In this document: positions 1 through 64,000 of the stretch, in pieces
Layout of the letters: the number at the start of each line of letters is the position of its first letter
How positions within the stretch are numbered: the first letter of the stretch is position 1
Assembly: GCF_900089605.1 (NCBI RefSeq)
Contig: NZ_LT594324.1
Span: 5,456,001 to 5,520,000, forward strand
Source: Micromonospora narathiwatensis
GTDB lineage: Bacteria; Actinomycetota; Actinomycetes; Mycobacteriales; Micromonosporaceae
Length of the DNA: 64,000 nt
Reading direction: 5' to 3'
The notes under the pieces: model-generated
What the model was told of the DNA's origin: nothing
The model's input: the letters and a program-made list of their open reading frames with translations, nothing else
Databases searched by the model: none
Translations under genes and position numbers: made by a program

Positions 1-692
1 CCGCCGACGCGTACAAGGGCAACAACATCTCCACGGTCAACGCGCTGCTGGGCAGCCGGTCGCCCGGCGAGATCGTCGACAGCCTTGAGCTGCTCGACCG
101 CTTCGCGCACCGCCAGCAGCAGCAGGTGCAGGCCGTGGCCGAACTGCGCGACCAGTTGGCCGCGAAGAAGAAGCCGCTGGACGACATGATCGCCCAACTG
201 GCCCGTACCGAGGCCCAGCTCGCGGCCAAGAAGAAGCAGATCGACGCTGAGATCGCCCGGCTGCAGAAGCTGCGGCTCAAGGTGTACGGCAACGGTGGCG
301 GCGGCCCGCTGCGCCCGGCGCCCTGCCCCGCCGGTTACCCGGGTGGCCCCGCCGGGGTCGCGGTCAAGTTCGCCTGCGCCCAGATCGGCAAGATCTACGT
401 CTGGGGTGCCGCCGGCCCGGACCATTACGACTGTTCCGGCCTGACCATGGCCGCCTGGGCCAAGGCCGGCGTCTCGCTGCCGCACAACGCCCGGCAGCAG
501 CACGACGTCACCCGGCGGGTGAGCCGCGGCGAGTTGCGCGCCGGTGACCTGGTCTTCTACTACGGCGACCTGCACCACGTCGCGATGTATGTCGGCGACG
601 GCTGGGTGGTGCACGCCTCCCAGGCGGGCAAACCGATCACGATGAAACGCGTCGACGACGGCCAGATCAACAGCTACGGCCGCCCCGGCTGA
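1..692 (+). CDS. NlpC/P60 family peptidoglycan endopeptidase (5' end outside window)
   Basis: The reading frame is open from base 3 with no start codon needed, so the gene begins left of the window; 229 codons are visible. The first ~90 residues are Lys/Gln/Ala-rich and charged, as in the coiled-coil arm of RipA-like secreted hydrolases. The C-terminal ~115 residues are an NlpC/P60 domain: the catalytic Cys lies in YDCSGL, the His in HHVAMYVG, and a second His in VVHASQ. Known members cleave D-Glu to diaminopimelate bonds in peptide stems outside the cell. I infer an exported enzyme; the signal peptide would be upstream. A strong hairpin follows the stop. A GTG at 126 is in frame but internal to the coiled coil, so it is unlikely to be the start. 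Confidence 0.9.
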   Translation, partial: ADAYKGNNISTVNALLGSRSPGEIVDSLELLDRFAHRQQQQVQAVAELRDQLAAKKKPLDDMIAQLARTEAQLAAKKKQIDAEIARLQKLRLKVYGNGGGGPLRPAPCPAGYPGGPAGVAVKFACAQIGKIYVWGAAGPDHYDCSGLTMAAWAKAGVSLPHNARQQHDVTRRVSRGELRAGDLVFYYGDLHHVAMYVGDGWVVHASQAGKPITMKRVDDGQINSYGRPG

Positions 693-699
693 CCGGTCC

Positions 700-731
700 G
701 CGAGGGCTCCCACGTTCGCGGGAGCCCTCGC
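700..731. terminator. Hairpin between convergent NlpC/P60 and dcd genes
   Basis: Perfect 12-bp stem (700-711 with 720-731) around an 8-base loop, without a T run. It sits 8 bases after the NlpC/P60 stop and 7 bases past the end of dcd on the other strand, so it can end transcription from both sides. Confidence 0.75.
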
Positions 732-738
732 GCCGTGC

Positions 739-1317
739 TCAGCGGGTGGGCCAGGTGCGCCAGTTCTGCCACGACCGGCTCGGCGTGGGTCCGCGCTGCC
801 CCTGGTAGCGCGAGCCGTAGACCGCCGAGCCGTACGGGTGCTCGGCCGGCGACGAGAGCCGGAAGATGCAGAGCTGCCCGATCTTCATGCCCGGCCAGAG
901 GGTGATCGGCAGGTTCGCCACGTTGGACAGTTCCAGCGTGACGTGCCCGGAGAAGCCCGGGTCGATGAAACCGGCGGTCGAATGGGTGAGCAGCCCGAGC
1001 CGGCCCAGGCTCGACTTGCCCTCCAGCCGCCCGGCGAGCTGGTCGCCGAGCGAGATCACCTCAAGCGTGGAGGCGAGCACGAACTCGCCCGGGTGCAGCA
1101 CGAACGGCTCGCCCTCGGGCACCTCCACCATCGAGGTCAGGTCGTCCTGCTGCACGGCCGGGTCGATGTGCGTGTAGAGATGGTTGTTGAAGACCCGGAA
1201 GAGCCGGTCGAGGCGTACGTCGATGCTGGACGGCTGCACCAGCGCGGGCTCGAAGGGCTCCAGCGCGAGCGTGCCCGCCTCGATCTCGGCGGCCAGGTCG
1301 CGGTCGGAGAGCAGCAT
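739..1317 (-). CDS. dcd: dCTP deaminase
   Basis: A 192-residue protein starting MLLSDRDL and carrying the family core [15 protein letters not shown] and the C-terminal stretch [21 protein letters not shown], which closes over the nucleotide. Length matches the family. The enzyme converts dCTP to dUTP, or in the bifunctional actinobacterial form straight to dUMP, feeding thymidylate synthesis in the cytosol; which form this is cannot be decided here. The open frame continues far upstream, but the ATG at 1317 is preceded by a -10 hexamer TATGGT six bases away, so the mRNA is probably leaderless and this start is right. It is divergent from the split-barrel gene at 1396. Confidence 0.95.
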
Positions 1318-1323
1318 CCGAAC

Positions 1324-1329
1324 ACCATA
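1324..1329 (-). promoter_or_regulatory. -10 element of dcd (leaderless start)
   Basis: TATGGT on the minus strand ends six bases before the dcd ATG, placing the transcription start at or next to the start codon. No convincing -35 hexamer is visible. Confidence 0.5.
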
Positions 1330-1360
1330 GCGACCGGTACGGGTGACCTGCGTGTCGGAC

Positions 1361-1389
1361 TGCACACTCGTACACGTGTTCGATAGAAT
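1361..1389 (+). promoter_or_regulatory. Promoter of the split-barrel gene
   Basis: TGCACA (1361-1366, four of six matches to TTGACA), a 17-base spacer, then TAGAAT (1384-1389, five of six matches to TATAAT). The ATG at 1396 is six bases further, which predicts a leaderless mRNA. Confidence 0.6.
1368..1383. promoter_or_regulatory. LexA-like (SOS) box between dcd and the split-barrel gene
   Basis: TCGTACACGTGTTCGA matches the actinobacterial SOS box TCGAAC-N4-GTTCGA at 11 of 12 defined positions. It fills the spacer between the -35 and -10 of the rightward promoter, where a bound repressor would block transcription, and lies about 50 bases upstream of dcd. LexA binding is inferred from the motif only; another palindrome-binding repressor remains possible. 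Confidence 0.5.
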
Positions 1390-1395
1390 GTCCGC

Positions 1396-1959
1396 ATGGC
1401 TTCCTGGTCCGAATTCGCCGCCGACGAGCCCCGACTCGCCGACGAGATCCGCCTTCTCCTGCAGCAGTACGGGCCGGGCTTCGGCTACCTCGCCACGGTC
1501 CGCGCCGACGGCGGTCCCCGGGTCCACCCGGTCTCCCCGGTCATCACCGACGAGGGGCTCTACTGCTTCGTCATCGAGTCGCCCAAGCGCCGCGACCTCG
1601 AACGCGACGGCCGCTACGCGCTGCACTCGTTCCCGCCGGAGGAGCGCGACGACGAGGCGTACGTCGCCGGCTGGGCCCTTCCGGTTACCGACCCGGTCAC
1701 CGTGGCCCGGGTGGCCGCGCTTGGCCGGGCCGCGCCGCAGGTCGACTGGCGGCTGTTCGAGTTCACCGTCGACGTGGCGATGCTGACCCGGCGCGACCAG
1801 GCGACCCACCTCGGGGCGACCCACCTCGGGGCGGGCCGGCCGCAGGTGCGGGTCTGGCTCGACCCGCGGGCGGCCGGCCCGACGCGGCGGTCCGACGTGG
1901 CGTCGTCCGAGGCCCGGCGTGGCCGCCACGGCTTCGACACCCGTCGCCCGGCCGCCTGA
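1396..1959 (+). CDS. Pyridoxamine 5'-phosphate oxidase-like split-barrel protein
   Basis: A 187-residue protein with the split-barrel pattern [21 protein letters not shown] near residues 35-55 followed by a short strand-rich core. Such domains bind FMN, F420 or heme and often reduce small molecules. The substrate cannot be told. The last ~60 residues are Arg-rich and look unrelated to the fold; within them residues ATHLG occur twice in tandem, encoded by a perfect 15-base duplication near 1802-1831. The start is fixed by a -10 element six bases upstream. It is expressed from a promoter that overlaps a LexA-like box. Confidence 0.75.
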
Positions 1960-1966
1960 GCCCCCC

Positions 1967-2012
1967 AAAAGCCGGTGCCGGCCCCGTCGTCGGACGGGAC
2001 CGGCACCGTTTT
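1967..2012. terminator. Bidirectional terminator between convergent genes
   Basis: AAAA, then a stem of about 12 bp with one mismatch (from 1973 and back to 2008), then TTTT at 2009-2012. The A and T runs make it an intrinsic terminator in both directions, serving the split-barrel gene and the protease gene. Confidence 0.85.
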
Positions 2013-2032
2013 GCCGTGCTGTGCTGGAGCCG

Positions 2033-3016
2033 TTACGCCGCGCGGTAGGCGTTCCAGGCGCTCAGCATCCGGCTGGCCTGCCCGGGCGTGAACTCGTACA
2101 TGCACGAGTCGTAGGTGTAGTCCATGAAGTTGTGGATCGGGTCCAGGCCGGGTGCGGTGCAGGTGTCCCGCCCGGTCGGGCACTGGTACGCCGGCGACGC
2201 CTCGGCCGGGGTGTCGCTGACCTGGTCACCCTGGCCGCTGCAGCCGCCCTGGAAGGTGTGGTAGAGGTTCAGCCAGTGGCCGATCTCGTGGGTGCCCGTG
2301 TCGCCCTGGTTGTAGTTGGTGGCGGTGCCGCCCGGCAGCGACTCGCTCAGCGCGACCACACCGTCCATCTTGTCCAGGGTCTTCTTCGGGAAGGTCGCCC
2401 AGCCGAGCAGGCCGTCGCTCAGCTCACCCAGGTACATGTTCAGGGTGTTCTTGCCGCCCTCGCGCAGCGTGGTCTTCATCGACCGCTCCGCAGTCGAGCC
2501 GGAGACGATCGGGTACCAGGACGGGTTGGTGACTCGGTTGATCTTCTGGAGCTGGAAGCCGAAGGCGGTCGGGGCGCCGCCGGTGGCCCCGCTGTAGGCC
2601 TGGTTCAGCACGCTGATCTGCTGGGTGATCATCGAGTCCGGGATGTTGCCCCCGGCCCGGGTGCTGTCCCGCTGGATGACGTGGACGACGACCGGGATGG
2701 TCACGGTCGCCAGCGGCGCGACCCCGGCGCCGACGCGGAACCTGGACCGCTCGGCCAGCGCGGCGGTGAGGTCCGCCTCCCGCTCACGCACCTGCGCGGC
2801 GGTCAGCTCGTTCGGGTCGTGCTTGACCTGCGCCCCGGCCTTCACCCGGGCGTCCGAGTGGACGTCGGCCGGCTCTGCGCAGCTTCCCGCCGGGGCGGCG
2901 GAGAAGGCCGAAGCGGCCGGGACGACCCCCACCGCGGCGGTGCTGAGCAGCAGCGCGAGGGTCGTCGACGCGACGCCGGCGGTACGCCGGGTCAGCAGGT
3001 TGGGACGGAGTCCCAT
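2033..3016 (-). CDS. Secreted zinc metalloprotease, M43 (pappalysin/cytophagalysin) type
   Basis: A 327-residue protein starting [12 protein letters not shown] Sec signal peptide spans about residues 1-38 (Arg pair, hydrophobic [15 protein letters not shown] cleavage region). The catalytic motif [11 protein letters not shown] is at residues 243-253 and fits the metzincin pattern HExxHxxxLxH. Several Cys follow the motif (GGCSG, YQCP, DTCTAP, DSCMYEF), as usual for extracellular M43 enzymes. The region between signal and catalytic domain is probably a propeptide. The ATG at 3016 has an AGAGGTGG ribosome site 4-5 bases upstream; the longer open frame to 3169 lacks one. Substrate unknown. Confidence 0.9.
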
Positions 3017-3234
3017 GGGCCCACCTCTTTCTGGCGGCGTGACAGGGGGTGTGTCACGCCGTAGCTGAGAACGTGGAGGTGACGTTACAACCGATCGACA
3101 CATTTGAAAACGGCCATGTGTTGCGGCCGTGAAACTTCTTCCCGGTTCGATGGGATGCCGTGGTTGCAAGATCGTGTCGGGGGTGGGTTCGCGGCTCGCC
3201 GGGTACCTGGGTGCGCGGCGGCGGTGACCTCAGG

Positions 3235-3240
3235 TACAGT
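3235..3240 (+). promoter_or_regulatory. -10 element of tRNA-Gly
   Basis: TACAGT lies 10 bases before the mature tRNA 5' end, so a start near 3247 would leave a short leader for RNase P. No clear -35 is seen. Confidence 0.4.
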
Positions 3241-3250
3241 GGTGCCGCCT

Positions 3251-3324
3251 GCGGGTGTAGTTCAATGGCAGAACATCAGCTTCCCAAGCTGACAGTGCGG
3301 GTTCGATTCCCGTCACCCGCTCCA
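3251..3324 (+). tRNA. tRNA-Gly (anticodon CCC)
   Basis: Acceptor arm GCGGGTG pairs with CACCCGC. The anticodon stem TCAGC/GCTGA holds a seven-base loop TTCCCAA, giving anticodon CCC for GGG codons. The T arm contains GTTCGATTC. Discriminator T at 3321 is followed by an encoded CCA at 3322-3324. No other tRNA lies near it. Confidence 0.95.
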
Positions 3325-3329
3325 CGCGA

Positions 3330-3367
3330 AAGGCCCTGATCGGGACGCGGATCCCGGTCAGGGCCTT
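3330..3367 (+). terminator. Terminator of tRNA-Gly
   Basis: A 16-bp stem (AAGGCCCTGATCGGGA at 3330-3345 paired with 3352-3367) around a 6-base loop, six bases after the encoded CCA. Confidence 0.8.
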
Positions 3368-3451
3368 CGGTATTCCGTGCCCAGCGGACCGTGGCCCTGG
3401 TGGCCCGATGAGGCCCACCAGGGCTGTCGGCGAGGGGCAACTCCTCGGAAC

Positions 3452-3943
3452 TCACCCGGCGGGCGTCAGGTCGCGTACATGCCGCAGGCCGGGCTGCCCG
3501 CCGAGCAGCACCTCGCCGACCGGAACGAACCCGGTACGCCGCAGCACCGCGAGCGAGGCCGGGTTCGCCAGCGCGGCCGATGCGACCAGCCGGTGTAGCC
3601 CGTACTCGTCGCGGGCCAGCGCGCAGACGCGGCGTACGCCGTCCTGTGCCACGCCCCGCCCGGCCGCGTGCTCGGCCACCCGGTAGCCCAGCTCGGCGCT
3701 GCCCTCGGCGACGTCGACCAGGTTGAACCGTCCCAGCACGGCACCTTCGTCGTCCACCAGGACGTGGAAGTGGCACCCGCCGGTGGCCTGCTCGGCGAGC
3801 AGTTTCGCGTGCCGGGCGGTGAACTCGGCGAAATATTCGTCGCCCCGGTCCGGCACCGACCGGGCGAAGTACGCCCGGTTCTCCCGCTCGAAGCGGAACA
3901 GGGCGGGAGCGTGGTGGACGTCGAGCCGCTGGAGTTCAGGCAT
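3452..3943 (-). CDS. GNAT family N-acetyltransferase (RimJ/RimL-like)
   Basis: A 163-residue protein that matches the RimJ/RimL branch: an N-terminal RFERENRAYFARSVP, the beta strand GRFNLVDV, an acetyl-CoA loop region around EHAAGRGVAQDGVR, and the C-terminal ASAALANPASLAVLRRTGF, the usual end of the family in which the Asn-x-x-Ser stretch lines the active site. It transfers acetyl from acetyl-CoA to an amine; the acceptor is not predictable. A -10 hexamer TAGCGT ends six bases before the ATG, so the mRNA is probably leaderless. Confidence 0.85.
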   Translation of the reverse strand: MPELQRLDVHHAPALFRFERENRAYFARSVPDRGDEYFAEFTARHAKLLAEQATGGCHFHVLVDDEGAVLGRFNLVDVAEGSAELGYRVAEHAAGRGVAQDGVRRVCALARDEYGLHRLVASAALANPASLAVLRRTGFVPVGEVLLGGQPGLRHVRDLTPAG

Positions 3944-3972
3944 CGCGCCACGCTAGTGGAAACCGCTGTCGC

Positions 3973-4389
3973 CTACGGCCCCGGCGGGTACCAGCGCAGT
4001 TCGACGGTGTTGCCGTCCGGGTCGCGTACGTAGATCGAGGTGGCGTTGCCCCGCGCGCCGAAGCGCGGCACCGGCCCGGTCAGCACGGTGAACACCCCGG
4101 AGTCGATCACCTGCTGCCAGTCGAGCGGCTCCACCACCAGGCAGAAGTGGTCGACGTTCGATCCGCTCGGCTCGCCGCGTACCAGGTCGATGATGGTTTC
4201 CGGGCTCACGCGTACCGACGGGAAGGGCACCTCCCCGGCCCGCCAGCGGTCGACCCGTACCGGCTCCAGGCCGAGGGTGTCGCAGTAGAAGCCGAGGGAG
4301 CGTTCCACGTCGGCGACGGCGAGGACCAGGTGGTCGAAGGCCGTCACCCGTACCGTGCTCATCGCGCCCTCCACGGCGTGGTGGTCCAT
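3973..4389 (-). CDS. VOC (glyoxalase/bleomycin-resistance fold) protein
   Basis: A single VOC domain of about 125 residues: FDHLVLAVADVERSLGFYCDTLGLEPV at the front and SIYVRDPDGNTVELRW at the end, with the metal-ligand positions His (first strand), His (DHFCLVV) and Glu (VELRW) present. Members include dioxygenases, lyases and resistance proteins; none is indicated. Two starts are possible: ATG 4389 with AGGAG six bases upstream, or ATG 4362 (MSTVRV) with GGAGGG four bases upstream; the domain needs only the shorter form. It is divergent from the LysR gene at 4501, the layout of a LysR regulator and its target. Confidence 0.8.
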   Translation of the reverse strand: MDHHAVEGAMSTVRVTAFDHLVLAVADVERSLGFYCDTLGLEPVRVDRWRAGEVPFPSVRVSPETIIDLVRGEPSGSNVDHFCLVVEPLDWQQVIDSGVFTVLTGPVPRFGARGNATSIYVRDPDGNTVELRWYPPGP

Positions 4390-4500
4390 GGATGCTCCTG
4401 TTCTCGAAGGGTCACCCGTCCAGCCTCGTCGTGGTCGTACCGCGGACCAAGCCGCGATCGGACTACGATCGTTGACCCGGATTCAACGGTGGGGGTCGGC

Positions 4501-5394
4501 GTGCTGGAGCGGTACGAGGTCGAGACGTTCCTGACCCTGGCCGAGGAGCTGCATTTCGGGCGTACCGCCGAGCGGCTGCGGGTGACCACCGGGCGGATCA
4601 GTCACGTGGTGCGCAAACTGGAACGCCGGATCGGCGCGCCGCTGTTCGAGCGAACCAGCCGGGTGGTCCGGCTCACGCCGATCGGTGCCCGTCTCGCCGA
4701 CGATCTGCGTCCGTTGGTGGCCGCGATGGAGGAGGCTGTCGGGCGCGCCGTCGAGGCCGGGCGGGGGCTGACCGGGGAGCTGCGGGTGGCGTTCGTCGGT
4801 GAGTCGACCGCGCCGATCCTGCTCCGCGCCGTCGCCCTGTTCTCCGAGCGTCACCCGGACTGCGTGGTGCACGTGCACGAGGCGCCGTTGGCGACCACCC
4901 GGTCGAGCCTGCGGGACGGCACGATCGACGTGCTCATCGCGTCGTACCCCTTCGACGGCATGGCGAACGGCCCGGCGCTGCTCCACGAGCAGCGGGTGCT
5001 CGCGGTGGCCGCGGACCATCCGCTGGCGGGCGCGGAGTCGGTGTCGCTGGAGGCGCTGGCCGAGCACCCGGTGGTGCAGTACCCGGCGGTGACCTCGGCG
5101 GGGTTCAAGCGGGACCGCACCCCGGACCGGACCCCGTCGGGCCGGCCGGTGCCGAAGGGTCCGGTGGGCAACACTTTCCCCGAACTGCTGTCGCTGGTGG
5201 CGATGGGCCGGGGGGTGCTGCCGGTGGGCGAACAGACCCGGCGTTACCACCCCCGGCCCGATCTGGCGTACGTGCCGATCCGCGACGCGCCGCCGATCCG
5301 TCGCGGACCGGTGTGGCTGGCCAGCAACACCACCGCCCGGGTACGCGAGTTCGTCCGCGCCGCGGTCGACGCCAACCCCGCGCCCGTGGACTGA
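4501..5394 (+). CDS. LysR family transcriptional regulator
   Basis: A 297-residue protein with the family winged helix at residues 5-64 (FLTLAEELHFGRTAERL, then TTGRISHVVRKLERRIGAPLF) and a LysR substrate-binding domain afterwards. The helix-turn-helix reads TTGRISHVVRKLE where most members have SQPAVS-type residues. GTG 4501 is taken as start because the helix begins at once; an in-frame GTG at 4489 is the alternative. LysR proteins usually bind between themselves and a divergent target, so the VOC gene is the obvious candidate. The effector pocket ligand is unknown. It ends 17 bases from the convergent membrane protein gene. Confidence 0.85.
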   Translation: MLERYEVETFLTLAEELHFGRTAERLRVTTGRISHVVRKLERRIGAPLFERTSRVVRLTPIGARLADDLRPLVAAMEEAVGRAVEAGRGLTGELRVAFVGESTAPILLRAVALFSERHPDCVVHVHEAPLATTRSSLRDGTIDVLIASYPFDGMANGPALLHEQRVLAVAADHPLAGAESVSLEALAEHPVVQYPAVTSAGFKRDRTPDRTPSGRPVPKGPVGNTFPELLSLVAMGRGVLPVGEQTRRYHPRPDLAYVPIRDAPPIRRGPVWLASNTTARVREFVRAAVDANPAPVD

Positions 5395-5411
5395 GCGGCA
5401 GCCGCGAGCAC

Positions 5412-6482
5412 TCAACTTACGTTGACGATCAGTGGTTGGAGGTCCTTGCGGGGGAACAGCGCGACGACCAGCAGGGCCAGCGCGCAGGCGGCGCCGATGA
5501 GGAACAGCAGCGAGCAGGTCGGCTGCCCGAGCCACTCCCAGAGCGGATGCCAGTTGGGGTGCGGCTCGCCGAGGTGGTGCGGGAACAGCGAAGCCGTGGA
5601 GAGCAGCGTCGGCGCCCACCAGAGGAAGAGGGCGATCCCGAGTAGCGGGACCACGCCCCGGCGATCCTCGGTGCGCCGGCTCGCCCAAGCGAACACCAGC
5701 CAGGTGAGGACGCCCCCGGCCAGGCCGGCCAGTACGGCGGCGGGCAGGACCGCCGGCGGCGCCGCCCGCTGCACCTCCACCCCGAGGTACGAGTTGTAGC
5801 TCGCGTCGTGGAAGGTCGCCCGGAGCACGGTGTCACCCCGGCGGGCCACCAGGGTGGTCTGGACCGGTTGGCTCGCGGTGTCGCAGCTCGCCGAGGCACA
5901 GATCTGGAGGATCTCGGTGATCGGCTCGTACACCTGCCAGCCGGCGGCCCGGAGGCGCTGCTGGGCGGTCGCCAGGCTCTCCGCCTCCGGCATCGGTGCG
6001 GGGCCGACCGCCGACGCGCTGGCCATTCCCTCCTGGTACTCGCCGCCGTCGCCGATCAGCACCGGCTTCAGCGACTGCCAGGTAAGCGGACTGTTGTAGA
6101 AGACGAAGAGGGCCGGGGCGGTCATGATGTCGTCGTCGAGCCGATGGCCCGGGAACGCCTCGGCGAAGACCGCCGCGACCTCGGCCCGGTCCGGTTGCGG
6201 CCGGGAGGTCTCCCAGGCGATCCGGGCGGCCAGCGACGCGGTGAACAGGCCGCAGATCAGCGCGGTGAGGACCGCCCAGACGCCGACCGTGCTGCTGGCC
6301 GGCCGGCCGAGGCGGCAGCGCAAACCGCCCCGGATCAGGTCGAGCGCCTCCCGTACGGTCGGCCGGGTCCGCCCGGCGGGCGCGGTGTCGAGGAGCAGGC
6401 CGAGGATCTCCTCGCCGCGTTCCCGCCGGTACGCCCGGGGATACGCGAGCAGTAATCGGCGGTAGTGACGGGTGAGTGACAT
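5412..6482 (-). CDS. Multi-pass membrane protein cotranscribed with a PadR regulator
   Basis: A 356-residue protein beginning MSLTRHYRRLLLAYPRAYRRERGEEILGLLL, a cytosolic start that recurs in actinobacterial membrane proteins encoded next to PadR regulators. One hydrophobic helix lies at about residues 66-90, a soluble extracytoplasmic region of roughly 160 residues follows, then three or four helices near the C-terminus. No enzymatic motif is visible. The gene begins 40 bases after the PadR stop, so the two form an operon and the protein is presumably what PadR controls. Function unknown; some relatives sit beside ABC exporters, but none is present here. Confidence 0.7.
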   Translation of the reverse strand: MSLTRHYRRLLLAYPRAYRRERGEEILGLLLDTAPAGRTRPTVREALDLIRGGLRCRLGRPASSTVGVWAVLTALICGLFTASLAARIAWETSRPQPDRAEVAAVFAEAFPGHRLDDDIMTAPALFVFYNSPLTWQSLKPVLIGDGGEYQEGMASASAVGPAPMPEAESLATAQQRLRAAGWQVYEPITEILQICASASCDTASQPVQTTLVARRGDTVLRATFHDASYNSYLGVEVQRAAPPAVLPAAVLAGLAGGVLTWLVFAWASRRTEDRRGVVPLLGIALFLWWAPTLLSTASLFPHHLGEPHPNWHPLWEWLGQPTCSLLFLIGAACALALLVVALFPRKDLQPLIVNVS

Positions 6483-6522
6483 GGCCTCCCCTTCGGTCGG
6501 AGCGCGGGCGGGCGGAAGCTGG

Positions 6523-6852
6523 TCAGGCGGTGTGCGGGCGCAGCGCGCGCAGCCGGGTCTCGGCCGCGGTGGCGAGCTGGCGCATCCGGGCGGTCTCGGC
6601 TTGGAGCGCGTCGAGCCCACCGGGGGTGAGCCGGTAGTACCGGCGCAGCCGGCCGTCGACCACCTCTTCCCGGTCCAGCTCTACGAGCCCCTGCGCGGTC
6701 AGCCGGTCGAGCGCGGTGTAGAGGGTGCCGGGCAGCAGGGTGCCGCGCTGCGCGGAGAGCACGGCGACCTCCTGGATGATCCCGTAGCCGTGCCGGGGGC
6801 CGCCCGCGAGCGCGGTGAGGATCAGAAACGTCGGCTCGCGCATCTGGGTCAC
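6523..6852 (-). CDS. PadR family transcriptional regulator
   Basis: A compact 109-residue PadR protein of the short class: MREPTFLILTALAGGPRHGYGIIQEV, LLPGTLYTALDRLTAQGLVEL, then RYYRLTPGGLDAL form the winged helix, and a short C-terminal helix serves for dimerisation. The start is taken as GTG 6852 (reading VTQMREPTF), since a -10 element ends eight bases before it; ATG 6843 is possible. The open frame runs further up, but through the promoter itself. PadR proteins repress their own operon and the neighbouring membrane gene until a ligand binds. Confidence 0.9.
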   Translation of the reverse strand: MTQMREPTFLILTALAGGPRHGYGIIQEVAVLSAQRGTLLPGTLYTALDRLTAQGLVELDREEVVDGRLRRYYRLTPGGLDALQAETARMRQLATAAETRLRALRPHTA

Positions 6853-6860
6853 GCCGACAA

Positions 6861-6888
6861 GATATATAAATGATCGATACATGGTCAA
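6861..6888 (-). promoter_or_regulatory. Promoter and probable PadR operator
   Basis: On the minus strand TTGACC (6888-6883), a 16-base spacer and TATATC (6866-6861). The spacer (6867-6882) is strikingly AT-rich for this genome and contains ATGTATCGATCATTTATATA. PadR proteins bind AT-rich dyads of this sort over their own promoter, so autorepression is likely. Confidence 0.6.
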
Positions 6889-6966
6889 CGCCTTGACCCT
6901 GCCCCTGGGGCAAGGCCGAGCGTGGTCCGTGCCGGTCGCCGTGACCGGTACGAGGAGGATGCGTCC

Positions 6967-8022
6967 GTGGAGCTGCTGACCATCGGGGCGTTCGCCCACG
7001 CGGCGCGACTGACGCCCAAGGCGCTACGGCTCTACGACGGGTTGGGCCTGCTGCCGCCCGCCGCCGTCGACCCGCACTCGGGCTACCGCTACTACGAGCC
7101 GGCGCAGCTCGACCGGGCCCGGCTGATCGCCGCGCTGCGCCGGACCGGGATGCCGCTCGCCGACATCCGGGCCGTCTGCGCCCTGCCGTCGGGGGCGGCA
7201 GCCGAGGCGGTCGGCGCGTGGTGGCGTGGGGTCAGCGCGGACACGGCGGCTCGCGGTAGGGCCGTCGCGCTCCTCGTCGACCAGCTCGCCGAAAGGGGAT
7301 CCATCATGTCCGAAACCACCTTCCGGTACGCGGTGCGCTGCGAGACCGGCGCGGTCCGGGACTCCAACGAGGACACCGCGTACGCCAGCGCCAACCTGCT
7401 CGCCGTGGCCGACGGCATGCGTGGCCCGGGTGGCGCCGCCGCCAGCACCGCCGCCGTCGACGCGCTCCGGCCGCTGGAACTGGCCGACGCGCCGGCCGCC
7501 GAACTGCTCGCCGCGCTGGCCGACGCGGTGACGTCGGCCGACCGCACGGTACGCGCCGCCGTCACCGAGGGGCACCAGCCGGTCACCACCCTGACCGCGA
7601 TCCTGCGCCGCGGCTCGCAGTTGGCCCTGGTGCACGTCGGGGACACCCGGGCGTACCTGCTGCGTGGGGGCGAGCTGTTCCGGCTGACCCAGGACCACAC
7701 GTACGTGCAGTCGCTGGTCGACCAGGGCCGGCTCGGCCCGGCCGAGGTGGCCGGGCACCCGCAGCGGGCCCTGCTGGTGCGGGCGCTCGGGGCCGGTGCC
7801 CCGGTCGAGGCCGATCTGGCGCTGCGTACCGCCCTGGCCGGCGACCGCTATCTGCTCTGCTCCGACGGGCTCTCCGCGGTGCTCGGGCCGGAGGTGCTGA
7901 ACGACGCGCTCGCCGGCGCCGACGACCCGGAGAGCGCCGTCGGGCGCCTGGTCGACCTCGCGTACGCCGAGGGCGCGCCGGACAACGTCGCCTGTGTGGT
8001 CGCCGACGTGGTGTCGGCGTAG
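6967..8022 (+). CDS. MerR-type DNA-binding domain fused to a PP2C (PPM) protein phosphatase
   Basis: A 351-residue protein in one uninterrupted frame. Residues 1-75 are a MerR winged helix (TIGAFAHAARLTPKALRLYD, HSGYRYYEPAQLDRA, RRTGMPLADI). Residues 115-351 are a complete PPM phosphatase: RDSNED at 131-136, VADGM around 147-151, VHVGDTRAYLL, LCSDGL and DNVACVV supply the metal-binding Asp residues, so it should be active on Ser/Thr phosphoproteins. In ordinary MerR proteins the C-terminal part senses an effector; here the phosphatase occupies that place. GTG 6967 has GAGGAGG eight bases upstream. An internal GAAAGGGG followed by ATG at 7306 could give the phosphatase alone. Confidence 0.85.
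   Translation: MELLTIGAFAHAARLTPKALRLYDGLGLLPPAAVDPHSGYRYYEPAQLDRARLIAALRRTGMPLADIRAVCALPSGAAAEAVGAWWRGVSADTAARGRAVALLVDQLAERGSIMSETTFRYAVRCETGAVRDSNEDTAYASANLLAVADGMRGPGGAAASTAAVDALRPLELADAPAAELLAALADAVTSADRTVRAAVTEGHQPVTTLTAILRRGSQLALVHVGDTRAYLLRGGELFRLTQDHTYVQSLVDQGRLGPAEVAGHPQRALLVRALGAGAPVEADLALRTALAGDRYLLCSDGLSAVLGPEVLNDALAGADDPESAVGRLVDLAYAEGAPDNVACVVADVVSA
7291..7308 (+). promoter_or_regulatory. Internal ribosome site and ATG before the PP2C domain
   Basis: GAAAGGGG (7291-7298), a 7-base spacer and ATG (7306-7308) lie in frame inside the MerR-PP2C gene, exactly at the domain boundary (residue 114, MSETTFRY). This is a good translation start and may yield a free phosphatase, or may be a relic of two once separate genes. 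Confidence 0.5.
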
Positions 8023-8030
8023 CCCGTCCC

Positions 8031-8062
8031 GGGCCGGCCGACGCCGGCCGGCCGGCCGGCCC
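8031..8062 (+). terminator. GC-rich hairpin after the MerR-PP2C gene
   Basis: GGGCCGGCCG (8031-8040) pairs with CGGCCGGCCC (8053-8062). It starts 8 bases after the stop and ends before the next promoter. There is no T run. Confidence 0.5.
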
Positions 8063-8067
8063 GGCCG

Positions 8068-8073
8068 TACCCT
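8068..8073 (+). promoter_or_regulatory. -10 element of the oxidoreductase gene (leaderless)
   Basis: TACCCT followed by seven bases and then the ATG at 8081. Transcription is expected to begin at the start codon. Confidence 0.55.
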
Positions 8074-8080
8074 GGCGATC

Positions 8081-8959
8081 ATGCGGATTGGCATCGTGAT
8101 CCTGCCCGACCAGCGCTGGTCGGAGTCGCGGCGGCGCTGGCGGCAGGCGGAAGAGTGGGGCTTCGACCACGCCTGGACGTACGACCACCTGGGCTGGCGG
8201 GATCTGGTCGACGGCCCCTGGTTCGACTCGACGACCACGTTGACGGCCGCCGCGACGGTCACCTCGCGGATCCGCCTCGGCACGCTGGTCGCCTCACCCA
8301 ACTTCCGGCACCCGGCGGCGTACGCCCGGCAGGTGACCGCCCTGGACGACGTCTCCGGCGGCCGGCTGCTGCTCGGCCTGGGCGCGGGCGGCATCGGCTT
8401 CGACGCCACCGTGCTGGGCGGGGAGACCCTGCCGCCGGGGCGGCGGGTCGACCGGTTCGCCGAGTTCACCGAGCTGCTGGACCTGATCCTGCGCGAGGAC
8501 GGCACCACCTGGCGCGGCGAGTGGTTCGCCGCCGTGGACGCCCGGAACAACCCCGGTTGCGTGCAACAACCCCGGGTGCCGTTCGTGATGGCCGCGAACG
8601 GGCCCCGCTCGATGCGACTGGCCGCCCGGTACGGGCAGGGGTGGGTGACCACCGGCCTCGGCGGCGACGACCTGGAAACCTGGTGGTCGTCCGTCGAGGA
8701 CCTCGCCGCCCGGATGGACGTGACCCTGGACCGGGCGGGCCGCGATCCGGCCACCCTGGACCGCTATCTGTCGCTCGACTCGGCGCCGGTCTTCTCGCTC
8801 ACCAGCGTGGACTTCTTCGCCGAGCAGGTCGCCCGGGCCGCCCGGCTCGGCTTCACCGACGTGGTGACGCACTGGCCCCGGGCCAGCAGCTGGTACGCCG
8901 GCGACGAGGCGATCCTGATGGCGGCGGCCAATCTGCTGCCCGAGCTGCGCCGGGTCTGA
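8081..8959 (+). CDS. LLM-class (luciferase-like, F420-dependent type) oxidoreductase
   Basis: A 292-residue TIM-barrel protein of the bacterial luciferase family. It starts MRIGIVILPDQRW, continues RIRLGTLVASPNFRHPAAYARQVTALDDVSGGRLLLGLGAGG, the most conserved stretch of the family, and has RYGQGWVTTG near residue 188. In actinomycetes most such proteins use F420 rather than FMN, but the cofactor is inferred and the substrate unknown. ATG 8081 is chosen because the conserved first strand starts there and the -10 element is seven bases away; the longer open frame would run through the promoter. Confidence 0.85.
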   Translation: MRIGIVILPDQRWSESRRRWRQAEEWGFDHAWTYDHLGWRDLVDGPWFDSTTTLTAAATVTSRIRLGTLVASPNFRHPAAYARQVTALDDVSGGRLLLGLGAGGIGFDATVLGGETLPPGRRVDRFAEFTELLDLILREDGTTWRGEWFAAVDARNNPGCVQQPRVPFVMAANGPRSMRLAARYGQGWVTTGLGGDDLETWWSSVEDLAARMDVTLDRAGRDPATLDRYLSLDSAPVFSLTSVDFFAEQVARAARLGFTDVVTHWPRASSWYAGDEAILMAAANLLPELRRV

Positions 8960-8971
8960 CTCGGCGCGGGG

Positions 8972-9406
8972 TCAGGTGCCGAGGTCGCCGGTGCTGATGC
9001 CCCCGTCCCCGGCGGAGACCAGGCGGAACCGGATGCAGACCACCTGCGAGTCGTCGTCGACCGGGAAGCCCACCCGGGCCCAGTAGCGGCGGTGCCCCTC
9101 CCGCCACTCCTCGATGGACCGGTCACCCTCCCCTTCGGAGCGGGCGAATTCCCAGGACACGTCGGCGAAGCGGACCACCTCGACGTCGGTGATCTCGACG
9201 ACGCCCGCCAGTGCGTCGTGGTCGTCGACCAGGACCAGCCGTTCGCCGGCGTACTCCAGTTCCTCGTTCTCCTCGGCGTACTCGGAGGTCAGCAGGCCGG
9301 CGGTGGCGGTCTTCACGCCGGACAGCACGAGGGCGTTGAGGGTGGCGCGCATCTCGCCGGGCGTGCCGAGGGCGAGGGTGCGCAGTCCTCCGATACGGGG
9401 CCACAT
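8972..9406 (-). CDS. ASCH domain protein
   Basis: A 144-residue protein with one ASCH domain: LALGTPGEMRATLNALVLSGVKTATAGL at the front, then the barrel strands ERLVLVDDHDALAGVVEITDVEVVRFADV, and SIEEWREGHRRYW near the end. ASCH proteins bind RNA, and some members hydrolyse modified nucleosides or cut RNA; the role here is open. The start ATG at 9406 is preceded by TAACCT and exactly seven bases, the same leaderless arrangement as the oxidoreductase gene. It is convergent with that gene, 12 bases apart. Confidence 0.8.
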   Translation of the reverse strand: MWPRIGGLRTLALGTPGEMRATLNALVLSGVKTATAGLLTSEYAEENEELEYAGERLVLVDDHDALAGVVEITDVEVVRFADVSWEFARSEGEGDRSIEEWREGHRRYWARVGFPVDDDSQVVCIRFRLVSAGDGGISTGDLGT

Positions 9407-9413
9407 CCTGCCG

Positions 9414-9419
9414 AGGTTA
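9414..9419 (-). promoter_or_regulatory. -10 element of the ASCH gene (leaderless)
   Basis: TAACCT on the minus strand, seven bases before the ATG at 9406. Confidence 0.5.
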
Positions 9420-9505
9420 ATCGCCGGCAGCCGACCCGTCGCGGGATTTGTCCGCCCCACGCGCGGTCCGGGGCGACGCTAGCCTGGGACCAGAAGGAGG
9501 CGACC

Positions 9506-10018
9506 ATGGCGGACCAGCGCGCGGTGCTCGTTCCGGGCCGGGGCTACGACACCCGCGGCCCGCTCTTCGCGTACGTCGGGGAGGCGCTGCGCCGCCTCGG
9601 CTTCGACATCCACGAGGTGACCTGGCAGGTGCCCCGCGACCTGCGCGCCGACCGGACCGCCGCGTGGGTGGCCGAGCAGGTGACGCCGGTGCTGGCCGAC
9701 GGCGATCTGTTGGTCGGCAAGTCGCTGGGCGCCTTCGCCGCTCCGCTCGCGGCCGACCGTGGGCTGCGCGCCGTGTGGCTGACCCCGGTGCTCAACCACC
9801 CCGACGTGGTCGACGCGCTGGGCCGGGCGACCGCGCCGTGCCTGCTTGTCGGGGGCACCGCCGACTCGCTGTGGAACGGTGAGGTCGCGCGCCGGCTCAG
9901 TCCGCACGTGCTGGAGGTGCCGGACGCCGACCACTCGATGCTGGTGCCCGGCCCGCTGGCCCGGTCGGCCGAGGCGCTGGGCCGGGTCTGCACCGCCGTG
10001 GAGAGCTTCGTCAGATGA
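9506..10018 (+). CDS. Small alpha/beta hydrolase
   Basis: A 170-residue alpha/beta hydrolase without a lid. The nucleophile elbow is GKSLG with Ser at residue 73, the acid is Asp 120 in GGTADSLW, and the base His 143 in DADHSM, so the triad is complete and in the right order. The length is typical of cytosolic dienelactone-hydrolase-like or RBBP9-like members. No substrate can be named. The ribosome site GAAGGAGG stands five bases before the ATG, and TAGCCT near 9480 is a likely -10, so unlike its neighbours this gene has a normal leader. Confidence 0.8.
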   Translation: MADQRAVLVPGRGYDTRGPLFAYVGEALRRLGFDIHEVTWQVPRDLRADRTAAWVAEQVTPVLADGDLLVGKSLGAFAAPLAADRGLRAVWLTPVLNHPDVVDALGRATAPCLLVGGTADSLWNGEVARRLSPHVLEVPDADHSMLVPGPLARSAEALGRVCTAVESFVR

Positions 10019-10058
10019 GCTGCCCGGCATAGCCGGCCGCCGCCAGCACCCCTTCAGG

Positions 10059-10712
10059 TCAACCCGACGCGGCTCCGTCGAGGTCGTCCCCGGTGAGCAG
10101 CGCGCGTAGCCGGAGCCGCTCGGCGACGTACGGCGGGCAGGTCGCGACGACCGCAGCCGTCCCGACCGGTTCCGCCCCACTGTCCCGGACCACCCGGTCC
10201 AGCGCGTCGAGTTGGGCGCCGGTGGCGACCCAGTCGTCGACGAGCAGCACCCGGTCGCCGGGGCCGATCAGGCTGCCGTCCACGCCCATCCGCAGCCGCC
10301 GGCCCCGGTAGTCCGGTGGCGTCTCGGCCCAGCGCATCGCGCCGACCCGCCGCCGGCCGCCGTCCTTGTACGCCGGCAGGAAGCCCGCGCCGGCGGCCAT
10401 CGCGACCAGCGGGCCGAGCAGCAGCCCGGTCACCTCGGGAGCGACCACCACGGTCGGCCGCGCGGCCGGGAACAGGCCGGTGAGGGCCGGTCCGATGCCG
10501 GCCAGCACCTCCGGGTCCCGCCACCAACCGGAGGTGTCGCTGACCAGATGACCGCTGTCCGGGCCGGGGTCGATCCAGCGGAACAACTCGACCAGGCGTC
10601 GGCTCAGCACGACACCCATCCTCGGGCATCGCCGCCAGGCGATCGCCGCGTGGTCACTGGCCAGCGATCCTTCCTCCGTTCGTATGAGCAAAGTCCACAC
10701 GAGCGGATACAC
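10059..10712 (-). CDS. Phosphoribosyltransferase (type I fold)
   Basis: Up to 217 residues. The PRPP loop is VLLVDDWVATGAQ, with the two acidic residues and the Thr-Gly that hold PRPP; the flanking VVAPEVTGLLLGPLVAMAAGAGFLPAYKDG is the pattern of purine-type enzymes. The base used is not clear. The start is uncertain: GTG 10712 lies five bases after TACCCT, while ATG 10619 (MGVVLSRR) begins the conserved part but has no ribosome site; a GGAGGAAGG stretch between them could serve a CTG codon. The gene is divergent from the RlpA-like gene. Confidence 0.75.
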   Translation of the reverse strand: MYPLVWTLLIRTEEGSLASDHAAIAWRRCPRMGVVLSRRLVELFRWIDPGPDSGHLVSDTSGWWRDPEVLAGIGPALTGLFPAARPTVVVAPEVTGLLLGPLVAMAAGAGFLPAYKDGGRRRVGAMRWAETPPDYRGRRLRMGVDGSLIGPGDRVLLVDDWVATGAQLDALDRVVRDSGAEPVGTAAVVATCPPYVAERLRLRALLTGDDLDGAASG

Positions 10713-10749
10713 GTATCAGGGTAAATGTGGGCATAGCACCATGATCGCA

Positions 10750-10780
10750 TTGACTTCGGAAGTGCTTCTCTCGTTACGGT
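10750..10780 (+). promoter_or_regulatory. Probable promoter of the RlpA-like gene
   Basis: TTGACT (10750-10755) and TACGGT (10775-10780) separated by 19 bases. The spacing is on the long side. The start would lie about 30 bases upstream of the GTG. Confidence 0.4.
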
Positions 10781-10817
10781 CCGAGCCGGTTTGTTCTGCT
10801 GACGAAAGGACCGGGCG

Positions 10818-11474
10818 GTGGCTGGTAGGCATCTCCGTACCCGCAAGCTCTCCTCGCCCGCCGGCATCGCCGCCACCGCGGCCGTCGGCGTGCTGCTCGC
10901 CGTCGGCGGCACCGTCGGCGCCGTCCAGCTCACCTCGGGCGAGCCCTCCGCCGACTCCGCGCTCGCCGAGCCCACTGTGGTCGAGGTTCTGCCGAGCACC
11001 CCCGCCCCCGGTTCGGCCTCCCCCTCCGCCTCGCCCAGCACGCCCGCGTCGCCGAGCCTCAGCCCGTCGCCGAAGGCCACCCCCAGCCCGAAGGCGACCC
11101 GGACCCAGGCCGCCTCGCGGAGCATGACCCGGACCGCGAGCCCGAAGCCGACGGCGACGAAGACGAAGACCATCCCCGCGGCGAAGGTCGTCGACAGCGG
11201 CTCCTGCGGCGCGTCCTTCTACGACGAGGGTCAGATGACCGCGAACGGGGAGACCTTCAACCCGGACGCACTGACCGCCGCGCACAAGACCCTGCCGTTC
11301 AACACGAAGGTCCGGGTGACCAACCCGGCCAACGGCAAGTCGGTGGTCGTCCGGATCAACGACCGCGGACCGTTCATCGCCGGCCGGTGCCTGGACCTGT
11401 CCCGCGCCGCCTTCGCGGCCATCGCCTCGACGAGCCTCGGCGAGTTGACCGTCCGGTACGAGGTGCTCGGCTGA
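10818..11474 (+). CDS. Exported RlpA-like double-psi beta-barrel protein
   Basis: A 218-residue protein. Residues 1-43 form a basic start and one hydrophobic helix ([19 protein letters not shown]), acting as signal or anchor. Residues 50-125 are a Ser/Pro/Thr/Lys linker as in wall-spanning proteins. The last ~90 residues are a double-psi beta barrel with [39 protein letters not shown] and [11 protein letters not shown], the RlpA pattern in which the Asp of NDRGPF is catalytic in lytic transglycosylases. Actinobacterial members may be wall-binding or lytic. GTG 10818 follows GAAAGGA. The gene stands just upstream of a membrane phosphatase. Confidence 0.85.
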
Positions 11475-11574
11475 CCCCGTGACCGGCGGCGATCGGGTCA
11501 GGAAGGCGATCCGGCCGGGTAGAACGTCCTCAGACGACGGGCCAGGTTCATTCACCGGTTCATCTCCATCAGGC

Positions 11575-12702
11575 ATGCTGTCCGGTATACGCACGCAACC
11601 CTTCCAGTCGGGCCGAGGCCCGCTGAGCCCCGGATCCCGCGCCGGCCTCGGCGCGGCCCTCGCGCTGCTCGCCCTCGTCTCCGCCATGGAACTGGCGGAC
11701 GGCCCCACCGCGCACTACATCGCGCTGATGGTGACCGCCCCGATGCTCGCCGCCGCCCTCGGGTCGTGGCGGGTGGTGCTCGGGGTGGGAGTCCTCGCCA
11801 CGGCGATCGGAGGTTCCTTCGCACTCGCCGAGCAGACCCTGTCCCTGGTCTCCGCCGTCAACGTCGCCGGCGTCGCGCTGGCCACCGGGATCGCCGGCGC
11901 CGTGGCAGCGGTACGCCAGCGCCAGTCCGAGAAGATCGCCGAGTTGTCCCGGCTCGCCTCGGTCGCCCAGCAGGCGGTGCTCCGGCCACTCGGGCCGCAG
12001 GTGGGCACCCTCGCGGTGGCCGCCCGCTACATCTCCTCCACCGCCCGGGCCGAGATCGGTGGTGACCTGTACGAGGCGATGGACACCCCGTACGGCGTCC
12101 GCATGATCATCGGCGACGTGCGCGGCAAGGGTTTGGACGCGGTCCGGCTCGCCAGCATCGTGCTCGGCTCGTACCGGCACGTCGCGTACGAGCGGGCGGA
12201 CCTGCGCGCGGTGGTGACCGATCTGGACCGGGCGGTGGCCCGCAACGTGGGCGACGAGGACTTCGTCACCGCCGCGCTGGTCGAGGAGCGGGGCGGCACC
12301 TTGACCATCGTCAACTGTGGGCACCCGCCGCCGCTGCTGCTGCGCCGGGGCGCGGTGATCCCGCTGGAACCGCCCGCGCCCGCGCCTCCGCTGGGCTTCA
12401 TGCCGGTGGTCCGTCCCCGGGTGGAACGGCTCGAACCGGGCGACCGGCTGCTGCTGTTCACCGACGGGCTCGGGGAGGCGCGCCGGGACGGCGAGTTCTT
12501 CCCGACGGCCGACCGGGCCTGGCGGCTGCTCGGCCACGGCACGGTCGCCGACGGCCTCGCCTCGTTGGAGACCGCCCTGGTCGAGTGGGTGCACGGGCGG
12601 CTCGACGACGACATCGCGCTGTTCCTGATGGAGTACACCGGCCCGCGCAGTGAGGTGACGGCGGCCGTGCCGAGCTGGGAGGTCGGCGCGGCGGAGAGCT
12701 GA
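11575..12702 (+). CDS. Membrane-anchored SpoIIE-type PP2C phosphatase
   Basis: A 375-residue protein from ATG 11575. About four hydrophobic helices lie between residues 20 and 130 (ALALLALVSAMELA, HYIALMVTAPMLAAALG, VVLGVGVLATAIGGS, SAVNVAGVALATGIAG). A short linker leads to a SpoIIE phosphatase with EIGGDLYEA, IIGDVRGKGLDA, LLLFTDGLGEAR and DDDIALFLM, supplying the metal ligands. Such enzymes typically dephosphorylate anti-sigma-factor antagonists in partner-switching pathways; no such partner is encoded here. An in-frame GTG at 11479, four bases after the RlpA stop, is an alternative start that would add 32 low-complexity residues. Confidence 0.85.
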   Translation: MLSGIRTQPFQSGRGPLSPGSRAGLGAALALLALVSAMELADGPTAHYIALMVTAPMLAAALGSWRVVLGVGVLATAIGGSFALAEQTLSLVSAVNVAGVALATGIAGAVAAVRQRQSEKIAELSRLASVAQQAVLRPLGPQVGTLAVAARYISSTARAEIGGDLYEAMDTPYGVRMIIGDVRGKGLDAVRLASIVLGSYRHVAYERADLRAVVTDLDRAVARNVGDEDFVTAALVEERGGTLTIVNCGHPPPLLLRRGAVIPLEPPAPAPPLGFMPVVRPRVERLEPGDRLLLFTDGLGEARRDGEFFPTADRAWRLLGHGTVADGLASLETALVEWVHGRLDDDIALFLMEYTGPRSEVTAAVPSWEVGAAES

Positions 12703-12715
12703 CCCGCCGGTCGGG

Positions 12716-12799
12716 TCAGTCGTCGGTCAGCTCGTCGGTGGCTCGCCGCCCGGCTTCCCCGGCCCGGCGCAGGAAGTCGGCGATCACCGTCAGCTGGCG
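12716..12799 (-). pseudogene. Possible 3' remnant of a lost minus-strand gene
   Basis: Twenty-eight codons with the strong G/C third-position bias of true genes, ending in TGA, read RQLTVIADFLRRAGEAGRRATDELTDD. Upstream the bias is lost and a stop appears after about 20 codons. No start with a ribosome site is visible apart from an internal GTG. It may be the decayed end of a regulator gene once divergent from the acyl-CoA dehydrogenase, or chance. Confidence 0.25.
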
Positions 12800-12866
12800 T
12801 CGTTGTACTCGTGACTGAACCGGGAGTGTGTAATCGCTGTCACTTCCGAGATCGGGTTGTCGTTAC

Positions 12867-12905
12867 CTACCGATGAGTAATACAGTCTGGGTTACTGATC
12901 GGTAA
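12867..12905. promoter_or_regulatory. Twin palindromic operators before the acyl-CoA dehydrogenase
   Basis: Two related 14-base sites: CTACCGATGAGTAA (12867-12880) and TTACTGATCGGTAA (12892-12905). Both fit TTAC-YGATCR-GTAA, a near-perfect dyad, and their centres are 25 bases apart. They lie just 5' of the gene at 12934 and overlap the likely promoter region (TACAGT at 12881-12886). A TetR-type repressor of fatty acid metabolism is the natural guess; none is encoded next door. Confidence 0.55.
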
Positions 12906-12933
12906 CAGCTGTTCGGAAGCGGGGCCAGCGAGC

Positions 12934-14790
12934 ATGACCCACTACAAGAGCAATCTTCGGGACCTTGAGTTCAACCTGTTCGAGGTCTTCGGGGCGGACC
13001 GGACCTTCGGCCAGGCGCCGTACACGGACGTGGACATCGACACCGCCCGCAGCTTCCTTACCGAGGTCGACCGCATGGCCCGCGAGGACCTGGCGGCCAG
13101 CTACGCGGACAGTGACCGCAATCCGCCGATCTTCGACCCGACGACGCACACCGCGCCGCTGCCGGCGTCGTTCAAGAAGTCCTACCAGGCGTTCATGGAC
13201 TCGGAGTTCTGGCGGCTGGACCTCCCGGAGGCCCTGGGCGGCACCAACGCCCCGCGCGCCCTCTGGTGGTCCCTGGCCGAGCTGGTGCTCGGCGCCAACG
13301 CCCCGATCTGGATGTACGCCTCCGGCCCGTCCTTCGCGCACGTGCTGCACGTCGAGGGCACCGAGCGGCAGCGGAAGTGGGCCAAGCTCTTCATCGAGAA
13401 GCAGTGGGGCTCGACCATGGTGCTCACCGAGCCGGATGCCGGCTCGGACGTGGGCGCGGGTCGTACCCGGGCCATCCCGCAGCCGGACGGCTCGTGGCAC
13501 ATCGAGGGCGTGAAGCGCTTCATCACCTCGGGTGAGCACGACCTCTCCGACAACATCGTCCACTACGTGCTGGCCCGCTCGGTCGGCGTGGAGGGCGCCG
13601 GCGGTCCGGGCACCAAGGGCCTCTCCCTCTTCGTCGTGCCGAAGTACCACTTCGACGAGGAGACCGGCGAGCTGGGCGAGCGCAACGGCGTCTTCGCCAC
13701 CAACGTCGAGCACAAGATGGGCCTGAAGGTCTCCAACACCTGCGAGATGACCTTCGGTGAGCACGGCGTCCCGGCCAGGGGCTGGCTGCTCGGTGACCGG
13801 CACGACGGCATCCGGCAGATGTTCATGATCATCGAGTACGCCCGGATGATGGTCGGCACCAAGGCCATCGCCACCCTCTCCACCGGCTACCTCAACGCCC
13901 TGGAGTACGCGAAGAACCGGGTGCAGGGCGCCGACCTGACCCGGTCGACCGACAAGACCGCGCCCCGGGTGACGATCACCCACCACCCGGACGTGCGCCG
14001 CTCGCTGCTCATGCAGAAGTCGTACGCCGAGGGCCTGCGGGCGCTGGTCTGCTACACGGCCACCTGGCAGGACCGGGTCGCGATCGCCGAGGCGGCCGGC
14101 GACGAGCGGGCCACCAAGCTGGCCAAGCGGGTCAACGACCTGCTCCTCCCGCTGGTCAAGGGCGTCGGCTCGGAACGGGCGTACGAGCTGCTCGGCCACG
14201 AGGCGCTGCAGACCTTCGGCGGCTCCGGGTTCCTCCAGGACTACCCGCTGGAGCAGTACGTCCGCGATTCGAAGATCGACACCCTGTACGAGGGCACCAC
14301 GGCGATCCAGAGCCTCGACCTGATCTTCCGGAAGATCGTCCGGGACAACGGCAAGGCCCTGCTGGCCGTCGCCGGCGAGATCCAGGAGTTCATCACCTCC
14401 GAGGCCGGCAACGGACAGCTCAAGGAGGAGCGGCAGGCGCTCGGCAAGGCGCTCGCCGAGATCCAGAACATGCTCGGCGTGCTGACCGGCTGGCTCGGCG
14501 AGGCCCAGGGCGGCGACCCGCGGGCCCTCTACAAGGTCGGCCTGAGCAGCCGTCGGTTCCTGCTGGCGATCGGCGATCTGGTGGTCGGCTGGCTGCTCCA
14601 GAAGCAGGCGGACGTGGCGCTGAAGGCCCTGGCCGGCGAGGTCTCGGCCGCCGACAAGGGGTTCTACACCGGCAAGCTGGCCGCTGCCCGGTTCTTCGCC
14701 CGTGAGGTGCTGCCCCGTATCGGTGCCGACCGGCGGATCATCGAGGGTGCCGACCTGGAGATCATGGACATCCCGGAGGAGGCGTTCTGA
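12934..14790 (+). CDS. Acyl-CoA dehydrogenase, FadE5-like
   Basis: A 618-residue flavoprotein of the long ACAD branch to which mycobacterial FadE5 belongs, about 200 residues longer than short-chain enzymes. The middle domain has [18 protein letters not shown] and [20 protein letters not shown]; the C-terminal part has [36 protein letters not shown], where the Glu of YEGTT is the catalytic base. It oxidises acyl-CoA to 2-enoyl-CoA in beta-oxidation and passes electrons to electron-transfer flavoprotein. Chain length range is not predictable. The gene stands alone behind two palindromic operators. Confidence 0.93.
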
Positions 14791-14963
14791 CCCAATGTGG
14801 GGTGATTGGACCGGTTCGACGAGGGCGGTCGGCGAGCGGACAGCTCGCCGGCCGCCGTCGTGGTTTTCCCGGCCCGCCCGGTAGGCCGCTCGCCTGACGG
14901 GTAACCGTCGCGGACCACGACAGGGCACGCCCAACGGCCACCGCACGAGGGAGTGCAGCGCAC

Positions 14964-15233
14964 ATGGGCATCGGCAGTGGAATCTTTCTCATCGCGCTCG
15001 GCGCGATCATGACCTTTGCGATCCGGGCCAACGTCTGGTGGATCGACCTGCGCGCGGTCGGCTGGGTGTTCATCCTGGCCGGGCTGGCCGTCCTGCTCAC
15101 CACGCTCTGGTTCTGGCAGGATCGGCGCAAGCGGGCGCGCACCCTGATCGTGGAGGAGAACCGGCTCTCCCACCCCACGGCGATGATGCCGCCGCCGCCC
15201 GACCCGCCCCCGCCCACCGCACCGCCGTCCTGA
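14964..15233 (+). CDS. DUF6458 family two-helix membrane protein
   Basis: An 89-residue protein, MGIGSGIFLIALGAIMTFAI, then DLRAVGWVFILAGLAVLLTTLWFW, giving two transmembrane helices joined by a short extracytoplasmic loop, followed by a basic and then Pro-rich cytosolic tail. This is the compact pattern of DUF6458, common in actinomycetes with no known role. A second copy lies at 15954. A hairpin terminator follows 20 bases after the stop. Confidence 0.8.
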   Translation: MGIGSGIFLIALGAIMTFAIRANVWWIDLRAVGWVFILAGLAVLLTTLWFWQDRRKRARTLIVEENRLSHPTAMMPPPPDPPPPTAPPS

Positions 15234-15253
15234 CCGCGTTCCCTGGTTATCGG

Positions 15254-15289
15254 GGGCCCTTCTCTGCCTGAGGCGTCAGGGAAGGGCCC
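15254..15289. terminator. Hairpin between DUF6458 gene and sixA
   Basis: GGGCCCTTC (15254-15262) pairs with GAAGGGCCC (15281-15289). It lies between convergent genes, so it may serve both. Confidence 0.65.
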
Positions 15290-15300
15290 TTCCGCACATC

Positions 15301-15837
15301 TCAGCCCCGGGCGGTGTGCCGGGCGGTGATGGGCGCGGCGGCGGGCGCCAGGGCGGCCCACCGGGTGGTCGGGCGATGCACCACCAGGTCGCTGGTGCGC
15401 AGCCCGTCCGGATCCGCCCGTTGCGGATCGAGCAGGCCCGAGACCAGCGAGATGCCCGGGTTGTGGGCGATCAACAACACGGTGCCGGTGTCCGGCGCGA
15501 CTCCCCGGAGCAGCTCCAGCAGCTCGTCCGGCTGCGCCTCGTAGACGGCCGCCTCGTAGCGCACCACCGGGGCGGAACCCGCCGGTCCCCCCTCCGGCGG
15601 GGAACCGGTCATGCCCAGCGCCACCCCGTGCCAGGTCTGCCGCGTACGCCGGGCGGTCGAGCAGAGCACCAGGTCGGGGAGGAGGGCGTGCCGGGCCAGC
15701 CACGCGCCGGCCGCCGCCGCGTCGGCATGGCCCCGTGCGGTCAACGGGCGTTCCGCGTCCGGTACGTCCCGGGACTGCTCGGCCTTGGCGTGCCGGAGCA
15801 GCACCAGGGTCCGTTGCTGGTTCCTGCCGTCCGTCAT
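15301..15837 (-). CDS. SixA-type histidine phosphatase
   Basis: A 178-residue member of the histidine phosphatase superfamily. The nucleophile His is in LVLLRHAKAEQ at residue ~16, the second His in LLIAHNPGIS, and ERPLTARGHADAAAAGAWL follows the family layout. SixA enzymes remove phosphate from phosphohistidine on phosphorelay or phosphotransfer proteins; actinobacterial members are mostly uncharacterised. ATG 15837 is used, with GTG 15843 two codons earlier as the alternative. It lies between the two DUF6458 genes but on the other strand. Confidence 0.85.
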   Translation of the reverse strand: MTDGRNQQRTLVLLRHAKAEQSRDVPDAERPLTARGHADAAAAGAWLARHALLPDLVLCSTARRTRQTWHGVALGMTGSPPEGGPAGSAPVVRYEAAVYEAQPDELLELLRGVAPDTGTVLLIAHNPGISLVSGLLDPQRADPDGLRTSDLVVHRPTTRWAALAPAAAPITARHTARG

Positions 15838-15953
15838 GGGCACAGCTTGCCTGATTGGCGATCAGAGCGCCTGGGTAAGTCGATGGCTGCCGCTACCTGA
15901 TCCATGGCCGCGGCGGGTAGGAAACGCCAGCAGACCGCCAAGGAGGCGACGTC

Positions 15954-16241
15954 ATGGGCATCGGTGCCAGTATCTTCCTCATCGCGCTGGGCGCGATCTT
16001 CGCGTTCGCCGTCGACGCCAACCTGGGATGGCTGAACGTGAACGCCGTCGGTTGGGTGCTCATGCTCGCCGGCGTCGTCGGCCTGATCACCACGCTCTAC
16101 TTCTGGAACAGCCGACGGCGTACCGTGGTCGCCACGCCGGTGCGCGAGCGGGTCGTCGCCGAGCCCGTGGTGCCCGCGCAGGACGACCGGGTCGTACGCG
16201 AGGAGTACCGCGAGGTGCGCCGCCCGGGCTACCCGGCCTGA
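15954..16241 (+). CDS. DUF6458 family two-helix membrane protein (second copy)
   Basis: A 95-residue paralogue of the protein at 14964: MGIGASIFLIALGAIFAFAV, then LNVNAVGWVLMLAGVVGLITTLYFW, two membrane helices, and a tail rich in Arg, Glu and Val (VREEYREVRRPGYPA) instead of Pro. AAGGAGG stands seven bases before the ATG. The head and helices are nearly the same as in the first copy while the tails differ completely, which suggests that the tail decides the specific role. Function unknown. Confidence 0.8.
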   Translation: MGIGASIFLIALGAIFAFAVDANLGWLNVNAVGWVLMLAGVVGLITTLYFWNSRRRTVVATPVRERVVAEPVVPAQDDRVVREEYREVRRPGYPA

Positions 16242-16252
16242 ACCGGCGAGCC

Positions 16253-16284
16253 GGAGCGACGTCGCGGGCCCGCGACGTCGCTCC
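16253..16284. terminator. Perfect 32-bp palindrome between convergent genes
   Basis: The 16 bases from 16253 to 16268 are mirrored exactly by 16269-16284, with no loop. It lies 11 bases after the DUF6458 stop and about 50 bases from the end of the opposing gene, fitting a bidirectional terminator without T runs. Confidence 0.65.
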
Positions 16285-16335
16285 CGGGCCACCGTTCGGG
16301 GCGCAGTGCAGGTCGGCCAGCGGGCGCGGCCGTGG

Positions 16336-17013
16336 TCAGGCGAAGAGCGCGAAGTAGATCGCGATGTGGTGGCAGATCGCCGCGACCAGGGTGCAGGCGT
16401 GGAAGAACTCGTGGTGGCCGAAGACGGTCGGCCACGGGTTCGGCCGGCGCAGCGCGTAGAAGACCGCGCCGACGCTGTAGATCGCCCCACCGACGATCAG
16501 CAGCACCAGGGCGGTGACCCCGCCGGAGCGCAGAATCTGCGGCAGCATCGCCACCGCGACCCAGCCGAGGGCCAGGTAGAGCGGTGCGGAGACCCAGCGC
16601 GGCGCGTGCGGCCAGATGAGTTTGAGCGCCACGCCGGCCAGCGCACCACCCCAGACCAGGCCGAGCATGACGGTCGCCGGCCGGGTGGTCAGCAGCAGAG
16701 CACAGAACGGGGTGTACGTGCCGGCGATGAACAAGAAGATCATCGAATGATCCATCCGGCGCATGATCTGGTAGCCGCGCCGCGACCAGACCCGGCGATG
16801 GTAGAGCGCGCTGGTGCCGAAGAGACCGCACACGGTCACGCTGTAGATCAGGCAGCTGACCAGGGGCGCCCAGCCGGGCCGGGCGGCGGCGATCGAACAG
16901 AGCACGATGCCGCAGACGAGCGCGACGAAGAACGCGTAGGTGTGCAGCCAGCCGCGCATCCGGGGTTTACCGATGTCGACCGGCTTGAGCCGGAGCGGTG
17001 CGGAGGTGGTCAC
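16336..17013 (-). CDS. PAQR / hemolysin III family membrane protein
   Basis: A 225-residue protein with seven hydrophobic helices. The family's metal-binding residues are present: SALYHRR in the second helix region, MRRMDHSMIFLFIAGTY, and GHHEFFHACTLVAAICHHIAIY at the end. Bacterial members are named after a Bacillus cereus hemolysin, but most are thought to be membrane hydrolases or lipid-homeostasis proteins. The start GTG 17013 lies six bases after TAGCCT (17025-17020), predicting a leaderless mRNA. Confidence 0.88.
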   Translation of the reverse strand: MTTSAPLRLKPVDIGKPRMRGWLHTYAFFVALVCGIVLCSIAAARPGWAPLVSCLIYSVTVCGLFGTSALYHRRVWSRRGYQIMRRMDHSMIFLFIAGTYTPFCALLLTTRPATVMLGLVWGGALAGVALKLIWPHAPRWVSAPLYLALGWVAVAMLPQILRSGGVTALVLLIVGGAIYSVGAVFYALRRPNPWPTVFGHHEFFHACTLVAAICHHIAIYFALFA

Positions 17014-17120
17014 GGCAATAGGCTACGGCACCGTAGGTTACCTGTAGGTAGTGTCGACTGTCACGACTTCCGAACAGCCGGAGGACCCTGGCCAACGGCT
17101 CGATCCGCGAGTATGGCGGG

Positions 17121-17732
17121 ATGCGGATCCGACCCGTCGGCGCGCACGCCCTGCTGCTCGACTGCGACGACCCCGAGCAGGTCCAGGCGTGGCGGGCCGA
17201 GCTGTGGCGCCGCCGCGAGGCCGGCGAGCTGACCGCCGTCGAGATCGTCCCGGCGGCGGCCACGGTGCTGCTCGACGGCGTACCCGACCCGGCGGCAGCC
17301 GCCGCGCGGATCGCCGGCTGGACCCCGCTTGGCGGCGTCGCCGCGTCCACCGCCGCCAAGGTCGAGGTCCCCACGGTGTACGACGGGGAGGACCTGCCCG
17401 CCGTCGCCGCCCAGTGGGGCGTCGACGTGCCGGACGTGGTGCGGCGGCTACGGCACACCGAGTTCCGGGTGGCGTTCTGCGGATTCGCGCCCGGGTTCGC
17501 GTACCTCACCGGACTGCCGGCGGAGCTGGCCGTGCCCCGGCTGGCCACCCCGCGTACCCGGGTGCCGGCCGGGTCGGTCGCGCTGGCCGGCCCGTACGCG
17601 GGGATCTATCCGACCGCGTCGCCCGGCGGCTGGCTGCTGGTCGGCCGGACCGACGCGGTCCTCTTCGACGTGCACGCCGACCCGCCGGCCCGGCTCACCC
17701 CCGGCACCCGGGTACGGCTGGCAGCCGCGTGA
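17121..17732 (+). CDS. pxpB: 5-oxoprolinase subunit PxpB (KipI-like)
   Basis: A 203-residue protein with the family core FRVAFCGFAPGFAYLTGLPAEL and VPAGSVALAGPYAGIYPTASPGGWLLVGRT. With PxpA and PxpC it forms the prokaryotic ATP-dependent 5-oxoprolinase that turns 5-oxoproline, a damage product of glutamine and glutamate, into glutamate. The gene order B-C-A and the overlaps show a single operon: its TGA shares bases with the GTG of pxpC. The N-terminal start MRIRPVGAHALLLD fits the family; no good ribosome site is visible. Confidence 0.92.
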   Translation: MRIRPVGAHALLLDCDDPEQVQAWRAELWRRREAGELTAVEIVPAAATVLLDGVPDPAAAAARIAGWTPLGGVAASTAAKVEVPTVYDGEDLPAVAAQWGVDVPDVVRRLRHTEFRVAFCGFAPGFAYLTGLPAELAVPRLATPRTRVPAGSVALAGPYAGIYPTASPGGWLLVGRTDAVLFDVHADPPARLTPGTRVRLAAA

Positions 17733-18577
17733 TCGAGGTGCTTCGGGCCGGTGCCCTCACCACCGTCCAGGACCAGGGCCGACCCGGGTACGCCCACCTC
17801 GGCGTACCCCGCTCCGGCGCGCTCGACCCGGCCGCGCTGCGCCTGGCCAACCGGCTCGTCGGCAACCCGGAGACCGCCGCCGGCCTGGAGATCACCCTGA
17901 CCGGCTGCGTGCTGCGGTTCACCCGGGCCGCGACCGTGGCGCTCACCGGCGCGGAGGTGGACGTCCGCGTCGACCGGCGGCCGGGCGACGTGGGCCGGCC
18001 GCTGTCGCTGCCCGCCGGGGCGGTGCTGCGGATCGGCCCCGCCCACGCCGGGCTGCGTACCTGGCTGGCGGCCAGTGGCGGGATCGCGGTCGAACCGGTG
18101 CTCGGCAGCCGCGCCACCGACACCCTCTCCGGCCTCGGCCCGCCCCCGGTACGCGACGGCGACCGACTACCCCTGGGCGCCTCGGCCGGCCCGCCGGCCC
18201 CGGCGGACTTCACCGTCGCCCCAGCCGTCCCGGCCACGCTGCGGTTGACTCTGCGTCCCGGGCCCCGGCAGGACTGGTTCACCCCCGCCGCGCTGGACCT
18301 GCTGCTCACCACCCCGTACGCGATCAGCCCGGCGAGCAACCGGGTCGGCGCGCGACTGGTCGGCGCGGCCCTGCCCCGCGCGGTGGCCGGCGAACTGCCC
18401 AGCGAGGGCCTCGTCCTCGGCGCGGTGCAGGTGCCGCCGGACGGCCAACCGCTGATCTTCCTCGCCGACCACCCCACCACCGGCGGATACCCGGTGATCG
18501 GGGTGGTGGACGAGGTGACCCCGCTCGCGCAGGCGCGACCGGGGACTACCGTGACGTTTCATGGACCTCAACGCTGA
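17729..18577 (+). CDS. pxpC: 5-oxoprolinase subunit PxpC (KipA-like)
   Basis: A 282-residue protein, VIEVLRAGALTTVQDQGRPGYAHLGVPRSGALDPAALRLANRLVGN, typical of the allophanate-hydrolase-subunit-2/KipA family, ending with LADHPTTGGYPVIGVVDEVTPLAQARPG. It is the partner of PxpB in the oxoprolinase complex. GTG 17729 overlaps the pxpB stop by 4 bases (GTGA), the usual sign of translational coupling, and the end overlaps pxpA by 17 bases. Confidence 0.92.
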   Translation: MIEVLRAGALTTVQDQGRPGYAHLGVPRSGALDPAALRLANRLVGNPETAAGLEITLTGCVLRFTRAATVALTGAEVDVRVDRRPGDVGRPLSLPAGAVLRIGPAHAGLRTWLAASGGIAVEPVLGSRATDTLSGLGPPPVRDGDRLPLGASAGPPAPADFTVAPAVPATLRLTLRPGPRQDWFTPAALDLLLTTPYAISPASNRVGARLVGAALPRAVAGELPSEGLVLGAVQVPPDGQPLIFLADHPTTGGYPVIGVVDEVTPLAQARPGTTVTFHGPQR

Positions 18578-19310
18578 CCTCGGCGAGGGATTCGGCATCT
18601 GGCGGCTCGGCGACGACGAGGCACTGCTGGACCTGGTCACCTCCGCCAACGTCGCCTGCGGTTTCCATGGCGGCGACCCGTCGACGATGCACCGGGTCTG
18701 CGCCGGTGCCGCCACGCGCGGGGTCGCGGTCGGCGCCCAGGTCGGCTACCGGGACCTCGCCGGCTTCGGCCGGCGGCACATCGCGTACGACTTCGCCGAG
18801 CTGCGCGACGAGACGATCTACCAGCTCGGGGCGCTCGACGCGTTCTGCCGGTTGTTCCGTACCCCGGTCCGCTACCTCAAGCCGCACGGCGCGCTCTACC
18901 ACGCGGCGGCCTGCGACGAGGCCCAGGCCGCCGCGCTGGTCGCCGCCGTCAGCGCGTACGACCACGAGCTGCCCCTGCTCTGCCCGCCCGGGTCGGTGCT
19001 CGCCCAGCTCGCCTTCGGCGCCGGCCTACGGGTGGTCGCGGAGGGCTTCGCCGACCGGAACTACCTGCCCAACGGCTCGCTGGTGCCCCGGACCGCCGCG
19101 AACGCGCTGGTCACCGACCCGGACGAGGTGGCCGTCCGAGCCGTCCGGATGGCGACCGAGCGGACCGTGGTCGCGGTTGACGGCAGCGTCGTCCCGTGCC
19201 ACGTCGAGTCGATCTGCCTGCACGGGGACACCCCGGGCGCGGTGCGCTGCGCCGAACTGGTGCGGGCCGCCCTCATCGACGCCGGTGTCAGCCTCACTCC
19301 GTTCGCCTGA
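18561..19310 (+). CDS. pxpA: 5-oxoprolinase subunit PxpA (LamB/YcsF family)
   Basis: A 249-residue TIM-barrel-like protein with MDLNADLGEGFG, SANVACGFHGGDPSTM, VGAQVGYRDLAGFGRR and VRYLKPHGALYHAA, all hallmarks of the YcsF family. It supplies the ring-opening activity of 5-oxoprolinase together with PxpB and PxpC. Length is normal. Its ATG lies inside the last codons of pxpC. No clear terminator is visible in the 43 bases before the convergent gene at 19354. Confidence 0.93.
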   Translation: MDLNADLGEGFGIWRLGDDEALLDLVTSANVACGFHGGDPSTMHRVCAGAATRGVAVGAQVGYRDLAGFGRRHIAYDFAELRDETIYQLGALDAFCRLFRTPVRYLKPHGALYHAAACDEAQAAALVAAVSAYDHELPLLCPPGSVLAQLAFGAGLRVVAEGFADRNYLPNGSLVPRTAANALVTDPDEVAVRAVRMATERTVVAVDGSVVPCHVESICLHGDTPGAVRCAELVRAALIDAGVSLTPFA

Positions 19311-19353
19311 ACAGAGCCCCACCTCGCCTTGCCCCGCCCCGAGCCGGGTCGGG

Positions 19354-21189
19354 TCAGGCGTCGTCGAGGCCGCGCAGGATCAGGGGTACGCGGGTGGCGC
19401 CGCCGTCGACCACGCGGATCGGGACGCCCCAGTCCTGCCGGGTCAGGTGGCAGGCGGCGTGCTCCACGTCGGCGTCGCAGGTGGCCGCCTGGGCGGTCAC
19501 CTGGAGCACGCCCTGGGCCACCGCCCCGTCGATCACCAGGCGGCGGGACAGCTCCGTGCTCGTCCCGGCCCCCTCGACCAGCAGCTCGGGCGGGGACGCC
19601 GAGACCACCAGCCGGGTGGACGGCCCGTACGTCTCGTCCAGCTTCTGCCCCGGTGCCGGGCTGAAGATCACGTCAAGGGTCAGCTCGCCCGCCGCCACGT
19701 CGGTCGGCTTGCGCTCCAGCTTGTGCCGCGGGCCGTCCACCGTGCTCGCGCCCGCCGCGCTGAGCGCGCCCGGGGCCAGCCGGGTCAGCCGGTGGGCGGC
19801 CGACTCGACCACGAGCACCTCGCCCTCGGGGGTGAGCACGATGTCGCTCGGCTCGGCGAGCCCGTCCGCCACCGTGGCCACCTGGTCGGTCGCCGGGTCG
19901 AAGCGGCGCACCGCCCCGTTGTACGTGTCGGCGATCAGCACCGAGCCGTCCGGCAGCGCGCACACCCCCAGCGGGTGCTGGAGCAGCGCCCGGTCGGCCG
20001 GGCCGTCGACGTGGCCGAAGTCGAAGAGCCCCTGCCCGACCGCGGTGCGCATCACCCCGTCCTCGACGTACCGGACCGCGCTGGTCTCGCTGTCGGCGAG
20101 CCAGAGCCGGGAGCCGTCGGCGGAGACGGAGAGGCCGGAGGGCTGGGCCATCCAGACGTCCGGCAGCGGGCCGTCCTTCAGCGCCTCGACAGTGGTGCCG
20201 GCGTACATGCCGGCGGTCCGCTTGATCGGGTCGAACCACCAGAGCTGGTGGATGCCGGCCATCGCGACGACGACCCGGCCGTCGTACCAGGCGACGTCCC
20301 ACGGGGAGGAGAGGTCGACCGAGCGCGCGTCGTGCGCGTGGTCGTCGACCGTCGACCGCCACTGCCGCCCGGTGCCGGCCACCGTGACCACCTCGCCGGT
20401 CGCCAGCTTCACGCCGCGCAGCAGGTGGTTGACGGTGTCCGCGACGACGAGGTCGTACCCGGCCACCTCGGCGGCGTGTGCGGGCAGCAGGCAGAGCCCC
20501 TGCGGCTCGGAGAAGGTGGCGCTCTCCGCCGGGCCGTCGGCGTGGCCGCGGGTGCCCGCGCCGATCCGGCGCAGCACCTTCTCGCCGTCGGGGGCCAGCT
20601 CGACCAGACTGTGCCGGGCCGAGTCCGAGACCAGCAGGTTGCCGTCGTCGAGCACCACGGCCTTGCCGGGAAAGCGCAGCGTGGTCTCCGGTTCCGCCGG
20701 CGGGACGTACGGGCCGTCGCCCCGGTGCAGGGTGCCCTTCGCCTCGTGGGTGGCGATCAGGTCGTCGATCAGCCGGGCCAGCCCCTCGGCGTGCCCCTCG
20801 CCGGCCATGGTGGCGACCACGTAGCCCTCGGGGTCGACCACGGACAGGGTCGGCCACGCCTTCGCCGCGTACTGCTGCCACATGTCCAGCTCGGGGTCGT
20901 CGAGCACCGGGTGGTGCACCCCGTACCGCTCGACGGCCGCCGCCAGCGCGTCCGGGTCCTTCTCATGCTCGAACTTGGGCGAGTGCACGCCGATGACCAC
21001 GAGCACGTCGGCGTACTTCTCCTCGAGCGGGCGCAACTCGTCGAGCACGTGCAGGCAGTTGACGCAGCAGAAGGTCCAGAAGTCTAGGACGGTTATACGA
21101 CCTCGAAGGTCAGCCAAACGGACGGCCTCGCCGCCCGTGTTCAGCCAGCCCCGGCCGCGCAGCTCCGGTGCCCGTACTCGTGCGCTCAT
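19354..21189 (-). CDS. Thioredoxin-like domain fused to NHL repeats (NHLRC2-like)
   Basis: A 611-residue protein without a signal peptide. Residues 1-150 are a thioredoxin fold with the pair C42-V-N-C45 in FWTFCCVNC. Residues ~165-480 hold about six NHL repeats forming a propeller, for instance GNLLVSDSARHSLVEL, YDLVVADTVNHLLRGV, SRLWLADSETSAVRYV and GSVLIADTYNGAVRRF. A third beta-rich domain of ~120 residues ends the protein. The layout is that of human NHLRC2 and its bacterial relatives, whose substrate is unknown. A hexamer CAGACT six bases before the ATG fits a leaderless start. Confidence 0.85.
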   Translation of the reverse strand: MSARVRAPELRGRGWLNTGGEAVRLADLRGRITVLDFWTFCCVNCLHVLDELRPLEEKYADVLVVIGVHSPKFEHEKDPDALAAAVERYGVHHPVLDDPELDMWQQYAAKAWPTLSVVDPEGYVVATMAGEGHAEGLARLIDDLIATHEAKGTLHRGDGPYVPPAEPETTLRFPGKAVVLDDGNLLVSDSARHSLVELAPDGEKVLRRIGAGTRGHADGPAESATFSEPQGLCLLPAHAAEVAGYDLVVADTVNHLLRGVKLATGEVVTVAGTGRQWRSTVDDHAHDARSVDLSSPWDVAWYDGRVVVAMAGIHQLWWFDPIKRTAGMYAGTTVEALKDGPLPDVWMAQPSGLSVSADGSRLWLADSETSAVRYVEDGVMRTAVGQGLFDFGHVDGPADRALLQHPLGVCALPDGSVLIADTYNGAVRRFDPATDQVATVADGLAEPSDIVLTPEGEVLVVESAAHRLTRLAPGALSAAGASTVDGPRHKLERKPTDVAAGELTLDVIFSPAPGQKLDETYGPSTRLVVSASPPELLVEGAGTSTELSRRLVIDGAVAQGVLQVTAQAATCDADVEHAACHLTRQDWGVPIRVVDGGATRVPLILRGLDDA

Positions 21190-21263
21190 GCCCTCAGTCT
21201 GCCGGACCGGACGGACCGATCCGGCCGAGACCCGGCGCGGGGAGGATCACACCGGAACGTACG

Positions 21264-21297
21264 ACGGCGGGGCCACGGCGTACCGTGACCCCGCCGT
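21264..21297 (-). terminator. Terminator of the LppU-type gene
   Basis: A 15-bp stem with one mismatch (21264-21278 with 21283-21297) and loop CGTA, 10 bases beyond the stop on the minus strand. Confidence 0.75.
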
Positions 21298-21307
21298 AGC
21301 GGAGCTG

Positions 21308-24004
21308 CTACTTGCTGGCCGGCTTCAGGCAGAGCACCCGGTCCGTCCCGTCACCGGGGAGCACCACCTGCGGCTGGGTCGGGTCGCCGCACTTCTCCTT
21401 GGAGTCGACCTTGGAGACGACCTTGAACGCGCCCGGCTCGGCGCAGTCGGCCTTGGCCGCGCTCGTGCCGGACTGCTTGATGCAGGCACCCACAGCCGGG
21501 TTGAACGGAGCCGGCTGTTCGTCGCTGCCACCGATCTTGCCGAGCAGGGTGAGCAGGCCGAGCGGGACGGCCAGGATCAGCACCGCCGCGATCAGCACGA
21601 GGGCCAGCACCCGACCGTTGCGGACCTTGGGGGTGGGCGCCTCGGTCTGCGGCTCGGCGTCCGGCTTGAACGCGTCGAAGCGGCCCTGCTCCGGCTCGCT
21701 GGTCGGAGCCTGCGACCAGGCCGGCGGTGCCGGCTGGGGCGGCGGGAAGCCGCCCGTACCCGGCTCGCCCATCGCCCCCGGCCCGGGTACGCCGACGGAC
21801 GCGCGACCGCTGCCGGGCCCGCCGAACGGGTCGGCCTGGCCGCCCGGTGCGCCGTACGGGTTGGGCTGACTACCGGGTGCGCCGTACGGGTCGGGCTGGC
21901 CGCCGGGTGCGCCGTACGGGTCGGGCTGGCCGCCGGGTGCGCCGTACGGGTCGGGCTGGCCGCCGGGTGCGCCGTACGGGTCGGGCTGGCCGCCGGGTGC
22001 GCCGTACGGGTCGGGCTGGCCGCCGGGTACGCCGTACGGGTCGGGCTGGCCGCCGGGTACGCCGAACGGATCCGGGCGACCAGGGCCGCCGAACGGGTCG
22101 CCGGGGCGCTCGTCGCTCTGTGGGTGCACCCCGTTGACCGGCCGGTTGTTGCCGACCGGGTCCACGAAGGACGGCACTCCGGGCGGGAACGGCGGCGGGC
22201 CGGCGGGGGAGGACGGCGCCAGCGGTGCCTCGGCGAAGGCGTGGGGACCCGCCGAACGGTCGGGCTCCTCGAACCGGGCCGGCGGGCCGGGCTCGTCGAA
22301 GCGCGGGCCCGACTCGGGGAAGCCGTTCGGGGCGTCCTGCCCGGGAACCTCCTCCGGTTCGGCGTGGGCCGGCCGGCCGTACACCCGCGGCTGCGGGGCC
22401 GGTACGCCGGCCGGGTGCAGGGGCTGGTCGGTGGGCGGCGTCACCCGGCTGGCCATCGGCACCGAGGCGCTGGCCGAGACGGCACCGGCCGCGCCGGACT
22501 CCGGCGAGGTACGCGGGCCGGGCACCACCGGCCCGGCCGGCGACTGCGGCTCCTCGTGCGCCGGCTCCGGCGTACCCCAACCGGCCTGCTCCGGCTCGTA
22601 CCCCTGCTCGGCCGGCTCGAACTGGGCCGGCGGAGCGTAGTCGGTGGGCGGCGAGGCGGCCAGGGTGGCACCCGGCACCCGCTGCTCCTGCGGCGGCAGC
22701 GGCACCGCGTTGGCCGGTGAGATGCCCGGGCCCGCGGCGGGCTGGTAGATGGGGGCCTCCCCGGCCCGGCCCGGCTCCCAGCCGTTCGACGGCGACTCGC
22801 CCGGAGCGGCCTCGGCGGACCGGCCCCACGCCTCACCCGGCGCCCAGGGCTCGGCGTCCGGGATGGCGGGGTGCTCGGGCGTCCGCTGCGCCGGGTTGTC
22901 CTGCATGCCGCCCCAGGCCGACGAGGAGTCCGCGGCCGGCACCGAGACGCTGGCGCGGGCCGGGGTCCAGGCGCCGGACTCCGGTCGGTCGCCCGGCGTC
23001 GGTACGGCGGCCGAGGCCCGTCCGGCCTGCGCCGGCTCGTCCGCCGGTCGGTCCTGGTCGTGCAGCTGCGCAGCGCCCCAGGCGGACGGCTGTGGGGCTT
23101 CGGCCTGCCCGGCGGCCCGCCCCGCGGCCCAACCGCCGGACCGATCCGGGTCGTCCTGTGCCGCCGGCCAGCTGTTGTCGGCGGGTGCGCCCGGCACCGA
23201 AACCTTGGCGGCGGCGCGGGCCGTCGGCTCGGCCGAGGCCCAGGCCGGCGCGGCTGCCTCGGTCGGCTGGCCCCAGGCCGGCTGGTCGTCCTGCGGTGGT
23301 CCGCCCCAGCCGCCGGGGTGGTTGGTCTCGTCCGGCTGACCGGTGGGGCCGGTGGGGGCACCCCATGGCTCCTGCGGCGTGGGGACCTGGGCGGCCCCCC
23401 GGGCGCCCGGCTCACCGGGCTGCGCCCAGGCCGGCTGCTCACTCTGGGCGGCGGCCGGTCCGGGGGCGGCGCCCCACGGGGACCCGGCCTGCTCGGCCGG
23501 GGTCGACCAGGCGGGCAGAGCCGGTTCGGGGGAGGCGGTCGGCGGGGCGGCGGCCCACGCGGGGGGCGCCTGTTCTCCGGACGGGGCGGGCGGGGCGGCG
23601 GCCCAGGCGGGCGTACCCTGCTCCGGCGCGCCCCAGGCCGGGCCGGCCTGCTCGGGAGCGGCCCACGCGGGCCCGCCCTGTTCCGGCGCACCCCAGGCGG
23701 GCTGGGGGGAAGCGTTCCACGCGCCCGGCTCACCGGCCGGCGGCACCTGCGCGGTGGCCCGACCGGTGGCGGGCTGGCCGCCCGGTTCCGCCCAGGCGGG
23801 GCGTTGGTCGTCGGGGGTGGCCCAGGCGGGGGCCGGCTGGGCGGATGATCCGGCCGGCGGGGGCGGGGCCCAGCCGAGGTCGGCAGCGCCGGGGTACCCG
23901 TTGTCCTGCTGCGCCGGGCGGTCGCCGTACGGCGCCGGTCCGCCGGCGCCCGGGGACACCTCTCCCGGCTCCTGGCCAGGTCGGTGCGGGGCCTCGGACG
24001 TCAT
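21308..24004 (-). CDS. Very long Pro/Ala/Gln-rich membrane protein with LppU-type C-terminal domain
   Basis: An 898-residue protein. About 780 residues at the N-terminus are disordered Pro/Ala/Gly/Gln/Trp-rich sequence: first repeats such as APEQAGPAWGAPEQ, later nine copies of a ten-residue unit PGGQPDPYGA. A single helix VLALVLIAAVLILAVPLGLLTLLG follows, then ~75 residues outside the membrane with four Cys (ACIKQ, DCAEP, KCGDP, LCLKP), the LppU/SCO3897 pattern with two likely disulfides. The long arm is thus cytosolic and the small domain outside. GGAGGAGG stands seven bases before ATG 24004. Function unknown; such arms often recruit partners or form condensates. Confidence 0.75.
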   Translation of the reverse strand: MTSEAPHRPGQEPGEVSPGAGGPAPYGDRPAQQDNGYPGAADLGWAPPPPAGSSAQPAPAWATPDDQRPAWAEPGGQPATGRATAQVPPAGEPGAWNASPQPAWGAPEQGGPAWAAPEQAGPAWGAPEQGTPAWAAAPPAPSGEQAPPAWAAAPPTASPEPALPAWSTPAEQAGSPWGAAPGPAAAQSEQPAWAQPGEPGARGAAQVPTPQEPWGAPTGPTGQPDETNHPGGWGGPPQDDQPAWGQPTEAAAPAWASAEPTARAAAKVSVPGAPADNSWPAAQDDPDRSGGWAAGRAAGQAEAPQPSAWGAAQLHDQDRPADEPAQAGRASAAVPTPGDRPESGAWTPARASVSVPAADSSSAWGGMQDNPAQRTPEHPAIPDAEPWAPGEAWGRSAEAAPGESPSNGWEPGRAGEAPIYQPAAGPGISPANAVPLPPQEQRVPGATLAASPPTDYAPPAQFEPAEQGYEPEQAGWGTPEPAHEEPQSPAGPVVPGPRTSPESGAAGAVSASASVPMASRVTPPTDQPLHPAGVPAPQPRVYGRPAHAEPEEVPGQDAPNGFPESGPRFDEPGPPARFEEPDRSAGPHAFAEAPLAPSSPAGPPPFPPGVPSFVDPVGNNRPVNGVHPQSDERPGDPFGGPGRPDPFGVPGGQPDPYGVPGGQPDPYGAPGGQPDPYGAPGGQPDPYGAPGGQPDPYGAPGGQPDPYGAPGSQPNPYGAPGGQADPFGGPGSGRASVGVPGPGAMGEPGTGGFPPPQPAPPAWSQAPTSEPEQGRFDAFKPDAEPQTEAPTPKVRNGRVLALVLIAAVLILAVPLGLLTLLGKIGGSDEQPAPFNPAVGACIKQSGTSAAKADCAEPGAFKVVSKVDSKEKCGDPTQPQVVLPGDGTDRVLCLKPASK
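21811..22080. repeat. Nine tandem copies of a 30-bp unit inside the LppU-type gene
   Basis: The period is exactly 30 bases; four consecutive copies (21901-22020) are identical and the outer ones differ by a few bases. Each encodes ten residues of the type PGGQPDPYGA. The number of copies is likely to vary between strains by slippage or unequal crossing-over without breaking the frame. Confidence 0.9.
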
Positions 24005-24287
24005 GGGTGCGCCTCCTCCATCACATGTCGGCCACCGATGCCGATCGGGACCGTCGGCCTGGTTGCCGGCGTCGCCGGCGGGTACCGGCCGTGCGGGCTC
24101 CCCGCACCGTATCGGGTGGCCGCCGGGAGGCGCCCGGGGGAGCACCGGTCGTTACTCGTCGTCACCGGACGCTGTCGATCGGTTTCTGTCGGCACGATCG
24201 GTCCGGGGCGGGCGGGTGGCGACCGAGCCCCACCGTACCGGGCGTCGCTGCGAGGTGGAATCCCGGTGTCAATCGACGTGGAACGCC

Positions 24288-24320
24288 GAAGACCCGCCCG
24301 GTCGCACCGGGCGGGTCTTC
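24288..24320 (-). terminator. Terminator of the 45-residue protein gene
   Basis: A perfect 15-bp stem (24288-24302 with 24306-24320) and a 3-base loop, 33 bases after the stop. The rest of 24005-24287 holds only the upstream region of the LppU-type gene, with TACGGT at 24111-24106 on the minus strand as a weak -10 candidate. Confidence 0.85.
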
Positions 24321-24352
24321 GGACTGGAGGAGGTGAGAAAGGTACGGGAGCG

Positions 24353-24490
24353 TCAGCCAAGGTGACGCTGGGCGATGGCGAGAAGCTCCTGCCGGACCGC
24401 GGGCGAGTTGGCGGAACGCAGCGCGTGCTCGATGGCGCGGGCACGGCGGTTGGCGTCGCGGCGGTTGCGGATTCGCTCGATCATGCTCAT
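24353..24490 (-). CDS. Small basic protein of 45 residues
   Basis: A complete small gene: AGGAGG eight to nine bases before ATG 24490, 45 codons with normal high-GC codon use, TGA, then a strong terminator. The protein starts MSMIERIRNRRDANRRARAIEH and ends QELLAIAQRHLG; it is predicted to be two amphipathic helices, strongly Arg-rich, with no membrane segment or Cys. I do not recognise a family. An alternative ATG two codons in (MIERIRN) is possible. It lies between the 2-oxo acid dehydrogenase operon and the LppU-type gene with its own terminator, so it is transcribed by itself. Confidence 0.7.
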   Translation of the reverse strand: MSMIERIRNRRDANRRARAIEHALRSANSPAVRQELLAIAQRHLG

Positions 24491-24651
24491 CTGGGTCTCT
24501 CCTCCTGGTTATTCGGTTGTCAGCCCCTTGATGTCTCTATTGAACCGCATAGTGCGGCCAACTTCCATCGATTATTAGGTGAGCTGAACCACGGACCTAA
24601 GGATCGTAGGTCGCCGCCCTTGTCGAGCCGATGATTTGTCTCCCAACGGCA

Positions 24652-24693
24652 ACGGCCGGTGTGCCGGGAGTTCACCCCTGGCACACCGGCCGT
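24652..24693 (-). terminator. Terminator of the 2-oxo acid dehydrogenase operon
   Basis: A perfect 14-bp stem (24652-24665 with 24680-24693) with a 14-base loop, 19 bases after the E2 stop. Confidence 0.8.
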
Positions 24694-24711
24694 CGCCGGT
24701 GTCGTGGACCG

Positions 24712-26169
24712 TCAGGTCCAGGCGAGCAACGCCGCCTCCGGATCGGCCAGGAAGTCCCCGATGTCGCGGAGGAACTTCGAGCCGAGTTCACCGTCGATGA
24801 TCCGGTGGTCGAAGGAGAGGCCCAGCGTGGTGACCAGGCGCGGCTTGACCTTGCCCTTGTGCACCCACGGCAGCTCCCGTACCGCGCCGAAGGCCAGGAT
24901 CGCGGACTCGCCCGGGGGCAGGATCGGCGTACCGGTGTCGACGCCGAAGACGCCGACGTTGGTGATGGTCAGCGTCCCGCCGGACATGTCGGCCGGCGAG
25001 GTCTTGCCGGCCTTGGCGGTCTGCACCAGCTCGGTCATCGCGTCCGCCAGCTCACGCAGCGAGAGCCGGCCGGCGTCCTTGATGTTCGGCACGATCAGGC
25101 CGCGCTCGGTGGCCGCCGCGATGCCCAGGTTGACGTACTCCTTGACCACGATCTCGTCGCCGGCCCAGGTCGAGTTGACCATCGGGTGGCGCTTGACCGC
25201 CAGCAGCACCGCCTTGGCGACCAGCAGCAGCGGGGAGACGCGTACGTCCCGCCACTCGCGCCGCTCGCGGAGCCGGTCCAGGGCCTTCATCGCCCGGGTC
25301 ACGTCGACGGTCAGGAACTCCGTCACGTGCGGGGCGGTGAACGCCGAGCGGGACATGTTCTCGGCGGTGAGCTTGCGTACCCCCTTGACCGGGATGCGCT
25401 GCTCGCGGTCGGCGCCGAAGCTCGCGGCCGTCGTGGTCGGGGCCGCGACCGTCAGCGGCTCGGTCCCCGCCGGGGCCGAGGCGGCCCGCTGTACGTCCTC
25501 CCGGGTGATCGAGCCCAGCGGGCCCGAGCCGGTCAGCGCGGTCAGGTCGACGCCGAGGTCCTTGGCGAGCTTACGGACCGGCGGCTTGGCCAGCACGAGC
25601 CCACCGGACCGGCCGGTGCCGTTCACCGCCGGCGCGGGCGCCACGGGGGCGACCGGCGTGGGCGCGGCCTGGACCGGCGCGGCCTGGACCGGGGTGGCCG
25701 GGGTGGCCTTGGCCTGCGCCGGGGCGTCGCCCTTGCGCGGGCGACGCTTGGCCGCCGTGGTCCGCGGACCGTAACCGACCAGCACGGCGGTACGCCCACC
25801 CGGGGCGGGACCGCCGATCAGGCCCGGTTCGACCATGCCCTCCTCGGGGGCGACCTCGACGGCGGCCAGCGAGGCCGCCGACGGGGTGGGCAGGCTTGCC
25901 GGCTCCTCGATCGGCCCGGCGCCCGGGTCGGTGTCGATCGCGATGATCGGGGTGCCGACCTCGACGGTGGTGCCCTCCGGGTGGAAGATCGCCTGTACCT
26001 GGCCGGCCCACTTCGCCGGGATCTCGACCGCCGCCTTGGCGGTCTCCACCTCGACGATCGGCTGGTTCAGCTCGATGACGTCGCCCACCTTGACCAGCCA
26101 GGCGAGGATCTCGCCCTCGGTCAGGCCCTCGCCCAGGTCGGGGAGGTTGAACTCCTTGATCCGTGACAT
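24712..26169 (-). CDS. bkdC: Dihydrolipoamide acyltransferase E2 of a 2-oxo acid dehydrogenase
   Basis: A 485-residue protein in three parts. Residues 1-80 are a lipoyl domain with the lipoylated Lys in VETAKAAVEI. An Ala/Pro-rich linker leads to a peripheral subunit-binding domain (PPVRKLAKDLGVDLTALTGSG). The catalytic domain ends with SFDHRIIDG, whose His and Asp are catalytic. It moves the acyl group from lipoamide to CoA. Substrate choice (branched-chain or pyruvate) cannot be fixed by eye; the two-subunit E1 favours branched-chain 2-oxo acids, which supply methyl-branched fatty acid primers. ATG 26169 follows the E1 beta stop by 5 bases. No E3 gene is present here. Confidence 0.88.
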   Translation of the reverse strand: MSRIKEFNLPDLGEGLTEGEILAWLVKVGDVIELNQPIVEVETAKAAVEIPAKWAGQVQAIFHPEGTTVEVGTPIIAIDTDPGAGPIEEPASLPTPSAASLAAVEVAPEEGMVEPGLIGGPAPGGRTAVLVGYGPRTTAAKRRPRKGDAPAQAKATPATPVQAAPVQAAPTPVAPVAPAPAVNGTGRSGGLVLAKPPVRKLAKDLGVDLTALTGSGPLGSITREDVQRAASAPAGTEPLTVAAPTTTAASFGADREQRIPVKGVRKLTAENMSRSAFTAPHVTEFLTVDVTRAMKALDRLRERREWRDVRVSPLLLVAKAVLLAVKRHPMVNSTWAGDEIVVKEYVNLGIAAATERGLIVPNIKDAGRLSLRELADAMTELVQTAKAGKTSPADMSGGTLTITNVGVFGVDTGTPILPPGESAILAFGAVRELPWVHKGKVKPRLVTTLGLSFDHRIIDGELGSKFLRDIGDFLADPEAALLAWT

Positions 26170-26174
26170 TCCGC

Positions 26175-27164
26175 TCACCAGCCGAAGGTGCGGTCGACGG
26201 CGTCGAGCACCCGGTCGAGGTCGGGCAGGTACTCCTCCTCGACCCGGGCGGCCGGGTACGGGGTGTCGTAGCCGGTGACCCGCAGCACCGGGGACTCCAG
26301 GGAGTAGAAGCACTCCTCGGTGATCCGGGCCGCGATCTCGGAACCGAGGCCCAGGTTGCCCGGAGCCTCGTGGACGACCACGCAGCGGCCGGTGCGCCGC
26401 ACCGACTCGTACGCGGCGGACAGGTCCAGCGGGGAGAGCGTGCGCAGGTCGATGACCTCCAGCTCCCGGCCGTCCTCGGCGGCGGCGGTGGCCGCGTCCA
26501 GGGCGGTCCGCACCATCGGCCCGTACGCCAGCACGGTGGCGTCGGTGCCCGGCCGGGCGACCCGGGCCGAGTGCAGCGGGTACGCCTCGGACAGCGGGGC
26601 GTCCAGCTCGACCGGGCCCTTCTCCCAGTAGCGCCGCTTGGGCTCCAGGAACACGATCGGGTCGTCCGAGGCGATGGCCTGCTGGATCATCGAGTACGCG
26701 TCCTGCGAGTTCGCGCAGGTCACCACCTTCAGACCGGCGGTGTGCGCGAAGTACGCCTCCGGCGACTCCGAGTGGTGCTCGACCGCGCCGATGCCGCCGC
26801 CGTACGGGATCCGGATGACCATCGGGATCCGCACCTTGCCCTGCGAGCGGTAGTGCAGCTTCGCCACCTGCGACACGATCTGGTCGTACGCCGGGTAGAC
26901 GAAGCCGTCGAACTGGATCTCGCAGACCGGCCGGAAGCCGCGGATGGCCAGGCCGACCGCGGTGCCGATGATGCCGGACTCGGCGAGCGGGGTGTCGATC
27001 ACCCGCTGGTCGCCGAAGTCCTTCTGGAGGCCGTCGGTGATCCGGAACACGCCGCCGAGCTTGCCGACGTCCTCGCCCATGATGACGACCTTCGGGTCGT
27101 TCTCCATGGCCTTGCGCAGACCGGTGTTGAGGGCCTTGCCGAGGGTGAGGGTCTCCGTGGCCAT
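26175..27164 (-). CDS. bkdB: 2-oxo acid dehydrogenase E1 beta subunit
   Basis: A 329-residue protein of the transketolase-like beta type: MGEDVGKLGGVFRITDGLQKDFG, TPLAESGIIGTAVGLAIRGFRPVCEIQF and IPYGGGIGAVEHHSESPEAYFAHTAGLKVV. With the alpha subunit it forms the thiamine-diphosphate enzyme that decarboxylates the 2-oxo acid and acylates the lipoyl group of E2. The ATG shares one base with the TGA of the alpha gene (TGATG pattern), so the two are translationally coupled and made in equal amounts. Confidence 0.92.
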   Translation of the reverse strand: MATETLTLGKALNTGLRKAMENDPKVVIMGEDVGKLGGVFRITDGLQKDFGDQRVIDTPLAESGIIGTAVGLAIRGFRPVCEIQFDGFVYPAYDQIVSQVAKLHYRSQGKVRIPMVIRIPYGGGIGAVEHHSESPEAYFAHTAGLKVVTCANSQDAYSMIQQAIASDDPIVFLEPKRRYWEKGPVELDAPLSEAYPLHSARVARPGTDATVLAYGPMVRTALDAATAAAEDGRELEVIDLRTLSPLDLSAAYESVRRTGRCVVVHEAPGNLGLGSEIAARITEECFYSLESPVLRVTGYDTPYPAARVEEEYLPDLDRVLDAVDRTFGW

Positions 27165-28342
27165 CAGTGCGCGCTCCCCTCGAACGAAGCCAGGTACTTG
27201 CTGAACTGCTGCCGCTGCTCGTCGAGCTCGGGCGACCCGTTCGGGTAGACGTGGTCGAACATGGTCACCGGCTCCGGGTCGGGCATGGCGAGCACCCGCT
27301 CGCGCAGGTGCACGGACTCGGTGCGGGCCTGCTCGTCGACCTCGGTGAAGAACGACTCGTCGGCGATCTGCTGCTTGGTCAGGAACGCCTTCATCCGGGC
27401 GATCGGGTCCTTGGCCTGCCAGGCCTCGACCTCGCTGGCGATCCGGTAGCGGGTGGGGTCGTCGGAGGTGGTGTGCGCCCCCATCCGGTACGTGTACGCC
27501 TCGATCAGGCTCGGCCCCTGGCCGTGCCGCGCGTTGTCCAGCGCGTGCCGGGTCACCGCGTACGACGCGAGCACGTCGTTGCCGTCCACCCGGACGCCGG
27601 GGAAGCCGAAGCCGGCCGCCCGCTTGTACAGCGGGACGCGGGTCTGCCGCTCCAGCGGCTCCGAGATGGCGTACTGGTTGTTCTGGCAGAAGAACACCAG
27701 CGGGGCGTTGAAGACGCTGGCCCAGACGAACGACTCGTTGACGTCGCCCTGGCTGGTGGCGCCGTCACCGAAGAAGGCGATCACCGCCTCGCCGTCGTCG
27801 CCGCCGGTCTTGCCGTCCATGGCGACGCCCATGGCGTACCCGGCCGCGTGCAGGGTCTGCGCCCCGATGACGATCGTGTACATGTTGAACTTGAACTCGT
27901 TCGGGTCCCAACCGCCCTGGTCGACCCCGCGGAACAGGCCGAGCGGCATGATCGGGTCGATGCCCCGGCAGTAGAGGACGCCGTGCTCCCGGTAGGTCGG
28001 GAAGGCCATGTCCTGCGTACGCAGTGCCCGGCCGGCGCCGACCTGCGCCGCCTCCTGGCCCAGCAGACTGGCCCAGAGGCCCAGCTCGCCCTGGCGTTGC
28101 AGGGCGGTCGCCTCGGCGTCGAGCTTGCGGACCAGCACGAGGTCGCGGTAGAGCCCGCGGTACTCCTCGTCGGTGAAGTCGACGCGGTACTCGGTCCCGT
28201 CCGGGCCGAGCGCGCTTTCGATCCGCTCGCCCTCGGGCGTGAGCAGCTGTACGAGTTCCGGCTCGCCTGCTACGGCGGCACGCTTGGAACGGGGTGCGGC
28301 CCGCCGGCCGCGGGTGGTGACCCCGGGGTCGCCCTTTGCCAT
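27164..28342 (-). CDS. bkdA: 2-oxo acid dehydrogenase E1 alpha subunit
   Basis: A 392-residue protein with the thiamine-diphosphate motif GDGATSQGDVNESFVWASVFNAPLVFFCQNN and the phosphorylation-loop-like YRMGAHTTSDDPTRYR of E1 alpha chains. A Lys/Arg/Ala-rich start of about 30 residues precedes the domain. ATG 28342 is preceded by GGGAG; the open frame continues upstream without a ribosome site. It is the first gene of a three-gene operon, ending at the hairpin at 24652. Related actinobacterial operons are annotated both as pyruvate and as branched-chain dehydrogenase. Confidence 0.9.
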   Translation of the reverse strand: MAKGDPGVTTRGRRAAPRSKRAAVAGEPELVQLLTPEGERIESALGPDGTEYRVDFTDEEYRGLYRDLVLVRKLDAEATALQRQGELGLWASLLGQEAAQVGAGRALRTQDMAFPTYREHGVLYCRGIDPIMPLGLFRGVDQGGWDPNEFKFNMYTIVIGAQTLHAAGYAMGVAMDGKTGGDDGEAVIAFFGDGATSQGDVNESFVWASVFNAPLVFFCQNNQYAISEPLERQTRVPLYKRAAGFGFPGVRVDGNDVLASYAVTRHALDNARHGQGPSLIEAYTYRMGAHTTSDDPTRYRIASEVEAWQAKDPIARMKAFLTKQQIADESFFTEVDEQARTESVHLRERVLAMPDPEPVTMFDHVYPNGSPELDEQRQQFSKYLASFEGSAH

Positions 28343-28824
28343 CCGTCTCTCCCTGTCTGGTCTGCGCCGGTGTCGGGGGTGACCCGTGCCGGCGCACATC
28401 ATGCGCCGCCCGGCTCGAGCCGGGCTGGTTTCCTGGCGGCCGCGCCTAGCCCCGGTGAGGGTTGCCGCGCGGCGTGAGCCGGGTGCATGGAGCGACCCGG
28501 CCCGGGAGCGCCGGCGCCGTTCCGCACCAGCCGCAGGATGCGCGGAGGTGGCGGCTGCGTTGCCGTCGTGCCTGAATGATTGCAGAGGAGGTGAGGGGTC
28601 CCACAGTATGGCCTCCCCTGCCCGTGAGGTTCCGTCTGGTTCGCGACGGATGGAGGTTTTGTCGCTTGAGCCGGGCCGCGGACGACGCACAACCGGTGTG
28701 TCGACACGCTGTGGCGCCTGGTGAACTGAGGGTCACTGGGGCAAGCTGGCTGCTGTCGGTTCTGTCCTAGTTCGGGCCGAATATCTGGGGCGGTGGCCTG
28801 CCCCTGTCGACGTATGAGGAGTGA
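28343..28824. other. 482-base divergent intergenic region, no gene supported
   Basis: It holds the promoters of the minus-strand dehydrogenase operon and of the gene at 28825. On the minus strand CATACT/TACTGT around 28610-28603 is the best -10 candidate, leaving a leader of some 250 bases. Open frames exist on both strands (for example 28386-28724 on plus) but lack ribosome sites and a plausible protein. GGGGC and GCCCC near 28788-28805 can form a small hairpin. No riboswitch pattern is recognised. Confidence 0.4.
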
Positions 28825-29577
28825 GTGCCGGTGTCCGAGCCAGCGGGAGATCCCGGTGCGCCCTTCCTCGGCCGCCACCGGACGGCACCGCAGGATGGCT
28901 ACCGCCGGGTGATCGGGGCGCACCGCGCGCCCGGCCTGGGCGGCCCGAGCCGTGGCTACCTCTTCACCGTCGCACTGCTCGCCGGTACCGCGTCCATGCC
29001 GATCCTGGCCGCGATCAGCACCGGGTCGGCCACCGTGGGCAACAGCGCCCTGCCGGACAACAGCACCCCGTTCATTCCGACTCCCTCGGTCGGCCCGGTG
29101 GTGGTTCCCCTGCCCGACGGGACCCAACCCCCGCTCCCGCCCGGCCGGACCCCCGGCGCCACGGGCGTGCCCCGGCCCGTGCCGGTGCTGGCGCCGGCCG
29201 CCCCGGCGCTGCCCGACGACCGCGACCTCGGCGCGCACCAGGGAACCCGGCCGGCCGTGCCGGCGCACACCCCCGGCCCCGTCCGCGCCACACCCACCGC
29301 CTCGCCGCGCCCGCCACGGGTCCCCCCGCCGTCGCCGTCGCCGTCCGCCTCCGAACCGGCCACGCCGGATCCGTCACCGAGCCCCACGGGCGAGCCGACC
29401 AGCACCCTTTCCGGGCCGACGGGCGATCCTCCGACCACCGCCGGCCCGGAACCGACGCCGACCGACTCCGCCGGCTCCCCGTCGTCGACCAGCGCGCCGG
29501 AGGACCCGCCCGAGTCGACCGCCGGCCCCCGCCGGCCCGACCCTCTGGTGAGCCGGCTCAGGCCGGGTCGTCGGTGA
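28825..29577 (+). CDS. Membrane-anchored Pro/Ser/Thr-rich protein
   Basis: A 250-residue protein. About 45 polar residues precede one hydrophobic helix (YLFTVALLAGTASMPILAAI), and everything after is low-complexity Pro/Thr/Ser/Ala sequence (SPRPPRVPPPSPSPSASEPATPDPSPSP), likely a rod across the cell wall. No folded domain is seen. GTG 28825 lies only three bases after GAGGAG while GTG 28831 lies nine bases after, so the second may be used. Its last 20 bases overlap the end of the convergent gene at 29558. Function unknown. Confidence 0.55.
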   Translation: MPVSEPAGDPGAPFLGRHRTAPQDGYRRVIGAHRAPGLGGPSRGYLFTVALLAGTASMPILAAISTGSATVGNSALPDNSTPFIPTPSVGPVVVPLPDGTQPPLPPGRTPGATGVPRPVPVLAPAAPALPDDRDLGAHQGTRPAVPAHTPGPVRATPTASPRPPRVPPPSPSPSASEPATPDPSPSPTGEPTSTLSGPTGDPPTTAGPEPTPTDSAGSPSSTSAPEDPPESTAGPRRPDPLVSRLRPGRR

Positions 29578-30781
29578 GGCGGTGCCGGTTGGCCTCGATC
29601 CAGGCGTCCAGCGCGGCCGGGTCGTCCGGATCGACGCCGTCGGCCATCAGCTGGGCGACCGCTGCCGTAGCCGGGCTGCGCCGCTCGCCGGTGCTGTAGA
29701 GCCGGGCGAACTCGGGGACCATCTCCTCGATCGCCTCGTCCGTGCGGCGGGCCGCCGCGGCCGGCAGCCCCCGCTGGCGGGCCGCGTACGCAGCCCAGCC
29801 GCGCAGCACCCGGGGCAGCAGCGCGGCGTCGTCCATGTCCAGCACGGCCCGACGGTGCACCCAGTCGAGCAGGAACAGCTCGGCGACCGTCGGGCTCCAG
29901 CGCATCGGGTCGGCGTCCGGGAAGCTCGCCGAGTGGTCGAGCAGCAGGCCCAGGCAGAAGTGCAGCGACGCCAGTTCCGCGTCGGCCACCGCGTCCAGGG
30001 CGAACCGGGCGGCCTCCGGCGAGCCGAGGAAGGCCCGGACCAACCGGGTCCGCTCCTCGTCGGTGGGCGGTGGAACCTCCCGCGCCCCGGCGGCGACAGC
30101 TAGACCGGGCAGGGCGGCCAGCCGCGCGCCGACCAGCACCCGGTCGGTGGCCAACGAGCCCTGGGCGGGCAGCTCGCCGAGGTCGTCGGTGACCCCCAGG
30201 TGGCGGGTCACCTCCGTGTGCATCCGGGCCGGGTCCTCGGTGCGGAACCAGGTGAACTCGTCCTCGGTGCAGATCTCCCGGGCCTGCTCGACGATCCGCC
30301 CGGCCGGTCCGCCGACGAAGACGTCCTTGGTGATGCCGATGTTGTGGTCGACCAGGGCCACCACGGCATGCTCCGGCCCGCCCTCGGCGTCGTCGTAGGC
30401 GAACGTGGCCAGGTACGACGTCTGATCGCCGTAGACGTCCCCGTACGCCCAGGCGCCGGTGAGGTGCACCCGCCCGAGCTGCCCGGCCCAGGCCGGGGCG
30501 TACGCGCCGGGGCGGACCCGGGCGGCGCCCTCGGCGTCCGGGACCAGCGCGGCGAAGACGGCGCGGATGGTGGTGGCGGCGGCGCTGCGCCGGCGCGACG
30601 TGGCGGCGAGGAACCCGGCGACGAACTCGCGGACGGCGGTCTCCCGGTCGGTCTCCGCGACGGCGTAGACACTGCCGAGCAGCGCGGCGCCGAGCATCTC
30701 CGCGTCGAGGGCGGAGTCGAGCCTCGTCACGTCGCGAGCGGCGTGCAGCACCGCCTCGTAAGGGGTCTGTGGCGTGGCCAT
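29558..30781 (-). CDS. Conserved-looking cytosolic protein of unknown function
   Basis: A 407-residue protein without membrane helices, Cys clusters or nucleotide motifs. It is mostly helical, Ala/Leu-rich, with a stretch AVVALVDHNIGITKDVFVGGPAGRIVEQAREI and a Trp/Glu/Asp-rich middle. Codon bias is strong and the length is unbroken, so it is a true gene. TAGGGT followed by six bases and ATG 30781 again points to a leaderless start. It stands downstream of the two GTPase genes and in the same direction but has its own promoter. I do not recognise the family. Confidence 0.7.
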   Translation of the reverse strand: MATPQTPYEAVLHAARDVTRLDSALDAEMLGAALLGSVYAVAETDRETAVREFVAGFLAATSRRRSAAATTIRAVFAALVPDAEGAARVRPGAYAPAWAGQLGRVHLTGAWAYGDVYGDQTSYLATFAYDDAEGGPEHAVVALVDHNIGITKDVFVGGPAGRIVEQAREICTEDEFTWFRTEDPARMHTEVTRHLGVTDDLGELPAQGSLATDRVLVGARLAALPGLAVAAGAREVPPPTDEERTRLVRAFLGSPEAARFALDAVADAELASLHFCLGLLLDHSASFPDADPMRWSPTVAELFLLDWVHRRAVLDMDDAALLPRVLRGWAAYAARQRGLPAAAARRTDEAIEEMVPEFARLYSTGERRSPATAAVAQLMADGVDPDDPAALDAWIEANRHRLTDDPA

Positions 30782-30833
30782 GCCCCGACCCTACGCCGCT
30801 CGGCCGGTCCGGGCACTGCTCAGCACGCCGGGC

Positions 30834-32513
30834 TCAGCGCCGGGCGGCCTCCCGCAGCGTCTCCCGGGCCTCCGCGTACCGGGCCAGCACCGCCCAGACC
30901 GGATCCAGCACGTACTTCTCGCCGACGCTGCCCACCGAGAGCGTCAGCCGGCGTTCGGCCCGCTGCCGGGCGCGTCGCGCCGCCCACCCGATCACCGGCC
31001 GGGCCAGCGCCGCGACCAGCAGCCCGGCGAGCAGACCGCCGAGGAGCAGCACGGTCGGCCAGGGCACCTCGCCGAGCCGTGGGTACACCAGCGCGGGCAG
31101 ACCGAGCGCTCGCAGCACGTAGCCGAGCACCAGCCACCCCAGCCCGGCCGCCGCGGTGACGGTGACCAGCCACTGGAGGGCGCCGACCACGCGCCACCAG
31201 GCCGGTCGCCGTGCCATGCCCAGGTCGGTGGCGGCCACCGCGTGGTCCAGCGCGTCCGGCAGGTCGGCCAGCCGGGACCGGGCCGCGGCGGTCACCGCGG
31301 CCGGCCAGGGGGCCGGCAGGTCGGCGGCGCAGCGGTCGGCAACCGCGCGGATGGCCAGGTTGAGCGCCGAGCGCTGCGCGGCGGTGGGATCGGGTACGGA
31401 GGTCGCCGCGACCAGGCTCTCCGCCGGCGCGTCGGCGCCCCCGGCGGGCAGGTGCAGCCGGCGCAGCGGGTCCGGCCGGAGCCGCCGCCAGCCGCGTACC
31501 AGCGGCCAGCCCGTCGTCCCGCCGGCCCGATGCCGGTACGCGGCCTCCACCGCCTCGGCCACGGTCGGCGCCCCGGCCGCCCCGGCCAGTGCCGCGGTGA
31601 GTTCCCGCGCCGTGGCGTCACCCGGGCCGGTACGGGACGCCACCGGCCCGACCAGCGGCTCCAGCCCGGCCACCACGGTGTCCACGTCGCCGGCCAGCCG
31701 GCGCAGCGCGGCCTGCCGTTCGGCGACCGTACGCTCCAACTCCGGGCGGAGCCTGTCCAGCCCGGCCGGGTCCACCGCGACCGTGGGCAGCAGCGGCACC
31801 CCGGTCAGACCGTCGGCGTCGAGCAGCCGGCGCAGGTCGTCGAGGACCCGGGGCAGCTCGGCCGGGGGCAGCCGGTCGGCCTGGTTGAGCACCACCACCG
31901 TCACGTCCCGGTGCCGGTGGAACTCGCGCAGGTAGCTGGTGTGGATCACACGGTCGGCGTACTTCTGCGGGTCGACCACCCAGACCACCAGGTCGACCAG
32001 ACCGAGCAGCCGATCCACCTCCAGTTGGTGGCCGCGCTGCACCGAGTCGAAGTCGGGCAGGTCCAGCAGGACCAGGCCGTGCAGTGCCGCCTCGTCGTCG
32101 CCGTCGAGGGCGCTCTCCCGGACGAACCGGTGCCGGGGCAGCACCCCGAGCCAGTCGAGCAGCCGGGACGCCCCGTCCAGCGGCCCCCACACACAGGCGT
32201 GCGCCACCCCGGTCGTCGGCCGGCGTACGCCGACCGGCGAGAGGTCCAGCCGGGCCAGGGCGTTGAACAGGCTCGACTTGCCGCTGCCGGTCGCCCCGGC
32301 CAGGGCGACCACGGTGTGGTGCCCGGAGAGGGCGAGCCGGGTGCTGGCCCGCTCGACCACGGTGTGCGCGGCGACCAGTTGGGCGTCGGGCACCTGACCG
32401 TCCACCGCCCCGAGGAAGCGCTGGAGCGCCCCCAGCCGCGCGATCAGCGCGTCGGGGTCGACCCGCTGCTCGCCCCGGAACGCCTCCCGCATCCGACCGG
32501 CGATGCTGCTCAC
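30834..32513 (-). CDS. Dynamin-like / YfjP-type GTPase with C-terminal membrane helices (second of a pair)
   Basis: A 559-residue protein. The G domain lies in residues ~50-250: P-loop GATGSGKSS, G3 DLPDFDS, G4 NQAD. A helical part follows, then two pairs of hydrophobic segments around LQWLVTVTAAAGLGWLVLGYVLRAL and TVLLLGGLLAGLLVAALARPVIGWA. This resembles bacterial dynamin-like proteins and the YfjP GTPases. GTG 32513 is preceded by GGGGGCC; GTG 32552 would overlap the upstream gene by 14 bases. Two adjacent GTPases of this kind suggest hetero-oligomers at the membrane, as known for Streptomyces DynA and DynB; identity with these is not shown. Confidence 0.75.
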   Translation of the reverse strand: MSSIAGRMREAFRGEQRVDPDALIARLGALQRFLGAVDGQVPDAQLVAAHTVVERASTRLALSGHHTVVALAGATGSGKSSLFNALARLDLSPVGVRRPTTGVAHACVWGPLDGASRLLDWLGVLPRHRFVRESALDGDDEAALHGLVLLDLPDFDSVQRGHQLEVDRLLGLVDLVVWVVDPQKYADRVIHTSYLREFHRHRDVTVVVLNQADRLPPAELPRVLDDLRRLLDADGLTGVPLLPTVAVDPAGLDRLRPELERTVAERQAALRRLAGDVDTVVAGLEPLVGPVASRTGPGDATARELTAALAGAAGAPTVAEAVEAAYRHRAGGTTGWPLVRGWRRLRPDPLRRLHLPAGGADAPAESLVAATSVPDPTAAQRSALNLAIRAVADRCAADLPAPWPAAVTAAARSRLADLPDALDHAVAATDLGMARRPAWWRVVGALQWLVTVTAAAGLGWLVLGYVLRALGLPALVYPRLGEVPWPTVLLLGGLLAGLLVAALARPVIGWAARRARQRAERRLTLSVGSVGEKYVLDPVWAVLARYAEARETLREAARR

Positions 32514-32538
32514 CGGCGGCCCCCGTCCTGTGGCGCGC

Positions 32539-34377
32539 TCACCGGGTGCCACCCGGGTTGACGGCCGGCAGCACCGGCCCGCCGGTCCGGGTCAGGCCAC
32601 TGCGGTGCCGGGCCTTCTCCACCTCGCCGGCGGCCCGGCGCAGGGCGGCGCCGGTCTCGGCGGCCGGCCGGGCCGCCTCGGTACGGGCGAGGAACCGGCC
32701 GGCCTCCTCGGCCAGCAGCGCGCCGATCTGATCGAGCAGGTCTCGCCGGGCCTTGGTCGCCAGATTCCGGACCGCCTGGTCGCCGAAGATCGCCTGGAGG
32801 ACGGCCTGCCCGGCGACCGCGGTGCCGGCGCCGGTGGCGACCTCCAACCCGGTCGGGATGAAGGCGGTGGAGGCGAAGACCGCGACCATGACGGCCAACC
32901 CGGTCGCGTTGACCGCGTACGCGGCCGTACGGGCCACGAAGCGGCGGTCGCCCCCCTCGGCCTGGACCAGTTCCAGCACCCCCCGCTGCCAGTCGCGGAC
33001 CAGCCGCTCGGCGCGCCCGGGCAGGCCGTCCGAGGCGTGGGCGAGCCCCGGTTCGAGCAGCTCCGTGCCGGCCGGGTGCGCCTTCCACCCGGTGTACGCG
33101 GTCTCCGCCGCCTCGGCGGCCACCCCGCGCAACAGCGTCACGAGCTGGGACTCGATCGCCGTACGCAGCTCGGCGGCGGGAGCCGGACGCCCGGTGACCG
33201 CGGCGACCACCCGGTCGCGCAGCCGGCCGATCCGCGCCTCCAGCGTGCGGAAGAACTCGCCGGTGCCGACGAACTCCTGCCAGCGGGCCAGCACCTCGCC
33301 GCGGAGCAGCCGGCCGTCCTTGAGCCCCTGGTCGACGGTCCGCTCCGCCGCCCGGTACGCCGCCCGTACCCGTTCGTCCAGCGCGTCGGCGGCGGTGACC
33401 TGCTCGTCGGCCGCCTCGGCCAGCTCCACCACGGCGGGATGCAGGGCGGCCAGCGCGCCGTCCAGCGTCTGCCGGACCACGGCGGACCGGGCCTCGGCGT
33501 CCGCGGCGAGCCGGGCGAACCAGGAACTGAGTGGGGCGGTGACCCGCTCGGGCAGCAGCCCCTGCCCGTCGACCCAGGTCTCCGGCAGTACGAAGAGTGG
33601 CGCTGCGGCCAGGTCCTGGGCGGCGAGCATCTCCGACAGGTGGGCGGCGACCTCGTCGGCCGCCTCCGGGGGCACCCGGTCCAGGACCATGGCGATCACG
33701 GTGCCCCGGGCGCGGGCGCCGCGCAGTAGCTCCCAGGGGACGGCGTCGGCGTACCGGGCGGCGGTGGTGACGAAGAGCCAGAGGTCGGCGGCGGCCAGCA
33801 GCTGCCCGGCGAGCGCCCGGTTGGCGTCGACCACCGAGTCGATGTCGGGCGCGTCGAGGAAGGCCAGCCCGGCCGGCAGCGCGGGGGCGGTGACCAGGTG
33901 CAGGGTGCCCGGGTCCTCGGTCGGCTCGTTGGTCCGGGTCAGGCCGGGCAGCAGGTCGCCCTGGCGGAACCAGGCGGCGTCGGCCGGGTTGCAGACCAGC
34001 ACCGGCGAACGGGTGGTGGGGCGCAGCACCCCGGCGGCGCTCACCCGCGCCTGGACCAGGCTGTTTACCAGGGTCGACTTGCCCGCGCCGGTCGAGCCGC
34101 CGACGACCACCAGCAGTGGGGCGTCGAGGCGGGCGAGCCGGGGCAGCAGGTAGTCGTCGAGCTGGTGGGAGAGGCCGGCGGCGGCGTGTCGGGCCGGTTC
34201 CGCCGAGGGCAGGACCAGCGGGAACCGGGCCGCCTCGATCGCGGCCCGCAGGCCGGCGAGCGCGTTGGGCAGATCCTCCGCGTGTCTGGCGGGCGGGTCG
34301 TCCCCCGTGGCGGGGCCGGTGCGGGCTGCGACGGCGGGCGCGCCGGAACGGGTGGCGGAATCGCCATGCGTCGTCAC
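32539..34377 (-). CDS. Dynamin-like GTPase (first of a pair)
   Basis: A 612-residue protein. After ~75 residues of low complexity comes the G domain with P-loop GGSTGAGKST, G3 DAPDIDS and a G4-like region MVLDRVPPE, which lacks the usual N/TKxD, so base specificity may be weak. Long amphipathic helices follow, and a hydrophobic hairpin AYAVNATGLAVMVAVFASTAFIPTG near residue 485 could insert into the membrane. The stop lies 25 bases before the second GTPase, forming an operon. GTG 34377 is taken as start; the frame is open to 34413. The promoter must lie in the 200 bases shared with dnaK. Confidence 0.72.
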   Translation of the reverse strand: MTTHGDSATRSGAPAVAARTGPATGDDPPARHAEDLPNALAGLRAAIEAARFPLVLPSAEPARHAAAGLSHQLDDYLLPRLARLDAPLLVVVGGSTGAGKSTLVNSLVQARVSAAGVLRPTTRSPVLVCNPADAAWFRQGDLLPGLTRTNEPTEDPGTLHLVTAPALPAGLAFLDAPDIDSVVDANRALAGQLLAAADLWLFVTTAARYADAVPWELLRGARARGTVIAMVLDRVPPEAADEVAAHLSEMLAAQDLAAAPLFVLPETWVDGQGLLPERVTAPLSSWFARLAADAEARSAVVRQTLDGALAALHPAVVELAEAADEQVTAADALDERVRAAYRAAERTVDQGLKDGRLLRGEVLARWQEFVGTGEFFRTLEARIGRLRDRVVAAVTGRPAPAAELRTAIESQLVTLLRGVAAEAAETAYTGWKAHPAGTELLEPGLAHASDGLPGRAERLVRDWQRGVLELVQAEGGDRRFVARTAAYAVNATGLAVMVAVFASTAFIPTGLEVATGAGTAVAGQAVLQAIFGDQAVRNLATKARRDLLDQIGALLAEEAGRFLARTEAARPAAETGAALRRAAGEVEKARHRSGLTRTGGPVLPAVNPGGTR

Positions 34378-34461
34378 GGCTAAAGCGTGCCCGACCGACG
34401 CAAGGTAAGACAACCAGACGGTAAGAACGATCAGGTTGCGTCGGGTCGACTCAACCTCGAC

Positions 34462-34489
34462 TTGCGGTTTGCCGGCGGCGTGGCACTAT
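34462..34489 (+). promoter_or_regulatory. Promoter of the dnaK operon
   Basis: TTGCGG (34462-34467), 16 bases, CACTAT (34484-34489). The -10 hexamer overlaps the first half-site of the HAIR box by two bases, so HspR binding would block polymerase. Confidence 0.55.
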
Positions 34490-34508
34490 TGAGTCAAGTT
34501 CACTCAAC
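34488..34508. promoter_or_regulatory. HAIR box (HspR operator) of the dnaK operon
   Basis: ATTGAGT-N7-ACTCAAC, against the HspR consensus CTTGAGT-N7-ACTCAAG: 12 of 14 half-site positions match. The operon's last gene encodes HspR itself, giving a feedback loop in which DnaK aids HspR repression. Confidence 0.9.
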
Positions 34509-34587
34509 TTGTGGTGCGGTCGCTGCGGGCGACCCGCCGGGGCAGGCCCCTTGACCTGCTCACCCGTTACGAAGCGAGGAAGCGAAC

Positions 34588-36435
<1,848 letters not shown>

Positions 36436-36481
36436 CGTTCGGTCCCGGACACGTTCGCACGGCAGGGGATGAGGTAACCGC

Positions 36482-37234
36482 ATGACGGAGAAGCCACGAG
36501 CCGCTGACCCGGCAGCCACCGGGTCGGCGCCGGGTGGCTCCGCGAAGGCTGGGCAGGACGCCGGCGAGGAGCCGCGGGTCGTCATCCGTGACAAGCGCAA
36601 GATCGGCAAGGCCGGCGAGCGGAGCGGGGCCGCCGCGGCGGCAGCCGACGCCGCCGCCGACGCGCCGGCCGAGGGGCTGGTCGAGGAGACCGAGGTCGTC
36701 GTCGACGAGATCGAGACCGAGGCCCCGGTCTCCGGCCCGCCCGTGGTCGACGCGCCGGCCGAGCCGACCGAGGAGGCGGTTGAGCCGGAGGCGCCGCTCG
36801 GCGTCGAACTGGAGGCGGTACGGGCCGAGTTGGACGAGCGGACCCGCGACCTCCAGCGGGTGACGGCCGAGTACGCCAACTACCGCAAGCGGGTCGACCG
36901 GGACCGCAACCTGGTCCAGGAGCAGGCGATCGGCAGCGTGCTCACCGCGCTGCTGCCGATCCTCGACGACCTGGACCGGGCCCGGGAGCACGGCGACCTG
37001 GTGGGCGGGTTCGGCTCGGTGGCCGAGCAGCTCACCACCGCGCTGGGCAAGTTCGGGCTGACCGCGTTCGGTGAGCAGGGCGACCCGTTCGACCCCACTC
37101 TGCACGAGGCGGTGGCCCACCAGACCTCCGCCGATGTCACCGAACCGACCTGCGTGCAGGTCATGCGCCGCGGCTACCAGCTCGGCGAGCGGCTGCTGCG
37201 GCCGGCAATGGTCGCGGTCGCCGACCCGCAGTAG
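36482..37234 (+). CDS. grpE: Nucleotide exchange factor GrpE
   Basis: A 250-residue protein. The first ~110 residues are acidic and Ala/Glu-rich, unusually long and disordered compared with the ~200-residue E. coli protein. The core has the long coiled coil (ELDERTRDLQRVTAEYANYRKRVDRDRNLVQEQAI) and the beta wing FDPTLHEAVAHQTSADVTEPTCVQVMRRGYQLGERLLRPAMVAV. It dimerises and releases ADP from DnaK. It lies 46 bases after dnaK. Confidence 0.96.
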   Translation: MTEKPRAADPAATGSAPGGSAKAGQDAGEEPRVVIRDKRKIGKAGERSGAAAAAADAAADAPAEGLVEETEVVVDEIETEAPVSGPPVVDAPAEPTEEAVEPEAPLGVELEAVRAELDERTRDLQRVTAEYANYRKRVDRDRNLVQEQAIGSVLTALLPILDDLDRAREHGDLVGGFGSVAEQLTTALGKFGLTAFGEQGDPFDPTLHEAVAHQTSADVTEPTCVQVMRRGYQLGERLLRPAMVAVADPQ

Positions 37235-37247
37235 TGCCGACCCGTGC

Positions 37248-37280
37248 CGTCCCGCCCGCCCGCACCGGGCGGGCGGGACG
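37248..37280 (+). terminator. Strong intra-operon hairpin between grpE and dnaJ
   Basis: A perfect 15-bp all-GC-rich stem (37248-37262 with 37266-37280) and loop CAC, 14 bases after grpE and 34 bases before the dnaJ ATG. It has the look of a terminator but sits inside an operon, so it likely acts as a partial terminator or RNA-processing/stabilising element that lowers DnaJ and HspR relative to DnaK. Confidence 0.7.
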
Positions 37281-37313
37281 ACCGGGGTACGTCCCGTGGA
37301 AGGGGGTGGACGG

Positions 37314-38495
37314 ATGAGTTCCAAGGACTGGGTCGAGAAGGACTACTACGCCGTGCTGGGCGTGGAGAAGTCCGCCTCCTCGGACGAGATCAAGAAGTCG
37401 TACCGGAAACTGGCCCGGGAGTCGCACCCCGACCACAACCCAGGTGACCCGAAGGCGGAGGAGCGGTTCAAGGCCGTCTCCGAGGCGTACGCGGTGGTCG
37501 GCGACGAGAGGAAGCGCCGCGAGTACGACGAGATGCGTTCCCTGTTCGGCTCGGGCGCGTTCCGCCGCAACGCTCGCGGTGGCGCCCAGCCGGGCGGTGC
37601 GCCGTTCGACGTCTCCGACCTGTTCGGCGGCGCGGCCGGCGGCGAGGCCCGGTTCGGCGGTGGCGGTCTGGGCGACCTGTTCGGCTCGATCTTCACCGGC
37701 GGGGGTGCCGGCGGCGCGGCCCGCGCCCGCGGTCCGGCCCGCGGCCGGGACGTCGAGACCGAGGTGGCGCTCGACTTCACCGACGCCGTACGCGGGGTGA
37801 CCCTCCCGCTGACGCTGCGCTCCGCCGGGGTCTGCGAGACCTGCCACGGCACCGGAGCCAAGCCCGGCACCCAGCCGAAGGCGTGTCCGGTCTGCCACGG
37901 TGCCGGGGTGACCACCCGCAACCAGGGGTCGTTCAGCTTCTCCGAGCCGTGCCGCAACTGCCAGGGCGTCGGCACGGTCGTCGAGGAGAAGTGCCCGGAG
38001 TGCCATGGCAGCGGCGGGGTCACCAAGACCCGTACCCTGAACGTCCGCTTCCCCGCCGGGGTGGCCGACGGCCAGCGCATCCGGCTGGCCGGCCGGGGTG
38101 AGCCCGGCGAGCGTGGCGGGCCGGCGGGCGACCTGTTCGTGCAGGTGAAGGTCCGCCCGGACGAGCTGTTCGGGCGCGCCGGGGACGATCTCACCCTGAC
38201 CGTGCCGATCACCTTCGCGGAGGCGGTGCTCGGCACCGACCTGCGGGTGCCGACCCTGGACGGCACGGTGACCCTCCGGGTGCCGCCGGGTACGCCGAGC
38301 GGTCGGGTGCTGCGGGCCCGGGGCAAGGGCGTCGTACGCAAGGACGGCCGGGCCGGTGATCTGCTGGTCACCCTTGACGTGGTGGTCCCGGCGAAGGTGT
38401 CGGACGAGGCGCGGGCGGCGCTGGAGGCGTTCACGGAGCAGACTCCGCCCGCCGCGCGGGAACATCTCGACGCTCGGGTGCGTCGGTTCAGTTGA
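37314..38495 (+). CDS. dnaJ: Co-chaperone DnaJ
   Basis: A 393-residue type I DnaJ: the J domain has the HPD motif in ARESHPDHNP, a Gly/Phe-rich linker (DLFGGAAGGEARFGGGGLGDLFG), four CxxCxGxG zinc motifs (CETCHGTG, CPVCHGAG, CRNCQGVG, CPECHGSG) and the C-terminal peptide-binding domains. It delivers clients to DnaK and stimulates its ATPase. ATG 37314 follows GGGGGTGG; the open frame upstream runs through the hairpin and is not used. Confidence 0.97.
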   Translation: MSSKDWVEKDYYAVLGVEKSASSDEIKKSYRKLARESHPDHNPGDPKAEERFKAVSEAYAVVGDERKRREYDEMRSLFGSGAFRRNARGGAQPGGAPFDVSDLFGGAAGGEARFGGGGLGDLFGSIFTGGGAGGAARARGPARGRDVETEVALDFTDAVRGVTLPLTLRSAGVCETCHGTGAKPGTQPKACPVCHGAGVTTRNQGSFSFSEPCRNCQGVGTVVEEKCPECHGSGGVTKTRTLNVRFPAGVADGQRIRLAGRGEPGERGGPAGDLFVQVKVRPDELFGRAGDDLTLTVPITFAEAVLGTDLRVPTLDGTVTLRVPPGTPSGRVLRARGKGVVRKDGRAGDLLVTLDVVVPAKVSDEARAALEAFTEQTPPAAREHLDARVRRFS

Positions 38496-38525
38496 CCGGG
38501 TGAAAGGCAGCGGAGGTGAGCGGGG

Positions 38526-38966
38526 ATGTCGGACGAGTTCGTCGGCTCGGGTGACCCGGCCTACGAGGCCAAGGTCCTGATGATCTCGGTGGCGGCGCGG
38601 ATGGCGGGAATGCACCCGCAGACCCTGCGCCAGTACGACCGGCTGGGCCTGGTGCAGGCCGGCCGGGCGTCCGGCGGGGGGCGCCGCTACAGCGTGCGGG
38701 ACGTGGTGCTGCTCCGCGAGGTGCAGCGACTGAGTCAGGACGACGGGATCAACCTGGCCGGAGTCAAGCGGATCATTGGCCTGGAGCGGCTGCTGGAGGA
38801 GGCCCAGCAGCGGGTGGCCCGGCTGGAAGCGGAGTTGGACGCCGCCTACCGCCGGATCGCCGAGCTGGAGTCGCTCGGCGGCTTCCCGCGCGGCGACCTC
38901 GTACCCACCAACCGCACCTCGACGGCGCTGGTGGTCTGGCGCCCCCGCCGCACCGGCGAACGCTGA
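38526..38966 (+). CDS. hspR: Heat-shock repressor HspR (MerR family)
   Basis: A 146-residue MerR protein: MISVAARMAGMHPQTLRQYDRLGLVQ, GGGRRYSVRDVVLLREVQRLSQDDGINLAGVKRII and a C-terminal coiled coil. In Streptomyces and mycobacteria HspR binds HAIR boxes with DnaK as co-repressor. Two HAIR boxes are in this window, before dnaK and clpB. The gene ends the dnaK operon 30 bases after dnaJ and is followed by a strong terminator. Confidence 0.95.
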   Translation: MSDEFVGSGDPAYEAKVLMISVAARMAGMHPQTLRQYDRLGLVQAGRASGGGRRYSVRDVVLLREVQRLSQDDGINLAGVKRIIGLERLLEEAQQRVARLEAELDAAYRRIAELESLGGFPRGDLVPTNRTSTALVVWRPRRTGER

Positions 38967-38994
38967 CCCGTTCCCGCTATCCCCGTACCGCTCC

Positions 38995-39032
38995 CAGGCC
39001 GGGGCGTGCCCGTTAGGGCACGCCCCGGCCTG
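38995..39032 (+). terminator. Terminator of the dnaK operon
   Basis: A perfect 17-bp stem (38995-39011 with 39016-39032) with loop GTTA, 28 bases after hspR. Confidence 0.85.
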
Positions 39033-39083
39033 GCTGCGGGGGCGGCCTGTGCGGAATGGGGGGTGAAGGGTGGGGTGGTTGGC

Positions 39084-39089
39084 TAATCT
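39084..39089 (+). promoter_or_regulatory. -10 element of the small gene at 39141
   Basis: TAATCT. A start near 39096 excludes the upstream GTG at 39090 and leaves GTG 39141 with a leader of about 45 bases. Confidence 0.45.
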
Positions 39090-39140
39090 GTGAATCAGGC
39101 CCAAGCGGCTCAATCCGGACGGACTTTGGCGGGGGGAGCC

Positions 39141-39350
39141 GTGGCGGAATCGGCGAAAAAGGTGGCGCAGACGGCAGAGGACCGGCTTGAGGAAGTGGCC
39201 AAGAACGTCCGCGAGCGATTTGCCCGGATCACCGACACCACCTTCACCGACAGGATCAGGGACGGGCTCTTTCTCGACCAGGTGGACCACGGCATCGACC
39301 GGGCCAGGGCCGACGAACGGCGCCGAAAGCAGGGCGGATCGCCGAGCTGA
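39141..39350 (+). CDS. Small charged helical protein (69 residues)
   Basis: A 69-residue, strongly charged protein: AESAKKVAQTAEDRLEEVAKNVRERFARI, then FTDRIRDGLFLDQVDHGIDRARADERRRKQ. It should form amphipathic helices; no Cys or membrane helix. GTG 39141 is chosen because GGGGGGAG stands just upstream and the promoter lies at 39084; the frame opens at 39090. Two hairpins follow. I do not recognise a family; the pattern is like small stress-associated or late embryogenesis-like proteins, but that is only a resemblance. Confidence 0.6.
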   Translation: MAESAKKVAQTAEDRLEEVAKNVRERFARITDTTFTDRIRDGLFLDQVDHGIDRARADERRRKQGGSPS

Positions 39351-39366
39351 CGATCCGTCGGCGTGC

Positions 39367-39395
39367 GGGCCGGGACCCACGGGGGGTCCCGGCCC
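39367..39395. terminator. First of two hairpins after the small gene
   Basis: Perfect 12-bp stem (39367-39378 with 39384-39395), 16 bases after the stop. Confidence 0.75.
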
Positions 39396-39416
39396 GTTCG
39401 CCGTCGTAGGGGTGCT

Positions 39417-39452
39417 GGCCGGGACGCGGTGATCCGCGCGGGAGTCCCGGCC
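39417..39452. terminator. Second hairpin, end of the opposing gene
   Basis: GGCCGGGAC (39417-39425) pairs with GTCCCGGCC (39444-39452), with a further inner stem of CGCGG/CCGCG. It lies 27 bases beyond the stop of the minus-strand gene at 39480. The segment TCCCGGCCCGTTCGCCGTCG follows both hairpins. Confidence 0.7.
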
Positions 39453-39479
39453 CGTTCGCCGTCGCAAGGGACGTGGGAG

Positions 39480-39908
39480 CTAGAGTCGGCGGTTCTCTCG
39501 GACCAGGCCGCCCTCGCACCAGTCGCGATAGACGAAGAGGTCCGGGCGGGCGAGCAGCACCCGGCTGTTGTGCGCCCAGTTGCGCATCAGCTCGTCGCCG
39601 GCCCGCTCGGCCTGCTCGACCAGCTTGCGGAATCGGCGCTTCGGGTGGGCCCGGAAGTTCGTCCGGATGCCGTCGGCGGCGTAGATGTAGAGGCAGTGCA
39701 GGGCGAATCGGCGGGCCGGGCAGGCCGCGTCCATGGCCAGCTCGAAGAGCGTCCCCACCAGGTGGTCACCGGAGACCAGCAGATCCCAGTCCGGGGGCAT
39801 GGAGGTCAACGGTACGGAGTTCGGCTGATAGGCCCACGTGCGCAGCTCGGCCGGCGACGGATCGACCGGGTTGGCGAAGCCGCGGAACGTCTCCTCCTGC
39901 ACGCTCAC
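39480..39908 (-). CDS. Conserved-looking small cytosolic protein of unknown function
   Basis: A 142-residue protein, VSVQEETFRGFANPVDPSPAELRTWAYQPNSVP, then DWDLLVSGDHLVGTLFELAMDAACPARRFALHCLYIYAADGIRTNFRAHPKRRFRKLVEQAERAGDELMRNWAHNSRVLL. It is helical, with no signal or nucleotide motif; the second half is rich in Arg, His and Trp. GTG 39908 follows GAAGG at seven bases; the frame is open up to 40055, but that codon lies within a terminator loop. The family is not recognised. Confidence 0.6.
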   Translation of the reverse strand: MSVQEETFRGFANPVDPSPAELRTWAYQPNSVPLTSMPPDWDLLVSGDHLVGTLFELAMDAACPARRFALHCLYIYAADGIRTNFRAHPKRRFRKLVEQAERAGDELMRNWAHNSRVLLARPDLFVYRDWCEGGLVRENRRL

Positions 39909-40038
39909 CGGCCAACCTTCCGTCGCCGCTGGCGGGGGCACCGGACCACCCGCGGAACCTGGCTGCTGGGGCGACACGGTAACGCGGTTCCGCGTACCGG
40001 CGGTAGACCTTCCCGGAACCAATTCGGCAACCGTTGGC

Positions 40039-40072
40039 CGGGCCAGGTCGACCATTAGGCCGACCTGGCCCG
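40039..40072 (-). terminator. Terminator of the antiporter operon
   Basis: A perfect 12-bp stem (40039-40050 with 40061-40072) and a 10-base loop, 6 bases after the antiporter stop. The remaining 130 bases up to 39908 hold only the upstream region of the gene at 39480. Confidence 0.8.
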
Positions 40073-40078
40073 ACGGAC

Positions 40079-41287
40079 TCAGTCGGCGGCCGGCACCGGC
40101 GCGGGCGGCCGGGCGGCGGTACGCCGACGCAACCAGCCCTTGAACCAGGGTGTGTCGGGCAGCCGGGCCAGCAGCGGGCCGGCCACCACGGTGATGAGCA
40201 CGTACGCCGTGGCGAGCGCCGCCAGCTTGGGCTCCACCGGTTGCGCGGCGGCGACGGCGAGCCCGGCGATGACGATGGAGAACTCGCCGCGCGGGGTGAG
40301 CGCGAAACCGGCACGCCATCGACCGGGTTCGGCGATTCCGGCCCGCCGGGCGGCCAGATAACCGGTGAGCAACTTCGTTCCCATGGTCACCACGGCCAGC
40401 GCCAGTGCCGGAAGCAGTACCGGGGGCATGTCCATCGGGTTGGTGACCAGCCCGAAGAACACGAAGAAGACCGCCGCGAAGAGATCCCGTAGTGGCGACA
40501 GCAGTTCGGTGGCGTGGTGCGCCACCGGCCCGGAGAGGGCGATGCCGACCAGGAACGCCCCGACCGCCGCGGAGACCTGGAGCTTGGCCGCGACACCGGC
40601 GACCAGCAGGGTCAGGCCGAGCACCCCGAGCAGTAGCGCCTCCGGGTCCTTCGCGGAGAGCGCCGTCGAGATCAGGTGGCCGTACCGGATGGCGACGAAC
40701 AGCACGGCGATCACGGTGAGCACCGCGACGGCGAGCGCCATGCCGCCCTTGATCAGGCCGATCCCGGCGAGCAGCGCGGTGAGCAGCGGCAGGTAGAGGG
40801 CCATCGCCAGGTCTTCGATCACCAGGACCGAGAGGATCACCGGGGTCTCCCGGTTACCGACCCGGCCGAGGTCGCCGAGCACCTTGGCGATCACTCCGGA
40901 CGAGGAGACCCAGGTGACGCCGGCGAGCACCACGGCGGCCAGCCAGCCCCAGCCGAGTATCAGTGCGAAGGCGAAGCCGGGCAGCGCGTTGAGCACCGCG
41001 TCGATCAGGCCGGCCGGGGCCGCCGAGCGGAGGTTCCCCACCAGTTCGCCGGCGCTGTATTCCAGGCCGAGCATGACCAGCAGCAGGATCACGCCGATCT
41101 CCGCGCCGACGGCGAAGAACTCCTCACTGGCGTTGAGCGGCAGCAGGCCGCCCTGACCGAAGGCCAGGCCGGCGATCAGATAGAGGGGGATGGGCGAGAC
41201 GCCGAAGCGGCGGCTGAGCCGGCCGAGCAGGCCGAGCAGGAGCAGCAGCGCGCCGACCTCGACGAGCAGAGTTGTGGTTTCGTGCAT
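40079..41287 (-). CDS. CPA2-family K+(Na+)/H+ antiporter (KhtU/KefB type)
   Basis: A 402-residue integral membrane protein with 11-13 hydrophobic helices, all within the Na+/H+ exchanger domain: GVSPIPLYLIAGLAFGQGG, VLVIEDLAMALYLPLLTAL with the conserved Asp, and VFFVFFGLVTNP. There is no TrkA-N domain, so the regulatory part is on the separate protein encoded just upstream. It should exchange K+ or Na+ for H+ across the membrane. ATG 41287 lies 7 bases after that gene's stop. The pair matches KhtT/KhtU of Bacillus, in which efflux is controlled by the TrkA-C protein. Confidence 0.88.
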   Translation of the reverse strand: MHETTTLLVEVGALLLLLGLLGRLSRRFGVSPIPLYLIAGLAFGQGGLLPLNASEEFFAVGAEIGVILLLVMLGLEYSAGELVGNLRSAAPAGLIDAVLNALPGFAFALILGWGWLAAVVLAGVTWVSSSGVIAKVLGDLGRVGNRETPVILSVLVIEDLAMALYLPLLTALLAGIGLIKGGMALAVAVLTVIAVLFVAIRYGHLISTALSAKDPEALLLGVLGLTLLVAGVAAKLQVSAAVGAFLVGIALSGPVAHHATELLSPLRDLFAAVFFVFFGLVTNPMDMPPVLLPALALAVVTMGTKLLTGYLAARRAGIAEPGRWRAGFALTPRGEFSIVIAGLAVAAAQPVEPKLAALATAYVLITVVAGPLLARLPDTPWFKGWLRRRTAARPPAPVPAAD

Positions 41288-41294
41288 CCGCGCC

Positions 41295-41795
41295 TCAGCC
41301 GTCCGGGTCGGCTTCGGCAAGGATTGCGCTGACCCCGTCGAGACCCTGCCGGGTTCCGACCACGACCACCACGTCACCTGCGGCGAAGCGGAAGGTGGGG
41401 TCGGGCGAGACGTTCACCTCGCCCTGGCGCAGCACGGCGACGATGGATGCGCCGGTGCGGGTACGTGCCTGGGTGTCGCCCAGTTGCCGGTTGACGTACT
41501 TGGTGCCGGCCGGGATGGCGATCTGCTCGGTGAGCAGCCCGGCGGCCTGCTCGCGCAGCCCGGAGAGCTGGCTGAGCATCAGGGACGCGCCGAGGATGTC
41601 GGCGAGCGCCTCCGCCTCGTCGTCGGTCAGTGGTATGTCGGCCTGGCAGGAGTCTGGATCGTCCGGATCGTAGAGAACCAGGTCACGACGGCCGTTGCGG
41701 TGGGAGACCACGCCGAGCCGGCGGCCGGATTCCGTCACCAGATCGTGACGCATGCCGATCCCCGGTAAGGCAGTCTGTTCAACACGTACTCGCAC
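41295..41795 (-). CDS. KhtT-type antiporter regulatory subunit (TrkA-C domain)
   Basis: A 166-residue soluble protein. The N-terminal ~70 residues, RVRVEQTALPGIGMRHDLVTESGRRLGVVSHRNGRRDLVLYDPDDPDSC, match KhtT; the C-terminal ~75 residues are a TrkA-C (RCK-C) domain, GASIVAVLRQGEVNVSPDPTFRFAAGDVVVVVGTRQGL. In Bacillus KhtT the TrkA-C domain binds cyclic di-AMP and releases the antiporter; whether this one does is not shown. GTG 41795 follows TAGCCT by exactly seven bases, so it is leaderless. The promoter overlaps that of the divergent lipoprotein gene. Confidence 0.85.
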   Translation of the reverse strand: MRVRVEQTALPGIGMRHDLVTESGRRLGVVSHRNGRRDLVLYDPDDPDSCQADIPLTDDEAEALADILGASLMLSQLSGLREQAAGLLTEQIAIPAGTKYVNRQLGDTQARTRTGASIVAVLRQGEVNVSPDPTFRFAAGDVVVVVGTRQGLDGVSAILAEADPDG

Positions 41796-41802
41796 GCGGG
41801 CG

Positions 41803-41812
41803 AGGCTACCCT
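41803..41812. promoter_or_regulatory. Overlapping divergent -10 elements
   Basis: On the minus strand TAGCCT (41808-41803) and on the plus strand TACCCT (41807-41812) share two base pairs. Polymerase cannot occupy both, so the antiporter operon and the lipoprotein gene should compete for it. Confidence 0.5.
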
Positions 41813-41826
41813 GCGTTGGAGGTGTG

Positions 41827-42927
41827 GTGAACCGGCGACCGGGCTGCGTGGTGGCACTGTTGCTGATGGTGCCGGTTCTGGCGGCCTGTTCGATCGGGGA
41901 CGTCCGGCGTCCGCCGCCGGACCGGACCTCCGCGTCGCCCGGGCCGGTCGTCACCGCGTCGGCCCGGCCGCCGGTCGCCGACGTCCACGAGGCCCGCCTC
42001 GTCCGGGTCGCCGTACCCGACCGGTACGACCCGCCGTTCATCGAGTTCGTCGACGCCGAGCAGGCGTACGCCCTCTTCGCCACCTGCGACGGCCGGCCAC
42101 CCGGCCGGGACTGCCCGGCGCTGCTCTTCGCCACCCAGGACGGCGGCCGGTCCTGGAAGCCGTTGCGGCACCCCCGGTCGGTCGCCGAGGACCAGCAGCT
42201 CTACGCCCCGAAGGGGCTGCTCGTGCTGGCCGCCGAACCGTTCGGCTGGTACGCCTCGACCGACGACGGCGTCACCTTCACCCACTACCCGGGAGTCGCG
42301 CGGCCGCCGGTGCTGGTCGGTGCCGACGGCCGGTTCCAGCTGACCCAGGACAGTGGCCGGGTGGCCCGCTGGGACGGTCGCCGGCTGCGCCCGTTGCCGG
42401 CCCAGCCCGACCTGCCGACCGTGAACACGGTGCGCGAGGCCGGGGACCTGCTGGTGGCGGCCGGCGCGACCGACGGACGGCCGTACGCCGCGCTCTCGAC
42501 GGACCAGGGGCGGACCTGGCAGCGGAGCCCGGTGCCGGCACCCGACGGCGAGGTGGGGGTGCTGCGGGTGATGCCGGCGCCCGGCGGCGAGGTCTGGCTG
42601 ATCGGGGAGCGCCCGGACCGGACGGGCTTTCCGGCGCTCTGGCAGTACCGGGGCAACTGGGAGCTGGTGCGGGCCGCCGGCCACCCGGACGAGATGCGCT
42701 CGGCGGCCCCGGTGGGCGACGGGCGGGTGGCGGTGACCGGACCGGACGGCGTGGGCGTGGTGGTGGACGGCAGGTACGAGCGGGTGAACTGGCCGGTCGG
42801 CCCCGAGCACTATCTCTATCTGCTCGACGACGGGACCCTCGTGGCCCGGGCACCGGACGAGATCGTGCTCGCCGTCGGCCCGGTCGGCGCCCGCCGGTGG
42901 ATCAGGGTGGCCCTGGTCGGCGACTGA
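41827..42927 (+). CDS. Lipoprotein with a sialidase/BNR-like propeller
   Basis: A 366-residue protein. A lipobox LAAC with the modified Cys at residue 21 ends a short signal (VVALLLMVPVLAAC), so the protein is anchored to the outer face of the membrane. The rest is beta-rich with Asp-box-like turns, SxDxGxTW variants: ATQDGGRSWKPL, STDDGVTFTHY, STDQGRTWQRS, as in photosynthesis-assembly-factor or sialidase propellers. No catalytic residues of sialidases are evident. GTG 41827 has GGAGG upstream; GTG 41824 is adjacent. Function unknown. Confidence 0.75.
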   Translation: MNRRPGCVVALLLMVPVLAACSIGDVRRPPPDRTSASPGPVVTASARPPVADVHEARLVRVAVPDRYDPPFIEFVDAEQAYALFATCDGRPPGRDCPALLFATQDGGRSWKPLRHPRSVAEDQQLYAPKGLLVLAAEPFGWYASTDDGVTFTHYPGVARPPVLVGADGRFQLTQDSGRVARWDGRRLRPLPAQPDLPTVNTVREAGDLLVAAGATDGRPYAALSTDQGRTWQRSPVPAPDGEVGVLRVMPAPGGEVWLIGERPDRTGFPALWQYRGNWELVRAAGHPDEMRSAAPVGDGRVAVTGPDGVGVVVDGRYERVNWPVGPEHYLYLLDDGTLVARAPDEIVLAVGPVGARRWIRVALVGD

Positions 42928-43000
42928 CGGCCCCCGGCGGCTGGGGTGTCGCGCTCGTCCCGGGCGCCGCCGATGAAGTGATCCAGCTCACACCGTTGGA

Positions 43001-43021
43001 GTTGAGCGGAATAGGCTCAAC
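43001..43021. promoter_or_regulatory. HAIR box (HspR operator) of clpB
   Basis: GTTGAGC-N7-GCTCAAC, a perfect dyad that fits CTTGAGT-N7-ACTCAAG at 10 of 14 half-site positions. The half-site outer bases differ from those of the dnaK box. TAGGCT (43012-43017) inside it is a possible -10. ClpB is a known HspR target in Streptomyces. Confidence 0.75.
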
Positions 43022-43066
43022 TCTGGTTGTGTCGCTCCTAGTGGACACGCCGATCCGGGGGAGCCC

Positions 43067-45658
43067 ATGAACACGGAACGCCTCACCACCAAGAGCCGCG
43101 AGAGCATCACGGGTGCCGTCGCGCTGGCGAACCAGCGCGGCCACGCCACCGTGGAGCCCTGGCACCTGCTGCTGTCGCTGCTGGACACCGAGGGTTCGAC
43201 CGCCGCCGGCCTGCTGCGCGCCGTCGGGGCCGATCCCGCCGAGCTGCGCCGGGTCGCCCAGCGCTCGGTCGACGCCCTGCCCGCCGCGCACGGCTCCAGC
43301 CTCGCCGAGCCCACGCTGGCCCGCGAGTTCGTCAACGCCATCGGCGCCGCCGAGCAGATCGCCCGGCCGCTCGGCGACGAGTACACCTCGACGGAGCACC
43401 TGCTCGCCGGGCTGGCCCGGGTGGGCGGTGCGGTCTCCGTCGCGCTCAGGAACGCCGGCGCCACCGAGGAGAACCTGGTCGCCGCCTTCCCGACCGTACG
43501 GGGTGGGGACCGTCGGGTCACCACGGCCGACCCGGAGCAGACCTACCAGGCCCTCGCCAAGTACGGCGTGGACCTGACCGCCAGCGCCCGCGAGGGAAAG
43601 ATCGACCCGGTCATCGGCCGGGATTCCGAGATCCGCCGAGTGATCCAGGTGCTGTCCCGGCGTACCAAGAACAACCCGGTGCTGATCGGTGAGCCGGGCG
43701 TCGGCAAGACCGCCATCGTCGAGGGCCTGGCCCAGCGGATCGTCGCCGGTGACGTGCCCGAGTCGCTGCGCGACAAGAAACTGGTCTCACTCGACCTCGG
43801 CGCGATGGTGGCCGGCGCGCAGTACCGCGGCCAGTTCGAGGAGCGGCTGAAGTCGGTGCTGGAGGAGATCAAGAACTCCAACGGCCAGGTCATCACCTTC
43901 CTCGACGAGTTGCACACCGTCGTGGGCGCCGGCAAGGGCGAGGGCTCGATGGACGCCGGCAACATGCTCAAGCCGATGCTGGCCCGTGGCGAACTGCGGA
44001 TGGTCGGCGCGACCACGCTGGACGAATACCGCGAGCACATCGAGAAGGACCCGGCGCTGGAGCGCCGCTTCCAGCCGGTGCTGGTCGGCGAGCCGACCAT
44101 CGAGGACACCATCGGCATCCTGCGCGGCCTCAAGGAGCGCTACGAGGTGCACCACGGCGTACGGATCACCGACGCCGCGCTGGTCGCCGCCGCCGCCCTC
44201 TCCGACCGCTACATCACCGACCGGTTCCTGCCGGACAAGGCGATCGACCTGGTCGACGAGTCCGCGTCCCGGCTCCGGATGGAGATCGACTCCCGTCCGG
44301 TCGAGGTGGACGAGATCGAGCGCGCCGTGCGCCGGCTGGAGATCGAGGAGATGGCGCTGGCCAAGGAGCCGGACGCCGCCTCCGCCGAGCGGCTGGAGCG
44401 GCTGCGCAAGGAGCTGGCCGACAAGCGCGAGCAGCTCACCGTGCTCTCCGAGCGCTGGCAACTGGAGAAGAGCCACATCACCAAGCTCTCCACCGCGAAG
44501 GAGGAGCTGGAGCGGCTCGGCGGCGAGGCCGAGCGGGCCGAGCGCGACGGCGAGCTGGAACGCGCCGCCGAGCTGCGGTACGGCCGGATCCCCGCGCTCA
44601 AGACCGAGCTGAAGCAGGCCGAGGAGGAGCTTTCCCGGCTCCAGGCCGACGGCGCGATGCTCAAGGAGGAGGTCGGCGCGGACGACATCGCCGCCGTGGT
44701 CGCCTCCTGGACCGGCATTCCCGCCGGCCGGTTGCTGGAGGGCGAGACGGCCAAGCTGCTCCGGATGGAGGAGTCGCTGGGGGCCCGCGTGGTCGGCCAG
44801 TCCGAGGCGGTCGCCGCGGTCTCCGACGCGGTCCGCCGCGCCCGGGCCGGCGTCGCCGACCCGGACCGCCCGACCGGCAGCTTCCTCTTCCTCGGACCGA
44901 CCGGGGTCGGCAAGACCGAGCTGGCCAAGGCGCTCGCCGAGTTCCTCTTCGACGACGAGCGGGCCATGGTCCGCATCGACATGAGCGAGTACGGCGAGAA
45001 GCACTCCGTGGCCCGCCTGGTCGGCGCCCCGCCCGGCTACGTCGGCTACGAGGAGGGCGGCCAGCTCACCGAGGCGGTGCGCCGCCGGCCGTACTCGGTG
45101 GTGCTGCTGGACGAGGTGGAGAAGGCCCACCCGGACGTCTTCGACGTGCTGCTCCAGGTGCTCGACGACGGTCGGCTCACCGACGGTCAGGGCCGTACGG
45201 TGGACTTCCGCAACGCGATCCTGATCCTCACCTCGAACCTGGGCTCGTCGGTGATCAGCGAGCTGACGCTGACCGAGGAGGAGCGCCGGGAGGGCGTCCT
45301 CGCGGTGGTCCGGTCGCACTTCAAGCCGGAGTTCCTCAACCGCCTCGACGACATCGTGGTGTTCGCCGCCCTCCAGGGCGACGACCTGCGGGCCATCGTC
45401 GACATCCAGCTCGACCGGATGCGCAGGCGTCTCGCCGATCGTCGGTTGGCGCTGGTCATCACCGACGCGGCCCGGATGTGGCTCGCCGAGCACGGGTACG
45501 ACCCGATCTACGGTGCCCGCCCGTTGCGACGGCTGGTGCAGTCGGCGATCGGCGACCAACTCGCCAAGGCCCTGCTCGCCGGCCAGATCCGGGACGGCGA
45601 CACGGTGCGGGTGGACCTGGCCGACACCAAGGAGGCCCTCACCGTCACGGCAGGCTGA
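43067..45658 (+). CDS. clpB: ATP-dependent disaggregase ClpB
   Basis: An 863-residue ClpB: Clp N-domain repeats at 1-150, first ATPase domain with Walker A GEPGVGKT, the long coiled-coil middle domain ([31 protein letters not shown] and onwards) that distinguishes ClpB from ClpA/C, and a second ATPase domain with [22 protein letters not shown]. There is no IGF/L loop for ClpP docking. It threads aggregated proteins together with DnaK. The HAIR box places it in the HspR regulon. A hairpin terminator follows. Confidence 0.97.
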
Positions 45659-45674
45659 CAGACTCCCGCCCACC

Positions 45675-45706
45675 CCGGCCGGATCCGCCTCGGCGGATCC
45701 GGCCGG
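45675..45706 (+). terminator. Terminator of clpB
   Basis: A perfect 15-bp inverted repeat (45675-45689 with 45692-45706), 16 bases after the stop. Confidence 0.85.
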
Positions 45707-45752
45707 TGCGTCTCGGGTACCGGCGCGGGCGCCGGTGGGGAAAGAATGGGGC

Positions 45753-46130
45753 ATGGTGGGGATCGGGAAATGGGAACGCGAGTTGGACGCGAACGTCCGG
45801 GAGTTGGCCTCGGCGGACACGCTCGCCTTCGGCGGGGTGGGGATCGCGGGCACCCTGCTGCCGTCGACGGAGGCGTACCAGCAGGTGGAACGGGCGCTGG
45901 ACGAACATCCGCCGGAGGCCCGGCAGCAGGTCGACTGGCTGCTTGAGCACGGCTCACCGGCCGGAAAGGCGTACGCCGCCGCGCTGCTGGACACCGTCGA
46001 CCCGGCGGCCGGTCGGGTGGCCTGGAGCCGGTTGCGCGCCGATGACGGGGAACTCACCACGTTCACCGGCTGCCTGATGGACCAGACCACGCTCGGTGCG
46101 TACGCCGCGGAGCGGCTCGCCGACGGGTGA
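45753..46130 (+). CDS. Small cytosolic protein of unknown function
   Basis: A 125-residue protein: MVGIGKWERELDANVRELASADTLAFGGVGIAGTLLPSTEAYQQVERALDEHPPEARQQVDWLLEHGSPAGKAYAAALLDTVDP and onwards. It is helical with no Cys pair, membrane helix or nucleotide motif; the middle resembles HEAT-like helical units. ATG 45753 is likely; AAGAAT five bases upstream could be a -10. Codon use is normal. I do not recognise the family. Confidence 0.6.
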   Translation: MVGIGKWERELDANVRELASADTLAFGGVGIAGTLLPSTEAYQQVERALDEHPPEARQQVDWLLEHGSPAGKAYAAALLDTVDPAAGRVAWSRLRADDGELTTFTGCLMDQTTLGAYAAERLADG

Positions 46131-46186
46131 TCCACTCGGTACGGAGGCCGATCCGATCGGCTCTGTCGGCGATGGCGGGCAGCCCG

Positions 46187-46192
46187 TACCTT
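46187..46192 (+). promoter_or_regulatory. -10 element of the membrane protein gene at 46200 (leaderless)
   Basis: TACCTT followed by seven bases and ATG. Confidence 0.5.
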
Positions 46193-46199
46193 GCCAGCC

Positions 46200-47336
46200 A
46201 TGACCTCCCCCGCCGTCGCCGCCCGGCCCACAAGGCCCGCCGTCGTCACGGTCGCCTTCTGGTTGCAGATCGCGACCGTCGCCGTCCTGCTCGCCGTGGT
46301 CGGCCTCGTGGTCTTCGCGGCCGTGCGCTACAACGCCCAGATCGACGAGGCGCTGCGGCGGGTCCCGGACGCCGATCCGGTGGAGGTGTCGGACGAGCGC
46401 TCGGGCAACATCTTCGCGACGACCACCCTCGGTGTCCCCGCGCTGCTGCTGGCGGCCTGGCTCGCCGCCACCGCGTTGCCCCTGCGCAGTGGCAGCAATC
46501 CCGCCCGCATCCTGGTCTTCGTCGCCGCCGGGGCGCAACTGCTGCTCTGCCTCGCGCAGGGCTGCGGCGGCCTGCTGTTGATCCCGCTCATGCTGGCTTC
46601 CGGAATAGACGATTCCGGCTACGACCCCGCCCTCGACTCCGGGCCCGGCGGCGCCGACTGGGAGCAGTCGAGGTTTCTCGACGCCCTCTACGACCAGGGG
46701 GACCCGGAGGCGATCTTCGCGTTCGGCGGCATCGGCGTGGCGCTGGTGCTGGCGCTCACGTTGGCGGTCATGGTGCTGCTGTTGCTTCCCGATTCCGGCC
46801 GCTATTTCCGTCCCGCGTCGGCCGCCCTGCCACCGGTTCCGTACGGCTACTGGCCGGGCCACCCCGCAGCGGCCTACTACCCGTCGGGCTACCCCGCTGC
46901 CTACCCGTCGGGCTACCCCGCAGCGGGTTATCCACCGGCCGCCATGCCGTCCCCGCCGGGCTACCCGGTCTGCCCTGACCCGGGCCTGCACCTGGCCTAC
47001 CCACCCGCCGGCCCGTGGGCACCCGCCCAGCAGGGCGGCCCGTGGGCACCCGCGCCGGGCGCCGGCCTGTCGGCCGCCATTCCGGACGCCGGCCCGTGGG
47101 CGGTCCCGCCGGGCGCCGGCCCGTCGGCACCCGCCCCGAATGCCAGCCCGTGGGCGGCCCCGCCGGGCGCCGGCCTGTCGGCACCCGCGCCTGGTGCCGG
47201 CCCGTCCGCGGTGCCGGCCGGGGACGACGTCGGCAAGCCGGCCGGGGCGGACGCCGGGGTGCCGGGCAGGGACGATGCCGCCCCGGACGCTGGCGGGCCG
47301 TCCGCCAACCCGGGTGGCGGTACGTCCATTGGCTGA
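46200..47336 (+). CDS. Membrane protein with Pro/Gly/Ala-rich C-terminal tail (family copy 1)
   Basis: A 378-residue protein. A first helix VAFWLQIATVAVLLAVVGLVVFAAV, an extracytoplasmic loop, then helices LGVPALLLAAWLAATALPL, ILVFVAAGAQLLLCLAQGCGGLLLIPLML and IGVALVLALTLAVMVLLLL, followed by ~160 residues of tail with SGYPAAYPSGYPAAGY and GAGPSAPAP units. The layout matches the proteins at 48231 and 49146. No enzymatic motif is seen. The ATG is read without a leader. Function unknown. Confidence 0.65.
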   Translation: MTSPAVAARPTRPAVVTVAFWLQIATVAVLLAVVGLVVFAAVRYNAQIDEALRRVPDADPVEVSDERSGNIFATTTLGVPALLLAAWLAATALPLRSGSNPARILVFVAAGAQLLLCLAQGCGGLLLIPLMLASGIDDSGYDPALDSGPGGADWEQSRFLDALYDQGDPEAIFAFGGIGVALVLALTLAVMVLLLLPDSGRYFRPASAALPPVPYGYWPGHPAAAYYPSGYPAAYPSGYPAAGYPPAAMPSPPGYPVCPDPGLHLAYPPAGPWAPAQQGGPWAPAPGAGLSAAIPDAGPWAVPPGAGPSAPAPNASPWAAPPGAGLSAPAPGAGPSAVPAGDDVGKPAGADAGVPGRDDAAPDAGGPSANPGGGTSIG

Positions 47337-47416
47337 TCGTCGACTCAGCGGATGAGCTGTTTGGCGAGGTGGCCAGGGTTGTTAACGTCTCCGCCGACGC
47401 ACGTGGGGAGGCGGTC

Positions 47417-48046
47417 GTGAACGGTTCGATGGCGTACCTGGTGGCGGCGCTGGGGTGCCCGGTCGGCGTGGCCGGCGTGGTGATCGCCGTGGTGGCGTTG
47501 CGTAAGGCCCGCTCCGGGCCACGCTCGCGCACCGCCGGTGCATCGCTCCGGGAACGGGACGCCGACGCCCTGGGCGGCGACCCGCGCCGGCTCAAGCCTG
47601 GCGACGTCGTGGAGATTCGCCAGGTCCCGTACACCATCCGCGGGTCGATTCACCTGGTCGAGGGCGGTTGGAGCTGGGCCGAGCACCTGCTCGACGACAC
47701 GGGTGGGGTCAAGCGCTGGCTCTCCGTCCAGGAGGACCCGGACCTGGAGTTGGTGCTCTGGACCGGAGAGCCGTCGGCCACCGTCACCCCGGGCGCCCCC
47801 ACTCTGGGCGTCGCCGGCCGCCAGTACACCTGGGACGAGTCCGGCCAGGCCCGCTACACCGCCACCGAGGGCACCGGCCTCGATCCGCGCGGCACCATGC
47901 GCTACCACGACTACCAGGCGCCCGGCGGGGCCCGGCTCTCCTTCGAGGCGTACGGGGAGACCGGCTGGGCGGTGGCGCTCGGTGAGAGGCTGCATCGCGC
48001 CGAGGTGTCGATCCACCCGCAGGGCGGCCCGGAGCAGGTGGCCTGA
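47417..48046 (+). CDS. DUF4178 domain protein with N-terminal membrane helix
   Basis: A 209-residue protein. One helix at the start (MAYLVAALGCPVGVAGVVIAVVALRKA) is followed by a soluble DUF4178-like domain: LKPGDVVEIRQVPYTIRGSIHLVEGGWSWAEHLLDD, VKRWLSVQEDPDLELVLWTG and ARYHDYQAPGGARLSFEAYG. Such domains are often encoded beside S-adenosylmethionine-decarboxylase-like and phage-shock proteins, which are not present here. GTG 47417 follows GGGGAGG at five bases; the first ATG is four codons later. Function unknown. Confidence 0.7.
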   Translation: MNGSMAYLVAALGCPVGVAGVVIAVVALRKARSGPRSRTAGASLRERDADALGGDPRRLKPGDVVEIRQVPYTIRGSIHLVEGGWSWAEHLLDDTGGVKRWLSVQEDPDLELVLWTGEPSATVTPGAPTLGVAGRQYTWDESGQARYTATEGTGLDPRGTMRYHDYQAPGGARLSFEAYGETGWAVALGERLHRAEVSIHPQGGPEQVA

Positions 48047-48230
48047 GCCGCGCGTATGCCCGCGCGGAGTGGCGCGGCCACTGACCGGACCGGCAGAGTG
48101 TCCACGTGTTGCGGGAACGGTGGCCCACCGGTGTCTCCTCCGTCGGAGCGCGCGGCGGTTCCGGCTCTCGTGCCGTGCTCACCTGGCCTGCGCTGGTTAC
48201 GGTGGTCGTGTGATCTAGGGAAGGAGAATC

Positions 48231-49073
48231 ATGGTCGATGCCTCGGGGACGCCGCCCCGCGCCCGCCCGGGCGTGGTGACGATGTCCAGTTGGTTGCTCA
48301 TCCTCGTCGCCGCCATCCAGGTGGTGAGTCTGATCCTGACGTTGTCCACCATCGGCACGATTCGGGACGTGCTGCGGGACGCCTACCGGGGCACCGCCGC
48401 CGAGCAGGCGAGCGATTTCGCCTACGCGGTCGGCATCGCCGGGGCCGTGATTTCGCTGCTGCTCGCGATCGGGCTCGTCGTCCTCGCCTTGTTGAACAAC
48501 CGGGGGAAGAACGGCGCCCGGATCACCACCTGGGTGCTGGGCGGCATCCTGTTGTGCTGCACCGGCGGCGGCCTGGCGAACACCGTGGGCGGCAGCCTGA
48601 CCAGCGGCGGCTCGACCGGCGGCAACATGCCGAGCAGCCAGGAGATCCAGCGCCGGTTGGAGGACGCGCTGCCGTCCTGGTACCTCCCGCTCTCCACCGC
48701 GCTCAGCCTGCTGGCCCTGCTGGCCCTGCTGGCTGCCCTGATCCTGCTGGCCCTGCCCGCGTCGAACGAGTTCTTCCGCAAGCCGCAGCCGGCCTGGGAG
48801 CCCCCGGTGCCCGGTGGCACCTACCCCGGCTACCCGTCGGTGCCGGGCTACCCGCCGGCCCCGGGCTACCCGCCGGCCCCGGGCTACCCGCCGGCCCCGG
48901 GCTACCCGCCGGCCCCGGGCCAGCCGCCGGCTCCTGGCTATCCGCCGGCCACTGGTCAGCCGGGCCAGCCTGGTCAGCCGGGCCAGTTCGGCCAGCCGGA
49001 CCAGCCGGGTCAGCCGGGGCCGTCGCCGGAGCCCGGCGAGCGCCGCGAACCCGAGGCACCCTCGGGAAGTTGA
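48231..49073 (+). CDS. Membrane protein with Pro-rich tail (family copy 2)
   Basis: A 280-residue protein. Four hydrophobic helices (SWLLILVAAIQVVSLILTLSTI, VGIAGAVISLLLAIGLVVLALL, TWVLGGILLCCTGGG, LSTALSLLALLALLAALILLALPA) are followed by FFRKPQPAWEPP and a tail of PGYPPA repeats, then QPGQPGQ. The fourth helix and its FFR end closely match the protein at 49146. AAGGAG stands four to five bases before ATG 48231. Unknown function; the tail should be cytosolic if the N-terminus is. Confidence 0.65.
   Translation: MVDASGTPPRARPGVVTMSSWLLILVAAIQVVSLILTLSTIGTIRDVLRDAYRGTAAEQASDFAYAVGIAGAVISLLLAIGLVVLALLNNRGKNGARITTWVLGGILLCCTGGGLANTVGGSLTSGGSTGGNMPSSQEIQRRLEDALPSWYLPLSTALSLLALLALLAALILLALPASNEFFRKPQPAWEPPVPGGTYPGYPSVPGYPPAPGYPPAPGYPPAPGYPPAPGQPPAPGYPPATGQPGQPGQPGQFGQPDQPGQPGPSPEPGERREPEAPSGS
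48843..48914. repeat. Four perfect copies of an 18-bp unit in the Pro-rich tail
   Basis: The unit CCGGGCTACCCGCCGGCC occurs four times without a change and then degenerates (48915 onward). It encodes PGYPPA. Confidence 0.9.
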
Positions 49074-49097
49074 CGCTCCGATAACAGCGACGCCGAC

Positions 49098-49141
49098 GAT
49101 CCCTCCGAGTAGGTTGCAAGCCGACGCCTACCGGAGGGATC
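49098..49141 (+). promoter_or_regulatory. Hairpin that hides the ribosome site of the gene at 49146
   Basis: GATCCCTCCG (49098-49107), one bulged base and GTAGG (49109-49113) pair with CCTAC (49127-49131) and CGGAGGGATC (49132-49141) around a 13-base loop. The ribosome site GGAGGG (49133-49138) is fully inside the stem. It may be a terminator of the upstream gene, a translational switch, or both. Confidence 0.65.
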
Positions 49142-49145
49142 TGTC

Positions 49146-50003
49146 GTGTCGTATCCCGTTCAGGCACCGTCCCGCCGCCCGGGGACGGTCGTCTCGGCAG
49201 CGGCGGTGCTGCTGCTGATGGCGGCCGGCGCCGTGGCGTACGCGGTCGCCAACCTGCTGGTCACGGGTGGCACGGTGGACCGGTTCCGCGCGGCGGCGCC
49301 CGGGACCGGAGCCAGCATCGGCGAGATCGACACAGTGGTGTCGCTGCTGCGAGCCTCCACCATGTTGGCGGCCGTGATCGGCGTACTCATGGCGCTGCTG
49401 CTCGTCGGGCTCACCCTCGGCCTGCTCTCCGGCCGGCCCGGCGCCCGCGTGGCCACCTGGGCCGTGTCCGGGCTGGGCCTGTTCTGCGGCTGCTGTGGCC
49501 TGGCGGTACTGGTCGGTCAGCGGGCTGCTCCGCTTCGCCTCGGTGCCGACGAGCAGGTCACCGCCGATCTGCTCGGCCTCGTCGGAGACGCGTACCCGGG
49601 CTGGTGGATCCCGTTGAACGCGGCCGTGTCGGTGGCGCAGGTCCTCGGGTATCTGGTGGCCGCCGTACTGCTGGCCCTCCCCGCAGCCGGTGCCTTCTTC
49701 CGTCGTACCGCCCCCGTCGCGCCGCCCGCCGGCCCGATGCCTCCGACGGGCCACATGCCCCCGACCGGGCAGACCAGCCCCGGAGCCGGCCCGGTCTACG
49801 GCCCGCCGTCCGCTTCCTCGGCGCCGCCGTCCTACGGCCCGCCGTCGGGTTCGATTCCGCCGGCATCCGGCCCGCCGTCGGGTTCGACTCCACAGTCCTA
49901 CGGGTCCCCGTCGCCCTGGGCGCCGCCGCCCGGATCGCCGGGCAACCCTCCGCCCGCGTCGGCCCCGCCCGGACAGACCCCACCCCCCGAGGAGCGCGCG
50001 TGA
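49146..50003 (+). CDS. Membrane protein with Pro-rich tail (family copy 3)
   Basis: A 285-residue protein: helices VVSAAAVLLLMAAGAVAYAVANLLV, ASTMLAAVIGVLMALLLVGLTLGLL, VATWAVSGLGLFCGCCGLAVLVG and PLNAAVSVAQVLGYLVAAVLLALPAAGAFFRR, then a tail of ~95 residues with YGPPSGS and PPTGHMPPTGQ units. It is a relative of the protein at 48231 (same helix spacing, same LLALPA..FFR end). GTG 49146 with GGAGGG seven bases before, buried in a hairpin. Its stop overlaps the SDR gene start. Confidence 0.65.
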   Translation: MSYPVQAPSRRPGTVVSAAAVLLLMAAGAVAYAVANLLVTGGTVDRFRAAAPGTGASIGEIDTVVSLLRASTMLAAVIGVLMALLLVGLTLGLLSGRPGARVATWAVSGLGLFCGCCGLAVLVGQRAAPLRLGADEQVTADLLGLVGDAYPGWWIPLNAAVSVAQVLGYLVAAVLLALPAAGAFFRRTAPVAPPAGPMPPTGHMPPTGQTSPGAGPVYGPPSASSAPPSYGPPSGSIPPASGPPSGSTPQSYGSPSPWAPPPGSPGNPPPASAPPGQTPPPEERA

Positions 50004-50809
50004 CCGACGAGTCCCACACCTCCCCGCGCCGCGCGTTGATCACCGGTGCCAGCCTCGGCATCGGCGAGGCGTTCGCCCGCCGGCTCGCCGCGGACGGGTG
50101 GGACCTGATTCTGGTGGCCCGGGACGCCGGCCGGCTCGACGCCACCGCCGCCCACCTGGCCGACCGGTACGACCGCCGGATGGAGACCATCTCCGCCGAT
50201 CTGTCCACCGACGACGGCTGTTCGGTGGTCGAGCGCCGGCTCGCCGCCGAGCCGCCGGTCGAAATGCTGGTGAACAACGCCGGGAGCAGCCTCAACACCC
50301 CGTTCGTCCGGTCGGCCGTCGAGGACGAGGTCCAGCTGCTCCGGCTGAACGTGCAGGCGGTGCTGAGGTTGACCCATGCCGCGCTGGGCCCGATGGTCCG
50401 GCGAGGCAAGGGGGCAGTGATAAATGTCTCTTCCGTCGCCGGGTTCGGCGTGCCGATGCCGGGGTCGACGTACTCAGCCAGCAAGGCGTGGGTCACGAAT
50501 TTCAGTGAATCGATCGGTCAGTCGGTGGCGCCGCTGGGCGTGCGGGTGATGGCGCTGTGCCCCGGCTACACCCGTACCGGCTACCACGAGCGGGCCGGCA
50601 TCAACATGTCGCGCACGCCGGGCTGGATGTGGCTACGGGCCGACGACGTGGTCGACGAAGGGCTGCGTGACCTGCGAAAAGGCAAACTGGTCAGTGTGCC
50701 GAGCTGGAAGTACAAGTTGGCCGTGGCGGGCCTGCGGCACGCGCCGAGACGGCTGCTGCGCGGCGTCTCCCGGGACACCAGGGGGCGGGTCGCGCGCGGT
50801 GGCGACTGA
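50000..50809 (+). CDS. Short-chain dehydrogenase/reductase
   Basis: A 269-residue SDR of the classical type: cofactor loop TGASLGIGEAFARRLA, NNAGSS, the catalytic Ser in NVSSVAGF and YSASK with Tyr and Lys. The Arg in LILVARDAGRLD after strand 2 suggests NADP(H). The C-terminal extension (RTPGWMWLRADDVVDEGLRDLRKGKLVSVPSWKYKL) is the pattern of the DltE/YqjQ-like group. GTG 50000 overlaps the previous stop by 4 bases (GTGA), hence an operon with the membrane protein. Substrate unknown. Confidence 0.9.
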   Translation: MTDESHTSPRRALITGASLGIGEAFARRLAADGWDLILVARDAGRLDATAAHLADRYDRRMETISADLSTDDGCSVVERRLAAEPPVEMLVNNAGSSLNTPFVRSAVEDEVQLLRLNVQAVLRLTHAALGPMVRRGKGAVINVSSVAGFGVPMPGSTYSASKAWVTNFSESIGQSVAPLGVRVMALCPGYTRTGYHERAGINMSRTPGWMWLRADDVVDEGLRDLRKGKLVSVPSWKYKLAVAGLRHAPRRLLRGVSRDTRGRVARGGD

Positions 50810-50960
50810 CCTCGGGGCGGTCGGGTGGGTGTCCTGGCGACGGGATCGGCACCCGTGACCCGGATGGACGGTCGCACAGCGTAGCCGGACATCGCCACCC
50901 TTCGGTCGCCCGCAGGGCTGACCCGGGAGGACCCGACAGACGCCTCCCAGAGTTGCGCAG

Positions 50961-50966
50961 TACCCT
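50961..50966 (+). promoter_or_regulatory. -10 element of pyrE
   Basis: TACCCT eight bases before the ATG at 50975. The mRNA would be leaderless or nearly so, which leaves no room for an attenuator. Confidence 0.5.
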
Positions 50967-50974
50967 CTATCGCC

Positions 50975-51514
50975 ATGGGGGACCACGACGACCTGCGTAA
51001 ATTCATCACCGACCTGGCTGTGGTCCACGGGCGCGTGGTGCTCTCATCGGGCCGTGAGGCGGACTGGTACGTCGACCTGCGTCGCGTCACGCTCCATCAC
51101 CGGGCGGCACCGTTGGTCGGACGGGTGATGTGTGATCTCACCGCCGATTGGGCATACGACGCGGTCGGTGGGCTGACCCTCGGGGCCGATCCCGTCGCGG
51201 TGGCGATGTTGCACGCTGCGGCCGAGACCGACCGGCCGCTGGACGCGTTCGTGGTCCGCAAGGCGGGCAAGGCGCACGGTCTCCAACGGCGTATCGAGGG
51301 GCCGGACGTGGCAGGTCGCCGGGTCCTGGCGGTTGAGGACACCTCGACCACCGGCGGCAGTGTGTTGGCCGCGGTCGAGGCGTTGCGTGAGGCCGGGGCC
51401 GAGGTGGTCGGGGTTGCGGTTATTGTTGATCGAGGCGCTGGCGACGCGGTACGAGCCGCCGGACTGCCGTATCGGGCGGCCTATACGTTGGCTGACCTCG
51501 GCCTTGTGGCGTAA
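50975..51514 (+). CDS. pyrE: Orotate phosphoribosyltransferase
   Basis: A 179-residue PRTase: FITDLAVVHGRVVLSSGREADWYVDLRRVTLHH at the front is typical of PyrE, and the PRPP loop reads VLAVEDTSTTGGS. LVGRVMCDLTADWAYDAVGGLTLGADPVA matches too. It makes OMP from orotate and PRPP in pyrimidine synthesis. Unlike many bacteria, no other pyr gene is adjacent. Confidence 0.92.
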   Translation: MGDHDDLRKFITDLAVVHGRVVLSSGREADWYVDLRRVTLHHRAAPLVGRVMCDLTADWAYDAVGGLTLGADPVAVAMLHAAAETDRPLDAFVVRKAGKAHGLQRRIEGPDVAGRRVLAVEDTSTTGGSVLAAVEALREAGAEVVGVAVIVDRGAGDAVRAAGLPYRAAYTLADLGLVA

Positions 51515-51580
51515 AAGTTTGCCGATTCGGATTTGCTGATATGCAGGCGGATCGATGCTGCTGGTGGAAGGATGGAATAC

Positions 51581-51949
51581 GTGGGAACTGCGTTGGCTGA
51601 AATGACCATGCCTCAGATCTCGCCGCTCGCCGGCGAGCCGATCGAACGTGCCGATGCCGAGCGGCTCGCGGGGGTGCTGAAGGCCCTTGCCGACCCTGCC
51701 CGGCTGCGGCTGCTCAGTCTGATCCAGTCGGCACCCGAGGGAGAGGCGTGCGTGTGTGACCTCACCGCACCGCTCGGCCTCTCCCAGCCGACGGTCAGTC
51801 ACCACCTGCGTATCCTCACCGAGGCCGGCTTGCTGGAGCGGGAGAAGCGCGGTGTCTGGGCGTACTACCGGCTGGTGCCGACCGCGATCGCCACGATCGC
51901 GGATCTGCTCACCCCGCCGCGGAAGCGGGCCACCAAGAAGGCCCGCTGA
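51581..51949 (+). CDS. ArsR family transcriptional regulator
   Basis: A 122-residue winged-helix repressor: LAGVLKALADPARLRLLSLI, then ACVCDLTAPLGLSQPTVSHHLRILTEAGLLEREKRGVWAYYRLV. The pair Cys-Val-Cys in the recognition-adjacent helix is the As(III)/Sb(III)-binding site of ArsR-type sensors, so metal sensing is likely. A Lys/Arg-rich tail (PPRKRATKKAR) follows. GTG 51581 has GGAAGG nine bases upstream; ATG 51572 lies too close to it. No arsenite pump or metal transporter is adjacent, so its target lies elsewhere or is its own gene. Confidence 0.88.
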   Translation: MGTALAEMTMPQISPLAGEPIERADAERLAGVLKALADPARLRLLSLIQSAPEGEACVCDLTAPLGLSQPTVSHHLRILTEAGLLEREKRGVWAYYRLVPTAIATIADLLTPPRKRATKKAR

Positions 51950-52081
51950 AACCGGACGTTGCTGAGTCCGGGGTGGCCGCGTCAATAAGGCGCGGCAACT
52001 GGTGGCGTGCCAGGGGTGGCGCCACCATCCGACGGTGACGGCTGCCCGTCTCCGTACCACCCGCAGGTAGACAGGTTGTTG

Positions 52082-52117
52082 CCGATGGCCGGCCCCCACC
52101 AGGGGGCCGGCCATCGG
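52082..52117. terminator. Bidirectional terminator between ArsR and DedA genes
   Basis: A perfect 16-bp stem (52082-52097 with 52102-52117) and loop ACCA, 13 bases beyond the DedA stop and 132 bases after ArsR. The stretch 51950-52081 holds nothing else that I can support. Confidence 0.85.
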
Positions 52118-52130
52118 CGCAGCCGTTCGA

Positions 52131-52940
52131 TCAGCGGCGGTGCTGGCCGCGCTGGCCGTGCCGCGGGTCGTCGTCGTCCCCGACCTCGCGCCGGATCGCG
52201 TCGGCGGCGCCGGCCGCGCTGGCCGCGGCGACCACCGCGACCGCCTCGCCGCGCTTGCGTGCCCGCCGGTCGCGGAGGAACTCGAAGAAGATCGGCAGTA
52301 CCGAGATCACGATGATCAGGGCGACCACCGGCAGGATGTACCGGTCGATCTTGTCGCCGATCGCGTTGTAGATCTGGTCGGCCAGCAGGTACCCGATCAG
52401 CAGGATGCCGTCCACCCAGAGGATCGCGCCGATCACGTTCCAGAGGAAGAACTGCCGGGCCGGCATGCCGAGCACGCCGGCGACCGGGTTGAGGAAGGTC
52501 CGCACGATCGGGATGAAGCGGGCCAGCACGACGGCCTTCGCCGGGCCGAACTTCTGGAAGTAGTACTCGGCCTTCTCCACGTACTCCCGCTTGAAGAGAC
52601 GGGAGTTGGGCTTGTCGAACATCCGCCGGCCGTACCGGGCGCCGAACCAGTGCCCGAGCTGGGCGCCGGCGATCGCGCAGAGCGGTCCGCCGATCAGCAG
52701 CGCGATCAGGTTCAGCCGGGTGCCGGCACCGAAGATCGCGTCCGCCACCGGCGAGGCGGCCACCCCGGCCAGGAAGAGCAGCGAGTCGCCCGGGAAGAAG
52801 AAGCCGACCAGCAGGCCGGTCTCGGCGAAGAGGATCACCCAGACGCCGATCAACCCGAAAGTGTGGATCAGGTCCTTCGGATCGAGCGGGTTCAGGGCGA
52901 TGCTCTCGGAGAACATCCGCGTCTTCTCTGCTGTGTCCAC
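52131..52940 (-). CDS. DedA family membrane protein
   Basis: A 269-residue protein with the DedA pattern: FAETGLLVGFFFPGDSLLFLAGVAA, then GAQLGHWFGARYGRRMF, FQKFGPAKAVVLARFIPIVRTFLNPVAGVLGM and a C-terminal helix pair. The Gly-x-x-x-Arg-Phe-x-Pro element and the acidic residues are in place. Recent work shows DedA proteins to be lipid-flipping transporters (undecaprenyl phosphate or phospholipids). A His/Arg/Asp-rich tail follows. GTG 52940 follows TACCCT by eight bases; ATG 52916 is the other choice. Confidence 0.88.
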   Translation of the reverse strand: MDTAEKTRMFSESIALNPLDPKDLIHTFGLIGVWVILFAETGLLVGFFFPGDSLLFLAGVAASPVADAIFGAGTRLNLIALLIGGPLCAIAGAQLGHWFGARYGRRMFDKPNSRLFKREYVEKAEYYFQKFGPAKAVVLARFIPIVRTFLNPVAGVLGMPARQFFLWNVIGAILWVDGILLIGYLLADQIYNAIGDKIDRYILPVVALIIVISVLPIFFEFLRDRRARKRGEAVAVVAAASAAGAADAIRREVGDDDDPRHGQRGQHRR

Positions 52941-52959
52941 GGCCACAAAGGGTACCCAA

Positions 52960-52988
52960 GCCCGGTCCGGCATCGCGCCGGACCGGGC
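52960..52988 (-). terminator. Terminator of the Pnkp/Hen1 operon
   Basis: A perfect 12-bp stem (52960-52971 with 52977-52988) and 5-base loop, 7 bases after the Pnkp stop and just upstream of the DedA promoter. Confidence 0.8.
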
Positions 52989-52995
52989 GTACCGG

Positions 52996-55512
52996 TCACA
53001 GCCGGGGGTCGACCGGCTCGGACTCGCAGGCGAGGACCGCGAAGACCAGCTCGTGCCGCCGCCAGAGCGGGGCGTCCTCGGCCAGGGCGTCCAGTGCGGC
53101 CAGGCCGAGGCCGTGCTCGCGCAGGGCCAGCCCGCGCTTGCGCCCCAGCGAGCGCCGGCGCAGCGCGGCGAGCTGACCCGGCTCGGTGTACCCGGGACCG
53201 TAGATGATCCGCAGGTACTCCCGGCCCCGGCACTTGATGCCCGGCTGGAGCAGCGCGCCCTTCGGCGAGCGGGCGGCGAGCCCGGCGTACGGCTTGACCA
53301 CCATGCCCTCACCGCCGGTCGCGGTAAGCGCCAGCCACCAGTCGGTCGCCGCCGCCACCGCCGCCTCGTCGGACAGGTCGACCACCTGCCGGCGGGTCGG
53401 CGTGAAGAACTCCGGGTCCGCCGCGTAGAGCCGGTCGGCCAGGGCCAGGTGCCAGCCGTGGTCCCGGTCGGCGTAGCTGGCCCCGGCCCCGGCCAGCACG
53501 GCGAACGGCGCCAGCGTCACCCCGCGCAGCCCGTCGGTCGGCCCGACGTACGCCCGGTACGCCGCCGAGTACGCCTCGATCTCGGACGCCCGGTCGGCGA
53601 GCCGGCCGCGCAGCTCCCCGATCGGCAGTCCCCGGCCGGCGGCGGCGTCGAGCGTGGCGAGCGCCGCCGGCAGGGCGGCCCGGCCGGCGGCACCCACGCC
53701 GGCGTACTGCTCGCGGATCAGGCTGCCCGCCTTCGCCGACCAGGGGAGCAGCTCGCAGTCGAGCAGCAGCCAGTCGGTGCCCAGCTCGGCCCAGAGCCCG
53801 GCCGACGTGACCGCCGCGCGAACCCGGGCCAGCAGCTCGTCGTCGAGCGGCGGACCGAAGAACGGTCGGCCGGTACGGGTGTACGCCGCTCCGCCGGCGA
53901 ACCGCCCCGGCTCCCGCTCCACCAGCACCACGGCCCGCGAGCCCATGTGCTTCTCCTCGCAGACCACCCGCTCGACACCGGCCGAGCGGTGGTCCGCGAA
54001 CGCCTCCGCCGGGTGCTCCAGGAACCCGTCGACCGTCGACGTCGAGCAGGGCGCCATGGTCGGCGGCAGCCAGACCAGCCGATCCGGGTCGACCGCGTAC
54101 CGGCTCATCACCTCCAGCGCGGCGGCGGCGTTCTCCGCCGGCACGGTCAGCGACCCGTACGCGTGGGTGAGGTGCCGCCGCCCGGTGACGTCGGCCAGGT
54201 CCAGCACGCTGTCCGGGCGGGCCGGCGCGGGCGGGACCAGCGGGCGGGCCGGGGCGTACCACTCCTTCGCCGCCGGGACGGAGACCAGCTCCTTCTCCGG
54301 GTACCGCAGCGCGGTGAGCCGGCCGCCGAAGACGCAGCCGGTGTCGATGCAGATGGTGTTGTTCACCCACTCCGGCTCCGGGGTGGGGGTGTGCCCATAC
54401 ACGACCATGGCCGAGCCCCGGTAGTCGCGCGCCCACGGGTAGCGCACCGGCAGGCCGTACTCGTCGGTCTCGCCGGTGGTCTCGCCGAACAGCGCGAAGG
54501 CGCGGACCCGGCCGGACGCCCGGCCCTGGTACGTCTCCTTCAGCCCGGCGTGCGCGACCACCAGCCGGCCGCCGTCCAGCACGTAGTGGCTGACCAGGCC
54601 GTCGACGAAGGTCGCCACGTCCGCGACGAACCCCGCCGGCTCCGACTCCAGCTGGGCCATCGTCTCGGCCAGGCCGTGGGTCAGCCGCACGTCCCGGCCG
54701 CGCAGCTTGCGCAGCAGCTTCTGCTCGTGGTTGCCCGGCACGCAGATCGCGTGGCCGGCCGCCACCATGCCCATCACCAGGCGGAGCACCCCGGGGGAGT
54801 CCGGGCCGCGGTCCACCAGGTCACCCACGAAGACCGGGGTACGCCCGGCGGGGTGCACCGCGTCCACCGGGCGGCCCGCGTCGTCGTGGGCCAGCGCGTA
54901 GCCCAGCCGGAGCAGCAGCGCCTCCAGTTCCTCCCGGCAGCCGTGCACGTCGCCGATGATGTCGAACGGCCCGGTCAGCTCGCGCCGGTCGTTGAACAGC
55001 TTCTCGTAGCGGATCTCGGCGGTGTCGATCTCCTCGACCCCGCGCAGTACGTGCACCTTGCGGAAGCCCTCCCGGGCCAGCCGCCCGTACGACTGCCGCA
55101 GGTCCCGCCGCATCCGGGTGAGCACCTGGCGGCCGTGCGTCCGGTCGGCCCGGCCCCGCGTACGCTCCCAGGCCAGCGCCTCCGGCACGTCCAGCACGAT
55201 CGCCACCGGCAGCACGTCGTGCTCGCGGGCCACCCTCACCAGGGCGGCCCGGGCGTGCGGCTGGAGGTTGGTCGCGTCGACCACGGTGAGCCGGCCCCGG
55301 CGCAGCCGCAGCCCGGCGACGTGGTGCAGCGCGTCGAACGCGTCGCCGGAGGCGGACTGGTCGTTCTCGTCGTCGGCCACCATCCCCCGGAAGGTGTCCG
55401 AGGAGAGCACCTGGCTGGGCCGGAAGTGCCGCCGGGCGAAGGTGGACTTGCCGGAGCCGGAGACGCCGACCAGCGCCACCAGGGCCAGCTCGGGAATGTC
55501 CAGGATGGTCAT
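52996..55512 (-). CDS. pnkp: Polynucleotide kinase-phosphatase-ligase Pnkp (RNA repair)
   Basis: An 838-residue three-domain protein. The kinase has P-loop GVSGSGKST at 16-24 and DATN. The phosphatase starts near 180 with GDVHG at 187-191, then GDLVDRG, GNHE and VAHAG, the metallophosphoesterase set. The nucleotidyltransferase/ligase has EEKHMGSR with the AMP-accepting Lys at 521, and later EGMVVKPY. It heals and, with Hen1, seals RNA broken by ribotoxins: kinase on 5'-OH ends, phosphatase on 2',3'-cyclic phosphates. Its ATG overlaps the hen1 stop by 4 bases. Size and order match the well-studied clostridial and Anabaena systems. Confidence 0.96.
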   Translation of the reverse strand: MTILDIPELALVALVGVSGSGKSTFARRHFRPSQVLSSDTFRGMVADDENDQSASGDAFDALHHVAGLRLRRGRLTVVDATNLQPHARAALVRVAREHDVLPVAIVLDVPEALAWERTRGRADRTHGRQVLTRMRRDLRQSYGRLAREGFRKVHVLRGVEEIDTAEIRYEKLFNDRRELTGPFDIIGDVHGCREELEALLLRLGYALAHDDAGRPVDAVHPAGRTPVFVGDLVDRGPDSPGVLRLVMGMVAAGHAICVPGNHEQKLLRKLRGRDVRLTHGLAETMAQLESEPAGFVADVATFVDGLVSHYVLDGGRLVVAHAGLKETYQGRASGRVRAFALFGETTGETDEYGLPVRYPWARDYRGSAMVVYGHTPTPEPEWVNNTICIDTGCVFGGRLTALRYPEKELVSVPAAKEWYAPARPLVPPAPARPDSVLDLADVTGRRHLTHAYGSLTVPAENAAAALEVMSRYAVDPDRLVWLPPTMAPCSTSTVDGFLEHPAEAFADHRSAGVERVVCEEKHMGSRAVVLVEREPGRFAGGAAYTRTGRPFFGPPLDDELLARVRAAVTSAGLWAELGTDWLLLDCELLPWSAKAGSLIREQYAGVGAAGRAALPAALATLDAAAGRGLPIGELRGRLADRASEIEAYSAAYRAYVGPTDGLRGVTLAPFAVLAGAGASYADRDHGWHLALADRLYAADPEFFTPTRRQVVDLSDEAAVAAATDWWLALTATGGEGMVVKPYAGLAARSPKGALLQPGIKCRGREYLRIIYGPGYTEPGQLAALRRRSLGRKRGLALREHGLGLAALDALAEDAPLWRRHELVFAVLACESEPVDPRL

Positions 55513-56945
55513 GCGCCGGTCTCCTCCTTCCGGGTCAGCACGGCGAGCTGCGTGGGGTTGCCCAGCTCGGGGTCGTCGTCGCCGACCCCGACGATCGTGG
55601 CGGTGTAGCCGTGGGTCGCCGACACACGCTCGACCCAGGCGGCGAACTCGGCCCGGGTCCACTCGAACCGGTGGTCGGCGTGCCGGAACCGGCCCGCGCC
55701 CAGCCCCTCGTAGCGGACGTTGTACTCGGCGTTCGGGGTGGTCACCACGACCGTGCCGGCCCGGGCGTGCCCGAACACCGCGTCCTCCAGCGCCGGCAGG
55801 CGCGGCGGGTCGACGTGCTCGATCACCTCCATGAGCACCGCCGCGTCGTAGCCGCGCAGCCGGTCGTCCCGGTAGGTCAGCGCCGACTGCCACAGCCTGA
55901 TCCGGTCCCGCTGCCGTTCCGGCAGCCGGTCCAGCCGTAGCCGCCGGGCGGCCAGGGTGAGCGCCTGACTCGACACGTCGGTGCCGACGATCTCGGTGAA
56001 CCGCCGGTCGGCGACCAGCGCGGCGAGCAGCGCCCCGGCCCCGCAGCCCAGGTCCAGCACCCGGGACGCCCCGCTGTCGCGCAGCGCGGCCAGCACCGCC
56101 TCGCGCCGGCGTACGGCCAGTGAGGCGCGCTTCTGGTCCGCCTCCTCAGCCGGTTCCGCCGGGTTGACGCTGTCGTCGGCGGGTGCCTCGTCGGCCAGCC
56201 GCAGCTCGGCGAGGCGGGCCAGCGCCTCACCCGCGAGGGCCCGGCGGTGCGCCAGGTAGCGGCGGGTGATCAGGGACCGCTCGGGGTGCTCGGCCAGCCA
56301 GCCGGCACCGGCCCGGAGCAGCTTGTCCACCTCGTCCGGCGCCACCCAGTAGTGCTTGGCGTCGTCCAGCACGGGCAGCAGCACGTACAGGTGGTTGAGC
56401 GCGTCGGCGACCCGCAGCTCGCCGGTGAGCGTCAGGTCGACGTAGCGGCTGTCGCCCCACTCCGGGTACGTCTCGTCGAGCGGGATCGGGGTGGCGGTCA
56501 CCGTCCAGCCGAGCGGGGCGAAGACCCGTACGGCCAGCTCGGCGCCGCCCCGGCAGCGCAGCACCGGCACCCGTACCTCCAGCGGGATCGGGGTGGCGGC
56601 CAGCTCCGGCCGGTCGCGGGACTCGCCGCGCAGCGCCGACCGGAACACCTTGGCGAGCGCGGAGGAGAGCAGGCTGGACGCGGCGTACGGGCGGTCGTTG
56701 ACGTACCGGCCGAGGGTGAAGGCGTCCGGGGTGGGCACCTGCCTGCGACCCTGACCGCCGCCCAGCCTGAGCGGATCGATCTCGACCAGCAGGGCCGCCG
56801 TGCACCGCTGCTCGTCCGCCTCGGGGTAGAGCACGTGCGCGGTGCCCGCCGGCAGGTCGAAGCTCTGCACGCGGTCCGGGTGCTTGACGAGGAGGTGGCC
56901 GAGGTCGGTCGCGGGGCGGTGGGTCGTGGTCAGGGTCAGCAGCAC
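55509..56945 (-). CDS. hen1: 3'-terminal RNA ribose 2'-O-methyltransferase Hen1
   Basis: A 478-residue protein. The first ~240 residues are the bacterial Hen1 N-terminal domain that activates the Pnkp ligase (GRYVNDRPYAASSLLSSALAKVFRSAL, DETYPEWGDSRYVDLTLTG). The C-terminal ~200 residues are the methyltransferase with SAM motif VLDLGCGAGALLAAL and the metal site EVIEHVDPPRL. It marks the 3' end at the break with a 2'-O-methyl before sealing so that the repaired RNA resists a second cut. GTG 56945 is the start in the conserved position. First gene of the operon. Confidence 0.96.
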   Translation of the reverse strand: MLLTLTTTHRPATDLGHLLVKHPDRVQSFDLPAGTAHVLYPEADEQRCTAALLVEIDPLRLGGGQGRRQVPTPDAFTLGRYVNDRPYAASSLLSSALAKVFRSALRGESRDRPELAATPIPLEVRVPVLRCRGGAELAVRVFAPLGWTVTATPIPLDETYPEWGDSRYVDLTLTGELRVADALNHLYVLLPVLDDAKHYWVAPDEVDKLLRAGAGWLAEHPERSLITRRYLAHRRALAGEALARLAELRLADEAPADDSVNPAEPAEEADQKRASLAVRRREAVLAALRDSGASRVLDLGCGAGALLAALVADRRFTEIVGTDVSSQALTLAARRLRLDRLPERQRDRIRLWQSALTYRDDRLRGYDAAVLMEVIEHVDPPRLPALEDAVFGHARAGTVVVTTPNAEYNVRYEGLGAGRFRHADHRFEWTRAEFAAWVERVSATHGYTATIVGVGDDDPELGNPTQLAVLTRKEETGA

Positions 56946-57011
56946 GTTCTTGATGTTCTCAGGGGTGTCGATCTGGTTTCGGATCGTTCGGGATGTCCCG
57001 GGTAGGACGGT

Positions 57012-57039
57012 GCCCCGCCGACCGGGTGGTCGGCGGGGC
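57012..57039 (-). terminator. Terminator of the first LPXTG gene
   Basis: A perfect 12-bp stem (57012-57023 with 57028-57039) and loop GGGT, 27 bases after the stop. It also lies about 65 bases upstream of hen1, separating it from the surface protein genes. Confidence 0.85.
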
Positions 57040-57065
57040 GCCGTGGTTGCGCAGTGCGCCTGGGG

Positions 57066-58649
57066 TCAGGCGACGAAGCGCGTCTTGCGGCGGCGGGCCA
57101 CCACGTAGCCGCCCACGCCGGCCGTGAGGAGCAGGGCGCCGACGCCGGCGATCAGGCCGGTGGAGCTACCGGTGATCGGCAGCGTGCCGCCGTCGCCGCC
57201 GTGGCCATCGCCACCGCCACCGCCACCGGCGTCGCCCTGGCCGCCCGCTGCGGTTACGACGATCTTGGCGAGGTCGTTGGCCGGGTTCAGGTCCTGCAAT
57301 CCGTCGTCGTGCGCGTCGTTGTGGAGCAGCTGGACCTCGCCGGTGAGGGTGCCGGCCTTGTCGATACGCAGGGTGAACGGGAACTCGGCCTTCTTGCCGC
57401 GGCCCACCACTTCAGGCAGGTAGCAGGCGTAGACGGCAGCATCGGCCTTGCCGGCGGTGCACTGCTCCGGGGCCTTCGTCGCCGTGGTGCCCTCGGGCAG
57501 GGTGACCAGCACCACGGTGTAGCGGCCTTGCTCGCCACCGGCGTTGATCGCTGCCGGGCCGTTGTTGGTGAAGCCGACCGTGACCGGGATGCTCTCGCCG
57601 ACCTCTCCGCGCACGGTGGCGCCGTCGGCCGCCACATCGGCCTGCTGGTCACCCTGCACGGTGAGCTGAATCCACGTCTCGTTGTTGGTCGGGTCGACGT
57701 CGGTCTGTTCCTTGAGCAGGCGGCTCATGGTGCGGGAGGGAGCCGACGACGTGAGCGTGAGGACACCGTCGTCGCCCCTGGTGCTCTCTCCGAGGCCGGG
57801 CATCTGGGCCCGGAACGCGTCCCAGTCGGCCGGGGTCATCCAGATGGCGGAGCCGTTGACCTTGTTCGGGGCCCAGGCGTCACCAGGGATGGCGAAGGCG
57901 AACGAGTCGTCCAGCTTTGCGCTGCCGCCCGCCGTCACTGTGCCGTCGAGCTTGCAGGCGTAGACGTTCGTGGCGAAACTGTTCGCGAAGTACTCGCAGT
58001 TCTGGTACCGCCTGGACGGGGCCAGCTCGTACGAGCCGTAGAAGAAGAGGACGGCTCCGTGGACGTGAGTCTGACCCTGGTTGCCCACCTCGAGCGCCGC
58101 CCGCACAGTGCTGCCCGGGCTGCCGTTCAGGTGAAGCAAGGGCTCGGCGGTCAGGTCGACGCCCTCGCCGACGGTGATGGTGGACTCGTAGCTGGCCGTC
58201 CCGGCGTTCTGCGTGGTGACCGTGTACTTCAGCGTGCCTTCCTGCCCCGCCTTGGCGGTCTCCCGAGGCAGCACGGGGAGGGTGAGCAGGCTGAGGCTCG
58301 GCTTCGGGTCGACCTTCTTCACGCAGGTGAGGACGGCGCCCTCCTCGCTGCAGGAGCCCTGACCCACCGGCATCCGCACCTCAGCGAAGCCGTCGACGTC
58401 GCTGCGATCCACCTTGACGGTGTAGTCGGTGAATGGCTCGTTCACCAGCGAGTACAGCGAGATCCACTTCTCCGGTCCGCCGGGGGCGACGATGACGGGG
58501 TTCGCATACAGCGAGAAGCCCTGGGCGCCCTTGACGTCGGCGATGCTGGGGGTGGGGTCAGCCGCGAAGGCGGGGGTGGCGGAGGCGGCGACGAACGCGC
58601 CTGCGACGCCCAACCCGGCGAGCCAGCGCCGGGCGGAGTTCCTGAGCAT
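57066..58649 (-). CDS. LPXTG cell-wall anchored surface protein (tandem copy A)
   Basis: A 527-residue protein. Signal peptide MLRNSARRWLAGLGVAGAFVAASATPAFA. The C-terminus has a Gly/Asp-rich linker, LPITG, a helix and RRRKTRF, a standard sortase signal, so it is linked to peptidoglycan. In between are about three beta-sandwich-like units of ~130 residues with the motif GEGVDL and conserved Cys (NCEYF, ACKL, QCTAG, ACYLP) likely in disulfides, of the DUF11/CARDB-like type. It is the most diverged of the three tandem copies. No sortase is encoded in the window. Function unknown; adhesion or surface coat is a guess. Confidence 0.8.
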   Translation of the reverse strand: MLRNSARRWLAGLGVAGAFVAASATPAFAADPTPSIADVKGAQGFSLYANPVIVAPGGPEKWISLYSLVNEPFTDYTVKVDRSDVDGFAEVRMPVGQGSCSEEGAVLTCVKKVDPKPSLSLLTLPVLPRETAKAGQEGTLKYTVTTQNAGTASYESTITVGEGVDLTAEPLLHLNGSPGSTVRAALEVGNQGQTHVHGAVLFFYGSYELAPSRRYQNCEYFANSFATNVYACKLDGTVTAGGSAKLDDSFAFAIPGDAWAPNKVNGSAIWMTPADWDAFRAQMPGLGESTRGDDGVLTLTSSAPSRTMSRLLKEQTDVDPTNNETWIQLTVQGDQQADVAADGATVRGEVGESIPVTVGFTNNGPAAINAGGEQGRYTVVLVTLPEGTTATKAPEQCTAGKADAAVYACYLPEVVGRGKKAEFPFTLRIDKAGTLTGEVQLLHNDAHDDGLQDLNPANDLAKIVVTAAGGQGDAGGGGGGDGHGGDGGTLPITGSSTGLIAGVGALLLTAGVGGYVVARRRKTRFVA

Positions 58650-58677
58650 GTGGGGTCCTCCTGTGGGATGGATGCCG

Positions 58678-58848
58678 CGACGCCCCGCCGACCGGTGCCG
58701 GTCGACGGGGCGTCGGGTGGTGTCGTACCGATCAGGCGACGAACCGGGTCTTGCGACGGCGGGCGATCACGTAGCCGCCCGCGCCGGCCGCCAGCAGCAG
58801 GGCGCCGATGCCGGCGATCAGGCCGGTGGAGGAACCGGTGATCGGCAG
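58678..58848. repeat. 171-bp segment identical to 60412-60582
   Basis: No base differs between 58678-58848 and 60412-60582 over 171 bases. It covers the terminator, the stop and the last ~40 codons (anchor signal) of copies B and C. Confidence 0.9.
58679..58714 (-). terminator. Terminator of the second LPXTG gene
   Basis: A 17-bp stem with one mismatch (58679-58695 with 58698-58714), loop TG, 18 bases after the stop. Repeated exactly at 60413-60448. Confidence 0.85.
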
Positions 58849-60270
58849 CGTGCCGCCGTCACCGCCGTCACCGCCGCCCTGGCCGCCGTTGCCCTTGATG
58901 ACCAGGGCAGCGGTGTCGTTGCGCGGGTTGAGGTCGGCCACCGGGCCGTGGCTCTCCAGGTCGAAGTGGATCAGCTTCACCGAGCCCGGCGCGGCGTCGA
59001 CCTTGTCGATCCGCAGGCCGAACTCGAAGAGGGCCTTGTCGCCCTTGTGCAGGGTTTCGAACCACTCGCAGAAGTAGACCTTGGCGCCCGGCTTGCTCGG
59101 CCCGCCCTCGATGTCGTCGGAGCACTCGACCGGGGCGGTTACGACCGTGGCGCCGGCGGGGACGGAGACCTGCGCGATGGTCACGATCTCACCGCCCGGC
59201 GAGTACGAGTTGGTCATGGCCGGGCCGTTGTTCACGAAGCCGACCTTGGCCTGGACCGTCCGGCCCACGGTGCCCGGCAGTTCGGCGCCGATCGCGGCCA
59301 CGTCGGCCCGCTGCTCGCCGGTCACCTCCACCTCGATGCCGGTGCCGTTGTTGGTGGTGTCCTTGTCGGTCTGCCGCAGTGCCTGCACCTGCGCGTTCGA
59401 CGCGGGGACCAGCTTCAGCGGGGCACCGGTGCCCTGCTGCCAGCCGTCCACCTCCTTCAGCTCGGTCTCGATCTCCTCCCAGTCGCCCTTGGCGTACCAC
59501 GACGCGAAGCCGAACAGCTGGCCCGGGGCCCAGGCGTCCGGGGCGATCCGCAGCCCGGACGAGCCGTCCAGCCGCATCCCGGTGCCCGGGGCGATGTCAT
59601 CGTCGAAGGTGCACTGCGCGAAGTGCGACCCGAAGCCGTCGAGGTAGGAGCAGTTGCTGTGACGCTTGGCGGGGGCGAGGGCCTCCATGGTCGCCAGCAG
59701 GAGCACCGTGCCGTGGCTGGTCGTGTCGCCGATGTTCGCGACCGTGATCGGAGCCGCGATGGTGGTGCCCGGAGCGCCCGCCGCGGTGATGTCAGGCCCC
59801 GCCGCGAGGTCGACGCCCTCGCCGATCTCGACAGTTGCGCGGGTGGTCGCCTTCCGGCCGTCGCCGGCAAGGCTCAGTACGACATCGCCCTTCGCGCCGA
59901 CCTCGGCCTTGTCGTCGGCCTTGACGGTCAGGTCGACGACGTAGTCGATGACGTTCTCGTCATCGAGGGCACAGGTGATGACCGCGCCGGCCTCCTTGCA
60001 GCCGGTCAGGCGGTCGGTCAGGGTGACCGAGGCGAAGCCCTGGACGGCGGTGCGGTCAATGGTGAGCGTCAGCTTCTTGGGCAGGGCCTCGGCGTAGGCG
60101 AGCAGGGTGACGTTCCGGGCCTCACCGCCAGGAGCCACGAGCGCGTTGTTCGCGTAGAGCAGCACGTCGTTCGCGGGCGGTGCGGCGGCGGCGGGGGTGG
60201 CGGAGGCGGCGACGAACGCGCCTGCGACGCCCAACCCGGCGAGCCAGCGCCGGGTGGAGTTGCTGAGCAT
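58732..60270 (-). CDS. LPXTG cell-wall anchored surface protein (tandem copy B)
   Basis: A 512-residue protein. Signal peptide MLSNSTRRWLAGLGVAGAFVAASATPAAA. The last ~40 residues, GGDGGTLPITGSSTGLIAGIGALLLAAGAGGYVIA and RRRKTRFVA, are nearly the same in all three copies. The interior holds beta-rich repeats with GEGVDL and Cys pairs (NCSYL, QCTFD, ECSDD, FCEWF) aligned with copies A and C but with low identity. GGGAGG stands upstream of the ATG, and a promoter with an inverted repeat lies at 60312-60330. It has its own terminator. Confidence 0.8.
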   Translation of the reverse strand: MLSNSTRRWLAGLGVAGAFVAASATPAAAAPPANDVLLYANNALVAPGGEARNVTLLAYAEALPKKLTLTIDRTAVQGFASVTLTDRLTGCKEAGAVITCALDDENVIDYVVDLTVKADDKAEVGAKGDVVLSLAGDGRKATTRATVEIGEGVDLAAGPDITAAGAPGTTIAAPITVANIGDTTSHGTVLLLATMEALAPAKRHSNCSYLDGFGSHFAQCTFDDDIAPGTGMRLDGSSGLRIAPDAWAPGQLFGFASWYAKGDWEEIETELKEVDGWQQGTGAPLKLVPASNAQVQALRQTDKDTTNNGTGIEVEVTGEQRADVAAIGAELPGTVGRTVQAKVGFVNNGPAMTNSYSPGGEIVTIAQVSVPAGATVVTAPVECSDDIEGGPSKPGAKVYFCEWFETLHKGDKALFEFGLRIDKVDAAPGSVKLIHFDLESHGPVADLNPRNDTAALVIKGNGGQGGGDGGDGGTLPITGSSTGLIAGIGALLLAAGAGGYVIARRRKTRFVA

Positions 60271-60379
60271 GTTTTGGGTTCCTCCCGTGGGATTCAGGTG
60301 GAGCGCGTGCAGCTTAGAGAAGCCTTAAGCCGCTCCGCTGTCCCGGTTGCCTGGTCGGCGTGTCGAACCGGCTGAAAGG
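60191..60379. repeat. ~189-bp segment nearly identical to 61961-62149
   Basis: It spans the signal peptide codons, ribosome site, leader, operator and upstream DNA of copies B and C. In 189 bases I count only about four differences (for example TTAGAG against TTAAAG). Confidence 0.85.
60312..60330 (-). promoter_or_regulatory. Inverted-repeat operator before LPXTG copy B
   Basis: GCTTAG-N7-TTAAGC, one mismatch from the perfect dyad GCTTAA-N7-TTAAGC before copy C. AT-rich in this GC-rich genome. TAAGCT/TAAGCT-like hexamer in its downstream arm is the likely -10 on the minus strand (CTAAGC here). Confidence 0.5.
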
Positions 60380-60412
60380 TTGATCATCTTTCGGACGACT
60401 TGGCGCAACGAC

Positions 60413-60448
60413 GACGCCCCGCCGACCGGTGCCGGTCGACGGGGCGTC
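60413..60448 (-). terminator. Terminator of the third LPXTG gene
   Basis: The same 17-bp stem with one mismatch and loop TG as at 58679-58714, 18 bases after the stop of copy C. Confidence 0.85.
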
Positions 60449-60465
60449 GGGTGGTGTCGTACCGA

Positions 60466-62040
60466 TCAGGCGACGAACCGGGTCTTGCGACGGCGGGCGA
60501 TCACGTAGCCGCCCGCGCCGGCCGCCAGCAGCAGGGCGCCGATGCCGGCGATCAGGCCGGTGGAGGAACCGGTGATCGGCAGGGTCCCGCCGTCACCGCC
60601 GCCCTGGCCGCCGTCGTTGCCGCCGCCAGCGGCGGGGTTCACCACGAGCTTCGCGGTGTCGTTGGCCGGCTTCAGGTCCCGGTAGAAACCGCCGTCGCAC
60701 TGGCACGGGACGTTGATCTTGACGATCCCGGTCGCGTTCGCGATCACCTTGTCGATGCGGAGCGTGAAGTCACGGGTGGCGGTGTCGCCGGCCTTGAGGA
60801 AGGGGTCGAAGTAGCAGCGGTAGTGACGCGCCCCCGGCTCGCCCGGCTCGCCCCACTTGTCGCCGTTCACCGGCGCGCAGCTCTGCGGTACCTCCACCGC
60901 GGTCGTGCCCTTGGGCACGTCGAGCGCCATGTAGGTGATGGAACTGCCGGCCCGGTTGTAGTCGAGCGTCGCCGGGCCGTTGTTGCGGACCCCGACGGTC
61001 GCCTTCACCAGGTCACCGACCTTGCCGGTCAGCGTGGCGCCGAGCGCCTCGAGGTCGGTGCTGTTCTTGCCGGTGACCTTCACCGCGAGGTGGGACGAGT
61101 TGTTGTCCGGCTGGGTGTCCGCCTGGACCGCCTTGCTCATCTTGGCGCTGGCCTCGGCCAGGGTCAGCTCGCCGTCGGTGCCCGGCTTACCGATGGTCGC
61201 CTCGAAGTGGTTGATGTAGCGCTGGAAGTCCTCGAACTCGGCCGGGGTCATCCAGACGACTTCGCCGTACTTGAGACCAGGGGCGAAGCTGTCCGCACCG
61301 AGAACGTACGGAAGCGTCGCGCTGAAGGTGGTGCCGGCCGGCAGGTCCTCCTTGAACTGGCAGGTACGCAGCTCGTTGCCGACGTACGTGCAGTTGCTGA
61401 AGCGCTTGCCGGCGTTGAGGCCGTAGTCGTTGTAGAAGACGACGGTGGCACCCTTGGCGGTGGTGCCGCCCGCGTTGGTGACGCTGAGCGGCGCGGTGAA
61501 GCTCTTCCCGGGGGCCAGCGAGAGTTCGGTCGGTGCACCGGCGGCCAGGTCGACGCCCTCGCCGACCCGGACGGTCGACTCGTGCGCGATCGCGTCGATG
61601 CCGGCGGCGCTCACCGTCATCTTGAGCTTGCCGCTGTCGCCGTCCTTCGCCGTGTCGGTCGGGGTGAGCTGGACCGGGAAGATGCCGGCCAGACCCCACT
61701 CCTCGACACCGACCTCCCACATCGAGGTGCAGAGCAGCACGTGCTTCGACGGGCTGGTGCACTCGCCGATGGTGTCCTCGTAGGCCGTGACGTCGATCTT
61801 TCCAGCCAGGTCGCTGAAGTCGTACCGGACGGTGAGGTCGTGCAGCAGGACCGGGGCCGAGGCGTAGATGATGCCGTCTTCGACCTTGCCGGCGGTGCCG
61901 GTGGCGACCGTGCTGTCGTTGAAGTACCAGCCGAGCTTGACCTGCGACTTCTCGGCGAGAGCGGGGGTGGCGGAGGCGGCGACGAACGCGCCTGCGACGC
62001 CCAACCCGGCGAGCCAGCGCCGGGTGGAGTTGCTGAGCAT
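60466..62040 (-). CDS. LPXTG cell-wall anchored surface protein (tandem copy C)
   Basis: A 524-residue protein. Signal peptide MLSNSTRRWLAGLGVAGAFVAASATPALA; C-terminal anchor LPITGSSTGLIAGIGALLLAAG and basic tail, as in copies A and B. Interior beta-rich units keep GEGVDLAAG, Asn-Cys-Thr-Tyr and the Cys pairs (ECTSP, LCTSM, TCQF, SCAPV, RCYF, PCQCD) that match copies A and B. The promoter lies in the 178 bases shared with the divergent sigma factor gene, and GGGAGG precedes the ATG. Function unknown. Confidence 0.8.
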   Translation of the reverse strand: MLSNSTRRWLAGLGVAGAFVAASATPALAEKSQVKLGWYFNDSTVATGTAGKVEDGIIYASAPVLLHDLTVRYDFSDLAGKIDVTAYEDTIGECTSPSKHVLLCTSMWEVGVEEWGLAGIFPVQLTPTDTAKDGDSGKLKMTVSAAGIDAIAHESTVRVGEGVDLAAGAPTELSLAPGKSFTAPLSVTNAGGTTAKGATVVFYNDYGLNAGKRFSNCTYVGNELRTCQFKEDLPAGTTFSATLPYVLGADSFAPGLKYGEVVWMTPAEFEDFQRYINHFEATIGKPGTDGELTLAEASAKMSKAVQADTQPDNNSSHLAVKVTGKNSTDLEALGATLTGKVGDLVKATVGVRNNGPATLDYNRAGSSITYMALDVPKGTTAVEVPQSCAPVNGDKWGEPGEPGARHYRCYFDPFLKAGDTATRDFTLRIDKVIANATGIVKINVPCQCDGGFYRDLKPANDTAKLVVNPAAGGGNDGGQGGGDGGTLPITGSSTGLIAGIGALLLAAGAGGYVIARRRKTRFVA

Positions 62041-62149
62041 GTTTTGGGTTCCTCCCGTGGGATTCAGGTGGAGCGCGTGCAGCTTAAAGAAGCCTTAAGC
62101 CGCTCCGCAGTCCCGGTTGCCTGGTCGGCGTGTCGAACCGGCTGAAAAG
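61961..62149. repeat. ~189-bp segment nearly identical to 60191-60379
   Basis: The partner of the segment at 60191; it covers the start of copy C and its upstream regulatory DNA. Confidence 0.85.
62082..62100 (-). promoter_or_regulatory. Inverted-repeat operator before LPXTG copy C
   Basis: Perfect dyad GCTTAA-N7-TTAAGC. On the minus strand TAAGCT (62086-62081) is the likely -10, with TGCGGA 17 bases upstream as a weak -35, so a protein bound here would cover the promoter. The leader would be about 35 bases. Confidence 0.55.
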
Positions 62150-62218
62150 CTGATCGTCCGGTCGTGCAATCTTCGGTTGTCCCCAGCCCGTCAACAGGGC
62201 GGGACACCGGGAGGTGCA

Positions 62219-62698
62219 GTGACGTACGAGGAGTTCGCCGACGCACGGCTGGGCGCCCTGCTGCGGTACGCGGTCATGCTGACCGGGGATCCGCACCAGG
62301 CGCAGGACCTGGTGCAGGAGACCATGGTGCGGGTCCAGCTGAACTGGCGGCGGGTGGCCCGGAGCGACGTGCCGGAGCGGTACGTCCGCCGGATGCTCAC
62401 CAACCAGTACGTCGACTGGCGGCGCGGCTCGTGGGCGCGGCGGGTGCTGCTCCGTGGTGAACCGGACGAGGTGCCCGTGCCGACCGACCACGCCCAGTCC
62501 GCGGTGGACCGGGACGAGCTGTGGTCCTGGCTGTCCCGGCTGCCCCGCCGACAGCGCGCCGCGTTGGTGCTCCGCTACTACGAGGACCTGCCCGACGCCG
62601 AGATCGCGGAGATTCTCGGCTGCGCCGTCGGCACGGTCCGCTCCTGCATCTCCCGGGCGCTGGCCACCCTGCGAGCCGAGTACATGGAGGTCTGCTGA
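62219..62698 (+). CDS. SigE-family RNA polymerase sigma factor
   Basis: A 159-residue ECF-type sigma factor of the actinobacterial SigE group. Region 2 is TYEEFADARLGALLRYAVMLTGDPHQAQDLVQETMVRVQLNWRRV, and region 4 is LSRLPRRQRAALVLRYYEDLPDAEIAEILGCAVGTVRSCISRALATLR. GTG 62219 has GGGAGG five bases upstream. It overlaps the LCP-family gene by one base (TGATG), and the pair is divergent from LPXTG copy C, which makes that locus a plausible target. The anti-sigma function in such pairs is often carried by the membrane partner. Confidence 0.88.
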   Translation: MTYEEFADARLGALLRYAVMLTGDPHQAQDLVQETMVRVQLNWRRVARSDVPERYVRRMLTNQYVDWRRGSWARRVLLRGEPDEVPVPTDHAQSAVDRDELWSWLSRLPRRQRAALVLRYYEDLPDAEIAEILGCAVGTVRSCISRALATLRAEYMEVC

Positions 62699-63750
62699 TG
62701 ATCGAAAACGACCTGCGGGCCGCCTTCGCGCGGCTGGAGGCGCTGACCCCGCCCATCGGCCCGGTCCGCGTAGCCATCGAGCGGGCCGCGGTCCGCCGCC
62801 GGCGCCGCCGTTTCCGGCTCCGGCTCGGTGGTACGGCGCTGTTGCTGGTCGCCGCCGCCACGGCCGGCTTCACGGCGTTCGTGCCGCACCAGCCGGCACC
62901 CGCGACCCTGCTCGGTGAGCCGGCGCCGCCGACCCCGACCGGCGCGCTGAACGTGCTGCTGCTCGGTGTCGACTCGACGTCGACGCAGCGTCCCCCGCTG
63001 GCCGACTCGGTGCTGCTCGTGCACCTCCCGGCCGACCGCAGCCGGCCGTATCTGGTCTCGCTCCCGCGCGACCTGGAGGTCGCCATCCCCGGGCTGCACC
63101 GGGACAAGCTCAACGCGGCCTTCGCGTACGGTGCGGGCTACGACCCGCCCGACCAGAGCAAGGGCTACGACCTGACCCGTCGGGCGGTCGTCGACCTGAT
63201 CGGCGTACCCGTCGACGCCGGCGCCGTGCTGACGTACCCGGTGCTGCGGAAGGTGACCGACGCGCTGGGCGGGGTGGAGGTCTGCCTGCCGCAGCAGATC
63301 AGGTCCTCGCACACCCGCCGGGCGTACCCGGCCGGCTGCCAGCGCCTCGACGGGTCCGCCTCCGTCGACCTGCTGCGACAGCGGCGAGGGCTGCCCGACG
63401 GAGGTCTGGACCGGGACCGTAACGCCCAGCGGTTCGCGGCCGGCCTGGTCCGCCGGGCCAGAGCGAAGGATGTGTTGGGCGACCCGGTGCAACTCTCCCG
63501 CATCGTCGCCGCGGTGGGCCCGGACCTGACCGTGGCCGGCGGATCGGTGCTGGACCTGCTGCGGGTCGTCCCGGAGTTGACCTCGGTCGAGCCGGTCGGG
63601 CTCAGCCTGCCGGTCGAGCTGACGGAGGGCTCCAACGGGCGGCTGCACGCGGATCCGAGGGCCGCCCCGGCCTTCCTGGCCGCGTTGCGGGAGGATCGGC
63701 TGGCCGAGTGGGCGGCGGCGCACCCGGACCGGGTCACCCCGATCCGCTGA
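62698..63750 (+). CDS. LytR-CpsA-Psr (LCP) family membrane protein
   Basis: A 350-residue protein. About 40 cytosolic residues (MIENDLRAAFARLEALTPP, then an Arg-rich stretch) precede one helix (GGTALLLVAAATAGFTAFV). The outer part is an LCP domain: NVLLLGVDS, RPPLADSVLLVHL with the Asp, SLPRDLEVAIPG, KLNAAFAYG, and DRDRNAQRFAAGL with Arg residues that hold the pyrophosphate. LCP enzymes transfer polymers such as teichoic acids or arabinogalactan to peptidoglycan. The short cytosolic head resembles those of proteins paired with SigE-family sigma factors, so it may also hold the sigma factor. Confidence 0.87.
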   Translation: MIENDLRAAFARLEALTPPIGPVRVAIERAAVRRRRRRFRLRLGGTALLLVAAATAGFTAFVPHQPAPATLLGEPAPPTPTGALNVLLLGVDSTSTQRPPLADSVLLVHLPADRSRPYLVSLPRDLEVAIPGLHRDKLNAAFAYGAGYDPPDQSKGYDLTRRAVVDLIGVPVDAGAVLTYPVLRKVTDALGGVEVCLPQQIRSSHTRRAYPAGCQRLDGSASVDLLRQRRGLPDGGLDRDRNAQRFAAGLVRRARAKDVLGDPVQLSRIVAAVGPDLTVAGGSVLDLLRVVPELTSVEPVGLSLPVELTEGSNGRLHADPRAAPAFLAALREDRLAEWAAAHPDRVTPIR

Positions 63751-63823
63751 CCGGCGCGCCTGGCGTGGTCCGCCGGGCGGCGCCGACGCGGCACGGCCCC
63801 GGCGGTGTGCCGGCCGCCGGGTG

Positions 63824-64000
63824 TCAGCGGTAGTCGTCCTCGTTGGTGGCGACCACCCGGGCCTGTTCGATCGCGTCCCAGTCGTCGACCTCCAGGCCGC
63901 GGTGCGGCTCGCCCTCGCCGTCCTCGGGTTGGACCACCGCCGCCTGCTCGACGGCGTCGGCCGGTTCCGCCTCCAGGTCCCGTTCCTCCGGAGCGAGGTG
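63824..64000 (-). CDS. C-terminal end of an acidic protein (rest outside the window)
   Basis: Fifty-eight codons of a minus-strand gene that continues past the right edge, ending in TGA at 63826-63824. The visible part is acidic: EEADAVEQ-like sequences EAEPADAVEQAAVVQPEDGEGEPHRGL, then EVDDWDAIEQARVVATNEDDYR. Two copies of a D-A-x-EQA-x-VV pattern are seen. Such acidic DAxEQ tails ending DDYR recur in small actinobacterial proteins of unknown function. No family name is assigned. Confidence 0.6.
   Translation of the reverse strand, partial: HLAPEERDLEAEPADAVEQAAVVQPEDGEGEPHRGLEVDDWDAIEQARVVATNEDDYR

What the first reader, a model, noticed from the sequence alone, without database searches (positions are those of the whole stretch)
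57066..62149. Three tandem LPXTG surface proteins with identical ends and diverged centres
The genes at 57066, 58732 and 60466 encode related wall-anchored proteins. Copies B and C share a 171-base identical 3' block (anchor, stop, terminator) and a ~189-base near-identical 5' block (signal, leader, operator), but the ~430-residue centres have low identity and keep only Cys and GEGVDL positions. This is the mark of a family in which the ends are homogenised by gene conversion or recombination while the exposed part varies. It may be an antigen- or adhesin-like variation cassette in a soil bacterium.
Basis: partly seen in the sequence, partly recalled or inferred. Interest (0 to 1): 0.75.

Follow-up and report, generated by a model that had tools for sequence, protein, structure and literature searches.

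The report
Swappable surface-protein slot in Micromonospora
In the soil bacterium Micromonospora one chromosomal slot holds zero to three wall-anchored surface proteins whose two ends belong to the genome they sit in, while the exposed middle part appears to be swapped between related species by recombination, a pattern best known from pathogen surface antigens.

Summary
Confirmed and extended. Genes A (57066-58649), B (58732-60270) and C (60466-62040), all minus, encode 512-527-aa proteins: signal peptide, three predicted Ig-like domains, Gly linker, LPITG anchor. B and C share an exact 171-nt 3' block and a 187-nt 5' block with 2 mismatches; fourfold sites differ 0/20 and 2/36 in the ends, 46/95 in the centre. 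The family is in 123 of 160 genomes of the genus. In 57 of 80 loci a copy sits next to a divergent sigma-factor/LCP operon, often with hen1-pnkp beyond. Five centre lineages (A-E) fill this slot differently in different species; some slots are empty or hold a relic. Species with nearly identical flanks carry different-lineage centres, with steps just inside the signal and anchor codons. Centre type on the flank tree is indistinguishable from shuffled (26 changes, mean 27.6), while the ends follow the flank. One centre looks recently transferred between species (5/255 against 155/1131). Best reading: a recombinational surface-protein slot whose conserved ends act as homology arms, working like the streptococcal emm locus. 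Function is inferred.

The parts
57066..58649 (-). Copy A: 527-aa LPITG wall-anchored protein, A-type centre
   Evidence: DUF11 just over the Pfam cut-off (24.7 against 24.6 bits)
58732..60270 (-). Copy B: 512-aa LPITG wall-anchored protein, B-type centre
   Evidence: model mean pLDDT 83
60466..62040 (-). Copy C: 524-aa LPITG wall-anchored protein, C-type centre, in 'slot 1' next to the sigma-factor gene
   Evidence: model mean pLDDT 84
58678..58848 (-). 3' block of B (anchor codons, stop, hairpin), identical over 171 nt to the block of C
   Evidence: fourfold differences 2/36 over the last 45 codons
60412..60582 (-). 3' block of C, identical to that of B
   Evidence: offset 1734
60191..60377 (-). 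5' block of B (signal-peptide codons plus upstream module), 187 nt with 2 mismatches to C
61961..62147 (-). 5' block of C
   Evidence: offset 1770
62083..62099 (.). Palindromic element CTTAA-N7-TTAAG upstream of C (copy with one change at 60313-60329 upstream of B)
   Evidence: read; a looser pattern of this type is in 54 of 114 family upstream regions, 0.1 in mononucleotide shuffles; regulatory role inferred
58682..58711 (-). Hairpin after B (same hairpin after C)
62219..62698 (+). Divergent SigE-family sigma factor, a constant flank of the slot
   Evidence: TIGR02983 161.6 bits against 141.55
62698..63750 (+). LCP-family (LytR-CpsA-Psr) protein, overlapping the sigma-factor gene (ATGA)
   Evidence: PF03816, TIGR00350
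55509..56945 (-). hen1 RNA 2'-O-methyltransferase, the other flank
   Evidence: TIGR04074
52996..55512 (-). pnkp polynucleotide kinase-phosphatase, flank
   Evidence: TIGR04075

Best explanation
This is a recombinational slot for a wall-anchored surface protein. Shown by sequence: a slot beside a sigma-factor/LCP operon, in many species followed by hen1-pnkp, holds 0-3 genes; the start (upstream module, signal peptide) and end (anchor, hairpin) are shared between many neighbours in one genome and follow the flanking genes across species; the roughly 430-residue ectodomain comes in old lineages (A-E) spread over species without visible regard to the flank tree. Inferred mechanism: ordinary homologous recombination uses the conserved ends as homology arms. 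Double crossovers with DNA from other strains or species replace the ectodomain, and crossovers or conversion between tandem copies change copy number and keep the ends alike; the centres are too diverged to convert each other. Inferred function: three stacked Ig-like domains on a sortase anchor form a short rod for surface contact or recognition, whose distal part is the most variable, so that lineages change surface specificity while secretion, expression and anchoring stay fixed.
For: Concerted ends: for 14 adjacent pairs without a D-type member (28 directed comparisons, ties counted in favour) the neighbour has the most similar anchor of 113 other copies in 13 and a top-3 anchor in 17 (random partner 0.7% and 3%), signal top-1 in 7, centre top-1 in 2, both from one recent duplicate; with the 4 D-type pairs, anchor top-1 is 13 of 36. 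Window B/C ends at fourfold sites: P .005 and .003 under between-genome rates. Replacement: M. saelicesensis (B) against M. arida (C): LCP .904, SIG .985, upstream .958, signal 1.000, centre .61-.66, anchor .970, downstream .983; M. chaiyaphumensis (C) against unnamed G146 (A): LCP .901, SIG .962, HEN1 .962, PNKP .968, signal .975, centre .64-.70, anchor .948. Slot-1 pairs with flank fourfold divergence under .1.1-.15 and .15-.2 differ in fine centre class in 4 of 7, 24 of 39 and 53 of 58. Type changes on the flank tree: 26, shuffled mean 27.6 and minimum 23 (13 fine classes: 29, mean 30.3, minimum 27); anchor similarity follows the sigma gene (partial r .56) more than the centre (.15), 1540 pairs. 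Recent centre transfer L049/L113: 5/255 fourfold in the centre, 155/1131 in flanks, p 1.7e-9; 21 differences in -200..+100, 10 in the next 1300 nt, 39 beyond +1400. Copy loss: relic in L132, empty slots in L133, L137, L138. Variability gradient between types D1 .27, D2 .35, D3 .41 identity (domain borders).
Against: No strain-level or long-read data, so exchange within a species and its rate are not seen. The comparison tree is of the flanking genes, not of the core genome, so ends following the sigma gene may partly reflect linkage on one transferred fragment. The order of types in multi-copy arrays is largely E-C-B-A, which differential loss also predicts. Only 2 of 351 same-class slot-1 pairs have a centre significantly less diverged than the flanks, and one of them (L049/L113) is strong. 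The window's own trio shows homogenised ends but no dated exchange. Several adjacent pairs are not or only partly homogenised (L083, L098, L105, the signal end of L102, the anchor end of the first L079 pair, the D copies). No binding partner is known.
Confidence: 0.8

Rival explanations
1. Differential loss only: an ancestral tandem array (order E-C-B-A) lost different members in each lineage by deletion between similar ends, without horizontal exchange.
For: Order is collinear in most multi-copy arrays seen (E-C, C-A, C-B-A, E-E-C; C-B in L083 and E-C in L098). A deletion relic exists.
Against: No locus holds all types and 47 of 57 slots hold one gene, although my choice of loci favoured multi-copy genomes, so losses would have to be mostly recent while ancestors kept long arrays. 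Array A-E in L105 breaks the order. L049/L113 shows a centre younger than its flanks. 23 of 351 same-class pairs have centres significantly more diverged than their flanks, which loss alone explains only through further hidden paralogues.
Confidence: 0.15
2. Ends conserved by purifying selection or codon constraint alone; no recombination.
For: Signal and anchor are conserved in protein across the family.
Against: Fourfold sites in the ends differ at .23-.25 between genomes when centres are of different lineages, but near zero between neighbours in several genomes; identity extends into non-coding DNA; ends follow the flank more than the centre.
Confidence: 0.02
3. Programmed antigenic or phase variation in a clone, with silent donors and a dedicated recombinase.
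For: Copy A has no upstream module of its own and lies 82 nt behind B.
Against: Only three full copies in the single-contig 6.6-Mb genome, each a complete ORF; the three other matches at E<=0.01 cover only the anchor region. None of the six flanking proteins scanned is a recombinase (other genes of the window not scanned).
Confidence: 0.03

Closest known systems
Group A streptococcal Mga locus (mga-mrp-emm-enn-scpA), emm switching
   Same: One slot between a constant regulator gene and a constant downstream gene, 1-3 tandem LPXTG paralogues, conserved signal peptide and anchor end, distal part most variable, replacement by double crossover (PMC6952200, passages; PMC10700362, abstract, section list and introduction).
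   Different: M proteins are coiled-coil fibres under the regulator Mga in a human pathogen; here predicted Ig-like domains, a SigE-family sigma factor and LCP protein, and soil actinomycetes. Pfam gave no M-protein match.
Flagellin (conserved C1/C2, variable central V region)
   Same: Conserved gene ends with a highly variable central surface region (PMC7018530, three passages).
   Different: Flagellin ends are structural filament domains; here the ends are the secretion and sorting signals.
Clostridioides difficile SlpA / S-layer cassette
   Same: Variable surface-protein cassette; SlpA is reported as a phage receptor (PMC10100898, title and start of abstract in a search listing; cassette recombination recalled).
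   Different: S-layer protein, other fold and anchoring (recalled).
Fibrillar adhesins with DUF11/CLIPPER stalk domains
   Different: Short ectodomain (about 430 residues) with no recognised adhesive domain.
SrtE substrates SspA, CwpA, CwpB of Actinoplanes missouriensis (also Micromonosporaceae)
   Same: Sortase-anchored surface proteins affecting sporangium formation and colony spread (PMC13251363, PMC13293333, passages).
   Different: SspA is predicted disordered and the three share an LPVTG motif; no swapping slot is mentioned in the passages read. No sequence comparison was made.

Membership tests
LPXTG sortase substrate | Sorting signal above curated cut-off, hydrophobic segment, basic tail | tested here: met
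   TIGR01167 18.4/19.5/19.5 against 15.9; Pfam Gram_pos_anchor stays below its cut-off (14.3-16 against 20); C-terminal helix 492-518 in the C model
LPXTG sortase substrate | Sortase in the same genome | tested here: met
   six PF04203 matches over the cut-off
DUF11/CLIPPER domain | Pfam gathering score | tested here: inconclusive
   A 24.7 against 24.6, met; C 16.1, not met; B no match listed up to E 1; the C model superposes on 9ifr
Fibrillar adhesin | Known adhesive domain at the wall-distal end | tested here: not met
   no adhesive Pfam family up to E 1 in A, B or C; works-like only
emm/M-like protein family | Coiled-coil fibril under Mga between mga and scpA | tested here: not met
   beta-sandwich models; flanks are sigma factor/LCP and hen1
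Surface-protein slot with recombinational replacement (works-like class) | Same locus, constant flanks and ends, different-lineage centres in close relatives | tested here: met
Antigenic variation by silent cassettes (pilS, vls type) | Silent partial donor copies in the same genome | tested here: not met
   three full copies; the other three matches are anchor-only, in other ORFs
Antigenic variation by silent cassettes (pilS, vls type) | Switching within a clone | not testable with these tools
   no reads held

The most novel reading that the evidence does not exclude
A genus-wide, long-lived polymorphism of surface identity in free-living actinomycetes: strains keep exchanging the ectodomain of one sortase-anchored rod through its constant ends, driven by phages or by recognition between mycelia rather than by an immune system, so that the surface type is uncoupled from species phylogeny.
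Probability: 0.4. Interest if true: 0.75.

Novelty: new variant of a known kind. Interest (0 to 1): 0.62.

Why it matters
Surface-antigen switching loci are explained mostly by host immunity. A slot of the same logic in soil bacteria without such a host points to another selective force (phage adsorption, partner or kin recognition) and offers a clean comparative system: constant promoter region, signal and anchor, interchangeable ectodomain lineages, and empty-slot species. It also gives proteins annotated only as 'LPXTG cell wall anchor domain-containing protein' a testable role, and warns that trees of such surface proteins in this genus need not follow species.

Tried and rejected
Ends constrained at codon level: rejected (fourfold sites). 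Clocklike orthologous trios: rejected. Random shuffling of gene order: not supported; order E-C-B-A mostly held, L105 (A-E) is the exception. Diversifying selection by point mutation: NG86 on 14 chosen close pairs gave dN/dS of 0.00-0.89 in domains 1-3 and one linker value of 1.10, so variety seems to come from replacement rather than from visible positive selection. The first flank search used wrong reading frames for the sigma factor and LCP and was redone. A CCNTTYGG core is in 94 of 114 upstream regions, 3.3 in mononucleotide shuffles (the regions are related, so not independent), but the window's B and C carry a changed form, and I could not assign it to the sigma factor. Whole-model PDB hits to integrin alpha legs (Foldseek TM about 0.2; VIA rmsd mostly 16-30 over the whole rod) are read as generic stacked Ig-like domains only. 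D-type genes as a clocklike control: median agrees, but some D pairs (for example L052 with others) are less diverged than their SIG/LCP flanks (.17-.24 against .36-.41), so D or its flanks may also have been exchanged.

Paper searches for this system: 'Micromonospora+LPXTG+sortase' (7 papers; two read in passages, neither on this family there); 'actinomycetes+surface protein+gene conversion+LPXTG' (1, unrelated by title and abstract start); conserved ends/variable central/actinobacteria and others, four of five terms (1, the flagellin paper); 'Micromonospora+DUF11+surface' (0); concerted evolution/LPXTG/gene conversion/surface protein, three of four (45 papers, 12 listed, none on this by title). 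Only open-licence papers are held.

Rows dropped: two short family ORFs (413 and 229 aa) and repeats of identical proteins; pairs with too few comparable sites; one of 57 loci lacks pair data. Regions were chosen by me with a preference for multi-copy genomes, so copy-number fractions are not unbiased. Of 37 no-match genomes, 20 were searched for the sigma factor; 8 matched (7 at 86-96% identity, one at 48%); the 7 were fetched and read.
Full report
What is there. Three minus-strand genes encode proteins of 527 (A), 512 (B) and 524 (C) residues with a signal peptide, a roughly 430-residue ectodomain, a Gly/Asp linker and an LPITG anchor scoring above NCBIfam's cut-off. The genome is one 6.6-Mb contig with only these three full copies; three further matches at E <= 0.01 cover only the anchor part of other ORFs. 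It belongs to Micromonospora or very near it: the named relatives are almost all of that genus, with a few from Verrucosispora, Salinispora, Plantactinospora and Phytohabitans (42 loci, 120 listed of 320 proteins, some unnamed).

Ends and centres. B and C are identical over 171 nt at the 3' end and differ at 2 of 187 positions at the 5' end, both blocks reaching into non-coding DNA. At fourfold sites B and C differ at 0/20 (signal) and 2/36 (anchor), but 46/95 in the centre, near saturation. Between genomes the ends differ at .23-.25 of such sites when centres are 30-45% identical, so the B/C ends are improbably alike (P .005 and .003). A shares less: 65 nt at the 5' end and short runs at the 3' end.

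The family across the genus. 123 of 160 genomes of the genus (own genome included) have a match at E <= 1e-15 to copy C. From the window and loci I collected 114 distinct proteins in 80 loci. A tree of the centres gives five lineages, here called A to E (the letters are mine, assigned by nearest example; single linkage at 60% gives 22 finer classes). In 57 of the 80 loci a family gene starts beside a divergent SigE-family sigma-factor gene, and in many of them hen1-pnkp follow; in the other 23 no such pairing was found, in part because loci are short or cut. D genes usually sit on the other side of the LCP gene. In the 57, the slot holds one gene in 47, two in 8 and three in 2, with contents (by the finer classes' letters) C (23), B (7), E (7), A (5), D (5), E-C (4), and C-A, D-A, E-E-C, E-E, A-E and the window's C-B-A once each. 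Of 20 no-match genomes examined (of 37), 8 have the sigma factor. In L138, L137 and L133 it lies 107-178 nt from the start of the hen1 match with no family gene found; L134-L136 have the sigma factor but neither family gene nor hen1 in the stretch taken. L132, close to the window (PNKP 94.9%, SIG 95.4% in DNA), keeps only an anchor relic with a scrap of the third domain.

Evidence for exchange. Sister species on the flank tree carry different centres: L045 B and L068 C; L051 C and L087 A; L035 C and L103 B; L090 A and L096 B. Along the gene, identity is high through flanks, upstream region and signal codons, falls to about .6-.7 (gapped alignment) within some 100 nt of the start codon, and rises again at the linker/anchor. 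Type changes on the flank tree number 26 for 5 states against a shuffled mean of 27.6 (minimum 23, 300 shuffles), so no phylogenetic signal is visible (an earlier 56-locus tree gave 27). Anchor and signal similarity follow the sigma gene (partial r .56 and .40, permutation p .001) more than the centre (.15 and .14, p .009 and .016). Among slot-1 pairs with flank fourfold divergence under .1.1-.15 and .15-.2, centre classes differ in 4 of 7, 24 of 39 and 53 of 58. Within the same class, 23 of 351 pairs have centres significantly more diverged than their flanks and 2 less. The strong case is M. tulbaghiae L049 against L113: 5/255 in the centre against 155/1131 in four flank genes, with a mirror-image map, differences crowding outside the centre. 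The D genes outside the slot agree with their flanks in the median (.185 against .178) with some exceptions, and are not homogenised with slot genes. Proteins listed under one species name share anchors but differ in the centre (M. musae P0007/P0113, M. chersina P0016/P0042, M. echinaurantiaca P0026/P0044; sequences, judged by eye); whether these are alleles or paralogues, and whether the names are right, was not testable.

Regulation. The sigma factor (TIGR02983) and LCP gene overlap. A CTTAA-N7-TTAAG-like element lies about 61 nt upstream of 54 of 114 genes (0.1 in shuffles) and a CCNTTYGG core about 109 nt upstream of 94 of 114 (3.3 in shuffles). C carries the CTTAA element, B a copy with one change; A does not and may depend on read-through (inference).

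Verdict. It is a new variant of a known kind (recombining surface-protein loci such as emm, flagellin, slpA). I did not find it described in the paper searches named in Tried and rejected, which cover only open-licence papers.

Noticed in passing
L132:8201-8443 (-): A close relative of the window strain (PNKP 94.9% in DNA) keeps only a lone LPITG anchor with a short scrap of the third domain between sigma factor and hen1: a deletion relic of the slot.
   Followed up: partly
62698-63750: The LCP protein is 50-77% identical to its counterparts in other species where the overlapping sigma factor is 85-97%; whether it co-varies with the centre type was not tested.
   Followed up: no
62041-62158 and upstream regions of the family: Conserved upstream modules: the CCNTTYGG core occurs in some members of all five lineages (A 8/13, B 9/10, C 42/48, D 22/26, E 13/17); the window's B and C carry a changed core.
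   Followed up: partly
   Followed up: no
   Followed up: partly
L138:7327-7805: The sigma-factor gene beside this empty slot matches in two frames, so it may be broken there.
   Followed up: no
L006 and L123 (genome positions near 5683947 and 5684542): Another LPXTG-type ORF lies next to a sortase match elsewhere in the genome.
   Followed up: no
22001-24000: A 2-kb stretch of unusually high GC (0.81) in the window.
   Followed up: no
52996-56945: The RNA-repair pair Pnkp/Hen1 forms the far flank of the slot in many species; in others it was not found in the stretch held.
   Followed up: partly
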